From NCBI RefSeq assembly GCF_010093535.1, contig NW_022985177.1:1142074-1206073 (forward strand): a stretch of DNA of 64,000 nucleotides, given 5' to 3'. Source of the DNA: Lindgomyces ingoldianus. Its lineage: Eukaryota > Ascomycota > Dothideomycetes > Pleosporales > Lindgomycetaceae. The first letter of the stretch is position 1. Every line of letters starts with the position of its first letter. Position numbers and translations under genes: made by a program. Below the pieces are notes generated by a model. It ran no database searches and had not been told where the DNA came from. It was given only the letters and a program-made list of their open reading frames with translations. Below are positions 1-64,000 of this stretch, piece by piece.

Positions 1-1840
1 TTACATAGAGTTTAATCTGCTTCTTATAGTGTTAGTAGGTAATTATAATAGTTATAGTATAAAAGATAGAACCTTTTTTAAGTTGTTTTCTATTAAATCT
101 AGTTAGGTAAATTATTTAGGTAAGTAGTGTTAATTAGAGATTTAGTTTATGTGCTAGTTCTTTATTAATATAACCTATGCTGTTTACTTCTAAGTTAATA
201 AGAGCTTATATTAAGGCTAATATAGTTTTTTATTATAAATATATAAAAATATTAACTTAGTACTTCTAGTTATTAGTAGGGGACTTAGCCTATAAGTTAG
301 CAGAGATCTAGTGTTAAATTAGTCCTAGGGGGCAACTTAGCCCTAGGATAAGCCTTTTTGCAGGCTTCTACTGCTATAGCTGCAGCTACGTTAAGAGTAG
401 TAAAAGAGATTAAGGCTTAAATACAAGTTAAAGCCTTTGCAAAAATAAAATTAAAATAGTAAAAATCTTTAATAAGTACTAGTAGCGCTACTTGTGTAGA
501 CTTAAAAAAAGGGAATAGAGTAGTTTTAAAAGATATAACTATGCTTACTGCACTTAAAATATTAACTTTTTTTCTTATAATTTTTACACTTTCTAGAACT
601 AACTAGAGCATAATTAAAATTAATTTTTATTACATTAAGGTTCTTATTTGTAACTGCGCTAGTTTAGAGGCGTATTAGGGCTTATACAGGGAGGAACCTT
701 ATATTATTATTGTAGGTAGCAATTAGGTTTGCATACGTGTTAAGGTTGTTTAGAAGGGGTTCTTTTACTATAGCGCGTTACAGTTTAGTTAAGAGGGAGT
801 TATATAAGGCTATAATTAGACCTATCTTATTTAGGCCTATATTAAATGTAAGTTAGCAGAACTTAGTAAAGTGTAAGGTAAAGCTTTTTTTTTATTATAA
901 AGTGTTTAGGTAACTTAAAGCTGTTAACTTTTTATTTAAGTCTTTATAAGTTACTTATAAAAACACTATAAATTAATCTAAGTTAATAATATCTTTATCT
1001 ATTAGTAAGTTAATTAAGGCTATTATGTTATAGTTAAGTTAAAAGTAGGCATATAGTAATTAAAAGCGTTTAAAGAGAAATTAGTCTATGTTTCCTTTAA
1101 GTTTATATTAGAGCTTGTGTAGAAAAAAAGGTAAGTCTTTCTATTTTCTATTAAACAGCAGGGGATTAGAGAGTTAGTTAGATTTTATTACTAAGTTAAA
1201 AGGGTTATAAGTTATAGGCAGTGTTAGGCAGGAGAGAGTTAAGCTATCTCTAGACTTTTAAGTAGGCTTTAAGGCTAGTAAGTTCTTAGTTCCTACTACT
1301 ATAATAAAAGTTAAAGCAGAAATAGACTGCTTAATAACATAAAGCTGTTTTTTAAAGTCCTTTTAAAAAGCTTTAAAGCTTACAACATAGCAGCTTTTTT
1401 ATAAAGTAAGCGCTTTTTAGAAGGCTTCTTAGCTTACTTTAATAGCTTAGAGTTATGCAAGTACTAAGCTTATTAAATTAGATTTAGAGGCTATTCTTAG
1501 CTAGAGTTTTAACACAACGTAATGTTATAATTATGCATAAGTAAAGTTATAGAGCTTTACAGAGGTCTAGTTTAATTACTATGTAAGGTATTATAGTAGG
1601 TACAAGATGTTGTGTAAGAAATAAGAAGGTTTAGAAGAAAATTAGTAATTAAATACTTAGCTTAGAAGTCTAAGCGCTTTAAGTATAAATTAAGCCTGTT
1701 CTAAGTTTAGTTAGTGTTAAGGCAGTTTATGCTTAAGTTTATGTCTGTGTTGTGTTGTGTTTGTGTCAGACGTGCACTAATAATACTCTAGTACGCGTCC
1801 AATACAGTTATGTCTGGGATCCGGGGAGGATACCGTGACA
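1..1840 (-). mobile_element. Gypsy-1 LTR retrotransposon, 5' part, RIP-degraded
   Basis: Reverse-oriented 5' end of the same Gypsy family that is complete at 49168-54832. The 5' LTR is 1523-1840 (318 bp, the same length as both LTRs of the complete copy) and on this strand ends in GGATACCGTGACA. Positions 1-1522 match, in reverse complement, the gag-side interior of the complete copy; window base 1 corresponds to about 51010 there. The element continues beyond the left edge. All frames are riddled with stops and the AT content is extreme, so it cannot be functional. No flanking target duplication can be tested because only one end is present. Confidence 0.9.
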
Positions 1841-2198
1841 TATAGAATTTAAAGCTAAAATTTTATATATAATAGTTTTAATATAGTTTATTTTATAATA
1901 AATATATATTTTAATTTATATAATATATAATATAAAGCTATAAATAACTTTATATTATTATATTATTAATAGTTTATACTATATATAAGTATTATATACA
2001 TAAAATTTTAAAGTTATATAACTAAGAATTAATAATATTTATTTAAATATTTATTTCACTTTTACATTTAGCATACTATCTATTATCTATATTTAAAATT
2101 TTAGGTATATAGCTATAGTAGCTAAAAAGTTAGAGCGGGTGGACTGTAGATAAAAACTGTGCGTCAGGTGAGACCGTGCGTTAGCTGATTAATCACGG
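1841..2198. other. AT-rich spacer, no gene
   Basis: About 360 bp of TA-rich sequence between the Gypsy-1 LTR and the decamer-repeat element. I see no coding signal, terminal repeat or recognisable transposon motif. The last 60 bases are slightly less AT-rich. Confidence 0.5.
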
Positions 2199-2521
2199 TA
2201 TGCGCACCTACTGTCAAGACAGGAGAAACGCTGGACGAAAGCTGCTACATAGTACGAGCAATAAGCTCGAACAGTATGTTGCTGCAAATTGCAGCATTTT
2301 GCAACAAATTGCAGCATGTTGCAGCAAATTGCAGCATGTTGCAAGCTGGTCGCGCATAGGGCTAGTGCGCGAGGGACTCGGACCGGAAAAACAAAAGCCG
2401 AGCAACACGAGCAGAGCACAAAAAGCATCAAATAAACAATACAATCAATCATCATCCCATACATTGTATCCAAACCCCTCATTCATCTCAGGAAGCCTAG
2501 AAACAGTGCTTCAATCTGACA
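2199..2521 (-). mobile_element. Decamer-repeat LTR-like element (family I), copy 1
   Basis: One of three copies in the window (also 33003-33293 and 61484-61903). It is reverse-oriented here: its far end is intact (ATCTGACA at 2514-2521), while the first seven or eight bases of the other end are lost. The centre holds a short array of 10-bp units of the type TGCTGCAANN. The sequence remains GC-balanced with CpA present, unlike its RIP-mutated surroundings. Long overlapping reading frames here only reflect the low stop content of the 10-bp repeat; I do not call a gene. Confidence 0.75.
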
Positions 2522-2545
2522 GTGAGCAACTCAGGTGTGTGAGCA

Positions 2546-2945
2546 ACTGCCAATCCCTAACACACCGATGCCAATCCCCGACACACCGATGTGGCTGATG
2601 CCAATTCCCAACACACTAATGTGGCTGATGCTAATCCCCGACACACCGATGTGGCTAGAGAGGCGGAACAGACGCAACTAACTATACTTTAAACATGTTT
2701 TACACAACGCATGCTAGAGCAAACTGTGTGCAAATTAATAGAAAGGTGCACTTATATTAGGTATACGTTTTTTTTAAAAAAAAATATAAGAAATACATAA
2801 GGTGACAGAGAAATAGCGTTACTAGGGTTTATCTAAAGAAATTCTAACTAATTAGCGCGTCTAAAAGAGGAGATTCTGCTCAACTTTTTGTTCTGCAAAC
2901 CTAAATATAATAAGCAGAGCAAGCTCTGCTAAAAATAATACTAAA
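2546..2945 (+). repeat. Dispersed repeat K with a 30-bp tandem array
   Basis: Positions 2546-2652 hold about three and a half 30-bp units built around ACACACCGATGTGGCTGATG. The following 300 bp include a poly-T/poly-A stretch and end with the motif GCAGAGCAAGCTCTGC. The unit recurs in reverse orientation, RIP-mutated, at 31207-31610, and partly at 26140-26230, so it is a mobile or dispersed repeat. No coding capacity is evident. Confidence 0.65.
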
Positions 2946-4800
2946 ACTAAAATAGCTGTGCATAGAGATTCTATAAAAATATAACACTTATAATAAAAAT
3001 AACTTAAAGTGCTATAAAACTTATAGCTATCTCTAGGCAATTAAGGCTTCTAAATAACTCTAGACTATAATAATAATAGATTTTATTATAGAACTTTCCT
3101 CTTTAAGAGAGCTAGGCACAGAAAGACTTTATAATATAATTATAGTAACACTAGACAAAACAACTAAGTTTCTATATATATAGCCTTTAAAAAAATAACT
3201 AAACAATTTACCTATAAACTAATGCAAAACATAGTATTAGTTTATAAGTGCTTATTTATTATAGTCTTTAATAGAGATAAATTATTTATAAGCAACGTCT
3301 AAAAAGCTATAGTAAAGTAAATAGGCATAGAACATAGGCTATTTACAGCCTATTACCTCTAGATAGATAGGCAAGCTAAATAGGTAAATGTAGAGATTAA
3401 GAAGTATCTAAGAAAATATATGTTCTTTAATTAAACAAACTAGGCTAAATAGCTTCTAATAGTCTAGCTAGTAATTAACATAGTAAAATTAGCTATAACA
3501 AAAGAAACACTATATTAGGCTAACTTTAGCTATAACTTTTACTTCTCTTTTTACAGCTTCTAGCTAACAAATCCTTTAGAGTTAGTCTTAAAAATAAATT
3601 AGTTATAGAAACTACACTAAAAGTTAGTAAAAGAAGTATAAAAAAGCTAAAAAAAAATTAAAATAGTAAGTAAATAAATTATAAGTTTAAAAGCCTATAA
3701 TTTACTTTAAAGATTATGTGTATTTTAAAATAAAAAACCTTTAAACGTTCTATCTATTAAAGAAACTAGTAGAGAAACACATTAGACTATATAAAGTACT
3801 TTAAATATAAAAAGATAATTGTAAGCCTAAACTTTTAAAAAATATATATATCTACTTTTAGTTTTATATCTCTAAGCTTTAAAAAAGCCTTAAAATACAT
3901 ACTTTTATTAATAATAAGCAAAAGAGATATTAAAGTTTAATATATAATTAATATAAAAAAAAGTTTTTATAAAATAAAAAAGAGAGCTTACTAGTAGAAA
4001 TATATAAAAACTTATTAAAAACTTAATAAACACTCTATAACTTCTTTAGAATTACTAAGTGTCTCTTTTAACTAGAACTAGCCTAGAGAAAGTTTACTAA
4101 ACTAAAAAAGATTACTACTAGTTAAGAAAAACACTACAACAACATTAAGTAGCTATAATGTAGGAAAACAAGAACCTAGTATAGCTAGCTAAGAGAGAAA
4201 CAACTCTTAAGCCTCTACCTCTACTGCTTTAATCTTGTTTAAGAATAATAAGTATTTTTTAAGTACTTTACTTTTTAATTTTTTAAAAGGTTTAGCTACT
4301 TTTATAAATAAGACTTCTAGGCTTACGCTGCTTAAAGCAGTTTAAAAGCTTTTATAGCGCTATAAAAAGCCTCTACAGCCTTATAAGCCTAGTGTTTAAG
4401 AATTGCCTCTTATTAGGCATAAGCATTTTTTATCTTTTAAAGCACCTGTTCCCCCTCCCTCTCTCTAAACACTCTTACACTGCATTAGAAATAAAGGTGT
4501 TGTAGTAACTTTTTTTATACACACTCTATACACTTATCTAATAATAAGGTTAAGATGTAGAAAAAACTAGAAAAATAGTAAGAACTAGAAAGATACATCT
4601 TTATATAATAAACTAGGTTAAGGTAAGCAGCAGTGTAAAATTAATAAACATACATAGACTAATAAAGCATTATTAGAACTAAAAAGAATAGATATTAGAA
4701 AAGCATTTATTAAAAGCTACCTACTAGATATAGAATAACTCTAACACTTGCAACAGTGTAGGCAGAGCAGTATGGACGCTGTTAGAGAGAGAGGCCTGCA
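2946..4800 (+). mobile_element. Gypsy element, integrase-side remnant, RIP-degraded
   Basis: A broken reading frame resembles a Gypsy integrase core: a strand like 'T-LDK-TKF' near 3150, then poorly conserved integrase and C-terminal tail sequence to about 4300. The segment leads into the LTR at 4801. It has many TAA/TAG codons and only pieces of each motif survive. It is probably the 3' part of an element related to the LTR that follows, but no second LTR or target duplication was found to prove the joint. Confidence 0.5.
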
Positions 4801-5430
4801 TGTTACAGTCTATAGTTGGACAGTAGACTACCTCTAAGAAGTGCCCCACTATTTAAACAAGCAGGGATAGAGTCCCTAGGTCACCCCTCTAAGAAACAGA
4901 TTACGTGACCTAACAGACAAAGAACAGCCCACCTAGGCAGCCCTAACTGTAGGCGAATGTGTCCTCTAGTAGGGGACAGCAAAGGAGCGTAATTGCGCGC
5001 AGCGTCTTGCTGCAAATGTATAAAAACACCTGCAATTGCTTGCAATTACCTGTAATTACTTGTAATTGCCTAGCACAACTATAGGTACATAGCTACGCTA
5101 AGGAACTACCTAGAGGAGGTGTAATTAATGTTTAGTTTATCTGTTATATAGACTAAGTAGCATTACCACTTTTTAATAAGCATAATACTAGTTGTAAATC
5201 TTATACTATATATACCTCTAATCTTGTCCTACAGACTGTTTAACCTAAGCACCTTATACTGCTGTTGCAAGGGCAAACTACAATTAGCTCTAATTCTCTA
5301 ACCCTAAACTCGTTCTGCCTAGACTGTACACCTGTGTCGTTACGAGTCCTTGACTCCGACTCCCTAAATTCCCCTTAGCTAGGAGTGCTCGCCCTAGACA
5401 TTAAAGTCCCTAGCAGTAGAGATTGTAACA
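4801..5430 (+). mobile_element. LTR of Gypsy family B
   Basis: 630-bp LTR beginning TGTTACAG and ending GATTGTAACA. It aligns with the LTRs at 17076-17750 and 27681-29897: shared blocks include TTTAGTTTATCT, ACTAGTTGTA and ACTGTACACC. It lies between an integrase-like segment on its left and a gag-like segment on its right. It is therefore either a 3' LTR fused to a 5' LTR of a tandem element or the 5' LTR of an element inserted into an older one. The five bases on either side do not match. Confidence 0.7.
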
Positions 5431-7110
5431 GGTATATATAGGCGGATAATTATAAGCAACGCTTAAGTAATAAAACAAATTAGTTTTATTTACTAACTTT
5501 ATAATAAGCTTATAAAAGATGTAGTATAAAAGAACTTTTCTTTTAGAATGCTAATATATAGAGAATAACAGCTTATAGAACAGCTAGTAAAGCTAGACAA
5601 AAAGATAGTAGAGCTGTACAATGCTATAGCTAAAAATAACACTATAAAAAATAACTAAATAAGCAAGCTGTAAACAGTTCTAAGTACTATATAGTAGGTT
5701 AAAAATAAAAAAGAATATAAGTAAGTATAAAAGTATATTTAACTACTACTAATTATAAAGTTTGTAGGTAGAAGATTTAGTAAAACTAATAGTATTCTTT
5801 ATAAAATATAAAATCTATATAGAATATTATTAAAAAGCTTTCCTTAAAGAATAGAATTATATTCTATAGATAAAAATCAACTTAGCTAAAGAATCTAAAG
5901 CTAATTTTAAAGTATAGAGTAAAGATTAGATTAATAATAGTAAAAGAAAAAGTGCTAAGTGAAAAGATAGTAAAAATATTTTCTAGCCTTAATAAGTTTC
6001 AAGAAGCACTAACTATAATGTATAGTATAGTAGGCTAAGTAAAGATTATAGCATAAAAGCTATTTAAGTTTAAATAAAATAAAATAGTTAAAGACTACAT
6101 AGCATAGTTTAAAATTTTATAAGTATAAGTAAAATAATTTAATAATAAGTTACTATGTAAAGCATACTACTAAGGCTTTAAAAATAATATTAAGAATAAT
6201 TTAAGCTATATAGACTAACATAAAATACTTAAACTACTAGTAGAGTAGGCTACTTAGATAGATAATAAATAGTTTTAACTCATTTCTAAAAAAAAGAATA
6301 GAAGCTTAGTAATGTAATGACTAAAACTTTATAATAATTTTTTTATAAACTTAAGTAAAGCTAAAAAGTAATAAGCAAGTAAAAATAAATGCTAATAGTA
6401 ATAAACTAAAAAATAATAATTAAAAAATAAAGTATACTTATAATGTAAAAAGAAACATTACTAAAACAACTACTTAGATAGTTAAAGAATAAACTAGGCT
6501 AATTCTATAAGAGAAACGCTAGAATAGTAGTTATAAACTTAAAGAGATTAGTAAGCTAATAGGTTTTAGAACAAATAGACTAAGGACTTTACTAGCGATG
6601 TAGAGGTAACTATAATAGCTAAAACTACACACTATAGTATTAGAAGGTGTAACTTATATATAACATGTACTCTAAGCAAGCGCTTAAGAAAGTAGTAATA
6701 TATAAAAGATAAAAAAAAGATAAGCAACATAGAAGTGTTTATATATAATATTTATAGTTAAAGAAAAAAAACTTTTTTCTTTTAGCCTAAAGCTTAAAGA
6801 GGCAACAGCATATAAGCTTTATACTTAAATAAATAAAGTTACCTGTTAGCTATACAAATTACTACACTATGCACTAGTGTAGTGTAAGAAAAACTACTAT
6901 AAAGTAAAAGTATAGAACACTCTAAAAGCGTTTAGAGTAATTAATAAAGCTATGTATAAAGACTTTAACTTATAGATAGTCTTTAAAAGAGAATAGTTCT
7001 TCTAAAACTATGTTTTAGAAAAAAACATATACTAGTCTAAGTATAAAAACTGTAGTACACAGCGCTTAAAAGGCAGGTACTCTTTTTACTTATTAGAACT
7101 AGTTTCTTTC
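5431..7110 (+). mobile_element. Gypsy family B gag-side interior, RIP-degraded
   Basis: Downstream of the LTR at 4801-5430 is a degraded frame with a gag-like run (near 5570 a coiled-coil-like stretch with L-E-L-I repeats; near 6160-6280 a segment resembling the retrotransposon gag motif with 'ID..' residues). No protease, reverse transcriptase or 3' LTR follows before the gene island begins, so the element is 3' truncated. Confidence 0.5.
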
Positions 7111-7350
7111 TTATATAGTATATAGTTAGCCTAAACCTCTCTTAAGCTTCTTAGACCTTATAATACACTAGTTTAACTCGCCTTGTTTAGATCTTAATAC
7201 CTTGTTAACTCGCCTACTCTATAACCTCTTCTTATCTTATGCGAAATTCTCTATTCTACTACTTAACTTTACCTATTCTACCTAATTCTAGAGCCTTTAA
7301 CCTAAGTTAAGAACCTCTTCTACTATAACTTGTAGAAAGTATTTCCTAAA
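7111..7350 (+). repeat. Repeat F, RIP-mutated copy
   Basis: About 240 bp that aligns with 57600-57800. Shared blocks include AGTATATAGT, CTTCTTAGACCTTA, AATACACT and ACTCGCC. This copy has C-to-T changes relative to the island 3 copy. It may be an LTR fragment, but neither end could be defined. Confidence 0.45.
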
Positions 7351-7418
7351 ACTGTTTTATAGTAGTTACATAGCGTATACATTAGTCTTATGTTGCTAAG
7401 ACTAACCTCTTTTCTTGT

Positions 7419-7442
7419 ATATATATATATATATATATATAA
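7419..7442. repeat. (TA)n microsatellite at the island boundary
   Basis: A perfect TA dinucleotide run that marks the change from AT-rich transposon sequence to the GC-balanced island carrying the MFS gene. Confidence 0.85.
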
Positions 7443-8111
7443 TGTCACGGTTATGTTACAGCTATCCGACCCGTGAGTACCCTAGGCTTAGAACGGGGTT
7501 TATGGGCTCCTCGGCCTCCGTACCTCTGCCTCCGACCCTCAGGTTTACTCTCATTACACCCCCTATCCTGCATTACCTCTCTGTGCCTTGTGATTCCTCC
7601 TCGATACTTCTTACATATAGACCCTTAGGTAGTTACACTACTTTAGCAACCAATACAGTTCCTGATCTCTGCTTCTACCAAGAGCTTCACAGAAGTGGCC
7701 TAGCCAAAATATATACGAGTTAGATGCATGTTGCGATTTAGCTGAGTGAAATGCTCTCTTACTTCTAATCCCAATAAACGAATGCGAATGACAAACCTGC
7801 TGCCTGGAAGAATTGAGCACCAGTGACAACGTCTCGAAAGATCTCAAGCACTAGCAACACAGGAACGAATGCACCATACAACGTCCTCTACCCCTCTTCC
7901 GTGGACGTTCGTCACCCTCTTATTTTGGCGTAGGGCTAGATACCGCAACTGTTCGCCCCAACGCAGTACAACCACAGCCTTCCTCTATTGGCTGTATGGC
8001 GGACTGGGGGATGGATGGAAGGCACGCAATGGGGGAACGGGAGGAGGGTCGAGAATGTGGGAAAAGTCGGCCTATCTTTTCTTTACACCAACTGAGACAC
8101 CGGAAGCACCG
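7443..8111. other. Intergenic region downstream of the MFS gene
   Basis: GC-balanced sequence without a convincing gene. Short open frames on both strands (for example around 7640-7850 and 7870-8170) lack recognisable domains. It probably contains the 3' untranslated region of the minus-strand transporter gene. Confidence 0.5.
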
Positions 8112-9906
8112 CTACAAGGGCCTCAAAGCACCGTCCCTCCGCTCTGCCCACCTCCCGTGAATCTTTTGCCGTAGATCCTTTCCCCAGAAGGCAATTGGTG
8201 TAAGAATGAGACCCGAGACAATCTGAAGACCGGCCAACTCGATACCGACAATGAGATACCCTTGAGTTGCAATCCAGGGGACGAGCGCGAGGCTGATTAA
8301 GAAACTGGCAACATAGCTTCCACCACCTACAACAACAAGTGCCGGTGCAGCCCATCGGGGGAATGCTTCTGTAACCCATAGGGTGTTAGCGATTGCAAGA
8401 GATGCGAAGCTAAACCCATTAAAGCCATAAGCAATGCAATAAATTGGAAAGCTCCACTGCCTGCTAACTGCGAGCCCATAAATGAGGGTGCTGAGAGAGC
8501 CTGTGACAACCGGTAGGATGTAGCAGACGAGGTAGTGTTCGGCCTCTCGAATTCCCTTATTTCTTCGTGCCAAATTCTTCAAAACGAAGCAGGAAAGGAA
8601 TTCCACGGAAGGCCATGCAAGGAGCCCACCGATACCAGCCGAATTGCTGACCATGACGATAGAGGATTTGAGCGAGTACGGAGGTGAGGTTAGGATTATG
8701 GGAAATGTTGCGCCAATGAACATCATGCCAGCAAAATTTACGGCCGTCATGATCACAACCCAAAAGATAAGAGGGTTCAGGGAACAGAAAAAGATTTGGG
8801 GGTAGCAATAGAGCATGGACATCCAGGACGTTGTTGTGCTTCGAGAGAAGAAGTATTGGTCTACGAATGCGCGTATCCAGGATCGAGAAGGAGTGTGGGG
8901 AAGTCCTTTGTTAGACCAATCATCGCTCTGGTTGATGTTGTCGTCCTCGTAGATGATGATTCTCTCCGAGGCGGTTTGCTGAATGGTGAGGCCATTATAG
9001 GCCACAGTCGGCCTCTTGAAGTATGTCTCGGGGAAGACGAGAAGAGCCATGACGAAGGTAATGGCAGCGGGTATGGACCAGTATATATAAAAGCGGCGCC
9101 ACTGAGTTCCATGATTTGTCAAAGGTGGAACGCATGAAAGGGAAATGACGCCATAACCCCCAACCGTTGACCAGACTGCAGCAATAGCCCTGGGCCGCTG
9201 GTGAATAAAGGTTACGTCGATGACGATTAGAAACAACTACATCATTAATGGTATTTCAAACACAAGGTTGGGGACAACTGACAACACTGAGGCCAAAACC
9301 ATCGGCAAATCCAAGCAATGACACGCATGCTAAGAGCTCGTAATAGCTCTTTGAGGCCGATGCGCCCAGTGCTGCAGCAACTTGTAGAAAGGCTGCAATG
9401 ATAAATACGGGCCGCCGACCGAGAGCAAACGTCAACGGAATCCACAGGAAAGCGCCCAGACCCATTAGTACTGTAGGGGCGGTAACCAAAGTTTCGATCG
9501 TGAACGGAAACATCTGCTCCTATGCTGTCCGTTAGTCAATGTTGAAATATCAATCGTTAGCAAGAAGTCAATGGCTTACCTTTAGTGGGAACGAGGCCTC
9601 GAGGCCTTTCAGAGCCAAGCTAGCGCCTTGCGTGAGGACAGTCCCGATGTAGGCAAACAAGCCGGCTGAGAGCAGAGATAACCCGCGCTTCCTCCAGCTC
9701 CAATTGAGTGGATCATGAGGGTTCTCAGAGGGGATCGGAAGCTTGACAATTTTTCCATCCCCAGCGATAAGAAAGACTGAGCCGGACAGCTCGAAGGAGT
9801 TAGGCCTCAGGCGTTCTACCCTTGCCCTCTCCGGATCGCGTGGGATGGAAGGAGTAGGAGCCATCGGGGTGCTGGGCGGGCTGACTGGACGCGAATTGAG
9901 AGCCAT
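8112..9906 (-). CDS. MFS transporter (DHA1-like), three exons
   Basis: Predicted 562-residue plasma-membrane transporter of the major facilitator superfamily. Exons are 9906-9580, 9519-9283 and 9236-8112. Intron 1 (61 nt) is GTAAGC...TAG. Intron 2 (46 nt) uses GTCAGT...TAG. Both lie in phase 0 and splicing removes the in-frame stops. The N terminus is a cytosolic Ser/Pro/Thr-rich tail followed by NPHDPLNWS, the 'NP..P.NWS' motif common in fungal drug:H+ antiporter (DHA1) proteins. Exon 2 carries LGRRP, the MFS motif-A loop. Exon 3 has a long central cytosolic loop (ERIIIYEDDN region) and the second six-helix half, ending with a charged tail. Length and motifs fit a complete protein. The substrate cannot be told; drug or metabolite efflux is the family-based guess. 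No cluster partners lie next to it. Confidence 0.88.
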
Positions 9907-10664
9907 TGAAGGAGGTATGGACCAAAAGTTCCTTAAACGCTCCCATCGTTAGATTATATATTTATGATCGACTTCCAATCGCAGGTCCTGGAGTTCACAC
10001 CGAAAGTTGAAGCGACCGGCCCTTGTTATAACTCCATAATAACGATACTTCGGCAGACGAATTTAATGGCTTGAAACTCGTGGCCTGATACCCAACTCAT
10101 CTTTTTAGCGTTCGGGGTTTGTGGGCATGAGAAGAATACATCAACCATTTCTGATTGGGAAGAGTTTTACACCTAGATGTCGGTTCGAAGCGGCCTATTG
10201 TGACTGGCACGTTCCAGAGATGTAAGGATGTCCGACGGAATCAAGGGAATAGCGCGTGGAGTGCGAGATACCTAAGAAGCGCCGCATTCCTATTCGTCCT
10301 TTGAGCAATGTGGTGATTTTTGGTGAGGCAGACGTCAACATTCTCCGACGGGCCCGAAACGCTAGACCTTAGGCTAAGGCGTCTCAACGGATTCTCGAGA
10401 AGACAGCATACAGCGAATAGAACGATGCCGGAATCCCTCCGGCTGAGGAGGAAAAGTGAAGGGACAGCCGAACTCGGCGGCTTTTGTTTCATGGGGAATG
10501 TTTCGCGAATCCGGGGAAGTCGGGCGCTGCGGAGCGGAGAACTCAAATGTTGAAGGCAAATTCCGAGACGCTTAGATGGAATAGGATGGAGAATTCCGTA
10601 GCGTAGGTATCTGACGCACGCTTTCACCTGGCGCACACTTGCTTCCGAAAATCCAAAATTTCAA
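9907..10664. other. Upstream region of the MFS gene
   Basis: GC-balanced intergenic sequence containing the presumed promoter of the minus-strand transporter. A TATATTTAT-like stretch sits near 9955. Open frames at 10241-10636 on both strands overlap each other and show no domain; I treat them as chance. RIP-type AT sequence starts at about 10665. Confidence 0.45.
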
Positions 10665-10827
10665 CATAACTCTAACTCTACTAATATAGATCTAATTTTA
10701 GCTGCGCTAACCGCACTTAAATTACTAAAGCTAGGTAAAAAACATAATATTACTTAGATAGCAAAAAAGTTTAGTGTTTCTTAATTAACATTATTAAAAT
10801 AATTTTATAAAGTCTAGTAAAGCTGTA
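10665..10827 (+). mobile_element. pogo-like transposase DNA-binding-domain remnant
   Basis: A short degraded frame with spacing and residues like the N-terminal helix-turn-helix of fungal pogo/Fot1 transposases (a leucine-rich stretch, then a 'KSLVFLN' segment in place of the usual 'YNVSRSTL'-type helix). It stops where the MITE at 10828 begins. The assignment rests on weak motif similarity only. Confidence 0.3.
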
Positions 10828-11399
10828 ACATACTTTACAAGCAAGTTGCTTACACACCTAAGTTACTTCCTTTTACTAAGACTCTACTAAACTACTTTTT
10901 CTACACTAATGCATTTCTAATAACACTACTTAAATATACTAAAAGAATATTAAATATAGCTTATACTTTAGCTTTTAAATAAAACATAACACTTTTAAAG
11001 TAATATACTATAGCTAGATATAAAGGTTTTTAAAAAATAATAAATAACTAATATACTAAATAACTTTTATAAGCTAGTTAATGTTACGTTTGCTAAAAGG
11101 TTAACCTCCTAGCCAGCACAGCAGAAGGATATATATAGATGGATAGCTGTACGCGAAAAGTTATTTAGTATATTAGTTGTTTATTATTTTTTAAAAATCT
11201 TTATATATAGCTATAGTATATATATTACTTTAAAAGTATTATCTTGTATTTAAAAGCTTAAAGTGTAGGCTATATTTAATATTTTTTTAGCATATCTAAG
11301 TAGTGTTATTAGAAACGCATTAGTGTAAAAAGAGTAGTTTAGTTAGGTCTTAGTAAAAGTAAGTAACTTAGGTATAAGCAACTTGCCTGTGAAGTACGT
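10828..11399. mobile_element. Foldback MITE (family D) with TA target duplication
   Basis: 572-bp element bounded by TA. It opens ACATACTTTACAAGC and closes with the inverted form GAAGTACGT. The two halves are inverted copies of each other for roughly 250 bp, so almost the entire element is a giant hairpin around a short GC-richer centre (about 11085-11150). The termini are those of the pogo-like element at 62126-63991, which makes it a probable non-autonomous derivative. Confidence 0.75.
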
Positions 11400-13537
11400 T
11401 ATATGCTTATATAATAAACTGTATATATTGTTACAATTGTTACGACCTAGGATAGGGCTGTAAGCGAGTGTCGGACGGCATTGGAATCCTACGAATATTA
11501 GTGGTGGACAGCTCTCTTAGCAATGTAGTGTAAGCCTAGCAAGAGCCAACTAGAAGTATTAGGCCCTAGAAGACTAATTAGTAATAGCGTGATCGCAACA
11601 ATTGTAGTAAACACAGAATAGATCTGCACTTACTACAAACACTATAATTAGAACTTTAGTATATAGTCTTAACTTTAACTATAGCTAAAGAGTTGTAATT
11701 AAAGTTTAGTTTTATCATTACTATAAAAATAAGTAGCCTTACTTATTTTATTAAATAAACACTTTATTACTTGTATATATGTTACGCTATATACACACTT
11801 TAATTATTATTCTTTATATAATGCTACTTATATATAAACTATAATCTAGAAGCATTTAAAACAGACTACAAAATAATCTAGTAGATAGAACTACTGTTAG
11901 ATAGACACCTAGCAGTATAGTTTTAACTTTACGTAGACTATTAAAGAAGCTACTAAGTCTATGGCTAACTACTACTAAAAGAAACCTAAAATATATTTAC
12001 TACTATATAATTATTTAAAGAAGCTTTAATAGCTATTTATAGCTTAGCTAATAAAAAGAACTTAGCAGTAAATAAAATACATAATCTTTAATAAAAAAAA
12101 GCTTAGTCTAATCCTACATAGCTAGGTTTTAAGAATACTAGGCCTAGTGTAAATAGATAGACTAAAAAGCCTTATGTAAAATATTCTATAAAGAACTTAG
12201 AGACTCTATAAAAGATAAATTCTTTTAAAAAGAAAAACTAGAAAAACTAGTTAAATTTATAAAAGCTATAACTTTATATAATAACTATCTCTGCAAAGAA
12301 GAATTAGAAAAGAAAAGAGAAGACAAAGAATAAAAGACTACTTTTACTATAAAACTAAAAAAAAAATAGCTTTATAATAAAAAGCTAATAGACTTTAGCA
12401 AAATTAAAGCTATAAAAAAGAAGCAAAGAAAACAGTGTTCTAAAAAAAAATAAGAAAAAAAACTCTTTATACTTAAAAAAAAGTGCTATAAAAGAAAAGC
12501 CTGTTTTAACTATAGAAAAGTAAGCTACTTCTAACAAAATTACTTAGACTTTTTAAAAAAAAAAAGAATAAAAATACTTTAGTAACTATAAAGGCTTTAA
12601 GCATAAAAATAAAGTTAACTTTAACTAATATTAAAAAACAACTTAACTAAAAATCCTATAAGAGATGTAAAGAAAATTATAATTCTACCTAATGCTTTAA
12701 GAACTACTAGAAGGTGGAAGTTTATAACATCTATAACTTGTATTAGGCCTTACAATAGGCTGCAGTTTACAAAGGCTATTAAATAACAGTATAAACTATA
12801 GCATACATAGAAAACATACTAAAAAAACAGTTCTCTTTTAAAAACTAAATATATAGAACTTTAGCAAGAGAAATAGCTTAAAGATTTTTATAAAAACATG
12901 CTAGATATGCTTAAAAGAGTATAAACTATAACATTACAACACACCTTTTTACTAAGTATTAGTAGGAAACAACGCTAAATTATACACAGTTGTCTCTCTA
13001 ATAGCTAAAGTCTAGTACTATATGCTAATAGAAAAGAACTGTTAGAACTTCTTTTAAAATATAGTAAACTAAAATTCAGAACTTAAAAAGTTCTTAGACA
13101 AGTTTAAAGTTCTCTTTTTAAGTAAAAAAAAGGTAAACATGCTGCCTCTATTAATAGCTATCCTAAGAAAGAAACTAATAACATAAAATAAAATAAAAAT
13201 ACATTCTGTATAAAAGCTAATAATATTAAGAAAATAAAAGCTAATGTGAAAACTATTTAATCTAAATAATAAAAACCTAAGAATATTTATAGTAGAAGTA
13301 GTAATAACTTATAGTAGTAAAAACTACTATAGACAAGTGCCTAGCTACATAGTACCTCTGCATAAACAAATACTGCTAAAACTACTAGCCTACTAAACAC
13401 TAAGCAGGATAGTAGCCCTTAGGCAGCACCCTCTAAGGAAAGAAAACAGATGAGATAGAAGAATAGGCTACTACATATAAAACCCTAGAATGCACACACT
13501 GCAGCATAGCCCCTTAACATAAACAAATTGTTTGCAA

Positions 13538-13778
13538 TGATGACACTCGGATGCATCGTCAGCATAGTCACACGATAGTCGGATCTGTCGGATGTGTCGT
13601 CACACGATGGTCGGATGCATCGGCAGATGCATCAGCACCATAGTCTGTTGCCAAGACCCACCCACTTATTTCGCATATATATAGACTCCTGCAAAGGACT
13701 CCTCTAGCAATACATTTCAATGCAGTTCCTCGTGTCTCTGGTGCCTCACATAGCTTCACACAAATACTATAGACAGAA
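13538..13778. mobile_element. LTR-like insertion J within Gypsy-2
   Basis: 241-bp GC-balanced block inside AT-rich Gypsy-2 sequence, flanked on both sides by TGCAA (13533-13537 and 13779-13783). It begins TGATGACACTC, contains a short CGGATGCATCG-type repeated motif and a TATATATAGA box near 13675, but ends ACAGAA rather than the usual CA. A solo LTR is the best guess; the atypical end keeps this tentative. Confidence 0.55.
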
Positions 13779-14931
13779 TGCAACTTCTACATAAAATTCG
13801 CCTTTTATTACTTTGAATAAAGAGCCTAAAAGTAAAATAACTAACTCCTTTATTATAAAAGAATTAAAGATAAAGACTACACTACTAAATACTACATAAT
13901 AAAAGAGTATTAATAATATAGATAAACAGAACTCTAAAATATACTCTACTTTAACTATAAAAACAGTAACACGCTTAAGTATAAAGAAATATATAATAAT
14001 ATAAGAGTACTTATAGTAATAGAATAAGAACTAGGAAGAAGTCTTACTATAAAATTTACTATACACAGACACTCTAGTGTTGCTTTTATAAACAGCAGAT
14101 GTACATTTACAGCACTAAACTCTATATAAGTTAAGAAATATAACATACTTTTTAGAGTAAAAAAGAACCTATTTAAATTATCTCTAGCTAACACCTTATT
14201 AATAGAATTTAGTAGAGGATAGGTTAAGCTAGAAACTAATAAGGTAAACTTTGTTATAGAAACTATAATAGACTAACGCTCTCTAAGTATCCTTCCTCTA
14301 GAAGATAAATACTAAGTAATAATAAGCTTTAACTAGCTAAGACAGCATAACTTTACTATTAACTAAAAAAAATAGTTATTAAACTTTTAAAAATAACAAA
14401 ATAGACTAACTATACTCTAGAATCTAAATGTGTGTTACATGCCTTCTCTAAAGAAAACTTGTTCTAGAAACTTAAAAAACTAAGAATAAAAAAAATTCTC
14501 TTACTAAAAATAAACAGTAAGAAACATTTAATAAATATAAAAAATTATAAAAAAACCTTAGTAGAAGAAATCCTTAGTAGTAAAGACATACACTAAATAG
14601 AACTAATTAACCTTATAGAGTTAGAAACCCTTCTAGAAGAATACAGCAAATATAAGAACATGTTTAAAACTCTAGAAAACCTAATAGAGCTCTTACTTTA
14701 TTAACCCTAGAATTATATAATAAACTTTATACTAAAACTAAAACTAAACACTTATAAGCCTAGAGCACTAATAAGAGTATAAAAAAGGCTTTAAAACTCT
14801 ATACAAACACTATGTTATTACAACAGCACATACGTACAAGCAAAGCTAGCCACGTGGCAGCACTAGTATTTGCCTTAAAAAAGAATAGTAACCTAAGAAT
14901 TTACAAAGATTTTTAAAACTTAAATAAAAAT

Positions 14932-15220
14932 TGTAACAATCCTCATGAATCGTTCCATCTCGAGTCGCTCGGAACCTCCGGAAGGCCCTCGTATCGGCCC
15001 CGACCTCGACCTGGCCCCGACCCCTGCTGTTACCCCTATTCCCTCATGTATTTAGTCGCACCTCGCCCCTGTAGCTAGCTCGGTAGTTTTCTGATATCCT
15101 TTCGTACAAGGCCTATAGGTGTCAATGGCATTCCCAGGTTCAGAGTCCCCACGCACTCCCATATGCCTCTGAGTGGACTCCCACCGCATTCGGACCCATT
15201 GTCTTGCCTGCGCCGTTACA
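14932..15220 (+). mobile_element. Solo LTR, family A, with AAAAT target duplication
   Basis: 289 bp from TGTAACAATCC to GCGCCGTTACA, flanked by AAAAT on both sides. It remains GC-rich with little RIP, although the Gypsy-2 reverse transcriptase it interrupts is destroyed. The short inverted ends TGTAAC/GTTACA, the 5-bp duplication and the presence of the same sequence as paired LTRs at 26231 and 46071 identify it as a solo LTR. Confidence 0.92.
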
Positions 15221-16230
15221 AAAATACTATAAAAAACTAACACTTACTTTTAATAATCTAAGATATAATAGATTAACTCTAAGAAATAAAGCATTTTATA
15301 AAGTTTAATATACAAAACAGCTGTAATAAAATAAGAATTAAAAAAAGACGCAAACTACTTACAACCTTCTACACACTATAGAGACTTTATAAAATAATAG
15401 CTATGCTTTTTAGGCTAATAAACGCACTAGCTATATTCTAGAGAGTAATAAACACAGCTTTAAATAAATACTTAGACATTTTTATAATAGTATACCTAGA
15501 CAACATCCTAATTTACATTAAAAAAAATAAGGTAGACTACATAGCTAAAGTTAAGCTAGTCCTAGACTAACTAAGAAAATATAGATTACACCTACAGCTA
15601 AGTAAATGTAAATTTAATATCTAAAAAACACAATACCTAGAGTTTATTATAAACAGACAAGAAATAAAAATAGACTTAAATAAGGTTAAAGTAGTAACTT
15701 AATAGCTAAAACTTATAAATTTTAAAGGAATCTAAGGATTTCTTCGCCTTACTAAATATGTACGCAGCCTAATAAAAGACTACTCTAAAATAGCCCTTCT
15801 ACTTACAGATGTAACTATAAAAGAAAGAACCTAGAAAAAGTGTATTTAAACACTAAAAATAAGCAAAGCATTTAAAAGCCTTTAACAAAAGTAACTAGTA
15901 GGCTAGTTATAAAAATGTATAATCTAAACTTTAAAACTAAAATTAGCATAGACGCTTGTAACTAAGCTAAAGAAGTAACTTTATACTAAAAACAAGAGAA
16001 TAGACAATAGCATCTAGTTGCTAACTACTTAAGAAAATTCTTAATAAGGAAAACAAAAGCTAACATCCTAGACAAAAAGTTAAAAGCTATAGTAGATCCT
16101 TTAAGAGTATAAGAAGTATAACTAATAAGTATAAGTAGAAGATTTAAGGTCTACTTAGACTATAAAAACCTTACAACTTTTATAATAATAAAAGACTTGC
16201 CTACAAAACATATAAAATAAGTAATAGAAT

Positions 16231-16510
16231 TGTAACGATCCTCATGAATCGTTCCATCTCGGATGGCCCGGAAGGCCCCTGTATCAGCCCCGACCCCGAC
16301 CTGGCCCCGACCCCTGCTGTTACCCCTATTCCCTTATGTATTTAGTCGCACCTTGCCCCTGTAGCTAGCTTAGTGGTTTTCTGATATCCTTTTATACAAG
16401 GCCTATAGGTGTTAATAGCATTCCCAGGTTCTGAGTCCCCACGCACTCCCATATGCCTCTGAGTGGATTCCCACCGCATTTGGACCCATTGTCTTGCCTG
16501 TGCTGTTACA
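16231..16510 (+). mobile_element. Solo LTR, family A, with AGAAT target duplication
   Basis: 280 bp from TGTAACGATCC to GTGCTGTTACA, with AGAAT on both sides. It is inserted in the RNase H-side region of Gypsy-2. The sequence is close to the copy at 14932, with a few C-to-T changes. Confidence 0.92.
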
Positions 16511-16792
16511 AGAATTAAGCTAATATAATTTTGTTATTAAGCACATATTAAAACGCAACAACTACTAGATAGACGCTCTAAGCTAACGCCTAGATTACCT
16601 AAAAAGAAATTAGAAAGTAATAAAGAACTTTATAATCTTTAAGAAAACAGAGGATAGCCTAGTATACAATAGACTACTACTAGACAAACTACTAACAGCT
16701 CTAATAATACTGCAACAAAGATAGAAGCACCTAATAAAGAAACACTATAAATCACCTGCATACAGACACCTAGAAATAGATGCCCTAGAAAG

Positions 16793-17075
16793 TGTAACAG
16801 CATAGGCAAGATAACAGGTCTGAATGCGGTAGGAATCCACTCAGAGGCATATGGGAGTGTGTGGGGACTTAATAACCTAGGAATCTTATTAACACCTATA
16901 GGCCTTGTACAAAGGATATTAGAAAACTACTAAGCAAGCTAAGAGAAGAGGTGCGACTAAATACTTAGGGGAATAGAGGCAACTGCGGGGGACAGGGTCA
17001 AGTTATGGTCGGGGCTGATACGGGACCCTTTGGATAGGTTCTAAGCGACCCGAGATGGAACGAATCATGAGAATC
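16793..17075 (-). mobile_element. Family A LTR, reverse, truncated by a family B LTR
   Basis: Reverse-oriented family A LTR beginning TGTAACAGCATAGG. Its last bases (expected GTTACA after GAGAATC) are missing because the family B LTR starts exactly there at 17076. The family B element therefore inserted after this LTR. Its partner end is not in view. Confidence 0.8.
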
Positions 17076-18054
17076 TGTTACGGTCCACGAATGGACTAGA
17101 TGGAACCCTGGTGGTAGCCCCCACTACGTAAACAAACAAGCTTGGAACCCCTATATGCTTGAATAGGAGGAGCCGGGGAACGCCACGGTACCCACCGACT
17201 CCGCCCCCCTAGAGCACAAAATGGGCGAATGCGTTGTCTAATAGGGAAACGCCTGCAGAACTATAAGGCTTAGCAAAGCTAAGCACAACAGCTAGGTAGC
17301 ACAGCTGTAAGGCTTAGCGAAGGCTAAGCATAACAGCTAGACAGGACAACAGCTGCACCTAAAGAGTAGGCAAGGCTAAGGGCTACAGGAATAGTAAGCG
17401 TAGCTATATATATAAGACTATGTTTAATTAACCTTTAAAAAGTGTAATTAAAGTTTAGTTTATTTTTATATAGACTAAGTAGTATTCTAGCTTTTTAATA
17501 AGCTGCAATACTAGTTGTATATCTTGTACTATATATACCTCTACTTCTGTCCCTAGGACTGTTTAACCTAGCGTCTTATACTGCTGTTTAAGAGTAAACT
17601 ATAATTTAGCTACTTATCTCCTATTCTTACCTAGAGTTATACTAAGGACTGTACACCTAAGACAGGCTCCCTCTAACCCTCTTTACCTAACATTAGCCTG
17701 TGTGCTTAAGGCATCCTCTAATAAGAACTCTATAAGCAAAAATTGTAACATTAATTACTACCCTTCTCTAATAAAGTATAAATTCTAGAAGAAGCACTAC
17801 TAACTTAAAGATAATTAGCGCGCCTCTTATAAGTATAAGTAAAAATCTATTACTAAATAAAAAAGCTCTTATAAAGTAAATAAACACTATATAGAATAAA
17901 CTAAAAGAACTAAGGGCTATAAATAGTAAAATAACAGCTCTTAAGTAAGCTCTTATGTAATTAGCTTAGAACTAAAGACTTACAACTATAAGTGTATAAA
18001 TCTAGACCTTATAATTTAAAGTATTAAACTTTAGAAATACTAGTAAGTGGAAAT
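17076..18054 (+). mobile_element. Gypsy family B: 5' LTR and start of gag
   Basis: LTR 17076-17750 (675 bp, TGTTACGG...AATTGTAACA), followed by about 300 bp of a Lys/Glu-rich gag-like frame with several stops. The element is cut at 18055 by a family C LTR. The interior is RIP-like while parts of the LTR stay moderately GC-rich. Confidence 0.75.
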
Positions 18055-18238
18055 CGTAACAATTAGCATGCTCAAGCTACAAGCAAGAGGTGGTGTAACC
18101 CAACTAGATTAAACTAAGGAGCAGAGGAGCTGCTCTGCGAGTTTAAGATATACATGTGTGCCTCTTGCCAAGGCGCTACTCGTTGCGCAAGCGAGGGAGC
18201 TGAGCCGCAGAGCATGTGACGCAGTACGCGCCGTCACA
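18055..18238 (+). mobile_element. Family C LTR at the transposon/gene-island boundary
   Basis: 184-bp copy of the short LTR family with core GCATGCTCAAGCTACAAGC, ending CCGTCACA. The first base is C instead of T. The left flank is Gypsy B gag and the right flank is gene-island sequence, and the five bases on either side do not match. The copy therefore probably marks an old rearrangement or ectopic recombination joint rather than a simple insertion. Confidence 0.75.
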
Positions 18239-18934
18239 TATATACTTCTTTATAACATATGCTTCTTGTATGTTAATAGCTAGTTTAGTGTCTTTAGCAT
18301 TGTAGTAAGCTAAATAAGGGACGTAAAGTTTGTTAGCAACCTCCTTACAAATGGCTGTAAGTTTTTCAGAACATTCAACGCACAGATGTTGGCTTGTGGA
18401 CGCGGAACAGGAGATGCTAAGCACAGGCCATGATATGATCTAATCTAATCTGATCTGGACAAGTTCTCCACTGTACCTATCGTGATCCAGCAACAGGCCG
18501 GCCACCTCTCGTTCTTGTTTAATTCTAAGGTGAATTAAATAGAATGGGTTTCTTCTTTCTCAACTGCAGCCACCTTGTGGGGCAACACAAAACGTGCTGT
18601 TACCAGGTCCCGGGTTATGCGAGGAATTATCGAGAGGCGTCCCAGCCCGTATAACACTTATCCGCCTTCACCTTACGAGCTTAGGAGAGCATTAATCGTA
18701 GTTTCAGCTATATTTGCTAGCCTAACACAGTCGCTCACGTGTACAGATAATTTTGCAGAGGGAGGCACTGACGATCTTTCACACACTCCATCCTTCCTTC
18801 CACCCACCACAAAACCGACGATCACCTATCGAGTCACTCCTCCAGTGATTCAACAACTCCACCCTCCTGCCAACCATCCCATCTTCCACGCATCTACGGA
18901 TCCGTAGGCGAACCCTGATCCATCTCACACCAAA
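18239..18934. other. Left edge of island 2, promoter side of the surface-protein gene
   Basis: GC rises gradually here. A minus-strand frame around 18176-18424 has several cysteines but runs into the family C LTR and has no clear start context; I do not call it. The stretch 18780-18930 is rich in C and in CCACC/CATCC tracts, typical of the 5' untranslated region of the gene starting at 18941. Confidence 0.4.
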
Positions 18935-18940
18935 TTGACA

Positions 18941-19351
18941 ATGCGCGCCCTCCTTCCCCTCGCCCTCTGCGTCCTCACAGCCGCGTACGGGCTTCAAGAC
19001 GACTCCTCGCCATCCACGCCCACCGAGAGCGTAGCCCCCATATTGACCTTCGATACCAAGAGCGGGGTGTACGTGCTTCCGAGCACCGTTGTCACAACAC
19101 CGACAGAGTCGGCTGGAAGTAGCTCGGCGGTGGTTACGGGCGCGCCGGCCGCAAGCGCGAGTTCGAGTTCGAGTCCAAGTGCCAGCGGTGGGGCTGGTGG
19201 GACAAACGGTGTGACCCTCCCGGCGAGTGGGTCAGGGAGTCCGAGCCCGAGTTCGACGGTTGGGACGGGGGCTGGTAGTGGGATGGGAGTGCATGAGGGT
19301 TTGATTGGGGCTGTGGTGGGCGCTGTTGGTTTAGCCCAGGTTGTGTTATAG
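18941..19351 (+). CDS. Small Ser/Thr-rich protein, predicted GPI-anchored
   Basis: Single-exon gene for a 136-residue protein. I start at the ATG at 18941, preceded by TTGACA; the codon two positions upstream is TTG. Residues 1-17 (MRALLPLALCVLTAAYG) form a typical signal peptide. The middle (about 50-110) is low complexity, rich in Ser, Gly, Ala, Pro and Thr, as in heavily O-glycosylated cell-wall proteins. The last 22 residues are hydrophobic after a small-residue region (GSGMG), matching a GPI-attachment signal. No catalytic domain is visible. A role at the cell surface is inferred from architecture alone. Synonymous G/C-rich codon use and absence of RIP fit an active gene. Confidence 0.72.
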   Translation: MRALLPLALCVLTAAYGLQDDSSPSTPTESVAPILTFDTKSGVYVLPSTVVTTPTESAGSSSAVVTGAPAASASSSSSPSASGGAGGTNGVTLPASGSGSPSPSSTVGTGAGSGMGVHEGLIGAVVGAVGLAQVVL

Positions 19352-19737
19352 ATGTTGTAGTGATGACAGAATGATAGTGTAAGACCGGATAGGGAAAGAG
19401 GGCGAGTGGGAGAAGCAGGGAACAAGACAGCAAGGGAGACCTGGATTCAATCGCATTAGATGAAGTTCCGGGTAGTGGTACTCGTGACAACTTGGAGAAA
19501 ATCCGGTATAAGACATTGTAAATAGTGCTATAAGGCAGAAGATAACTAACCTATGTGTAAGAAAAAGGTAGATGTAGTACTAGAATAGTATACAATGCAA
19601 TATTATACCTTATAGGACTAAATAGTGCTAATATAGGCTAGAATAGGGTGCAGTTTTGGTGCGGAGTGGCCAACTCGCCTGTCTGGCCAACTCGCCCGTA
19701 AGGTACGTTACACACTCGCGTTTATTTTTCACACTTT
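19352..19737. other. Intergenic region between the surface-protein gene and a minus-strand candidate gene
   Basis: About 390 bp with no gene. 19500-19720 is AT-richer and ends with CTGTCTGGCCAACTCGCCCGTAAGGTACGTTA, part of which resembles the end of the pogo-like elements (GTACGTTA preceded by an inverted-repeat-like GCCAACTCGCC). This may be a short transposon scar. Confidence 0.35.
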
Positions 19738-20073
19738 TTAGTATTTTTTGTAGCATTCAAATTTTAGGCTGTTCGTAAAAGTGAGTTTAGTAGGCCGTCT
19801 TGGCTGATTTGATGCCGTTGGGCTTTCGTCACAGCATGGGAGCATCACCGCTGCAGCGTGAGCATTCAATAAATCGAGAGGCGTCTTACCTGGGCATAAA
19901 TTCTCTCTCTCAGCTTCATTGCTGACACATGCATGACCCGAAAAACTCAACAACACGAGCACGCTTCCAATCGTCGTGAGAAATGGTAACGCCTGCCTTC
20001 ATGGCCAAGGGCAAGCAATTCGTATTTGATCGCATTCGCACTAGCCTACCAGCTTCGTGGTCTCAATGTTCAT
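19738..20073 (-). CDS. Candidate small secreted Cys-containing protein, two exons
   Basis: Proposed gene model. Exon 1 is 20073-20050 (MNIETTKL), the intron is 20049-19993 (57 nt, GTAGGC...CAG) and exon 2 is 19992-19738, giving 92 residues. Joined, residues 1-30 make a strong signal-peptide-like hydrophobic segment (LPFLTTIGSVLVLLSF). The mature part has five cysteines, including a CC pair and a final Cys near the C terminus. A second possible intron of 39 nt (GTAAGACG...CTGCAG) within exon 2 is in frame, so its removal would not change the frame. No family is recognised. The model depends on the first splice, since exon 2 has no ATG of its own at the right place. Treat as an effector-like candidate. 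Confidence 0.4.
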
Positions 20074-20376
20074 TACTGAAAGGCTGACGAGGCTCCAGCT
20101 CGTGTTAGTGAGTTGAGGAAAAGTTGAATAAGCAACACCACACCGTCCCCGCGAAGAACTGCTTGGTGACACTGCTGCGTAGCGACGCACGTGTTAGATC
20201 CGTTATCCAAATATGGAAGTCCACGAACGAAAGTGCAGAGATGTAGACATTAACAAAAACCTGATCCGGAAGTAAGAGAGTTCTCTCCATGTACATGTCC
20301 TTGAACGCATCCGACTGATCTTCTCGGCGCTCTTCTGGTACGGTCGGAATAGCAGTACTTTCGCATTCAAGATGAG

Positions 20377-20383
20377 TATAAAA
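20377..20383 (+). promoter_or_regulatory. TATA box of the secreted-protein gene
   Basis: TATAAAA about 93 bp upstream of the ATG at 20476, followed by a pyrimidine/A-rich leader with CAACAACA and TTCAGTTCTCACACCGACA before the start codon, as in strongly expressed filamentous-fungal genes. Confidence 0.6.
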
Positions 20384-20475
20384 CCATACCCTCTCTGCAA
20401 GACCAATTCGTTTCATCTCCTCTTTCAACAACAGTATCAATTCAAAGACTTGCCCCTTCAGTTCTCACACCGACA

Positions 20476-21035
20476 ATGAAGTTCGCTTCCTTCGCAGGCT
20501 TCTCTGCCCTCTTTATTTCTTCACTCGCTCTTCAGCAAGCCCCCTCTTTTGAAGGCAACTCCACCATTGTGGTGGTCGACAATGCCCCAGCTGCCCCTTC
20601 CGCTAAGGCGTTCACCAAGCGCGCACCACCCGAAACTATGATTCTTGCCAACTGCGACCCCTCCAGTTCCTTTGGGTCTTACATGTTCTACTACAACGCA
20701 GGACATAATGCTCAAGGTGCTCCAGACGCTCAATGTATCGTCAAGCAGAACAGCTTCGTCACTTGGGAAGGACGAACTATCAGTTGCACATTCCCCGCGA
20801 GCGGAGTCACCTTCACTAGCAACATCGTTGCTGGTGCTCAAGGTCAGGCCGATTACTCCATCGTCGGCACGGCGTTCAACGATTTCCATGGATTCACTTG
20901 TCGCAAGGATGACAAGCACGTTATGTGGTCCGGGACTGGCTTCTCGTGCAAGACTATCTACTACTGCCAGCCTGTGAGTATACTCCCAGAAGAAATGCCC
21001 GTATTGTACGATGCTAATGTTTCTACGAGCAGTAA
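20476..21035 (+). CDS. Small secreted cysteine-rich protein with Kex2-like site
   Basis: Exon 1 is 20476-20973 (166 codons). A 59-nt intron at 20974-21032 (GTGAGT...GCTAAT...CAG) is followed immediately by TAA at 21033. The spliced product is therefore 166 residues ending YYCQP. An unspliced message would add 22 residues. Residues 1-18 are a signal peptide (MKFASFAGFSALFISSLA). A pro-region follows up to a Lys-Arg at residues 48-49 (FTKR), a likely Kex2 site. The mature part has six cysteines, consistent with three disulfides, and aromatic-rich segments. I do not recognise a named family. Size, cysteine count, signal peptide and position beside a RIP-mutated block fit an effector or extracellular interaction protein; this is inference. 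A TATA box lies 93 bp upstream. Confidence 0.75.
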
Positions 21036-23941
21036 GCAATAGGTGATGTGGGGACACTTCGGTCTTGCCTTGGTAGTCGGGAAAGAGGTGATTTTGGCTG
21101 GAAAAAAAAATGAATGGACATCCACTCGCTTGTCATTGATAGTTTCAGTTTTGGAATAAAAGAGTAAATCGTCTGCGCAGACATAAAAGAGTTACATAAT
21201 CCATTGCCGCTCGTGGCTTGATCATATGCACTATTCTCCTGCGCCTTTGAGTCCGCCTACAGCCGGCCACATCGAGTTAAAAAAAAAGATTATATTCCAA
21301 ACCTGACACGTGACACCTACTGAGTTTAGTTTCGGGACGTTCTCGCAATTGAGAGGCTCGTTGACCTAGCGTCGGCATGGAGCGTCGTCGGGAAATCTCT
21401 GCTAGTTTCCAGCTTTAAGTCAATTCGAACACTGGATGTCGCAATGGGGGATCCATTCAAGTGGCATGTTACTTGTTTGTCAGAATTGCCAGAATCGCAC
21501 GTTAGTGACGTTGCGCGAAACCGTTGACGCTGTTGAGGGGGCGGGGGACAGGCATGCTCAAAGGAAGCACGGAAGAACCTCGGGAACGCCAGGATCTAGG
21601 TAGGCCACCTGACTCATCGTATCGCACTCAGGGGAAAGAGGAAAGCATTTTTGAGGCCTTCGTTCCTACGACTGCTTCCACCCATCAACAGCCCAATTTA
21701 AACTGCATTATCTTACTGAGGGTCCGCGGAAAAATGAGAATCAAACGTCGTGTAATGCAGAGCCAGGCGTAATTGTCCATAGGTACTTGATACGAACAAT
21801 CTAACGCCGAGCCAGACGTCAGAACCTCTCCCTCTTCACACCTTGATCTATTGCTTACACAAGAGCAGTGGTTTCGCCCAAACGCCTAGCTACCTCCCTG
21901 TTTGAAGAAGATCCGTTCCCCGTTCTCATTGCCGCCGACGCAGGTCTTTGTGGAAGCCCGTCTGCCAAGGCGCATTTCTCTCACTAAGTATGATGGGTAT
22001 GCCTTACCGTAAAGCCTTGCAAAGTCTAGAATGTCGCGGCTAAGACCAAAGGCCAGCGTGGTTTACAGCCTGCCCCGGCTTCATACGGATGTTGCCAGGA
22101 GTGGCGTCTTAGAGCCCCTCGAAGATCGCGAATCTTTGTTTGCCCCTGGGAGGGACCCTTCTCAGACTTCGGAGCGCTTAAGGATATCCAACTAAACCCG
22201 AATCTGCGTTGATTTAGTGCATGAACCACCGGTATTGCTCGAATCTTAGCCGCCTCTGTGAGACCTCAACCGATCCACCTGTTGGTGAATCCCATGATTG
22301 CTCTCATGGGTAAGCGGCGGCCCGGCGCTGGGGGTTTTCCCAAGACAGAGCCAACGAACGTAGAAAAGTTACCCCGATGGACCAAAATGGGTCCTAGGGA
22401 GCCCACGTCATGACCTGACCTTGTGTGTTAGCCTCCACCGCAACCGGGACACCTCTTCGATCTCGTCTCACTGGATGCTTGGTATCTCAACGCATTAACA
22501 AACCCCAAGTACGTTTTGTGGAGAGCAAGCCAACCCATCACGGTCGCTCGGACGGATTCTCTGCAGTATTCAGAAACACAGGCTCCGCGAGCAAACAAGA
22601 CCACAGCCTTTGAGCCCTTACCGAAAACCTGTATAAAATACCAAAGCTCGGTAGAGTGGGTCGGCGGCGAGTGCCTATAGCGTTAGAAATGCTTCCTCTT
22701 TTCGATACTCGTGGACGTTATGGGACGACCGCGAATTGAATCTAATCGAGAAAATCACCACGAGACAGGACTCTGCATTGCGCCGGCCTTCGTATTTTTA
22801 GATGCTTAGATGCATTGGATAACCGCCTCAACGGTAATGGGCCGGGAGGATGAGGTTCATTATTTGCCACTGTCCGCGTTTTGATTCGCAAACCCTGTAG
22901 CACATCTGCACGCTTCGGCCTGCAAGTAATTTCTTACTGAGTGAGTAGCTCCCGATCGAAGTTGAGTGTGGAAGGGACAAGCCCGCTCTGCCCTTCTTCA
23001 CGCTCTAATACGGCCTCCGCTCTGGAATGATAATTTCGAAAGGTATTTTTGAACGGGGATGATCACAAGTTACTTGGTACGATACTGCCAAACACAATAA
23101 TTCGCGTTCCAAAGACCCGCAGAATTGGTGGATTGTAAAATAATCCTGTGATCACTGGACCTAATGGCGCGAGCAATTCTCTTCCAATGGAAGAGTGCAG
23201 ATGTCCCCGCGGTCTCAACCCCTCCACAGCCTTTCGTGCAAGTCCATTACTGGAGCTGCTAATATTGCAATCCTTAGATCCCTTAAACCGAATCCAACGT
23301 ACTAGACACCACGCTAGCCCACGATTAGGACGCAACAACCCATTGCACAACATTTGAACTGAGCTCAGTTGCTTCAGACTGCCTTACAGAATGCACGTGA
23401 CGGGGATGCCCCTCGATAGATTTCCGCTGCTAGCACTAACGCTCAGATATCGCGGATCAAATTCGCCAGATCTTGTTTCAAACATCTCGGGACGTGCTTA
23501 TCCGTTGCAGCGCCTGGCTTTGCAAGATCCCGGCGCGTATGTTTGCAGTGCCGAGACCCAGTCGTTTGTGTGGCGCAGCCACTTTCCGGCGCCAAGAGGC
23601 GCCTAAGGAAACCTTCGAACAACGCAACGAATCTATTATTGTGACCAATGCTATTCTTATGGAAAAGCTCTGTCGGTTATCTAATGTGAGAGGACGTGCC
23701 TTATTCATGGTCATAGATTGAATCCATCCGATCACCTCCCCAGATCTCTAGATCTTCCGCCCGCCCACAACCTCGACCATATCCGCTTTTAAGTGTGCTC
23801 ACCCTCCGATCTCTCAATAATACTTTGGCTCCAACTCATTTTTGTTGCCCTCTGTCCGTTTTTAGTCTTCTTTCAATTCTGAGTTCTCTTTCTAAGGTTA
23901 ATTGTGGCCTCACCGATCAATCCACCTTCCTACGCATCTAA
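21036..23941. other. Long gene-poor, GC-balanced region
   Basis: About 2.9 kb with only short overlapping open frames (for example 21524-21772, 22425-22613, 23391-23721) that show no domain, signal peptide or consistent frame. I see no rRNA, tRNA or transposon. The 3' end of the gene ending at 21035 lies at the left and the pyrimidine-rich leader of the gene at 23942 at the right (about 23800-23941). Decayed genes are possible but unsupported. Confidence 0.45.
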
Positions 23942-24307
23942 ATGGCAAACAATTCATGCACAATTCACGGCCCGCCACCCCAGCCCCCAACACTCAGCCC
24001 ATCCTGCGCAGTACCTATAGGGGGCGACAATTCCACTATCCTCGATTCATGCTGCAACGGTGAAGTCAATAGCATTATCTCTTATGGCACACCTGGGAAG
24101 TCGACATGCTACCAATACTGCAACACGACGGCCATCGACACTGTTGAAAGTTGCTTGTATTCCAAGCTACACTGGAGTCCGGAACATCCAACCTTCCTTT
24201 GCTTCAATGCTAGCACATCTACGTCGTCACACACACGCATAAGCAAGACACTGTGGGTGGTGGTTATATGGGTCGGTGTTGTGAGCCAAGTCATCCATCT
24301 GGTATAA
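23942..24307 (+). CDS. Small cysteine-rich protein with C-terminal hydrophobic anchor
   Basis: 121 residues with ATG at 23942 after a CT-rich leader. There are ten cysteines, including a CC pair (DSCCNG) and the pattern TCYQYCNT, then a Ser/Thr-rich stretch and a hydrophobic C terminus (VVVIWVGVVSQVIHLV) that could be a GPI signal or transmembrane anchor. There is no N-terminal signal peptide in this model, which is odd for such a protein; an upstream exon may have been missed. The cysteine arrangement resembles uncharacterised fungal surface proteins I know only as hypothetical. Function unknown. Confidence 0.55.
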   Translation: MANNSCTIHGPPPQPPTLSPSCAVPIGGDNSTILDSCCNGEVNSIISYGTPGKSTCYQYCNTTAIDTVESCLYSKLHWSPEHPTFLCFNASTSTSSHTRISKTLWVVVIWVGVVSQVIHLV

Positions 24308-24605
24308 GTAACCCAACAGGGTTTCGAAGATATTTGGCACTCGCGAAGGCACTCCTGGTTGCTCCTTGAGCTGCATGTTGTCGTGGTCAATGAACATCGA
24401 GGATGACCGTGGCGCTGGACACCACAGGAGCAGATTGGATAGTCCCATATGGACCGCAGCTCCTTATGATGATCAATGACCCACGACTTCCCATATTTCA
24501 TGTACTGTTATACCCTTTATCTTGTAATCTTTATCTTTTTGGGAGGCTTTGAATTTATCACGCTTTTTCTGAACGACAAGGCCGTCCATTTTAAGTCTGC
24601 ACTCC
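24308..24605. other. Intergenic region
   Basis: About 300 bp between the cysteine-rich gene and the oxidoreductase remnant, which converge. No gene is seen. Confidence 0.5.
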
Positions 24606-25990
24606 CTATTCTCCGTCCTTTACTTTCCACCCCTTACTTCCAACAGTTGGTGTGGCATAGAACAGGTCTCCTGGATCATACTTCCTTTTGATCTTCAGCA
24701 ACCTCGTGTAATGGCTACCATAAAAACCGTCCTGCCAATTTGGCTCCGTGATTTGAGCCTCATTCGGATACGAGCCTCCGCCTTCACCTGCTGGCGCAAC
24801 TTCACGCCACGGCGGAAGGATATTATTCGTTAGCTCATCCGATGCGATCTTCATCTCCGCTGCGGTGATATTTCCCACCCGCGAACCTGGCTGACGAGGT
24901 GATGAGAAAGCACACGGCCTTCCGCCACCCTGGATTCACCGCATCAGCATTAGCGCGGTTTCGAGGAGCTTGATGGTCACGCCCAAATGACGCTCCACCT
25001 CCACATGAGTCTTCATGACGTTGAATGTTGCGTTGGATCTCGTGAGATCCATGAAGCTACGCCGTGATAGTAGTCGGTTACCTAGGAGGGAATGCGCTTT
25101 CCTAACAGGGAAGAGGTGGGAGCCCCATGCATCCATATACCCCGGAAAGAAGTATGCCGTATTTTGTTCCATCTTCAACAGAACTGCCGGTTCCTTGAGC
25201 CTATTCATCCATGGCTTTGTAATCTTGTTAAGGGACTCGATGGTATGATTTGGAGCAAAGAGGCCATTGATTCTGAGAGTAAGCTGGCCTCCGCTGTTGA
25301 GGGCAAAGAAAAACGAGTAGAAGCCAGCATTAGTGTACATGATGGAGCTCTCGAAGTATTTCCTCACTCCTAGCCAGAATATTTCCCTACTCGCAGTGGC
25401 AAATGTCGTGTTTCCAAGGCGAAGTTTGATAGAGTCACTGGCATATTCGGGCGCACTCGAATTATGGGAGAGGATACTGCGCTGTACATACCGCTACCAC
25501 CTCCGTGGAGAGTCCAGAAGAGGTCAGGATATGAGGTTTCCGACGCAGTAACGAAATGACCATCCGCAGTGACGACTTTGAAGGTCAGTGCATGGTGGCA
25601 GCCATCCCGTAGTAGCCGGATAACGGAGTGTGGCCTCCTCCTTGAAGATGGCATCCTACGTACCTGACGCTCTACATATCTATTAATGGCTGCGCTATTG
25701 CAAAATAAATTTGGTGTCTTACAGGAGAAATTCCACTTGTGAAATGACACCATGTGGCTCAGCTGCCTCATATAACTCACTCACCGTAACACCTGCACCG
25801 CGTTTCATTGCTTCCCCAAGTAGTTTCCAGTTTTAAATTCCCGGAAGAATTCGATATCCTTTACGTTGTGCATCCATACGCTCCATGCCATGCACCCGCT
25901 CCCGACGACTTACCAAGGTAGCAATGGCCTATATTCTTGATGGCAAGACGAATAATTGTGTTCCGGGCGAAATTTAGTGCCAGTTGGATT
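24606..25990 (-). pseudogene. Broken FAD-linked oxidoreductase (berberine-bridge type)
   Basis: Three frames on the minus strand together cover much of an FAD_binding_4/BBE oxidoreductase. At 25985-25800 are pieces of the FAD-binding loop ([17 protein letters not shown], then [14 protein letters not shown]). Near 25800-25740 is AGVTVSELYEAAEPHG. At 25620-25370 the frame reads LTFKVVTADGHF through a SYPDLFWTLHGGGSGMY segment. At 25367-24936 is the substrate-domain middle, and at 24878-24606 the BBE tail (NEAQ..EPNWQ.GFYG). The pieces lie in different frames with intervening stops. The N terminus is missing and is replaced by unrelated sequence about 130 bp before repeat K. This is a gene inactivated by several frameshifts, probably once an oligosaccharide- or secondary-metabolite-type oxidase. 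Confidence 0.85.
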
Positions 25991-26139
25991 CAGGGCTTGC
26001 AACGGGCCGTACTACGGTCTGTACAAAGTGAGCCGTAACGGTCACGTGATCCGTACAAACGTATTGAGTTCGTGGGCTGTACTTTACATTTAATGATGCT
26101 CTAAGTACAGTACGTAGTACAGACTGTATTACTCTTTTA

Positions 26140-26230
26140 CAAAGTTTATTAGCAGAGCTTGCTCTGCTTATTATATTCAGGTTTGCGGAATAAAAAGTTG
26201 AGCAGAATCTCCTCTTTTAGACGCGCTAGT
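26140..26230 (-). repeat. Repeat K fragment
   Basis: Reverse copy of the end of repeat K (compare about 2855-2950), including GCAGAGCTTGCTCTGC and AGCAGAATCTCCTCTTTTAG. It ends abruptly at the family A LTR that starts at 26231. Confidence 0.65.
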
Positions 26231-27608
26231 TGTAACGGCACAGGCAAGACAATGGGTCCGAATGCGGTGGGAATCCACTCAGAGGCATATGGGAGTGCGT
26301 GGGGACTCAGAACCTGGGAATGCCATTAACACCTATAGGCCTTGTACAGAGGATATTAGAAAACTACTAAGCTAGCTACAGGGGCAAGGTGCAACTAAAT
26401 ACATAGAAGAATAGGGGTATAGCAGGGGGCCAGGCAGAGTTAGGGCTAGGTTAAGGTTAGGGCTAATATAAGGGTCTTCTAGAGGTTCTAGGCAACCTAA
26501 GATAGAATAATTTATAAGAATTATTACACTACTCCCCCCTCTATAGACTAATAGTCCTTATTAGTAGTAATTATAGTATAAACTCTTACTATTATGTTCT
26601 TTACTTTTTTAAACTAAAACTAGTCTAATTTAGCTAGGTGTTCTTACTAAGTATTTCTTTACACTGCTAGCATTGTCCTCTAAACTAAACACTATGCGTG
26701 CACGCCTACTCTAATATTAATCTGTATAGATATCTAGCTTGTTAATAATTAAGACTTTTGTTTATTGCTATCTATGCAGTTATTAATCTTAGGTGTGTGT
26801 TTAGTAAGGTAACATTTAAGTATTATTAGAGGTGCCTAAAAGGTCCTTTACTATTAGAGTAGTAGAGATAATTTAAGGTATTATTAGAAGTAATTTAGTA
26901 GTTAATTAAGGTCTATTAAGACATGTTACTGCAGATTAACTCTAAATTAGGTAGAGTATAGCTTAGTAAAAGCATATTTAACTCTAGAATTAGAGAGTAG
27001 TTAGTTAGACATTAGTAGTTATCTTTAATCTTACTAAGTTATTAGTAGTCTTTAGGTTTTTACTTTAGCGCACTTTTTACAACTTTTCTAATGGTAATTT
27101 TAATTATAAAAAATAAAAAGTTTTAAACTTAAAGGCTTTAGTTAATAAAAGGTCTTTAAAATCCTATCTATAATAACTAAATAATTTAATGTAATAGCAT
27201 GTAAGAACTATAACCTAAACTAAATTAAACACTTCTTAAAGTTAGACATAGTTAAATAAATAATTAATGTAATATTATTAATAAGGCTGTTACTAGCAAA
27301 AGTAAGTTTTCTAATATAATATAACAGTACAGGCAAGACAATAGGTCTAAATGCGGTAGAAATCCACTTAGAGGCATATAGGAGTGCGTGGGGACGTAGA
27401 ACTTAGGAATGCTATTGACACCTATAGGCTTTGTACAGAGGATATTAGAAAACTACTAAGCTAGCTACAGGGGCGAGGTGCAACTAAATACATAGAGGAA
27501 TAGGGGTACAGCAGGGGGCCGGGCAGAGTCGGGGCCAGGTTAGGGTCGGAGCTGATACAATGACCTTCCGGAGGTTCCGAGATGGAACGATTCATGAGAA
27601 TCGTTACA
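26231..27608 (-). mobile_element. Miniature LTR retrotransposon, family A, reverse
   Basis: Two family A LTRs in the same reverse orientation, 26231-26528 and 27320-27608, enclose about 790 bp. Just inside the left LTR the reverse strand reads a polypurine tract (GAGGGGGGAG), so that LTR is the 3' one. The interior has no reverse transcriptase or integrase motif, so it is non-autonomous. The five flanking bases differ (CTAGT left, AACAT right), unlike the complete copy at 46071-47546, which suggests that recombination between copies has swapped one flank. Confidence 0.8.
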
Positions 27609-27680
27609 AACATAGCCTAGATTACACTTAGCGCGGAAAGAATTAGCTATATTACCTACAGCTACTAGCTAAGAAAATCC
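27609..27680 (-). mobile_element. MITE family D, fragment left of the inserted LTR
   Basis: About 70 bp matching the interior of family D (compare 38340-38410: TAGCCTAGATTA...TTAGC and AGAATTAGCTATATTA). It ends in AATCC, the target duplication of the family B LTR, and continues at 29898. Confidence 0.7.
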
Positions 27681-28340
27681 CGTTACGGTCCACGGTGGAC
27701 CAATCAAAAACCGGGTAATGTGCCCCACCACCTAGACGACCAAGCATGGAACCCCTTTATGCTCGAACGGGCAGAGCCGACTGGGGGAGACCGCGACTTG
27801 GGTGGGAAACCGTACGAGGACTGCATCGCCCAATGAGATCACTGCACGATGGATCGCGGTGATTGCAAGCCTTGGCAAGCCAAGACTGCGATCACTACAC
27901 GATGGATCGCATTATCTCAGCAAGCTCAGACGGGATGGGGAGAGAGCCTTGACAGGGGCAAGCCCCTGCTAGTAGCCTTAGTGGCGCAAGCCCCATCTCT
28001 CTAGCTAATAAGGGTATAAGAAAGGCTTTCTCTCCCTAGCTGTCTAAGGGACTTTTGTAATTTTTTAGGTAATATTGTAGTTCTAAACCTCCTCTACTAT
28101 GCACTAGCTTAACTAAGAATTACTGTAGCTCTACCACTTTTTATCTAAACTAGGTTAGATTTTAATAAGTAATAGAGACAGTCTCTAGCTATATTCTAAC
28201 ATTTTTGTAACTTAATTCTAACAAGATTTAGCAGAGTATTGCGCTATTAAGTCCTACACAGGACATTTTAATAACTTTATAACTACACCTTAATGCAACT
28301 TTCTAACTACATAATATATTATCTTTAAAATTTAAGACCT

Positions 28341-28905
28341 GTCTAAGATAGGCTTTATTAGAGAGCCTGCAAAATTTTAGGAGATCTAGGCTACTAGTTG
28401 TTAAGCTAGATAGTAGGCTAGAGACATTATAATTGCTCTTATGTTTGCAGCTTAACTAGCTGTTGTCTAAGGACTCTAAGGACTTTAAGGATCTAGGAGC
28501 TGTCTTAGACTAGCTCTATTAGGGAGCCTGCAAAATTTTAGGAGATCTAGGCTGCTAGTTGTTAAGCTAGATAGTAGGCTAGGGACATTACAATTACTCT
28601 TATGTCTGCAGCTTAACTAGCTGTTGTCTAAGGACTCTAAGGACTCTAAGGATCTAGAAGCTGTCTTAGACTAGCTCTGTCAGGGAGCCTGCAAAATTCT
28701 AGGAGATTTAGTCTGCTAGTTGTTAAGCTGTAGTCTAGTAGATGGTAGTCTAGGGACGTTGCGATTGTCCTTATGTCTGCAGCTTAACTAGCTGTTGTCT
28801 AAGGACTCTAAGGATCTAGGAGCTGTCTTAGACTAGCTCTGTCAAGGATCTTGCAAAATCCTAGGGAATTTAGTCTACTAGTTGTTAAGTTTTAGTTAGG
28901 AGGGC
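28341..28905 (+). repeat. 161-bp tandem repeat array in element G
   Basis: Units start at GTCTAAGA/GTCTTAGA at 28341, 28502, 28663 and 28824, giving a constant 161-bp period. Each carries GAGCCTGCAAAATTTTAGGA, CTGCAGCTTAACTAGCTGTT and GGACTCTAAGGATCTAG. Copies differ mostly by C/T and G/A changes. No reading frame persists. Confidence 0.85.
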
Positions 28906-28977
28906 AATACTATAAATCTAAAATTAGTGTATAGATAGGTTAAAGTTCTGCGCGCGTTTAGATTTTTCTCTGCTAAT

Positions 28978-29181
28978 TGTCACGGTCGGCATGCTCAAGC
29001 TACAAGCAAGAGGTGGTGTAACTCAACTAGATTAAACTAAGGAGCAGAGGAGCTGCTCTGCGAGTTTAAATATACATGTGTGCCCCCTGCCAAGGCGCTA
29101 CTCGGAGCACTAGCGTGCTACTCGTTGCGCAAGCGAGGGAGCTGATGCCGCAGAGCATGTAAGGCGGTACACGCTGTCACA
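28978..29181 (+). mobile_element. Solo LTR, family C, with CTAAT target duplication
   Basis: 204 bp from TGTCACGGTCGG to CGCTGTCACA, flanked by CTAAT on both sides. It is inserted into element G. It is longer than the other copies (about 185 bp) because of a duplicated CTACTCG-region segment near 29100. Confidence 0.9.
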
Positions 29182-29897
29182 CTAATAATAGTTAAGATTT
29201 AGTAAAAAATATACTATTTTATAGCTACAGCTTGTCTCTACATTTTATTAAATTCTAAGCCTATTTAGACATATAGTAGTAGAGATATTATAAATCTAAT
29301 TCTATTGTAATGCTCTTAAAATAGGCCTATTTATAGAAAAAATCACAAAAGTCCCTTAGACAGCTGAGGAGAGAAACGCTACTAACAGGGGTTAGAAACT
29401 GCTAACCCCTAGGCCATACTCTATTTAGAGTAGCAATATGCATGGTTTGTGCGTCCTCGGTTCTCTCCTCACGTCTGAGCTAGCTGAGATAAGGATCGCA
29501 GTGATCGCAACGCTTGGCAGGCCAAGGCTGCAATTGTTGCAGGGACAAGAAAGGCATAAAAAGGCCCTGCTAATCAACCCTAGAGGGGTGTGATCAAAGT
29601 TTAGTTTATCTTTACATAGACTAAGTAGCATTCTAGCTTTCTAACGAGCTATAATACTAGTTGTATATCTTGCACCATATATACCTCCACTTCTGCCCCT
29701 TGGGACCGTTTGACCCAGCGCCCATACCGCCGTCTAAGGGCAAACCACGATTCGGCCACCATCTCCCGTCCTTCTACCGAGTCATACCAATGACTGTACA
29801 CCCGAGGCAGGCTCCCCTACAACCCTCTCAATCCAACATCGGCCCGCGTGCTTAAGGCATCCTCTACAATAGGATCCCACGAGCAAGAATTGTAACA

Positions 29898-30235
29898 AAT
29901 CCTTGTGTATATAGCTTAAGTATGTGCTTAACAATAACTCGCTTCTTGTTATTGCCTAGCTTTTATAAGTTAGCTATAGAATTAGCTTGTACAGGTTGTC
30001 TAGCGTGTTAGTTATTTATTATCTTTTAAGAGACTCTGTAAATATCTGTAGCATGTTGCTTTAAGTGTATTACGTCTTATTTAAAAGCCTAGAGTGTAAG
30101 CTGTATCTAATATTCTTTTAGCGCGTCTAAGTAGTGTTGTTAGAAATGCATTAGTGTAGAAAGAGTAGTTTAGTAGGGTCTTAGCAAAAGTAAGCAACTT
30201 AGGTGTGTGAGCAACTCGCCTAGAGAGTACGTTGT
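29898..30235 (-). mobile_element. MITE family D, fragment right of the inserted LTR
   Basis: Continuation of the family D copy after the family B LTR, starting with the second AATCC. It ends GAGAGTACGT with the inverted terminal sequence CTTAGGTGTGTGAGCAACTCGCC. The following bases are TG rather than TA, so the joint to the next segment is not a clean insertion site. Confidence 0.7.
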
Positions 30236-31205
30236 AGCCTATAACAACCCGCTCTAGCACTATATAGTATAGTACAGCCTAGAATATTATTTAGATACTA
30301 CTTCTACTTCTTGCTTACACGTTTGCGCGTTATGCCTAGTCTAATTGCACTGTCCGCAGCGTCTTTAGAAGAGCTCACCTACTTCAGCTTACACCTGCTT
30401 CTTTGCTTTCTTCTTGTCACTACGCGCCCTAAACTCCTTTAAAGCTGTTAAGCGCAGGCCTCTCTAAATGTAGCTGCTTTATTAGCTGCCTAAAGCTTAG
30501 TAATTTCCTATTACGCTAACACTAGCTTATGCGCAATTATTGCTGCTCTTTTTAAAGCTTTTTTTCTAGAGGCATTACCCCTCTAGAACCCTCTCTATAC
30601 GTAGAGCTACTTGCAACACAACTAATATCTACTAGGAATTGCTGCCTGCTGCTGTAATCTACTGTAGTTTGCTGCAATTTGCTATAGTTTACCGCAATTT
30701 GCTGTAGTTTGCTTCAATTTACGGCAATTTACTTTATGCATTTCCTAACACTGCTATGTAATCTCTTACTAATACCTCTTGGCATTAGCGTATTACATTT
30801 AAACAGCAGTTGAAGAAGCGAAACTAGCGGTTGTGTAAGCAAAACAGTTAAGGGATCTATAACAGCAGTTTAAAGAATTCCTTTAATTACAGCTAACAAT
30901 TAACTAATTTCTTAGTAACTAATCTTAAATTTAGATAAACTTTAAGTTTTTAAAAAGAGAATTTTACTAACCTAATTAGAGCTAAGAATTAGCTAGCTAT
31001 TATTTAGTTTTTAGTTTTGCTTTACTTGTAAGCTTATTTTATAATAAGTAATTTAGTTATATGTAAAGTTTTTAGCTTAGCACCTATATACTTTCTTTAA
31101 AAAAGTAAAACAACCTATTTTAAGTAGCTATGAAAAGTGTAATAAAAAAAGTATATAAATAGTAATACTTTTATTAGCTTTATAGTATTACTAAAAATAA
31201 AGTAA
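30236..31205 (-). mobile_element. pogo-like element remnant, reverse
   Basis: Reverse-oriented C-terminal and interior parts of a pogo/Fot1-like element (compare 62126-63991 and 35341-38303). It has the same order of blocks, for example GTAGCCTATAACAACCCGCTCTAGC next to the end and AGTAATTTAGTTA...TTTTTAGCTTAGCACC further in. A run of near-10-bp units (GCTGCAATTT-like) occurs at about 30650-30730. It is RIP-mutated and truncated. Confidence 0.6.
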
Positions 31206-31206
31206 G

Positions 31207-31728
31207 TTATTAGTAAAGCTTACTCTACTTAATATATTTAAGTATATAGAATAAAAAGTTAAGTAGAATCTTCTCTTTTAAACACACTAGTTAGTTATAA
31301 TTTTTTAAATAAACTTTAGTAACACTATTTTTTATTACTTTATATATTTCTTACATTCTTTTTTTAAAGAAAATGTATACTTAATATAAGTGCGCTTTTG
31401 TATTAATTTACACGCAGTTTGCTCTAGCATGTGTTGTGTACAACATGTTTAAATTATAGTTAGTTACGTTTATTCTATTCTTTTAGCTATATTAGTATGT
31501 TAGGGATTAGCATTAGCTATATTCGTGTGTTAGAAATTAACATTAGCTACATTAGTATGTTAGAGATTAGTATTAGCTACACTTAGTTGCGGGATGTGAT
31601 TAGTTGCGTGCTGTAGTTTAATGTTATTGTTATATGTCTATTATCTATCTAATACTACTTTGTTACACATTATGCTGTAACTATTCTTTAACCTAAACAA
31701 TCTACCTTAATGCGCTACCTATTACTCT
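31207..31728 (-). repeat. Repeat K, reverse, RIP-mutated
   Basis: Reverse copy of 2546-2945. It includes the mutated GTAAAGCTTACTCTAC end, the poly-T/A stretch, GTGCGCTTTTG and three 30-bp units of the type GCTACATTAGTATGTTAGAG at about 31485-31590. C-to-T and G-to-A changes relative to the first copy fit RIP. Confidence 0.65.
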
Positions 31729-31913
31729 TGTCACGATCGGCATGCTCAAGCTACAAGCAAGAGGTGGTGTAGCCTAACTAGATTAAACTAAGGAGTGGAG
31801 GAGCTGCTCTGCAAGTTTAAGATAGACATGTGTGCCCTCTGCTAAGGCGCTACTCGTTGCGCAAGCGAGAGAGCTGAAGCTGCAGAGCATGTGACGCGGT
31901 ACGCGCTGTTACA
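31729..31913 (+). mobile_element. Solo LTR, family C, with ACTCT target duplication
   Basis: 185 bp, TGTCACGATCGG to CGCTGTTACA, flanked by ACTCT on both sides. It is lightly mutated compared with the surrounding AT-rich sequence. Confidence 0.9.
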
Positions 31914-33002
31914 ACTCTAAGCAAGCTCTGCTTTTATAGATTATTTATAAGCTATTGTAGTATTTTATATAATATCTACTAAAGACATAAATTTTTTTAA
32001 ATAAAAGTATAATATAAAGAAAGCATAGTAGAAGAACTTTAAGTAAGAGTAAATTAAGCCAAGTTTTAGCTATATAGGTTACTATAACATACACTAATAT
32101 AATGTACATTTAACTACTATAATATAAAAGCATAGAAAATATATAAAGTTTAGAAGTTTATTTAAAAAGCAGCTCTTAGAAACTTTAGACTATAACTAGC
32201 ACTAAAGAAAAAGTATTCTTTAATATTATAATAAAAATGTATAAGAAACTACTACTAGTCTAGAATAAAAGACTAAAATATAAAAAAAGAAAAAGAAAAA
32301 GAACTTCTCTACTACTATTTATATTAGCAAGACTTACTATATAGAAATAAACAGAAGTGTAATAGTGTGTAATAAGCAGATTTTATAGACACCTTGTAGG
32401 CAAATGCAAGTACAAGATACACGCAGTATAGGTAGTAGAAGAGAAAAGTAACTTTCTACTATAGACATAATTTTATACAACGAACAGAAAAACGCAGTGC
32501 ACTAACTAATAGTACTAATGTACTAATAAGATATATAGAGTACATTAAAATAATAAGCACTAAGTAGAATAGTAGCTAATAAAACTAAATAGTAAACAAA
32601 ATCCTCTATTAACTAAAGCGTTTTACAGGATGCTAGATTATAGAGTATATGTAATAGCCTAACTACATAAACAAAAACTGTACTAAAACTATAAAGTAAA
32701 GAGGTGTAATTTCTACTACTATTAGTAGAAATTATAGACAACGTTTGCAAAGTTACTAGAACATTTATACATAAGACTAGAGGCTTGTAAGGATAATAAA
32801 TGCTCTATACATTAGCATAAAGTTAACATATTAGTAGCTACAGCCTTGTTATTATCTCTTTTAATAATAAAACCTATGTACGCAAGTAAAGAACTAAAAG
32901 CGATAGTTAATAGTAAATGTTTAATAACTTTAATTAGCGCTAAATAAGTAAAAAAGAATAATATATTATATAAAATAAAAAGTAATCTATTTAAAGTTAA
33001 GC
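31914..33002. other. AT-rich degraded sequence, unclassified
   Basis: About 1.1 kb of RIP-type sequence with no recognisable terminal repeats or motifs. Lys/Glu-rich frame fragments could be retrotransposon gag but are not specific. Confidence 0.35.
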
Positions 33003-33293
33003 TGTTAGATTAAAGCACTGTTTCTAGGCTTCCTAAGATGAATGATGGGTTTGGATATGATGTATGGGATAATGATTGATTGTATTAATTTATTGATCCT
33101 TTTTCTGCTCTACTTGTGTTGCTCGGCTTTTTGTTTTGCCGATCCGAGTCCCTCGCGCACTTGCCCTATGCGCGACCAGCTTGCAACATGCTGCAATTTG
33201 CTGCAACATACTGTTCAAGCTTATTGCTCGTACTATGTAGCAGCTTTCGTCAAGCGTTCCTCCTGTCTTGACAGTAGGTGCGCATATCTGACA
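33003..33293 (+). mobile_element. Decamer-repeat LTR-like element (family I), copy 2, TAAGC duplication
   Basis: 291 bp from TGTTAGAT to ATCTGACA, flanked by TAAGC on both sides (32998-33002 and 33294-33298). The 8-bp inverted ends beginning TG and ending CA plus the 5-bp target duplication are the hallmarks of a solo LTR. Only two or three 10-bp units (TGCTGCAANN) are present near 33185-33210. It is much less mutated than its surroundings. Confidence 0.85.
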
Positions 33294-33737
33294 TAAGCAA
33301 GTAGACAGTTCTAGTACTATATATAAAGATAAGTAGATCTAGCTAGAAACACAGCTAGAGAAATTATAAGTATAGAATATAAAAGATACTAAGTAAGCAG
33401 TAAGCATAGCCCCTTTAAAAAAAAACTAGCGAAAGGAACATAACTTTAGTATTAATTAAATAATAAAGTAGATATTTAAAAACTTTTTAAAAAGTCTTAA
33501 CTTAGTAAAATGTTATTTTAAGTAAAAGAGGTAAAACTAAAAACTACATTAGTAAGAAATTAAAAATACTAGTTAAGCATGTTATAAGATATTAATAAAG
33601 AAGATTATAAATTTGTTTAAATATATAGCACATTAAAAAAACTAATACTAAAAGAGGATAGCAACTTCTAACAAGTTATATTAAGAGACACAGCTAAAAT
33701 ATAAACCTTAGACCTATGTTATAAAACTTATACCTAG
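33294..33737. other. AT-rich degraded sequence, unclassified
   Basis: About 440 bp of RIP-type sequence, probably the continuation of the block split by the family I element. No motif recognised. Confidence 0.35.
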
Positions 33738-33921
33738 TGTTACAATTAGCATGCTTAAGCTACAAGCAAGAGGTGGTGCAACCTAACTAGATTCAACTAA
33801 GGAGCAGAGGAGCTACTCTAAAAGTTTGAGATATACATGTGTGCTCTCTGCTAAGGCGCTACTTATTGTGCAAGCAAGGGAGCTGAGCTGCAGAGCATGT
33901 GACGCAGTACATGCTATTACA
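33738..33921 (+). mobile_element. LTR family C copy, more mutated
   Basis: 184 bp, TGTTACAATTAGCATGC to CATGCTATTACA. It carries several C-to-T and G-to-A changes. The flanks CCTAG and TTAGC do not form a perfect duplication, so either one flank has mutated or the copy is recombinant. Confidence 0.75.
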
Positions 33922-34074
33922 TTAGCCCCCTCTAAAGCTTAATTTTACGTGTAAAAGAGAGCTTAACATAAGCTTAAAAAGTAGAGAAAATTACAACCCT
34001 TCTTAGCTACTACTTATAGCATAATATTTTCTACTAAGTTATTACTTTTACTATTATTATCTTCTTTAGTATTA

Positions 34075-35340
34075 ACGTACTTTACAAGCGAGTTGCTTAC
34101 ACACCTAAGTTGCTTACTTTTACTAAGACCTTACTAAACTACTTTTTCTACACTAATGCATTTCTAATAACACTACTTAGATGTGCTAAAACAATGTTAG
34201 ATATAGCTTACACTTTAAGATTTTAAATAAGATATAAAACTCTTAAAGAAATATACTATAGCTATATATAAAGTCTTTTAATAGATAATAAATAACTATA
34301 GCGCTAAACAACTTTTATAAGCTAATTCTACAGCTAACTTATAAAGGCTAGGTAATAAAAAAAAGTAGGTAATTATTAAGACTATACTTAAGCTTTATGC
34401 GTAAGAATTTTCCCTTTAGATAGCATTTATAGCTAATATAGCTAATTCTTTACGCGCTAAGTATAATCTAAGCTATATTAGCATAAACTAGCCTAGTATG
34501 TTTATAAAGTGTTATTTAAAGCTTAAAGTAAAGTTTTAAGTGTAAGTATAGTTAATAAATATTTAGCTTATAATAAAGCCTATCTTACTAAAGTTATACA
34601 TGTTATTATTTTAAATGCTATATGTAAGGCTAGGATGGCGCTTACGTGTAAGGCCGAGATGGTGCTTACTGTAAGGCTGAGATGGCGCTTACGTGCGACA
34701 AGTATATATACTATTCTGCACCTAAAAATTAACGTTGGTTAATTATTTGTACCTTTTAGTTGTATTAGCAGAGCAGTGCAGAGCTTTGTCCTTACATAAT
34801 AATTAACTAATAATAAGGACAGTTGCGCGTTTAACCTACACCTTAGACAGCTTAGCTAGTTTTTAGACTGAAACGTAAGGCGGCCTCTTCTAGCGCCACG
34901 TTGTCGCTGCTGGGAGGTCTAGTGTATATGGCTTAGCTGGCGTGGGCTACTAAGCGTTGCGTTGTGTTTATCCCGCGCCTTTGGGCCGCAGGTGGTCAGC
35001 CTCTGGCCGGTAACTAAGACATGCGCATAGGCGCCTCTGAGCTGCGGGTAGGTCATGTGACGCCTGGGACATGCGTCTGCTAAGAAGGGGGATAATGTAA
35101 GGCTGAGATGGCGCTTACGTGCGACAAGTATATATACTATTCTGCACCTGAAAATCAACGTTGGTTGATTATTCGTACCTTTTAGTTGTATTAGCGGAGC
35201 GGTGCGGAGCCCTGTCTTTACACTATACTTAGCTTTAATATTCTTTATAAAGCTAACTCTACTCTAAATTACTCTAAGACTTTTATAAAAAGCTCTTTTA
35301 TAGTTATACTACACATAAATGTTACTTTAAAGTTTAAATA
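34075..35340 (+). mobile_element. MITE/pogo family D copy interrupted by a miniature LTR element
   Basis: Starts ACGTACTTTACAAGCGAG after TA and can be followed through blocks shared with 62126-62620 up to 34622, then resumes after the nested element at 35223. The right end adjoins the next element's TA at 35339-35340. RIP-mutated, no coding capacity. Confidence 0.6.
34623..35222 (+). mobile_element. Element H: 600-bp miniature LTR retrotransposon (TRIM-like)
   Basis: Direct terminal repeats 34623-34796 (174 bp) and 35096-35222 (127 bp), both TGTAAGGCTRRGATGG to CTTTACA or CCTTACA, enclose a 299-bp interior. Flanks are CTATA on both sides. A polypurine tract (AAGAAGGGGGA) stands just before the right repeat. 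The left repeat is longer because a unit of about 24 bp (TGTAAGGCTGAGATGGCGC) is repeated three times. There is no coding capacity, so it depends on enzymes from another element. The right repeat and interior are GC-rich and little mutated. Confidence 0.88.
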
Positions 35341-38303
35341 ACGTACTTCACGAGCGAGTTGCTCACACACCTGAGTCGCTTACTTTTGCCAAGACCCCAC
35401 CCTAACAAACTCTATTATAGCCTATAACAACCCGCTCTAGCACTATATAGTACAGTACAGCCTAGAATATTATTTAGATACTACTTTTACTTCTTGCTTA
35501 CACATTTGCGTGTTATGCCTAGTCTAATTGCACTATTTACAGCGCCTTTAGAATAGCTTACCTACTTTAGCTTACACCTACTTCTTTGCCTTTTTTTTAT
35601 TACTGTGCGCCTTAAACTTCTTTAAAGCTATTAAGTGTAAGCTTTTTTAAATTATTAAAGTTTTTTTTACCTTAATTTACTTTCTTTTATATAATTTATA
35701 TTATGTAGTAGCTTTATTAGCTGCTTAAAGCTTAGTAATTTTCTATTACACTAATACTAGCTTATATGTAATTATTACTACTTTTTTTAAAAACTTTTTT
35801 AAACACTTTAACTATAAAAGTTAGTAAACTATTTATATACTTTTAAATTTTTATTTTTATAAGTATTAATTATAACTTAAGTTTTAAAGTATTAACGTAC
35901 CTAACAGGTTGGCCGGCCACACAGGTTGGCCGGCCACTTTTGCCAAGCCCCCACTAAACTCTACCTATCTACATAATGCCTTAACAACAACACTAGATTA
36001 AATCTTCTAAAGAACGTTAGATATAGCTTGCTCTTTAGGCTCTTAAATAAGACTTAAAACTCTTCTTACAACGTGCTGTAGCTATCTATAATGTCTCTTA
36101 CATAACACTAAGTAATTAACGCGCTAGACAGCCTTTACAAGCAGAATGCTAGCCTAAATTAAGGAATCTAACTAAGCTTAAAAAAAAGGTAGTTGTTAAG
36201 TATATACTTAAGCTTATTATGCGCAGATTTCCCTCTAAGCTTATAGTAGTAGCTAATATAGCTAATTCCTTGCCTACAGAGCGCAATCTAGGCTAGGTTA
36301 GCTTAAACTAGACTAGTATATAGGTTAAGCACTGCCCTAAGTTTATAATAAAGTTTAATTATAAGTATAATTACAAGAGAGTGCTCTACAAGAATCTAGA
36401 GGTTATCTAGGGCTAGTTTTGCCTAGTAGCTAACATAAAAGCTAAGTATAGTATCTAAAATAAAGACAGGTATAACTTTAACAAGTTAAGCTTTATAATA
36501 GGCTAGATATTAACTAGAGCAGTTGTTACAGCTTTAGAGAGACAAAGATAGCTAAAGGCAATACAGTAAGGTAATAAAAAGTAAACTATAGTTATCTAAG
36601 GCATTAACATAATAGGGTAGGCTATAAGATTATAAAGCTTTAAGTAGCAAATAAGGCTGCTACACAATGTAGATTACATAAAAGAAAGCAGATTTAGGCA
36701 GAAAAGACCTTAATAGTTAAGGATAGGGCTTGTCTAACTGCTCTAAAGGAGTTTAGAGCGCGTAGTAATAAGAAGAAGCTAAAGACGCAAGTGCGCGCTA
36801 AAGGAGGTAAGCTAAGTTAAAGGCAATGCAGGCAGTGCAATTAGACTAGGCATAACTTGCGTACATGTAAGCAAGTAGCAAAAGTAGACTCTAAATAATA
36901 TCTTGTGTTATATTACTCTATACAGGGCTAAAGTGGGCTGTTTTGCGAGAGAATAGGGTGGTTTTAGTAGGGGCTTGGCAAAAGTGGCCGGCCAACCTGT
37001 GTGGCCGGCCAACCTGTTAGGTACGTTACTTAGAGTTTATAACTACTAAGGCTTATTATATATAAGTAGTAGTAGTAATAAAGTGCATAACTTTATATTA
37101 AGGCCTATTATAACTTATTATAAGTTAAAAAAACTAATCTAGTGCTTTAAAACTTTTCTTAGATATTACTAAAAGTACTTATAGCATTATAAGCTGCTTT
37201 AAAGCATAGTAAAAACTTTATTTTTATAATATAAGTAATTTAGTTACGCATAAGGTTTTTAGCTTAGCACTTATATACTTTTTTTAAAAGAGTAAAATAA
37301 CCTACATTAAGTAACTATAAAAAGTGTAATAAGTAAAAAAGTATATAAATAGTAATAATCTTATTATTTTTATAGTATTACTAAAAATAAAGTAAGTTAT
37401 AGCTTTTATAGCTATTAATAACTAGTAAATAGTAGCTACTAATATTACACTTTTTTATATACACATTAAAGTGCTTTAACTAGTCTAGACTAAGCTAATT
37501 AGTAGTTTAGCTATGCTTAAAAATTATAATAACCTAATTTTAAAGTAGATTTTTTATTTTATACTAGTTTAAAAAGTAGTTACTAGTTTAAAAAATAATA
37601 AAAAGTAGAATAGCTTACTTTTTAGTATTAATACTTTAAATAGCTATTATTTACTTTTAGTTACCTAGCTAGACTACTTTTAGCTGTCTTTATTTCTTTA
37701 AACTTATAATAACTACTCTAGTAAATATCTAGCCTATTATAAACTTTATTTTATTAAAGTTATATATGTTATTATTTTAAATACTATACTTAGCTTTAAT
37801 ATTCTTTATAAAGTTAAACTAGCTTTAAATTACTATAAAAATTTTATAAAAAGCTTTTTTATAGTTATAGTTATACTTAAACTTTACTTTAAGCTTTAAG
37901 TAACACTTAATAAACATATTAAGCTAGTTTATGCTAACATAGCTTATATTATGCTTAGCATGTAAAGAATTAGCTATATTAGCTATAGCTACTAGCTAAA
38001 AGAAAAATTCTTACATATCTAGCTTAAGTATGTGCTAAATAATTACTTACTTTTTATTATTATGTAGCTTTTATAAGTTAGCTATATAATTAGCTTAAAA
38101 AAGACTTTATAAATAGCTGTAGCATGTTACTTAAAAAGTATTATGTTTTATTTAAAAGCTTAAAGCGTAAGCTGCATTTAATGTTCTTTTAACATGTCTA
38201 AGTAGTGTTATTAAAAATGCATTAGTATAAAAAAAGTAGTGTAGTAGGGTCTTAGCAAAAGTAAGCAACTTAAGTGTGTAAGCAACTTGCCTGTAAAGTA
38301 TGT
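35341..38303 (-). mobile_element. pogo-like DNA transposon (family D), reverse, with nested pogo-II
   Basis: Flanked by TA. Terminal repeats are ACGTACTTCACGAGCGAG at the left and the inverse at the right (TTGCCTGTAAAGTATGT). Interior blocks match the full-length copy at 62126-63991 in reverse order. The nested pogo-II element at 35895-37026 accounts for 1.1 kb of its length. The transposase frame is destroyed by RIP. Confidence 0.75.
35895..37026 (+). mobile_element. pogo-II element with repeated GGCCGGCC termini
   Basis: 1132 bp flanked by TA on both sides. The ends are inverted repeats: ACGTACCTAACAGG then two copies of GGTTGGCCGGCCAC in direct order, mirrored at the right end. Near 36835 a frame reads a CxxC...HN.RTC zinc-knuckle, the usual C-terminal tail of fungal pogo transposases, but the catalytic core is absent, so it is internally deleted and non-autonomous. 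The right third is GC-richer than its surroundings. Confidence 0.85.
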
Positions 38304-38305
38304 TA

Positions 38306-38743
38306 ACGCTTTCTAAACATACTAGGCTAGTTTATGCTAATATAGCCTAGATTATGCTTAGCGTGTAAAGAATTAGCTATATTAGCTATAAATGCTATTT
38401 AAAAGAAAAATCTTTACACATATAGCTTAAGTATAGTTTTAATAATTACCTACTTTTTTTTATTACCTAGCCTTTATAAGTTAGCTATAGAATTAGCTTA
38501 TAAAAGTTATCTAGTGCTATAGTTATTTATTATTTTTTAAGAGACTTTATATATAGCTGTAGTATATTTTTTTAAGAGTTTTATGTTTTATTTAAAAGCT
38601 TAAAGTATAAGCTATATCTAATGTTCTTTTAGCACATCTAAGTAGTGTTATTAAGAATGCATTAGTATAGAAAGGGTAGTTTAGTAGGGTCTTAGCAAAA
38701 GTAAGCAACTTAGGTGTGTAAGCAACTCACCTGTAAAGTACGT
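38306..38743 (-). mobile_element. Partial family D copy
   Basis: About 440 bp with one family D terminus at the right (CTCACCTGTAAAGTACGT followed by TA). It starts within the interior (AAACATACTAGGCTAG). It adjoins the previous element directly and is RIP-mutated. Confidence 0.6.
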
Positions 38744-38745
38744 TA

Positions 38746-39361
38746 GGCTATTAGTAGCCTAGTGCTAGCTTTAGTTATTAAACTACTAATTATTTTGCTA
38801 GCTGTACAGTTGTAATGCGTCTAATAGCTGCTAAGAGCTAGAGGCAGTCCTGTACCTAGTAAGCTACTAAGCCACATTATAAACACCTCTCTGCCTTCCT
38901 CTATTATGCGCGCTAGGTTAGAGAGACTAACCTAGCCCTAGTGCTAGCACTAGATGTAGCTACAGCAACATTAATTATATTAATGCTAATAGCGTTAATA
39001 CTACTAAGGTCTATTTTATTAAGTTTAAGTTAAGTATATAAAGTATATAAATATATATTTAATTATAAAGCTAATCGCTACACTGCTTATAAAAATGCTA
39101 GGTAGTTGTCTAGTAGTGTTAATTAGCTATCTAGTGTGTACTAAGTTAAATTATTAAGACTTTAGTAAAATATTATAATTTTAATAATAGTAGGTTAATC
39201 TTTACGTTTAGCTTTATATACAATTTACTTAAATTAAGTAATATAAGCTAGTAAAATCTTACTTTTATTTTACTATAGCTTATATAAAGCCTACTTAGCC
39301 TTATAGATCTTATTAGGATTAGTGTATATTTATTATAGCTACTATAAACTTATTTTATAGT
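38746..39361. other. AT-rich sequence, unclassified
   Basis: About 600 bp up to the Copia insertion site. A slightly GC-richer patch at 38800-38960 holds no frame of note. Continues at 45756 across the Copia element. Confidence 0.35.
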
Positions 39362-42300
39362 TGTCTGTACACAGCAGCAGCGTCGCGGCCTGGATACAAG
39401 CAATCGCGCACGAGCAGGATCACGTATCTATGTCACATGATGCTTGTGCGCGAACCTCTGTGCGCGAACATCTAGATATCCCCCTTTTCCTCTGTACAGA
39501 GAAAAGACAAGAGCAATAGAACTAGAAACATGTTACCCTTACTTTACCTACTTTATACGCTGTGCACACTGTACACTACTCTTACTCTTGCTACTTAAGT
39601 GCTTATACTATAAGTAGCTAGCTATTAGAGCTTATTTAACACTAATTAGTAGTTAATTTAATTAACTATAAATTAGTAAGAGTAATAATAAAGTACTTAC
39701 ACTTTATAAAGTACTTTATTTTGTTACTTATTCTTTAGAAAAAGTAATAGTAGAGTACTTATACTTTATAAGGTACTTTATTTAGTTACTTATTCTTTAG
39801 AATAGTAGATTAATTTTTTACATTATACAGCAAGCTCTGCTACTATATAAAGTAAAGAGGAGATAGTGTAAGACGCACACTAAAGCTACTAAAGCTGTAT
39901 AACTTAGTAGCTAGACAATAGCACATTAATCCTTTACATTATACAGTAAGCTCTGCTACTATACAAAGTAAAAAGGAGATAGTGTAAGGCGCACACTAAA
40001 GCTATTAAAGCTGCACAACTTAGCAGCTAGATAACAGCAGTACCTGCGTAATCTACTAAAAAAGTAATTAACTATACTATTATAATAAAATCTTATTAGC
40101 AACTAACAACTCTATGTAATAATAAGAAAAATAAAAAATAATTTCTATTATATAAATAACTTATAAAGGACATAAGGATATTAGAGGTAATACTACAAAA
40201 TAAGACTAGCCTAGAGTACTAGAATAACAAGATTAATATATTAGAGGCTCTAATAAGCCTATAGACTTAATTATATATAAGTTATATAATTACTAATTTA
40301 CGCATAATAACTTAAAAAGGCGCTACTTTTTTAAGTGCGTACATAAAAGATTTTAAAGAATAGACACTATAAAACTTCTTAGTACTTAGCTGCGCGTTTA
40401 AAAAGAAGCTTATATAAGTGCTAAAGAATAAAGAAATTACACTATAACTAGGCACTAAAGGTACCTAAGCCTAGAAGCTGTATAATATAGCATAAAAGAA
40501 GGTAATTGCACTAAAAAGGCTTTATACGCAACTTTTATTACTATATAAGGCTTTACATAGAAGCAGACTAAATATAATGCTGCTATTAACACTAAATGTA
40601 CTAGTATTACCTGCTTCTACACCTTAGCTAGCACTACACTAATTACTGTACAAACAATACATGCTACTCTACCTAACGCCTGCTCCACACCCTTAATTGT
40701 ACACACCACTGCCTGCAGTAGTGTATGCACTACTAATACCACCTGCATAATTTATACTACATTACAGCCTGTATAAACTTCTACTCTAAAGGGAAACTGC
40801 TAAAGAAAAACTCTTAGTAGATAAGATTATATAATTTTAAAAAGCATAAAAAAAAGATAATAACTATATAAGTTAACTATATAACATTCTTATAAATAAA
40901 ATAAAAATTTTTATTAATTTATGTTAATAGCTAGATATTTAGGAAACTTAGTACATAAACATCTTTCTAGACATCCTAAAAAGTTAGGCAAATATGTACT
41001 ATATGCACAATATAGGCCCTAGACATAACTAGAAGCATTTATATAACACCTTAAGTAGTTACTTTAACACTAATGTAAACTATAGCTAGTACTAGATAGA
41101 CTAGATAATAATAACTTTTACATAATACTAATAAAAAAACTCTAATAAAAGTTTACATAAAGTTTTTAAAATAATAATTAACAAGCTTATGCTTATATAA
41201 AGAGCACTAGAAATAAAATTTTAAAAGAATGTTCTACTACACACTACTATTATATAAGCCTATTAAAGATAACTAGAACTAGAACATGCTATGTTTACTA
41301 TTAAGCCTTTATGTAAAGCTCTATTTAGCAACCTATAGGCATTACTCTAAGTTACTATAAACTAAAAGGTAAACTAATACCTCTAAAAACTGCTTAATGT
41401 ATACTACATAAACTACTAATACAACTCTGCACAACAAGAGTCTGCATAATAAGAAGAAAGCCTCTCTTTATATAAAAGAGGACAACATAGAAGATCTTTA
41501 TTTAGGTTTAGGCTACAATCTAGAGACAACTACACACAGATAAAGAAGTGCTTTGTCTGCTATAAAAAAAAATGTTAGTTATTAAACTACTCTTATAATA
41601 ACTATATGTAAGCAAAGAACTAGTATGTTGCCTTATATAAAGATTTCTATAATAAGACCTTATTATATAAAGCTATTACTTTATACATCTAAAACTTTAA
41701 AGGTTACTCTAAAAAAGAAAATAATTTACATAATGTAAAGAAAATAAAATAAAAGGGTAAGAATGCTAAAAAAGCTATTAACTACTTTACCTCTACTACC
41801 TATCTACACTATGTAACAGAAGAGGACATCTACAGCATTAAACCTAAAGAATATGCTAAGCAGTTTATCCTTAATAACTAATACTATATAGTATACTAAG
41901 GTAAACTATAGAATATAGGCATAGTAAAGATTTTTACTATTAGCAAGTCTTAACTTAAGGCGTATATATAAAAGAACTTATGTATAGAAATTAATTAGAC
42001 ACCTAGCTAAACAGATATTAGCTTTAAAGGCTAGATAATAAAGGGATTAATTAGTACTATATAAATTTAGAACTTAATTAGTCTAGTTACATACTACATT
42101 TTAAAGACTCTAACACTATTTTTACTATTACTAGTAAATGCTAACTAACTTAGGGCATACTTTAACAACATTCTAAATGTTATTATATGTAAAGATAAAA
42201 CTATAGTACCTATTATATAAAAATAAAGACACTTTTTTTTTAATATTAGTAAGAAAAAATCTATGTCTTTTTTTACTAAATTAAAACTTTACTACCTCTA

Positions 42301-45300
42301 CTACTAATTTAGACACCCCTGCATAGAGAGACTCTAGAAGATACTAACTAGCGCTAGCTATAACATTAATGCTATAGTGCTAGAAGAGATTAAGAAGTTC
42401 TGCTACCTCTGCTAATTATATAACTAGGCCCTATAAAAATTTAAGTTTATAATTAAGAATAACACTTACTTTAACTATAAAGTTATTATTAACATTATAT
42501 AAATTAATAATAAAAATGTCTTACATGTTATTAATGTAGACACATTATTTTAGGCTGCTACATTTCTAAAATCTATGTCTACATAAGATACTTAGGATGC
42601 ACTATGTAAATACTAGATTAACACTTATTAAGAACCTCTAGACTATATTATGTATAACTTTAGTATAAACTTTGCTTTAAAGAATTTTTAAGCTTATGTA
42701 AAGATTATAAAAGCTATATATAAGCAGATGCCTGTAAAAGCATATTAGGTAGTTAGAAAAGTTAAGCGCGCGCATACACTTCTCTAATAAGTGTTTAATA
42801 TCCTAAAAACTAAGCTAGGTAACTATATAAATAATAAGGCTATCTTACAGATAGCAGTTAAGGCTCTAAATAACACAGCTAGCCTACACAGTTTAGTACC
42901 TATACTGCTAGTCTTTAAAGCATACCTAAGAATTAACCTAAACTCTCTGCTATTACTAGACATTATTACATAAGTAAGTGCTATATAAAAGGTAATAAAA
43001 ATACTTTAAAAAGACTATGTAAAAGTAAACATTAATTATATAATTAACACTTATAATAGCTTTATAACATATAAAGTTCTTAACCTCCCCCTTAGCTTAG
43101 AAATTATAGCATAAAGAGAGAAAAAAGGCTAGACTAGCCTATATAAGATTAAGAGTATTAAAGAAAGAGATATTATTATTAAAAAAAAAAATAGCCTACT
43201 AAAGCTCTAATATACATAGGTTAAACTATACTATAAAAAAAAAAAAAAGATAACTTACTTATAATAAATAACCTAGATAAACTAATCTTTATATAAAGAG
43301 ATCTTTTAAAAAAGAGAAAGAAAAAACAGCCTTATAAAAATGTTATAAAGGCAGAACTAAAGCCTACTATAGACTAAGCCCCTTAAGATAGTAATGCTGC
43401 ACTAGTGTAAAGAGAAAATATAGATACTAAAAGAAGTAAAAGGCAAAGGAAACTTACATAAAGTCTAGACTAGGTATTTCTAACCTAGAAAAAAAAGAAT
43501 AATTAGGCCTTATTTATTAAGCTTTATATAGACAGTGTAATTACTACACCTAAAAAACTATTTAAAAAATTAGACTGCATAGAAATAGACACCTTAATTA
43601 CTAATAGCACTTTTAAAGTTATAGCATATAACTTAATAAAGCATAAAAGTTAGATTTTTAACCTTTACTTTATATAAGAAGTAAAAGGTAAAACAACTTA
43701 ACTATATAAAAAATCCTACCTAGTGTTTACTAGCTACTTAGATAAAAAGAAAGAAAAAATTCTTACTTAGTTACTAACTATTTAGAGGATAAGCTAGAGA
43801 CTACTTTTAGCTATAAGAGTAAGCCTAAAAGCTATGTACAAAATGCATTTTAAACTATGTAATATTACATAAGTATACATCTAATTAATAAATAAGCTTA
43901 TGCGCACACTGTATATAAAGCTACTAAAAGAGATGCGCTAGAGCTTTCTACTAAATACAATACTCTAGGTTATACAACTCTTATATAAAGCTGCTAAATT
44001 AGAACTGTATTAGTTTAAAACATACTATAACTACTATAAAAAAAAGCTACGCATGCACATTTTTTTATACAACCCCTACCTCTTAATTACTAATAAAGAA
44101 GAGCACACTTTTAGTATTACTAGCTTATAAATAGACAACACTTTAAGCATTATAATAAAGAATTTTATATAAAGAAAAGAGAAAAAACTATAAAAAGTAA
44201 AGTTTTATATAAAAAGTAAAACTATTTTAGTAAAAAAGCAGCTTATTAAGTTTAATAGTAGAAGAATTAAACTTACACATAACATAATAGTCTTTACTTA
44301 GAAGAGATAAGTAAGCTACCTTTATATAATTAACCTAAAAAACAAAGATGCTGCATAATAATATATTAAGTAATATGTAAGAGGGGCATATATTGCATTT
44401 ATATGTTAACTAGAGGCAGCATTTAACCTGTTTATTACTGCATAAACTATAGACTTTTTGCATAATAACATTAACACACTTAACGCATAAATTTAATAGT
44501 AGATAGATAATAGTAAGTGTAGTCTTACCTTTCTACTATTATAGCTTAATTATGTAAAGCTATTTATCTTTATAAATAAATTATTTACTAATAATAAAGA
44601 CTTTAGCTTATAGCTAAGATTTTTAATTATATTAAGTAATAAAGACTATATAAAGTAAAGCAACTACTTTAAAATACTAGGTAATATTATACACTAGAAT
44701 TCTACTAAGTATAAAAAAGTAACTAAGAGTGTCCTTACTAGTAAACTATATAAAATAGTTAAAAAGTTTAATAATGTAATTATACTTAGTATAACTTTAT
44801 AGTAAATTATATAAACACTTAAACTACTACTAATTCTAGTAGTAATTTATATAAATTTAAGGTTTCTATATAATTACCTTATTAAGCTAGGCACTACTAG
44901 CAAAAAGTAACTTATAATTAACATTATGTTACTCTATAAATTATATAAGAAAAGGGAAATTGCTAAAATAAAGTAAATTAATAGTAAAAATAACTTAGTA
45001 AATGTATGTATAAAGAAAACACTAAACTAAGCTCTTTAATTATTAGTCCTAACTAACTGCCTCTTTGTCTAGATAGAAGCATCTGTAGACTAGCTAGATC
45101 TTGTGCGCAAAGATGCCTTAGACTAACTAGACTAATAACACCTTTATATAAGGCTTATTTCTCTTTATTTTGTTTTTTTTATATTATACATACTTATCTT
45201 TCTTATTATAAGGATCTGTTACTGCTAGCACTATATAAAAAGAGAAAAGAGCTAGGGGATTGTATAGTAAGGCTTAGAAAGTAAAGAATAAAGAAAAGAA

Positions 45301-45750
45301 AAGCTATTTACATAGCATAACTAGCCTATTCTAACACACAGCATTACTAAGGCAAGTCCTAATAAATAGGGGTAGAGTAAAAGTAGAACATAATTAGATA
45401 GACCTACACAGACAGAAGAGAGGTAACGCGTACAGAAGGCAACTTTTTAGATAAAAAGAAAAGTTGCTAGTGTCTATACACAGTAGTAGTGTTGCAGCCT
45501 AGATACAAGCAATTGCGCACAAGCAGGATCATGTATCTATGTTATATAATGCTTGTGCGTGAACCTCTGTGCGCAAACATCTAGATATCCCCCTTTTCCT
45601 CTATATAAAGAAAAGACAAGAGTAATAGAACTAGAAACATGTTGCCCTTACTTTACCTACCTTGTATGCTGTGCACACTGTACACCACTCTTACTCTTGC
45701 TACTTAAGTGCTTATACTATAAGCAGCTAGCTGTCAGAGCCTATTTAATA
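39362..45750 (+). mobile_element. Complete Copia LTR retrotransposon, RIP-degraded
   Basis: 6389 bp with LTRs 39362-39641 and 45471-45750 (280 bp each, TGTCTRTACACAG to TTTAACA/TTTAATA) and ATAGT on both sides. A zinc-knuckle remnant (KCFVCYKKKC) lies near 41550. A GAG-pre-integrase remnant (RHPCIERLEKIL) lies near 42300-42420. An integrase core follows, including the region 42791-42973 (AVKALNNTASLHSLVPILLV). RT/RNase H remnants continue to about 44600. The order gag, integrase, RT is that of Ty1/copia. Stops occur throughout the interior. The LTRs contain GC-richer patches. Confidence 0.92.
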
Positions 45751-46070
45751 ATAGTCTTATTAACTTTATTCTTAGGCATTTAATAGCAGCAGTAGTATAG
45801 TAGCTTATACTATCAGCTTAAGGTTGTTGTATATAAAGTAACATTAACCTGTGTTATTTTTAATTATATTACTATCTACTACTATTTTAGCATTAATAGT
45901 TAGTAGCTGGGTTTTAAATTTATATAGCTTACTATTAAATTTAGTTAGTAGAAGAAGAACTAGCTTTAGATAAAAAGTAGTAGTAATAGTAAGTATAGCT
46001 TATAGTGCTTAGTTTTTAGCGCATAAGCTTTAAACCTTTTACTAAAAATTAGCTTATAAAGCCTACATCT
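45751..46070. other. AT-rich sequence between Copia and the family A element
   Basis: 320 bp without recognisable features; it begins with the right ATAGT duplication of Copia and ends with the left CATCT duplication of the next element. Confidence 0.45.
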
Positions 46071-47546
46071 TGTAACAATTCTCGTTCCATCTTAGGTCGC
46101 CCGGAACCCATCCGAAGGGTCCCTGTATCGGCTCCGACCCTGGCTCAACCCTAACTCAACCTAGCCCTAACTCTGCTCTACCCTCTGCTGTTACCCCTAT
46201 TTCTTTATGTATTTAGTTGCACCTTACCTTTGTAGCTAGCTTAGTAGTTTTCTAATATTCTTTTATATAAGGCCTATAAGTGTTAATAGCATTCCTAGGT
46301 TTAGAGTCCCTACGCACTCCTATATGCCTCTAAGTAGACTCTTACTGCATTTAAACCTATTGTCTTGCCTGTGCTATTACATTATATTAGAAAACTTACT
46401 TTTACTAGTAACAGCTTTATTATAATATTATACTAATTATTTATATAACTACATTTAAGCTTTAAGACATGTCTAATTTAGTTTAAGTTATAATACTTAC
46501 ACACTATTATATTAAACTATTTAGTTTATAGACTAGATTTTATTAACCTTTAGTTAACTAAAGCCTTTAGGTTTAAAACTTCTTATCTCTTATAATTAAA
46601 ATTACCTTTAAAAAAGTTATAAAAATATGCTAAGGTAAAAACTTAGAAACTACTAATAACTTATTAGAATTAAAGATAACTACTAATGCCTAACTTTTAA
46701 CTACTAACCTCTAACTACTAACTACTACTTTATTAACAGCTAAACCTGCGTCTGTAAAACCTAAAGCTAGACCTACCTAATTTAAAGTTAACCTTTAGTA
46801 GTATATTTATACTTAATTATAAGCATAGCTTAAGCAGCTAATCTACTAAAACACTACTAAGCAACTACTAAATTACCTCTAATAATGCCTTAAATTACTT
46901 CTACTACTCTAATAGCAAGAGACTATTTAGGCACCTTTAATAATACCTAAATGTCACCTTACTAAACGCACGCCTAAGATTAATAACTGCATAGATAGTA
47001 ATAAATAAAGGTTTTAATTATTAATAGGCTAGACATCTATAGATTACTATTAGAGTAGGCGCGCACACATAGCGTTTAGTTTAGAGGACACTGCTAGCAG
47101 TGTAAAAGAATACTTAGCAAGGACACCTAGCTAAATTAGACTAGTTTTAGTTTAAAAAGGCAAAGAACATAATAGTAATACTTTATACTATAATTACTAC
47201 TAATAAGGACGCTTAGTCTATAGAGGGGGAGGTAGTGTAACAATTCTTGTTCTATTTTAGGTTGCCTAGAACCTATCTAAAGGGTCTCTATATTAGCTCT
47301 AACCTTAGCTTAACCCTAACTTAACCTAGCCCTAACTCTGCTCTACTCTCTGCTGTTACCTTTATTCTTTTATGTATTTAGTTGCACTTTGCTTTTGTAG
47401 CTAGCTTAGTAGTTTTCTAATATTCTTTTGTATACAGCCTATAGGTGTTAATGGCATTCCTAGGTTTAGAGTCCCCACGCACTCCTATATGCCTCTGAGT
47501 GGACTCCCACCGCATTCGGACCCATTGTCTTGCCTGCGCCGTTACA
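46071..47546 (+). mobile_element. Complete miniature LTR retrotransposon, family A
   Basis: 1476 bp with LTRs 46071-46381 and 47236-47546 (311 bp each) and CATCT on both sides. A polypurine tract (AGAGGGGGAGG) precedes the 3' LTR. The 854-bp interior shows no reverse transcriptase, RNase H or integrase; a degraded gag-like frame is possible. The LTRs differ mainly by transitions, and the 3' LTR's last 130 bp are less mutated than the 5' LTR. It is the non-autonomous parent of the five family A LTR copies found elsewhere. Confidence 0.92.
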
Positions 47547-47551
47547 CATCT

Positions 47552-48270
47552 TAGCTTAAAGCTACTATATAAAGTTGTTTATTATATAAAAAAAGTAAAA
47601 AGCTAATTATATATATATATGTAAGTAGTAGATGCTAGAGCGCAGTGACTAAGCTGACTTATCTCTAGCATGTAAAGATAGAATAGTAGATAGCCTAGAT
47701 AGCACTAAGAGTAAGGTTTTAGAGAAAGATAGAAGTGTATTATAAGAGAGACAAATCGCTGCCAAGCCTTGCTTGTTAGAATTCATGCTTAGATACAAAG
47801 CACAGGTCATGTGACCTCTAAACAGGTTAAGTGAGGCTATACTAGCCTGTTCTAGAACATCTAGCGTTACATTATCCTCTCTTATTGTAGTCCTACAACT
47901 TAGAGAATAGAACAGATAATAATAGGCCTAAGTAGTATAATAAAGTGTTATATTATGCTGTAAAAGCTTACTTTTGTTTATTTTAGTTAATTTTATGTAA
48001 GTTTATTTAAAAACAACCTAAAGTTATTAAGTAAAGGTAAAGCCTCTTTAGAGGCGTTTTAAGTTATCCACCTTTAGGCTACCTACGCTTTTACTTATAG
48101 CTAGTAGGTTAAATTTATCTTTTAGTTTTTAAAATTAAAGAGATGTAAGTATTACACTTTATATAATAAAAAATATAACTTTATATAAATATAGTCTAAT
48201 ACTACTTAAGTATAGTTTACTAAAACGCGTGTAGATTTTTTTATTATAAAAAGAGTTTTTAGTTCTTTAA
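47552..48270. other. AT-rich sequence, unclassified
   Basis: About 700 bp. The part at 47620-47880 is GC-richer and ends CTAGCGTTACA, so it may be another LTR fragment, but I could not find its other end or a second copy. Confidence 0.35.
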
Positions 48271-48454
48271 TGTGACAGTGCGTACCGCGTCACATGCTCT
48301 GCGGCCTCAGCTCCCTCGCTTGCGCGACTAGTAGCGCCTTGGCAGGGAGCACACATGTATATTTAAACTCGCAGAGCAGCTCCTCTGCTCCTTAGTTTAA
48401 TCTAGTTGAGTTACACCACCTCTTGCTTGTAGCTTGAGCATGCCGACCGTGACA
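48271..48454 (-). mobile_element. Solo LTR, family C, reverse, with TTTAA target duplication
   Basis: 184 bp, TGTGACAGTGCG to GACCGTGACA, with TTTAA on both sides. Reverse orientation relative to the other copies, GC-rich and little mutated. Confidence 0.92.
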
Positions 48455-48629
48455 TTTAAAGCTATCTTAAGCTATAGGCAGCAGCCTAATATATAAAAAG
48501 TAAAGAGGATAATAAAAGAGCTTTTAAGGCTATTTTAAAGCCTGCTTAGAGCCTAGTGTAGGTAGTGTAGGTTATAAAGAGTTAGAAAGCTAGTCTTCCT
48601 ACCTAGGTAGCCTTATTCTACTAGAGTAC

Positions 48630-51600
48630 TGTTACGTTACTTACTTCGTGATGCGGTCACGTGGTACTACGGCCGAAGAATGGATGAGGGCGAGGGTTAA
48701 GAGGGTGACGGGTCTACGAGGGTGTACAGTTCTTGTAGCTTGCGTATGGTTTGCGGGGGCGGCAACGTGGTTTGTCCTTATTCCCAGGTATAGGCAGGGG
48801 AATCAAACTAATCTTTAAGGGAGTAATAGATGTATAAGTCTTAAGGGAGCACTTGGTATCTAATGTAGAGATTAACAACAACTTTTAAAGGTTGTTTTCA
48901 AGCAGGGTATATATACATGAGGGTGGATCATAGGGCCTCGCAGGCCTCGCAACAACTAAGTTGCGAGCCTCTGTGATCTCTGCGATCCAGGCCTCGTAGG
49001 CCTCGCAAGTTCCAAGATGGATCGCGTGCGATTCCTTGCGATCCTTTCCTTAGCTTGCGATCCAGTTCCTTAGTCATCTCTGTCACGTGACCTTGTCATA
49101 TACCCAAATTACTTGTCCTATGCTTCCGCTGCTTTACCCCGCTTATGGTACGACTGTTCTTATCCACTGTCACGGTATCCTCCCTGGATCCTAGACATAA
49201 CCGTATCAGACGCATACTAGAGTATTATTAGTGCACGTCTGACACAAACACAACACAACACAGACATAAACTTAAGCATAAACTGCCTTAACACTAACTA
49301 AACTTAAAACAGGCTTAATTTATACTTAAAGCGCTTAGACTTTTAAGCTAAGTATTTAATTACTAATTTCTTTTTAAACCTTCTTATTTCTTACATAATG
49401 TCTTGTACCTACTATAATACCTTATGTAGTAATTAAACTAGACTTTTATAAAGCTTTATAACCTTACTTGTGCATAATTATAACATTACATTATATTAAA
49501 ACTTTAGCTAAGAATAGCCTCTAAATTTAATTTAATAAGCTTAGTACTTACATAACTTTAAGCTATTAAAGTAAGCTAAAAAGCCTTCTAAAAAGCACTT
49601 ACTTTATAAAAAAGCTACTACATTATAAGCTTTAAAGCTTTTTAAAAGGACTTTAAAAAACAGCTTTACATTATTAAGTAGTCTATTTCTGCCTTAACTT
49701 TTATTATAGTAGTAAGAACTAAGAACTTACTAGCCTTAAAGCTTACCTAGAAGTCTAGAGATAGCTTAACTTTTTTTTACCTAACACTGCTTACAACCTA
49801 TAACCTTTTTAACTTAGTAATAAAATCTAACTAACTCTCTAATCCCCTACTGTTTAATAGAAAATAGAAAAACCTACTTTTCTTTTTATATAAGCTCTAA
49901 TATAAACTTAAAGGAAACATAGACTAATTTCCCTTTAAATACTCTTAGTTACTATATGCTTACTTTTAACTTAACTATAATATAACAGCCTTAATTAACT
50001 TACTAATAAATAAAAATATTATTAACCTAGATTAATTTATAGCATTTCTGTAAGCAACTTATAAAAACTTAAATAAAAAGTTAATAGCCCTAAGTTACCT
50101 AAATACTTTATAATAAAAAAAAAAAAGCTTTACTTTATACTTTACTAAGTTCTACTAACTTGCATCTAATATAGGCCTAAATAAAATAAGTCTAATTATA
50201 GCTTTATATAACTCCCTTTTAACTAAACTGTAATGTGCTATAGTAGAAGAACCCCTTCTAAACAACCTTAACGCGTATGTAAACTTAATTACTACCTATA
50301 ATAATAACATAAGGTTCCTCTCTATATAAGCCCTAATACGCCTCTAAACTAGCGCAGTTATAAATAAGAACTTTAATGTAATAAAAATTAATTTAAATTA
50401 TGCTTTAGTTAGTTTTAAAAAGCGTAAAAATTATAAAAAAAAAAGTTAATACTTTAAGTGTAGTAAGTATAGTTATATTTTTTAAAACTACTTTATTCCT
50501 TTTTTTTAAGTCTATATAAGTAGTGCTGCTAGTACTTATTAAAGATTTTTACTATTTTAATCTTATTTTTATAAGAGCTCTAACTTATATTTAAGCTTTA
50601 ATCCCTTTTGCTACTCTTAACATAGCTGCAGCTATAGCAGTAAAAGCCTATAAAAAGGCTTATCTTAGGGCTAAGTTGCCCTTTAGGACTAATTTAACAC
50701 TAGATCTCTGCTAACTTATAGGCTAAGTCCCTTACTAACAACTAAAAGTACTAAGTTAATATTTTTATATGTTTATAATAAAAAACTATATTAGCTTTAA
50801 TATAGGCTCTTATTAACTTAGAAGTAAATAGCATAAGTTACATTAATAAAGAACTAGCGTGTAAACTAAATCTTTAATTAACACTACTTACTTAAATAAT
50901 TTACTTAACTAGATTTAATAAAAAATAACTTAAAAAAAGTTTTATTTTTTATACTATAACTATTACAATTACCTACTAACACTATAAGAAGTAGATTAAG
51001 CTTTATGTAATAAACATAGAACATTATAACCTAATCTTAGAATAACTATAGCTGTATTAGCATAAAGTTACCTTTAATTACTAAGAGTAAGTTTTAAACT
51101 TTAACTTTTTTTAATACTAAAATATATACTTACGCTTACACCTAAATAACACCTAAATAGCACTTAATATAAAAGGTCTCTAGACCTACTTTCTAATAAC
51201 CTAAAGAAAAACTACTTAAGTAAGGCTAACAAGCTAAGCCTTTTACTAAAATAAGCTATATAAAATAATTTAATAACTACCTAAACTTAAAAAAAAGAAA
51301 GCCTTTAAAGAACTTCTACTTACTTAATTTAAACATAAACTAGGACTTAAACAGTAGATAGACATCTGCTACATAGAACCTGCCCTATTTATAACTCTAG
51401 CTTAATAACTAGATTATAAAATCTATGTAGTTATAATTTCTAATATAGACTAAGCTTTAGCTCCTTAAAAACACACTAACTTAAAGATAATAGTCTCTTA
51501 AAACTACTATAACTTATTATATGTCTTTTTCTAAGATAAGTTTAATAAGCTTTTAATATAACATCTATATAATTACTAGATAACTCTTAAGCCTAGTAAA

Positions 51601-54600
51601 CAACCTAGTTATAAGCTACTATATAAGATGTTACTAAATAAATTAAAAGTGCTCTAAAAATACTTTAATAAAAACTTAGAAAAAAAGTTTATTTAAGCTA
51701 GCTTCTTACTAGTAGTATTACTTATACTATTTATAAAAAAACCTAGGAGTAGGCTTTAATTTTACATTAACTACTAAGGACTAAATGCTGTTACTATTAA
51801 AAACTAATACTTAATTTCTTTTTTATAAGAAACTTTAAGCTAACTAAGTAAAGTAAAGTATTTTATAAAGTTAGATATTATTACTGCCTTTAATAAGCTA
51901 AAGATAGTAAAGGGTAATAAGTAGCTAATAGTGTTTTAGACTTAATATAAACTATTTAAGTACTTAGTAATGCCCTTTAGCTTAGCTAACACGCCTAGTA
52001 CTTTTTAATATTTTATAAACAACTTACTTTAACCCTACCTAGACGTGTTCTGCACTGTGTATATTAATAATATTCTAATCTACAGCAATAGCCTTTTAGA
52101 GCATAAACAGCATGTACGCTTAGTGCTAAAGGCTATAAAAGAAGTAGGTCTGTAACTTAACATAGATAAATGCAAGTTCTACTAATTAAAGGTTACATAT
52201 TTAAGATATGTAATCTTTATAGATAGCATTTAAATAAACTTTATTAAGGTTTAGACTATGCTAAATTAGTAATACCTAAAAAACATAAAGAATATTTAAG
52301 CCTTTATAAAATTTGCTAACTTTTACTAATAATTTATTAACAACTTTTTACAGCTAGTAAGCCTTATAATTACACTTACTAAGAAAAAGGTCTAATTTAA
52401 CTTTAACTTAAATTACTAATAGTCTTTTAACTAGCTAAAAAAAGCTTTTACTAAAGCCTTAATACTCTACTACTTTAACTTTAAACTACTAATACTTGTA
52501 GAAGCTAATGCCTTAGACTACATAGTAGCAGGAGTTCTCTTCTAGACTAAGCTAGATTAGACTATTAAGCCTATTGCATACTTCTTAAAAAAAATAAGTC
52601 CTGCAGAAGGCAATTATAAGATTTATAATAAAAAATTACTTACTATAGTACACTACTTTAAACAATAGTAACCTAAACTAGAAGGTGTAGCGCATTTAAT
52701 ACAGGTTCTATCTAACTACAAGAACTTATAGTACTTTACAACTATAAAATAACTTAGCTACTAATAAGCTTATTAGTTTAAATACTTATTTTATTTTAAT
52801 TTTAAGATTACTTATTATTCTAGTTAAAATAAAGGGAAACTAGATGCTTTTATAAAGTAATTCTAAAATGTCCTTACTTAAAAAGAAGTATAAAAGGCTT
52901 AATACTAAACTCTACTTTAACCTAAGCTATTTTTAGACCTTAACCTAAATAAAATAAATTAGATAATTAATTAGATTATTACTAATAAGTATTTAAATAA
53001 TAAATTTATTTAAAAAACTTTAGACCTACTCTAAAACAGCGCTAGTTAGTTAAAGAAGGTAACACTAGCTAACTATAAAAACTAAAATAGTAAGCTATAT
53101 TACTATAACTAACTTATAATCTCTAATTTTAACAAACTAAGAATTAAACTACTTTAAATTATATAAAACTTACTTGTTAAAGGACACCTAGGCAGAGAAA
53201 AGACTCTTAACCTACTATAGAGAGAGTACTACTAGCCCCGCATGTTCTATACTGTACACTAATATATATTATGTTGCTATACTTACTGTAAAGTAAAGGC
53301 CTCTTAAAAAAAGTATAATAGCCTACTTAAACTACTTCTAATTCTTAAATAAGCTTAAAAAAATATATTAATTAATTTTATTATAAACCTACTTTTATCT
53401 AAAGAGTATATAAATATTATAGTAGTTATTAATTACTTAACTAAGTATTAACACTTAATACTATGTTCCTTTATAACTGCCTCTAATATAGCCTAGTTAT
53501 TCTACTAATACGTATAGGTTTACTATAGCCTGCCTAACATAATTATATTAAACAGAGGTACATAGTTTGTCTTAGCCTTCTAGGACAAACTCTGTAAATA
53601 GCTCTAAATTATTCTCTATCTATCTACAGCTTTTTACCTAGAGACTAACAGCTAAACTAAGAACATAAACACTGTAATAAAATAAGTTCTATAAGTGTAT
53701 ATAAACTACTAGTAAAATAACTAGGTAAAATAGTTAGCTATAGCATAGTTTAAAGCTAATAACATAATATTTAAATTAACATAAGTATCTTTATTCTTAG
53801 TAAACTATAAATACTACCTCTAAATAGAATTTAAACTACTTATAAATACCTTTTAACTAACTTATTAATTTATATAAGTAATAAACATAAATAGACTTAT
53901 TAATAAAATTTAAAACATATTTAAATATGTTTATAAAAAGCTTACATAGGCTTAAGCTTTTTAACAAAAGTATATAAACTAATTCTAAACTTTTACCCCT
54001 GTGTATGCAGCTAGTAAGAAGGTCTAGCTAAATGCTAGAAATATTTAAATAAACTAATAATTAAAGAAACTTAATTAGAAGAACTTTAGCCTTTTTATAG
54101 TAGCTTATATAGTCTTATTACACACTTACTAATTAATCCTACCTAATAGCATGAAGATACACCCTGTGTTCTATGTATTATTGCTGCGCTAAGTAGCCCC
54201 TAAATCTAACTATCTACCTAGACAGCTAAACTTACTACCTAAACCTATTATTATAAATAATAAACTAGAATATGTTGTAGAAGACATTAAATAGATCTAG
54301 TTTAATAAAAAGAAACATATTTATAAATACTTTATAAAATAGACTAGATATAACAAACTGTTATAGGAACCTGCAGAAGCTTTATAAGAGAACTCTATAG
54401 TAACCTAATTCTACGCCTAATACCTATCTAAACTAAACTTGTACTTTAATAAAGACAACTTAATGCTAGAACTACTAATGTAAAGGATTCCCTTCCTAAT
54501 AAGGGGGGGGGTACTGTTACAGTATCCTCCCTAGATCCTAGACATAACTGTATTAGACGCGTACTAGAGTATTATTAGTGCACGTCTAACATAAATATAA

Positions 54601-54849
54601 CATAACATAGACATAAACTTAAGCATAAACTGCTTTAACACTAACTAAACTTAGAACAGGCTTAATTTATACTTAAAGCGCTTAGACTTTTAAGCTAAGT
54701 ATTTAATTACTAATTTTCTTTTAAACCTTTCTGTTCCTTACACAACGTCTTGTACCTACTATGATACCTCACGTAGTAATTGAACTAGACCTCTGTGAAG
54801 CTCTATAACCTTACTCGTGCACAATCGTGACATCCACACAGTCGTAACA
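48630..54849. mobile_element. Solo LTR family E, split by Gypsy-1, with AGTAC target duplication
   Basis: The LTR lies at 48630-49167 and 54838-54849 (550 bp together), TGTTACGTTACTT to CAGTCGTAACA, with AGTAC on both outer sides (48625-48629 and 54850-54854). Gypsy-1 and its 5-bp duplication occupy the gap. The LTR has a TATATATA box near 48908 and several CCTCGCA repeats near 48935-49060. GC-balanced, hence not or only weakly RIP-mutated. Confidence 0.9.
49168..54832 (+). mobile_element. Complete Gypsy-1 chromovirus, RIP-degraded
   Basis: 5665 bp with 318-bp LTRs at 49168-49485 and 54515-54832 (TGTCACGG or TGTTACAG to CGTGACA) and TCCAC on both sides. A polypurine tract (AAGGGGGGGGG) precedes the 3' LTR. 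The interior shows in order a gag-like region, RT with YINNILIY near 52060, RNase H, an HHCC integrase zinc finger (HLGREKT... C..C near 53190-53310), an integrase core and a chromodomain-like tail near 54240-54350. All frames contain many stops. The 3' LTR end is less mutated than the 5' LTR. Confidence 0.94.
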
Positions 54850-54854
54850 AGTAC

Positions 54855-56076
54855 TAAGCTGCTCTAACAGGTTTTAGCTCTAAAAGCCCTAGTGTTTAAC
54901 TTTTAGGTAAGCATTGCAGCGCTCTTAGGCAGCTAAGAACAAGGTAGAGAGGGCTTAGAAAGAGCCTAGAGGGGAGGAAAGAGAGAAGAAAGAAAAGAAA
55001 ATAAGTAAACAACTAGGCGGCGAGCCCGCATCGGGAAATGGACGCACCCTGTTCAGGCAACCCGGGCCTCGCTTGCGCCTTCGCGCTACGCCCGAACCGG
55101 CAATCGACCTGGACGTCCGCCATAAAAGGCCCTCCCTCCGCCGTCATTTCCCCTCCCTCTCCTCGACCTTTTCTCTCTACTCCCATCCCCCAGCCCCCAA
55201 ACCCCCCACCAGCGCCAGCTGCTCCCATTGGGCCTCAGCAATCCCTTGTGAGGCATTTTTCTCGAATCTCCGTCGCCGTCCAACACCGCACTGCCTTCGT
55301 CGTGCCTCTCATTTCACCGCTGTGCGGACTGTGCGGCCCAGCTCCTCATCTCCAGTGATGGTTACTGCTGCAGCTGCTTGTGCGCTCGCATCCGCAAGCA
55401 TTTAGCAGCCAACCGGCTTTCCATTCTCTCATTTTCTCGCGCTCTCTCGCACTTGAGCACTCTTTGCTTCTCCATCTGAAGTTCTCTCCCCCTCTCTCGC
55501 AAGATGCTCGCTCATCCTGTGCTAGCGGCAGCTGCGGAGGAAGGGAAAACATGGGGGCCTGGTGCCTGGAAGCTGGCAGCCGACAGCTCGGAGATGGTGT
55601 CGGGCGTGCCATAAGAGGTGAGTGAAGCCCCGCGGACTAATCACCTAAAGGCACAGGGTACCGTCGGTGAGAATTGGCCATTCATGTGTTATCCGGCACG
55701 GACTCGTCCTACGTACAGCCTTGTGAAGGTTCGGCTTCCGGGTGTATGGGGTACTCGACTTTAACTCGTCAAGGCCCCTGCTCTGTGGGAGCGGAAACCT
55801 TACCTCTGTTGAGCTAGCTCAGTGTAGATAGAATTACTCCCCATTGCTTATTCCCCAAGTGTAATTTTCGCTACGGCACCTTTCCGTATTAGCGTCGCGC
55901 GTGAATTTAGGCGGCGGAAGTCGGACGGTTGTTGGGTTTCGCAAGCTGCTCATGCGTAGACGAGGCAGAAAGATAATTCAGACGATAGCGTAATAGTCAC
56001 TAGTTTTCGCAGCAACACTAGCTTAGCTGAAATATAGGTTGTGAATGATGTATTCTCCAATTTTTACCATTACATA
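54855..56076. other. Left edge of island 3, no confident gene
   Basis: GC rises from about 54990. Region 55020-55620 is GC-rich and pyrimidine-rich with overlapping open frames on both strands (about 55038-55405, 55380-55625). None has a domain, and their coexistence is explained by low stop density at high GC. It may be a promoter or an old exon. 55630-56076 holds no gene. Confidence 0.4.
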
Positions 56077-56357
56077 TAGTCGCTAGCGAAACCGGCTTCC
56101 CCCTCGAATGCGGCTGCAAACCCGCTCGCAAAAAAAGTCTTAGCACCCCACCTTACATATCTAGTAAAGCGCCACTGGTTTGAGCACGTGATTTGCCACC
56201 GTACGAGAGGGTACTTCTCTAATCTCTATCACAGTTTAAGCTCACGTGTGTGTGTTTTCTATTACGGCCACGCACCGTATGAGTATGGACCGTAAGTTTA
56301 AGCTCACAACCCTGTGGCCGGAGTGGGTCGGCCGCCTCCCTGCTAGCGGCGGTGGTC
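56077..56357 (+). repeat. Inverted repeat, left copy, flanked by TA
   Basis: 281 bp that aligns in reverse complement with 60730-60947. Shared blocks include AGTCGCTAGCGAAACCGGCT, GAATGCGGCTGCA, GGTAAAGCGCCACTG-like sequence, GTGCACGTGAT-like sequence and GAGGGTACTTCTCT. This copy has an extra segment of about 58 bp bounded by a repeated AGTTTAAGCTCAC. TA stands immediately outside each end. It may be one end of a large unit or a MITE. Confidence 0.8.
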
Positions 56358-56646
56358 TATTAATTACCTTAAAACACTATTAGGCTTAAGCTTAAGCATT
56401 GTTCATGTTACTTCGCATTCCAACGATCTTAGGAAAGATGCGGTGTAATGTACCCTAGAGACCACCGCCACCGCCGCCGCTTCTCTCTATCACGCCACAA
56501 CTTACTTTCTAAACTCCCTACCGCGCTTTTGAGTTTTGGAACTGGGAGGTTTGGGGCAGGCTTTGATGCGCGAGAAGCGCCACTTATGCAAGAATGTAGC
56601 GTGGATTGTTGTCGTGATATGACGCAGCTGGCAACCTTGGGACCTT

Positions 56647-57327
56647 TTATTTCCGGTGTTTAACTAAGTCATTGATAATTGTCGTTACCTCTCTTGCCAG
56701 GGCTTCAGCCGCTTCTTCTGGTCCCATATTCGTCACATCAGAAGTGATACCCTCGACACCATCGAAACGAAAGAGTTGGCACCTGGATCGCATTTCTGCA
56801 AGAACCTTAGGGTTTAAGAGCTTTGTAGTCCCACTGCTTCCCCGTTGTAGACTTGTTATTCTGCGTGTATTTTCTTTGATGTCGCACTCGAGGTAAACAG
56901 GCAAGAAAGGACGTCTGGCCCGTAACGCTGCTGCCTCGTATTCCCTTGCCACGTCACGGCCAAGATCATTATTGGATTGGAAATCTATGATCAAATACGA
57001 ATCTGAATCAGAGATGGGTAAAAGAAAGGTTAAAGGCGGCTGGTTTTGCTCACCGGTGAAGATAACGATGCGGGTCCGAAAGGCTGGATCTTCCACAAAA
57101 CTCTTGAACACGGCCTCTCTCCCCCGGCGCCTTTCCTGTTGGTAGTTTGGATGATCTCGCGAGAATTTTGCCTCCACCGGGTCGATTAAACTGTGGTTGT
57201 CAATTAATAGAGGGTCACCCTCGTCTAGGAGGGTCGCGAAGAACTTTGCAATCGTATGTTTGCCTGTACCAGGGAAACCATTGATCCAGATGAGGGGCCA
57301 CGCGAGTCTCGATTCTGAGGCGCTCAT
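56647..57327 (-). CDS. P-loop kinase-like protein, two exons
   Basis: 203-residue predicted cytosolic nucleotide-binding protein. Exon 1 is 57327-57054 and exon 2 is 56984-56647; the intron is 69 nt (GTGAGC...CATAG) and is a multiple of three without stops, so an unspliced frame also reads through. Splicing restores IFTDFQSNNDLG, which fits the family better than the read-through. I use the ATG of MSASESR; the frame is open further upstream but that part looks non-coding. The Walker A motif is GFPGTGKHT (about residues 17-25), followed by DNHSLIDPVEA and a HPNYQ.ERRRGREAVF helix, and by ECDIKENTRR near the lid region. This matches small fungal AAA_33/zeta-toxin-type P-loop kinases of unknown substrate. 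It is divergent from the multidomain gene at 58374 with a spacer of about 0.5 kb or more. Confidence 0.8.
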   Translation of the reverse strand: MSASESRLAWPLIWINGFPGTGKHTIAKFFATLLDEGDPLLIDNHSLIDPVEAKFSRDHPNYQQERRRGREAVFKSFVEDPAFRTRIVIFTGEQNQPPLTFLLPISDSDSYLIIDFQSNNDLGRDVAREYEAAALRARRPFLPVYLECDIKENTRRITSLQRGSSGTTKLLNPKVLAEMRSRCQLFRFDGVEGITSDVTNMGPEEAAEALAREVTTIINDLVKHRK

Positions 57328-57859
57328 GTTGCCGCAGTATGAGAAATGTGCAAGTGTAAAGCTGGGTGCCAAAGGTTCCGGATTAAGACAGGAGCAGATA
57401 GAGGCAGCGAATGACGAAGGGTTATATATCGAAGGACGTCTGAAGGGCAACCACGCTAGCAAGAAAGATGTTTGGGTGGATGTTTGCTACCGGACCGGCC
57501 GAGGTGGCAGGTCGGCTCGACTGGTCAGGCTTGTCGCACGTGTCTCACGCGATATCATACCCATGTACCGCACTATTCACTCATTAGGCATAGCCGCTCT
57601 CTCGTACAGTATATAGTCAGCCCAGAGCTCTATCGAGCTCCTTAGACCTTACAATACACTCGTGCAATCCACTTTGTTTGGATCTCACTACCTTGTCGAC
57701 TCGCTTCCCATATGACCCCTCCTCAGCTCATGCAAGAAGGCTCGCTGCCACTTCGTATTCTGGGGGTCGCACGACATTAGTATATCCCTTCACTGATGTA
57801 CGCTTGATTAGGGACTGTACCTTTGAGTTGTCTATAACCAAATCAGAAGAACTGCTGCG
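57328..57859. promoter_or_regulatory. Intergenic region between divergent genes, containing repeat F
   Basis: About 530 bp separating the kinase-like gene from the multidomain locus, therefore probably holding both promoters. Positions about 57600-57800 align with repeat F at 7111-7350 (AGTATATAGTCAGC, CTCCTTAGACCTTACAATAC, TTGTCGACTCGC), here in a non-RIP state. An insertion in this spacer could have altered the start of the plus-strand gene. Confidence 0.5.
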
Positions 57860-58373
57860 TTGATCCAAAACGTTAAATTCCTCTTTGATGCGGAATCACA
57901 GCAGTGGGGGTCCGTGCACCGACACAGTAGCTCGGAATCCCGCAATGTCGCAATCTCAAAGCTGTCTGTAATTCTCCAAAGAGGCTGCAGCAATAGCTGC
58001 CCCGACGTCGAAACGCAGCGAGAAATCCGGCGAAATCTTGTGCCAGTCCTTGACACTGCTGTTGCTGCGCTCAAAGCAGGTGTCACAGCCAGAGAGGTGG
58101 TCGTCAACGCAGTGGCAGCCTTGGAAGACTGCCCGCTATTTAACGCCGGAAAAGGGGCTGCACTGACCATCGAAGGCGACCACGAGGTAATCTACACACC
58201 CCAGGGCATGCATTGTACTGATTCGTATGAAAAGCTCGAGGCGGGACTGGTTGACGGTCGTTCAGGCTTGTATGGTGCGGTGTCTTGCCTAACGACGACA
58301 AAGAACCCTATCCTCGCTGCAAATGCCATCCTCCAGCATGGAGTGCACTGCATGCTAGTAGGCAATACTGCCG
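57860..58373 (+). pseudogene. N-terminal asparaginase/isoaspartyl peptidase domain, out of frame with the gene
   Basis: An open frame, running on to 58450, encodes the alpha-subunit part of a plant-type asparaginase (Ntn hydrolase). KLSVILQRGCSN stands where the family has an 'HGG' motif. REIRRNLVPVLDTAVAALKAG and ALEDCPLFNAGKGAAL follow, then EAGLVDGRSGLYGAVS and ANAILQHGVHCMLVG. There is no in-frame ATG before residue 117 of the frame; the open frame starts at TTG. The sequence continues homologously in the frame of the next gene after about 58370, so a +1/-1 shift or insertion separates them. It is either a decayed 5' half of one gene or a missed exon structure. Confidence 0.7.
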
Positions 58374-60590
58374 ATGGCGGGCGACGAGATATTCCGGCAA
58401 CTACTCGCTACCAAAGTTGCAAACCAGTATTCCCGCGGCTTCGATATTGAGAACGCTACTCGTCGCGCCGTTTCGCAGTTCGCCCTTATAGGAAAGCCTT
58501 GCGCAGTCGTAGCACTGGACGACCAAGGAAAGTTCTCCGTACAATCGACAGCTCGACTCTTGTCGACAGCTTCAGCATCCTCCAATCATCAGTCCACCGT
58601 GGATATGAGTTGTACCACATCTCCGGTGTTACCCCAGCATGTATTCTTCCGCAACCGGCGAATTGTCGCCGGTCTGTCGCGCTATCCCACTACTCGAGGG
58701 GAATCTCTAGTAATTCTCGAGCAACTAGGCGTGCATCTATTTTCACTTGATCGACAGGACTTTCTTGAGGTTATGTCCAGAGTAAAGCACCTTGCGCATG
58801 CACTTCGCGACTTCTACAATGTCGGACGCTGTGCGCTTGTTACTGAAGGTAATGGTTCGATCTCGATCGTTCCACTGCATGGCTTGGAAAAATCATGGAA
58901 GCCTGTGACTAGTCATGAGAAAGAGTTCCAAGAAACATACCCAGGCTATATTTCCTCCAAGGACGGACCGACCATGGATTCTGGGAGATTGGCTCAAATC
59001 ACTGCCACGATTCGGCGAGAGACCGGACTCAAGGAGCCTTTGAATCATTACTTCAAAGGCGATCATAGGGACAGTAATCTTTTCGCCAGGCTTGTCCGCG
59101 GGGAGCTCCCTCAGTCACGCGTATGGGAAGACAGGGAACATGTCGCGTTTCTCACGCCCTTTGCGAACACGCCTGGTTTCACGGTGCTTGTGCCCCGCGA
59201 ACATCTTACAAGCGACATTTTCAGCATTGAAGACACTAATTACGCAAACCTTATGGATGCCAGTTATACTCTCGCTGGTTATCTGATGAAAGCATTTGGA
59301 GTACCGCGCTGTGGCATGATATTCGAAGGCTTTGAGATTGACTATGCCCATGTCAAACTCATTCCTATCCACAGCCGCGAAGTTTATAGTCAGTCACTAG
59401 AGTCTGGTCCTACAACCGAGATGGCACCATACGAAGAGGGATATCGGGGATATGTCACCTCTCTGAACGGTCCTCTTTTCCAAGACCAAGAGTCCTTAGT
59501 ACTCGATGCGTCCTCTCTTCGGAAAATTATCCACTGCGAACGCATCCAGCCGCCTCAGTCTTGGAAGAGTCCCCGGGAGCACGCAACTGTTGTTCTGTCA
59601 GAATCATGGTATGAAAACCTCTTCACAATTCAAGATTCGCTCTTCCACTCGTCCGTCGGTTTCTTCAAGCTAGGCGTTAATTACAAGTACGCTTTTGTCC
59701 CAGCCACTACCAACGCAATAAGCTCTGCTATGGGTCTATGCTCCGACTCCCAGCCTGTACCCATAACGTTGCTAGGTCAGAAGACATATCTCGCAGACTC
59801 TATGCAATTTGCGCTAGAGTATTCCCTTCGCATAGAAGATGGTTTGGATGGAGTTTACTATATCAACACTTCTTTCCGAGGCGAGGATTCTGATGCCATG
59901 CATTTGAACCAATTTTACCATGTGGAATGCGAGCTCGCTGGTGATTTCGACGAAGGCATATCCGTAGCAGAGCGGTATCTGGTGAGCGTCATCTCTGCAC
60001 TCCTTCGAGACCAAAGCGATACCATCGAGGCATCAGTTGGCACGATTGAACACCTCACCGACTTCCTAGAGCTCTACCGACGACACGATCAGAAACTTCC
60101 CCGCATCACGCTCGAAGAAGCCCTCAGCCTCCCTGAGATGGACCAAACATGCTGGAAATACGTCGTCCCCGATAACAAAGCCCACGGTCGCACGATAACC
60201 CGCGCCGGCGAACAAAAATTGATTCAGCACTTGGGCGGTGCAGCCTGGCTGACCGAAATGGACCACCTCAGCGTCCCTTTCTACCAAGCCTATATACATT
60301 CCACCTCTCACAGCAAAGCTCGCTGTGCCGATCTCCTCCTTGGGAACGGCGAGGTGCTTGGCTTGGGCGAGCGACATGTAAGCTCTGAGGAGGTGAGGAA
60401 TGCGCTAAAGCAGCATGAGGTACTAGAGGAGCCGTATAAGTGGTATTTGGATATGAGAGACCAAAAGGAGATGAGGACGACGGGTTGGGGGATGGGCATT
60501 GAGAGATTTCTGGCGTGGGTTGTAAGGCATGATGATATTAGGGATTTGGTGGTAATGCCGAGGATGAAGGGAACCGAATTCCTTGTGTAA
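58374..60590 (+). CDS. Asparaginase-tail/HIT/HIT/AsnRS-like fusion protein
   Basis: 738 codons, uninterrupted, starting at ATG 58374. Residues 1-70 continue the asparaginase domain (ATKVANQYSRGFDIENATRRA, then KPCAVVALDDQGKFSVQSTA, where the family has the catalytic 'DTVGAVALD'). Residues about 85-205 form a first HIT-like domain ending SISIVPLHG and YPGYISSKDGP. Residues about 225-370 form a second HIT domain (NLFARLVRGELP, PGFTVLVPREH, YAHVKLIPIH at 324-333). Residues about 375-738 are a class II aminoacyl-tRNA-synthetase catalytic core: TYLADSMQFALEY, motif 2 FRGEDSDAMHLNQFYHVECE (501-520), GEVLGLGERH, PYKWYLDMRD and motif 3 GWGMGIERF (704-712), IRDLVVMPR. It is closest to AsnRS/asparagine synthetase A and has no OB anticodon domain. 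Likely chemistry is adenylation of Asp or Asn; the HIT domains could act on the adenylate. The partner kinase-like gene is divergent. Function is inferred. Confidence 0.85.
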   Translation: MAGDEIFRQLLATKVANQYSRGFDIENATRRAVSQFALIGKPCAVVALDDQGKFSVQSTARLLSTASASSNHQSTVDMSCTTSPVLPQHVFFRNRRIVAGLSRYPTTRGESLVILEQLGVHLFSLDRQDFLEVMSRVKHLAHALRDFYNVGRCALVTEGNGSISIVPLHGLEKSWKPVTSHEKEFQETYPGYISSKDGPTMDSGRLAQITATIRRETGLKEPLNHYFKGDHRDSNLFARLVRGELPQSRVWEDREHVAFLTPFANTPGFTVLVPREHLTSDIFSIEDTNYANLMDASYTLAGYLMKAFGVPRCGMIFEGFEIDYAHVKLIPIHSREVYSQSLESGPTTEMAPYEEGYRGYVTSLNGPLFQDQESLVLDASSLRKIIHCERIQPPQSWKSPREHATVVLSESWYENLFTIQDSLFHSSVGFFKLGVNYKYAFVPATTNAISSAMGLCSDSQPVPITLLGQKTYLADSMQFALEYSLRIEDGLDGVYYINTSFRGEDSDAMHLNQFYHVECELAGDFDEGISVAERYLVSVISALLRDQSDTIEASVGTIEHLTDFLELYRRHDQKLPRITLEEALSLPEMDQTCWKYVVPDNKAHGRTITRAGEQKLIQHLGGAAWLTEMDHLSVPFYQAYIHSTSHSKARCADLLLGNGEVLGLGERHVSSEEVRNALKQHEVLEEPYKWYLDMRDQKEMRTTGWGMGIERFLAWVVRHDDIRDLVVMPRMKGTEFLV

Positions 60591-60729
60591 CTGTCTTTAC
60601 CATCGCCCGTCTCCTAGGATGGGGAACCTTGGTTCCGATCTTTCTTTCCACAGTCTATCTCCGCTCATTTGTAGATCTGCGGTGGAATAGAGGGTAACAA
60701 GCAATGGTATAAAGGTAGAAGAACACCTT
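60591..60729. other. 3' flank of the fusion gene
   Basis: Short AT/GC-balanced region between the stop codon and the inverted repeat. A T-rich stretch (TTTCTTTCCACAG) may be part of the 3' untranslated region. Confidence 0.4.
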
Positions 60730-60947
60730 GACCACGCCAGCAGGGAGGACAGCCGACCCGCTCCTGCCATAGGGTTGTAAGCTCAAACTGTGACAGAGAA
60801 GTACCCTCTTGTACCGTGGCATATCACGTGCACAAAGCAGTGGCGCTTTACCAGATAACTATGTAAGGTGGTGTGCCAAGACTTCTGTTCGCGAGCTGTG
60901 CTGTGCTGCAGCCGCATTCGAGGGGAAGCCGGTTTCGCTAGCGACTG
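60730..60947 (-). repeat. Inverted repeat, right copy, flanked by TA on its outer side
   Basis: 218 bp, reverse complement of 56077-56357 without the extra segment of about 58 bp. The outer end reads GCGACTG followed by TA (60948-60949), mirroring TA at 56075-56076. The inner end stops at GACCACGCC with no TA next to it. Confidence 0.8.
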
Positions 60948-61483
60948 TAAAGCAAAACTCATATGCACACATCTCTTTCGTGCCTAATTTCTATTAAGAT
61001 ACGTTTCAACCTAATATTTGGATGGAGTTTTAGTTCCTTCCTGACTGCACGCGATGTTCTTTCTGGTCAACGTCGTTGCGGTGCGGCCCGGCGAGTAGGG
61101 GGGTTGCTGATTGGATGGCTTTTTTCGGAGGTACCGGCCCCAAAATCGAGACGGTTTGGGCCCTCCCCCACTCCGATTCCCTCTGGTGGCTTCCCTTCCA
61201 CCAAATCTCCCGTTGTCGACACAGTGGACCTGGTATCATCCTCTCGCTATCAGGTATACGGACGTGATGACGAGTCCTTTCTCTTTCAACCAAGAGTTCT
61301 TCGGCCCTCAAGAGCAGGGCTACTTACCTTGATGACACACAATTTGTAGGTACACCATTTAACGCCTCACAGACCCCCTGAGCCACCTATCGCGGTTTCT
61401 CAGACTAAACGAGGGACGTTACCCATCTGCAGACACAGTTAGGACCGGACAGGCTCCGATTCCTTTAACTAGATGAGTGGGAC
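60948..61483. other. Right edge of island 3, no confident gene
   Basis: GC-balanced. Several overlapping frames at 61030-61350 without domain. A short frame beginning ATGACGAGTCC at 61266 ends after about 20 codons. Possibly the start of a gene cut by transposons, but unsupported. Confidence 0.4.
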
Positions 61484-61903
61484 TGTCAGATTGAAGCACT
61501 GTTTCTGGGCTTCCTGAGATGAATGATGGGTTTGGATGTGATGTATGGGATGATGATTGATTGTATTGGTTTATCGATCCTTTTGCTGCTCTACTCGTGT
61601 TGCTCGGCTTTTGTTTTTCCGATCCGAGTCCCTCGCGCACTAGCCCTATGCGCGACCAGCTTGCAACATGCTGCAATTTGCTGCAACATGCTGCAAAATG
61701 CTGCAAAATGCTGCAATTTGCTGCAATTTGCTGCAACATGCTGCACAATGCTGCAAAATGCTGCAAAATGCTGCAACATGCTGCAAAATGCTGCAACATG
61801 CAGCAATTTGCAGCAACATACTGTTCGAGCTTATTGCTCGTACTATGTAGCAGCTTTCGTCAAACGTTCCTCCTGTCTTGACAGTAGGTGCGCATATCTG
61901 ACA
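61484..61903 (+). mobile_element. Decamer-repeat LTR-like element (family I), copy 3, GGGAC duplication
   Basis: 420 bp from TGTCAGAT to ATCTGACA, with GGGAC on both sides (61479-61483 and 61904-61908). It holds an expanded array of about 15 decamers TGCTGCAANN at 61661-61820. The copy is GC-balanced and practically unmutated, so it is probably the youngest of the three. Confidence 0.9.
61661..61820 (+). repeat. 10-bp minisatellite TGCTGCAANN, about 15 units
   Basis: Units have a constant TGCTGCAA core and a variable dinucleotide (CA, TT or AA); the last two read TGCAGCAA. The other two copies of the element carry about 2-3 and about 6 units. All six frames are open here because the unit has no stop codons in any phase, which explains the overlapping open frames. 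Confidence 0.92.
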
Positions 61904-61908
61904 GGGAC

Positions 61909-62125
61909 AAGCATAATAGTTACAGAGAGGAGGTGTCCACCTGCCTCCACTACTTAATTATGTGGAAGGTTGTCCTTAATAACAAGGTAGTACATTAGGA
62001 TACAGAGCAAGACATTGTCCTAATTTCTATTAGGTATTAGGATACTATCCTTAGGCCTAAGCTTGAACGGCTTCTAGAAAGGAAGTTCAGGCATGGCCGG
62101 CAAATGCGGTGTGACAACACTAATA
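61909..62125. other. Short unassigned stretch
   Basis: About 215 bp between the family I element and the pogo-like element, moderately GC-rich (GGAGGTGTCCACCTGCCTCC palindrome near 61930). No gene or known repeat. Confidence 0.4.
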
Positions 62126-63991
62126 ACGTACTTCATGGGCGAGTTGCTCACACACCTGAGTCGCTTACTTTTGCTAAGACCCTACTACACCACCCTTTCT
62201 ACACTAATGCATTCCTAACAACACTACTTAGATGCGTTAAAGAAACGTTAGATGCAGCTTAGACTCTAGGCTTTTAAACAAAACATAACACTTTTTAAGC
62301 AACACGCTGCAGCTATCTATAAGGTCCTTTAAAAGATAATAAGTAACTAACGCGCTAGAAAACCTTTCTAAGCTAATTATACAGCTAACTTATAAAAGCT
62401 AGATAATAATAAAAAGTAGGTAATTATTTAGCACATACTTAAGCTAGATGCGCGAGGATTTCCCCCCTAGCTAGCAGCTGTGGCTAATATAGCTAATTCT
62501 TTACACGCTAAGCATAATATAGGCTATATTAGCATAAACTAGCTTAATATGTTTATTAAGTGTTACTTAGAGCTTAAAGTAAAGTTTAAGCGCAAGTATA
62601 ACTATAAAAAAGCTTTTTATAAGAATTTTATAGTAATTTAAGGCTAGTTTAACTTTATAGAGAATATTAAAGCTAAGTATAGCATCTAAAATAACAACAC
62701 ATACAACTTTAATAAGATAGGGTTTATAATAGGCTAGATATCTACTAGAGTAGTTGATATAAGTTTAAAGAAATAAGGACAGCTAAAAGCAGTCTAGCTA
62801 GGTAACTAGGAGTAGACAACAGCTTTCTAGGGCATTAATGCTAAAAAGTAGGCTATTCTGCTTTTTATTATTTTTTAAGGTAGTAACTACCTTTTAAACT
62901 AGTATAAAAAGAAAAATCTACTTTAAAATTAAGTTATTATAATCTCTAAGCATAGCTAGACTACTAATTAGCTTAGTCTAGACTAGTTAAAGCACTTTTA
63001 CATGTATATAAAAAAGTGTACTGTTAGCAGCTACTATCTGCTAGTTATTAACAGCTATAAAAGCTATAACTTACTTTATTTTTAGTAATACTATAAAAGT
63101 AATAAGATTATTACTATTTACATACTTTTTTATTTATTACACCTTTTATAGCTACTTAATGTAGGTTGTTTTACTTTTTTAAAGAAAGTATATAAGTGCT
63201 AAGCTAAAAACCTTATACGCAACTAAATTACTTATATTATAAAAATAAAGTTCTTACTATGCTTTAAAGTAGCTTATAATGCTATAATTACTTTTAGTAA
63301 TATTTAAGAAGAGTTCTAAGGCGCTAGATTAGTTTCTTTTAACCTATAATAAGTTATAATAGGCCTTAATGTAAAGTTACACACTTTATTACTACTACTA
63401 CCTATATATAACAAGCCTTAGTAGTTGTAAACCCTAAGTAATACTTTAAAACTTAGGTTATAATTAATGCTTATAAAGATAAAAATTTAGAAGTATATAA
63501 ATAGTTTACTAACTTTTATAGTTAAAGTGTTTAAAAAAGTCTTAAAGAGGGCAGTAATAATTATGTATAAGCTAGTATTAGTGTAATAAAAAATTACTAA
63601 GCTTTAAGCAGCTAATAAGGCCACTACATAACATAAATTACATAAAAAAAATTAGATTAAGGCAGAAAAGACCTTAATAATTTAGAAAAGCCTACGCTTA
63701 ACAGCTTTAAAAGAGTTTAAAGCGCGCAGTGATAGGAAGAAGGCAAAGAAGCAGGTGTAAGCTAAAGTAAGTAAGCTATCCTAAAGGCGCTATAAACAGT
63801 GCAATTAAACTAGGCATAACGCGCAAATATGTAAGTAAGAAGTAGAAGTAGTATCTAAATAATATTCTAGGCTGTACTATACTATATAGTGCTAGAGTGG
63901 GTTGTTATAGGCTATAATAGAGTTTGCTAGGGTGGGGTCTTGGCAAAAGTAAGCGACTTGGGTGTGTGAGCAACTCGCCCGTGAAGTACGT
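62126..63991 (+). mobile_element. Full-length pogo/Fot1-like DNA transposon (family D), RIP-degraded
   Basis: 1866 bp, flanked by TA. Inverted ends: ACGTACTTCATGGGCGAG at the left, CTCGCCCGTGAAGTACGT at the right, continuing for more than 40 bp (CTCACACACCTGAGTCGCTTAC). Near 63790 a remnant of the C-terminal zinc-knuckle (QCN..RHNAQIC) matches pogo-II. The length fits the typical 1.8-1.9 kb of Fot1/pogo elements. The transposase frame is full of stops, so the copy is dead. The last 60 bp are GC-rich and unmutated. Confidence 0.85.
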
Positions 63992-64000
63992 TATCACTGT

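What the first reader, a model, noticed from the sequence alone, without database searches (positions are those of the whole stretch)
57860..60590. Asparaginase-HIT-HIT-AsnRS-like fusion: a possible new Asp/Asn adenylate system
Seen: one continuous frame (738 codons) holds two HIT-like segments and a complete class II synthetase core with motif 2 (FRGED...HL.QF) and motif 3 (GWGMGIER), preceded by plant-type asparaginase sequence. Known: AsnRS-derived cores without anticodon domains can act as asparagine synthetases (AsnA, archaeal AspRS-related AS-AR); HIT/HINT enzymes hydrolyse aminoacyl-adenylates and phosphoramidates; fungi use another AspRS fusion (ErdS) to aspartylate ergosterol. Inference: this protein may activate Asp or Asn as an adenylate for a small-molecule or amide product, with HIT as editing or transfer module and asparaginase supplying or removing ammonia.
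Basis: partly seen in the sequence, partly recalled or inferred. Interest (0 to 1): 0.88.

Follow-up and report, generated by a model that had tools for sequence, protein, structure and literature searches.

The report
Fused asparagine-nucleotide enzyme, decaying copy
This fungal gene is a damaged copy of a real, little-studied multi-part enzyme, also found in fish and in a draft genome of a sulfur bacterium, whose parts suggest that it builds and breaks a rare nitrogen-phosphorus link between asparagine and a nucleotide.

Summary
The architecture is real, not a frame accident. Asparaginase_2, HIT and an AsnRS-like core occur together in 44 of the 120 listed homologues: ascomycetes, teleosts, an ostracod; also in a brachiopod and a Parabeggiatoa MAG. 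Most animal proteins and the Parabeggiatoa one add a carnitine acyltransferase domain. This copy is damaged: the asparaginase is split over two frames and lacks about 90 codons with the catalytic Thr, and two core residues are changed that are kept in 116 of 116 cores of one set and nearly all of a larger one.

The core belongs with AgnA, the AsnRS-like protein of the agrocin 84 cluster, whose product has an N-acyl phosphoramidate (P-N) bond. HIT2 has the F..E..HxK signature of MccH, a phosphoramidase that splits the P-N bond of aspartamide-adenylate (PMC7157772). In bacteria AgnA-like cores sit near MccF-like S66 peptidases (61 of 80 loci) and a methyltransferase (46 of 80).

Best reading: an enzyme of asparagine/aspartamide-nucleotide P-N chemistry; the chemistry is inferred. 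Boldest: the fish orthologue (saiyan, an iridophore gene) makes P-N adenosine lipids such as the fish-roe dinogunellins.

The parts
57965..58373 (+). Remnant of the N-terminal half of the Asparaginase_2 domain (other frame), with a likely 48-nt intron at 58187-58234; no in-frame ATG seen
   Evidence: Pfam PF01112 E 2.9e-23; tblastn with P0004 65% identity at 57965-58402; GT..AG insertion read
58374..58610 (+). Remnant of the C-terminal end of the asparaginase domain, in frame with HIT1; start of the 738-codon ORF; about 90 codons with the catalytic Thr are missing just before it
   Evidence: Pfam PF01112 profile 232-304 at residues 3-74, 22.3 bits, under its cutoff of 27; P0004 aligned from residue 222; break near 58370
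58635..58883 (+). HIT1, HIT-like fold without a histidine triad
   Evidence: Secondary structure of model mddf507358d80; no triad in 23 of 23 homologues
59079..59372 (+). HIT2, MccH-type: F269, E318, Y324, H326, K328 of the 738-aa frame
   Evidence: Pfam HIT at residues 243-308; PDB 7mqw and 3p0t matches; E, H and K together in 206 of 208 HIT2 matches and in 149 of 156 proteins with asparaginase and core
59553..60587 (+). AgnA-like, AsnRS-related class II catalytic core (residues 394-738); here A at P452 and C at G456
56647..57330 (-). Divergently placed P-loop kinase-like gene (AAA_18, weak, under cutoff) with one likely intron; a relative is fused to the N-terminus of the same enzyme in Trizodia (P0016)
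   Evidence: 41% identity to the P0016 N-terminus
56075..56246 (+). Left copy of a dispersed ~175-nt repeat flanking the two genes
60776..60949 (-). Right, inverted copy of the same repeat (about 85% identical over 153-156 nt)

Best explanation
The gene is a decaying copy of a multidomain enzyme for asparagine/aspartamide-nucleotide phosphoramidate chemistry. In intact relatives the AgnA-like core would bind asparagine and ATP, make an asparaginyl adenylate, and use the amide nitrogen (directly or through a succinimide, as MccB does with another fold) to form an N-P bond to AMP. The MccH-type HIT2 would split or transfer at that P-N bond. The asparaginase would cut the amide C-N bond, leaving aspartate and adenosine phosphoramidate, the job that MccF-like S66 peptidases could do in the bacterial clusters. 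In most animal proteins and the Parabeggiatoa one an N-terminal carnitine-acyltransferase-type domain could add a fatty acyl group. Shown here: domain order, homology, clade, conserved residues, bacterial gene neighbours, damage to this copy. Inferred: every chemical step, the substrate, and the order of steps.
Against: No activity is known for any member in anything I read, and AgnA's role is itself deduced from sequence (PMC4392301 passages). The first triad His of MccH is Tyr in 191 of 208 HIT2 matches. Of 156 proteins with asparaginase and core, 7 do not show E, H and K: four without a HIT2 match (P0105, P0107, P0109, P0135), two with a partial match, one with a gap. Stand-alone fungal cores exist, so HIT and asparaginase are not always needed. 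S66 was not found with 19 of 80 cores and the methyltransferase not with 34 of 80, and no random-window control was run. Asparaginase_2 enzymes cut beta-amides (recalled), whereas MccF and MccH act on the alpha-amide isomer; my scheme needs the beta-linked one. S66 and HIT may be immunity rather than synthesis. AgnA is a long branch and many forks are open in the quick tree.
Confidence: 0.55

Rival explanations
1. Detoxifying enzyme: the fused protein destroys toxic aminoacyl-nucleotides (HIT cuts P-N, asparaginase cuts C-N) and the core serves to bind or capture the adenylate.
For: MccH and MccF are self-immunity enzymes (passages); both activities would sit on one chain.
Against: The ATP-site residues of a working synthetase are kept. 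Bacterial cores sit among transporter, methyltransferase and separate S66 genes, as a biosynthetic gene would. The acyltransferase domain of animals and Parabeggiatoa has no place in this reading.
Confidence: 0.15
2. Asparagine synthetase or asparagine-cycling enzyme: the core is an AS-A/archaeal AS-AR-like ammonia ligase and the asparaginase reverses it.
Against: Score 212 against a cutoff of 322. A fused synthetase and asparaginase would be futile. AsnRS structures rank above AS-AR. The annotated neighbours of agnA are of antibiotic type.
Confidence: 0.1
3. Aspartyl or asparaginyl transfer to a lipid or small molecule through an adenylate, in the spirit of ErdS.
For: Adenylate-forming core; acyltransferase domain in animals and Parabeggiatoa.
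Against: No tRNA-binding domain and no DUF2156 domain among the Pfam matches; no acceptor-binding domain seen in the fungal proteins.
Confidence: 0.12
4. Accidental frame or annotation artefact with no biological unit.
For: This copy has a deletion and a frame break.
Against: 44 of 120 listed homologues carry all three Pfam families (counted by eye), in fungi, fish and an ostracod; the Parabeggiatoa and Lingula proteins do too.
Confidence: 0.01

Closest known systems
AgnA, agrocin 84 synthetase of pAgK84
   Same: Homologous along the core (38% identity, 99% covered); no anticodon domain (PMC4392301 passages); a methyltransferase gene next to it and an MccF-like S66 gene in the cluster
   Different: Stand-alone gene; no HIT, asparaginase or acyltransferase fused; agrocin 84 has its own acyl tail and modified nucleoside
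MccH phosphoramidase (HIT superfamily)
   Same: F44, E93, H101 and K103 equivalents with identical spacing in HIT2
   Different: First triad His is mostly Tyr; domain fused to a synthetase core; activity untested
ASRGL1/EcAIII plant-type asparaginase (Asparaginase_2)
   Same: Complete fold and catalytic Thr in intact homologues
   Different: Window copy lacks the catalytic block; domain is fused to HIT and core
MccB (ThiF fold) of microcin C
   Same: Proposed same chemistry: Asn amide N to ATP alpha-phosphorus through a succinimide (PMC12250964 passages)
   Different: Unrelated fold; acts on a ribosomal peptide
Fish si:ch211-256m1.8 (saiyan)
   Same: Same architecture; 52-54% identity in the core for the five fish proteins measured (P0056, P0084, P0191, P0207, P0227)
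   Different: Extra N-terminal carnitine acyltransferase domain in most; an iridophore gene with no enzymatic function given in the passages read
AsnRS
   Different: No anticodon domain; scores far under the AsnRS cutoff (112 against 342.6)

Membership tests
AgnA-like synthetases | AsnRS-type catalytic core without anticodon-binding domain | tested here: met
   Pfam, PDB matches and model show the core only, preceded by HIT domains
AgnA-like synthetases | Groups with AgnA and bacterial homologues apart from AsnRS | tested here: met
   117 of 119 rows, AgnA included, lie apart from the two AsnRS-like rows of this genome (99*); quick tree, AgnA a long branch, 41 of 116 inner branches open
AgnA-like synthetases | SSPMGxGSDS stretch (my own signature) | tested here: not met
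   P452 and G456 kept in 116 of 116; in the larger protein set P in 261 of 264 and G in 273 of 275 rows counted where the position is reached; the window reads SSAMGLCSDS. The window copy is filed as a degraded relative, not as a working member
NCBIfam NF005053 asparagine synthetase A | Curated score cutoff 322 bits | tested here: not met
   212.3 bits; AgnA itself 190.6
AsnRS (TIGR00457) | Cutoff 342.6 bits and anticodon domain | tested here: not met
   112.2 bits, core region only
MccH clade of HIT phosphoramidases | Glu, catalytic His and Lys of ExxxxxHxHxKxx | tested here: met
   E318, H326, K328 (motif)
MccH clade of HIT phosphoramidases | First triad His | tested here: not met
   Y324 here; Tyr in 191, His in 16 and Ser in 1 of 208
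MccH clade of HIT phosphoramidases | Phe at the HinT H39 position | tested here: met
   F269 here; F in 83, L in 87 of 208 homologues
MccH clade of HIT phosphoramidases | Hydrolysis of aspartamide-adenylate | not testable with these tools
   Needs enzyme assay
Asparaginase_2 | Catalytic Thr of TVGA | tested here: not met
   Absent in the window; present in 23 of 23 aligned homologues
Microcin C MccB | ThiF domain | tested here: not met
   No PF00899 among the Pfam matches of the window protein
ErdS | AspRS fused to DUF2156 (recalled) | tested here: not met
   No such domain among the Pfam matches

The most novel reading that the evidence does not exclude
The intact family is a eukaryotic (and Parabeggiatoa) machinery for nucleotide phosphoramidates. 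In fish, saiyan (acyltransferase-asparaginase-HIT-HIT-AgnA-like core) makes fatty-acylated asparagine/succinimide-N-P-adenosine lipids of the dinogunellin type, for which the review section I read names no biosynthetic enzyme. Fungi make a shorter, non-lipid relative with the help of the adjacent kinase.
Probability: 0.22. Interest if true: 0.93.

Novelty: new variant of a known kind. Interest (0 to 1): 0.76.

Why it matters
P-N nucleotides are rare. In what I read, the one enzyme shown to make an N-acyl phosphoramidate nucleotide is the ThiF-type MccB; AgnA's role is deduced from sequence. A single chain that unites an AgnA-type core, an MccH-type phosphoramidase and an asparaginase, found in fungi, teleosts and a sulfur-bacterium MAG, offers a direct test of whether an AsnRS fold can make a P-N bond. 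It would also give the fish iridophore gene saiyan a biochemical hypothesis and the fish-roe dinogunellins a candidate enzyme.

Tried and rejected
Frame coincidence: rejected. Plain AsnRS or asparagine synthetase: below cutoffs. The missing asparaginase block elsewhere in the genome: only weaker matches. Both HIT domains active: not supported, HIT1 has no triad in 23 of 23. Rfam hits in the window: none at gathering scores. The flanking inverted repeats as a transposon carrying both genes: not shown; of the seven other places in the genome I looked at six, each a single copy within the 3-kb stretch held. Whether the Parabeggiatoa protein is truly bacterial: one uninterrupted ORF on a 6.5-kb MAG contig and P0186 on 3 contigs; a eukaryotic contaminant is not excluded, and the wider search I tried failed. 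Papers: (asparaginase, HIT domain, AsnRS, fusion) found none; (dinogunellin) found 2; (saiyan, asparaginase, carnitine and others) found 41, of which I saw the 10 listed; I saw none that describes this enzyme, from titles, abstract starts and passages. Searches were listings likewise. Of PMC6429109 I read section 7, part 1 of 2 and passages; of the other papers cited, passages only. Kim et al. 2006 on agrocin 84 was not held. Recalled, not from a call: the Glu and Arg that bind the Asn side chain in AsnRS, the 2-aminosuccinimide in dinogunellins, the beta-amide specificity of Asparaginase_2, ErdS, the acyltransferase catalytic His motif.

Limits of counts: bacterial loci are the best 80 of 108; the ORFs come from a simple script that misses or misplaces genes in GC-rich loci (core found as an ORF in 66 of 80), so I use the tblastn counts. 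By that script S66 was in 49 and methyltransferases in 48 of 80 loci. No random-window control was run. In some searches I aligned 23 and 28 proteins that I picked. The 208 are those of 213 HIT2 matches with full coverage, chosen by similarity to HIT2, so proteins that lost it are left out; many are near-identical fish proteins. The less selective count is 149 of 156. At P452 two other proteins differ (P0031, P0055), at G456 one (P0088), and P0111 has gaps at both. Protein lists show 120 of 158, 120 of 580 and 120 of 193.

Full report

The copy is damaged. With P0004, a close relative (79% identity over residues 222-901), the asparaginase is split: residues 8-142 match at 57965-58402 in one frame, residues 222-901 from 58377 in another; in the genome search, residues 7-130 and 221-901. 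About 90 codons with the catalytic Thr are gone; elsewhere in the 68.4-Mb assembly this block has only weaker matches (46-47%). No ATG is seen in the upstream frame and the HGG motif reads QRG. In the core, P452 and G456, the same in 33 of 33 eukaryote-type and 83 of 83 bacterial cores, are A and C. In a larger protein set P452 is kept in 261 of 264 and G456 in 273 of 275 rows that reach the position. It is the only copy found in this genome; the two further matches are 28% identical. I take it as a decaying gene, though the 738 codons are still open.

The family. A search with the 738-aa protein gave 158 proteins (120 listed); 44 of the 120 carry Asparaginase_2, HIT and tRNA-synt_2 together by the list's Pfam column (counted by eye), from ascomycetes, teleosts and an ostracod among the named ones. 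A chytrid protein has asparaginase and core and keeps the HIT2 motif without a HIT call. Most fish proteins add PF00755 carnitine acyltransferase. A search with the Candidatus Parabeggiatoa protein gave 193 (120 listed), including a 1,607-aa form of itself, Lingula, gar, eel, eelpout and a prickleback with the same architecture. The acyltransferase shows EHxxxD followed by G in 7 of 8 proteins examined and by A in Lingula. In the core tree the fused forms, the fungal stand-alone cores and Parabeggiatoa form one 34-row group (100*) among bacterial stand-alone cores (119 rows, quick method).

What the core is. A scan of bacterial genomes found 108 loci that encode a relative, 80 kept. Among plasmids 26 records match; one is agnA 'Agrocin84-synthetase' of pAgK84 (38% identity, 99% covered). 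There agnA is followed by a methyltransferase and a second LeuRS (agnB2) and, further on, the MccF-like agnC5. Peribacillus and Exiguobacterium plasmids show core, methyltransferase, S66 peptidase, an AlaRS-related gene and an AlaRS gene. With the agn proteins as queries, 61 of 80 loci hold an AgnC5-like S66 gene, 46 of 80 the methyltransferase, 6 of 80 a LeuRS; by 70% groups 37, 28 and 5 of 50. This make-up suits clusters for aminoacyl-adenylate mimics with self-immune synthetases, but no random control was run. A review states that agnA encodes a truncated AsnRS homologue with a catalytic but no anticodon domain (PMC4392301, passages).

What HIT2 is. PMC7157772 (passages) shows that MccH splits the P-N bond of aspartamide-adenylate, that MccH-like proteins carry Lys in place of the third His, Glu before the triad and Phe instead of the N-terminal His, and that K103H or H101N abolishes activity. 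HIT2 of the window has F269, E318, H326, K328 with the same spacing. Glu, His and Lys occur together in 206 of 208 HIT2 matches, a set chosen by similarity, and in 149 of 156 proteins with both asparaginase and core. The first His is Tyr in 191 of 208. The matched PDB chains 7mqw and 3p0t have HLHVH there; 3p0t is the template of the published MccH model. A separate HIT gene with ExxxxxHxHxK lies 6.6 kb from a core in L029.

Mechanism. MccB makes its P-N bond from Asn, two ATP and a succinimide (PMC12250964, passages). An AsnRS-type core should make asparaginyl-AMP; attack of the side-chain amide would give the succinimide, and a second ATP the P-N bond. Glu518 sits where AsnRS has Glu, which by recall binds the Asn amide. 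All of this is inference. The kinase is linked by adjacency here, by fusion in Trizodia and by adjacency to a core in L064; its substrate is unknown.

Fish. The fish orthologue is called saiyan. [quoted passage not shown] Dinogunellins are adenosine phospholipids with a P-N bond from roe of cabezon and northern blenny and from eel blood (PMC6429109, section 7 part 1). The architecture would suit them, and an eel, a prickleback, an eelpout and a sculpin carry the gene, but so do many other teleosts in the lists, and no paper that I saw links gene and compound.

Verdict. Real and unusual family; damaged local copy; known kinds of parts in a combination that I found described in no paper seen here (searches in Tried and rejected).

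Noticed in passing
56075-56246 and 60776-60949: Inverted copies (about 85% identical) of a dispersed ~175-nt repeat flank the kinase and the fusion gene; nine places found in the genome, of the seven others six were checked and were single copies within 3 kb.
   Followed up: partly
61662-61841: Tandem array of a 10-nt unit (TGCAAMATGC-like) just downstream of the right repeat.
   Followed up: no
window 1-64000: GC swings between about 0.24 and 0.51 in 2-kb blocks; the gene pair sits in an island of GC 0.45-0.51 (54001-62000) within AT-rich DNA.
   Followed up: no
8112-9236 (-): 374-aa ORF that by eye looks like an MFS transporter; no family search made.
   Followed up: no
20476-21042 (+): 188-aa ORF with a signal-peptide-like start and several cysteines by eye; perhaps a small secreted protein.
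   Followed up: no
L049:5425-13420: Legionella MAG cluster: YcaO, AgnA-like core, GNAT, ThiF-rhodanese, ThiS, aminotransferase class V and a separate asparaginase in a row, perhaps for a sulfur-containing nucleotide product.
   Followed up: partly
L069, L071, L086, L091 and others: Core loci carry short AlaRS-like or HisRS-like genes (8 and 7 of 80 loci by simple ORF clustering) with Pfam scores under the cutoffs; possible acyl-tail or immunity enzymes.
   Followed up: partly
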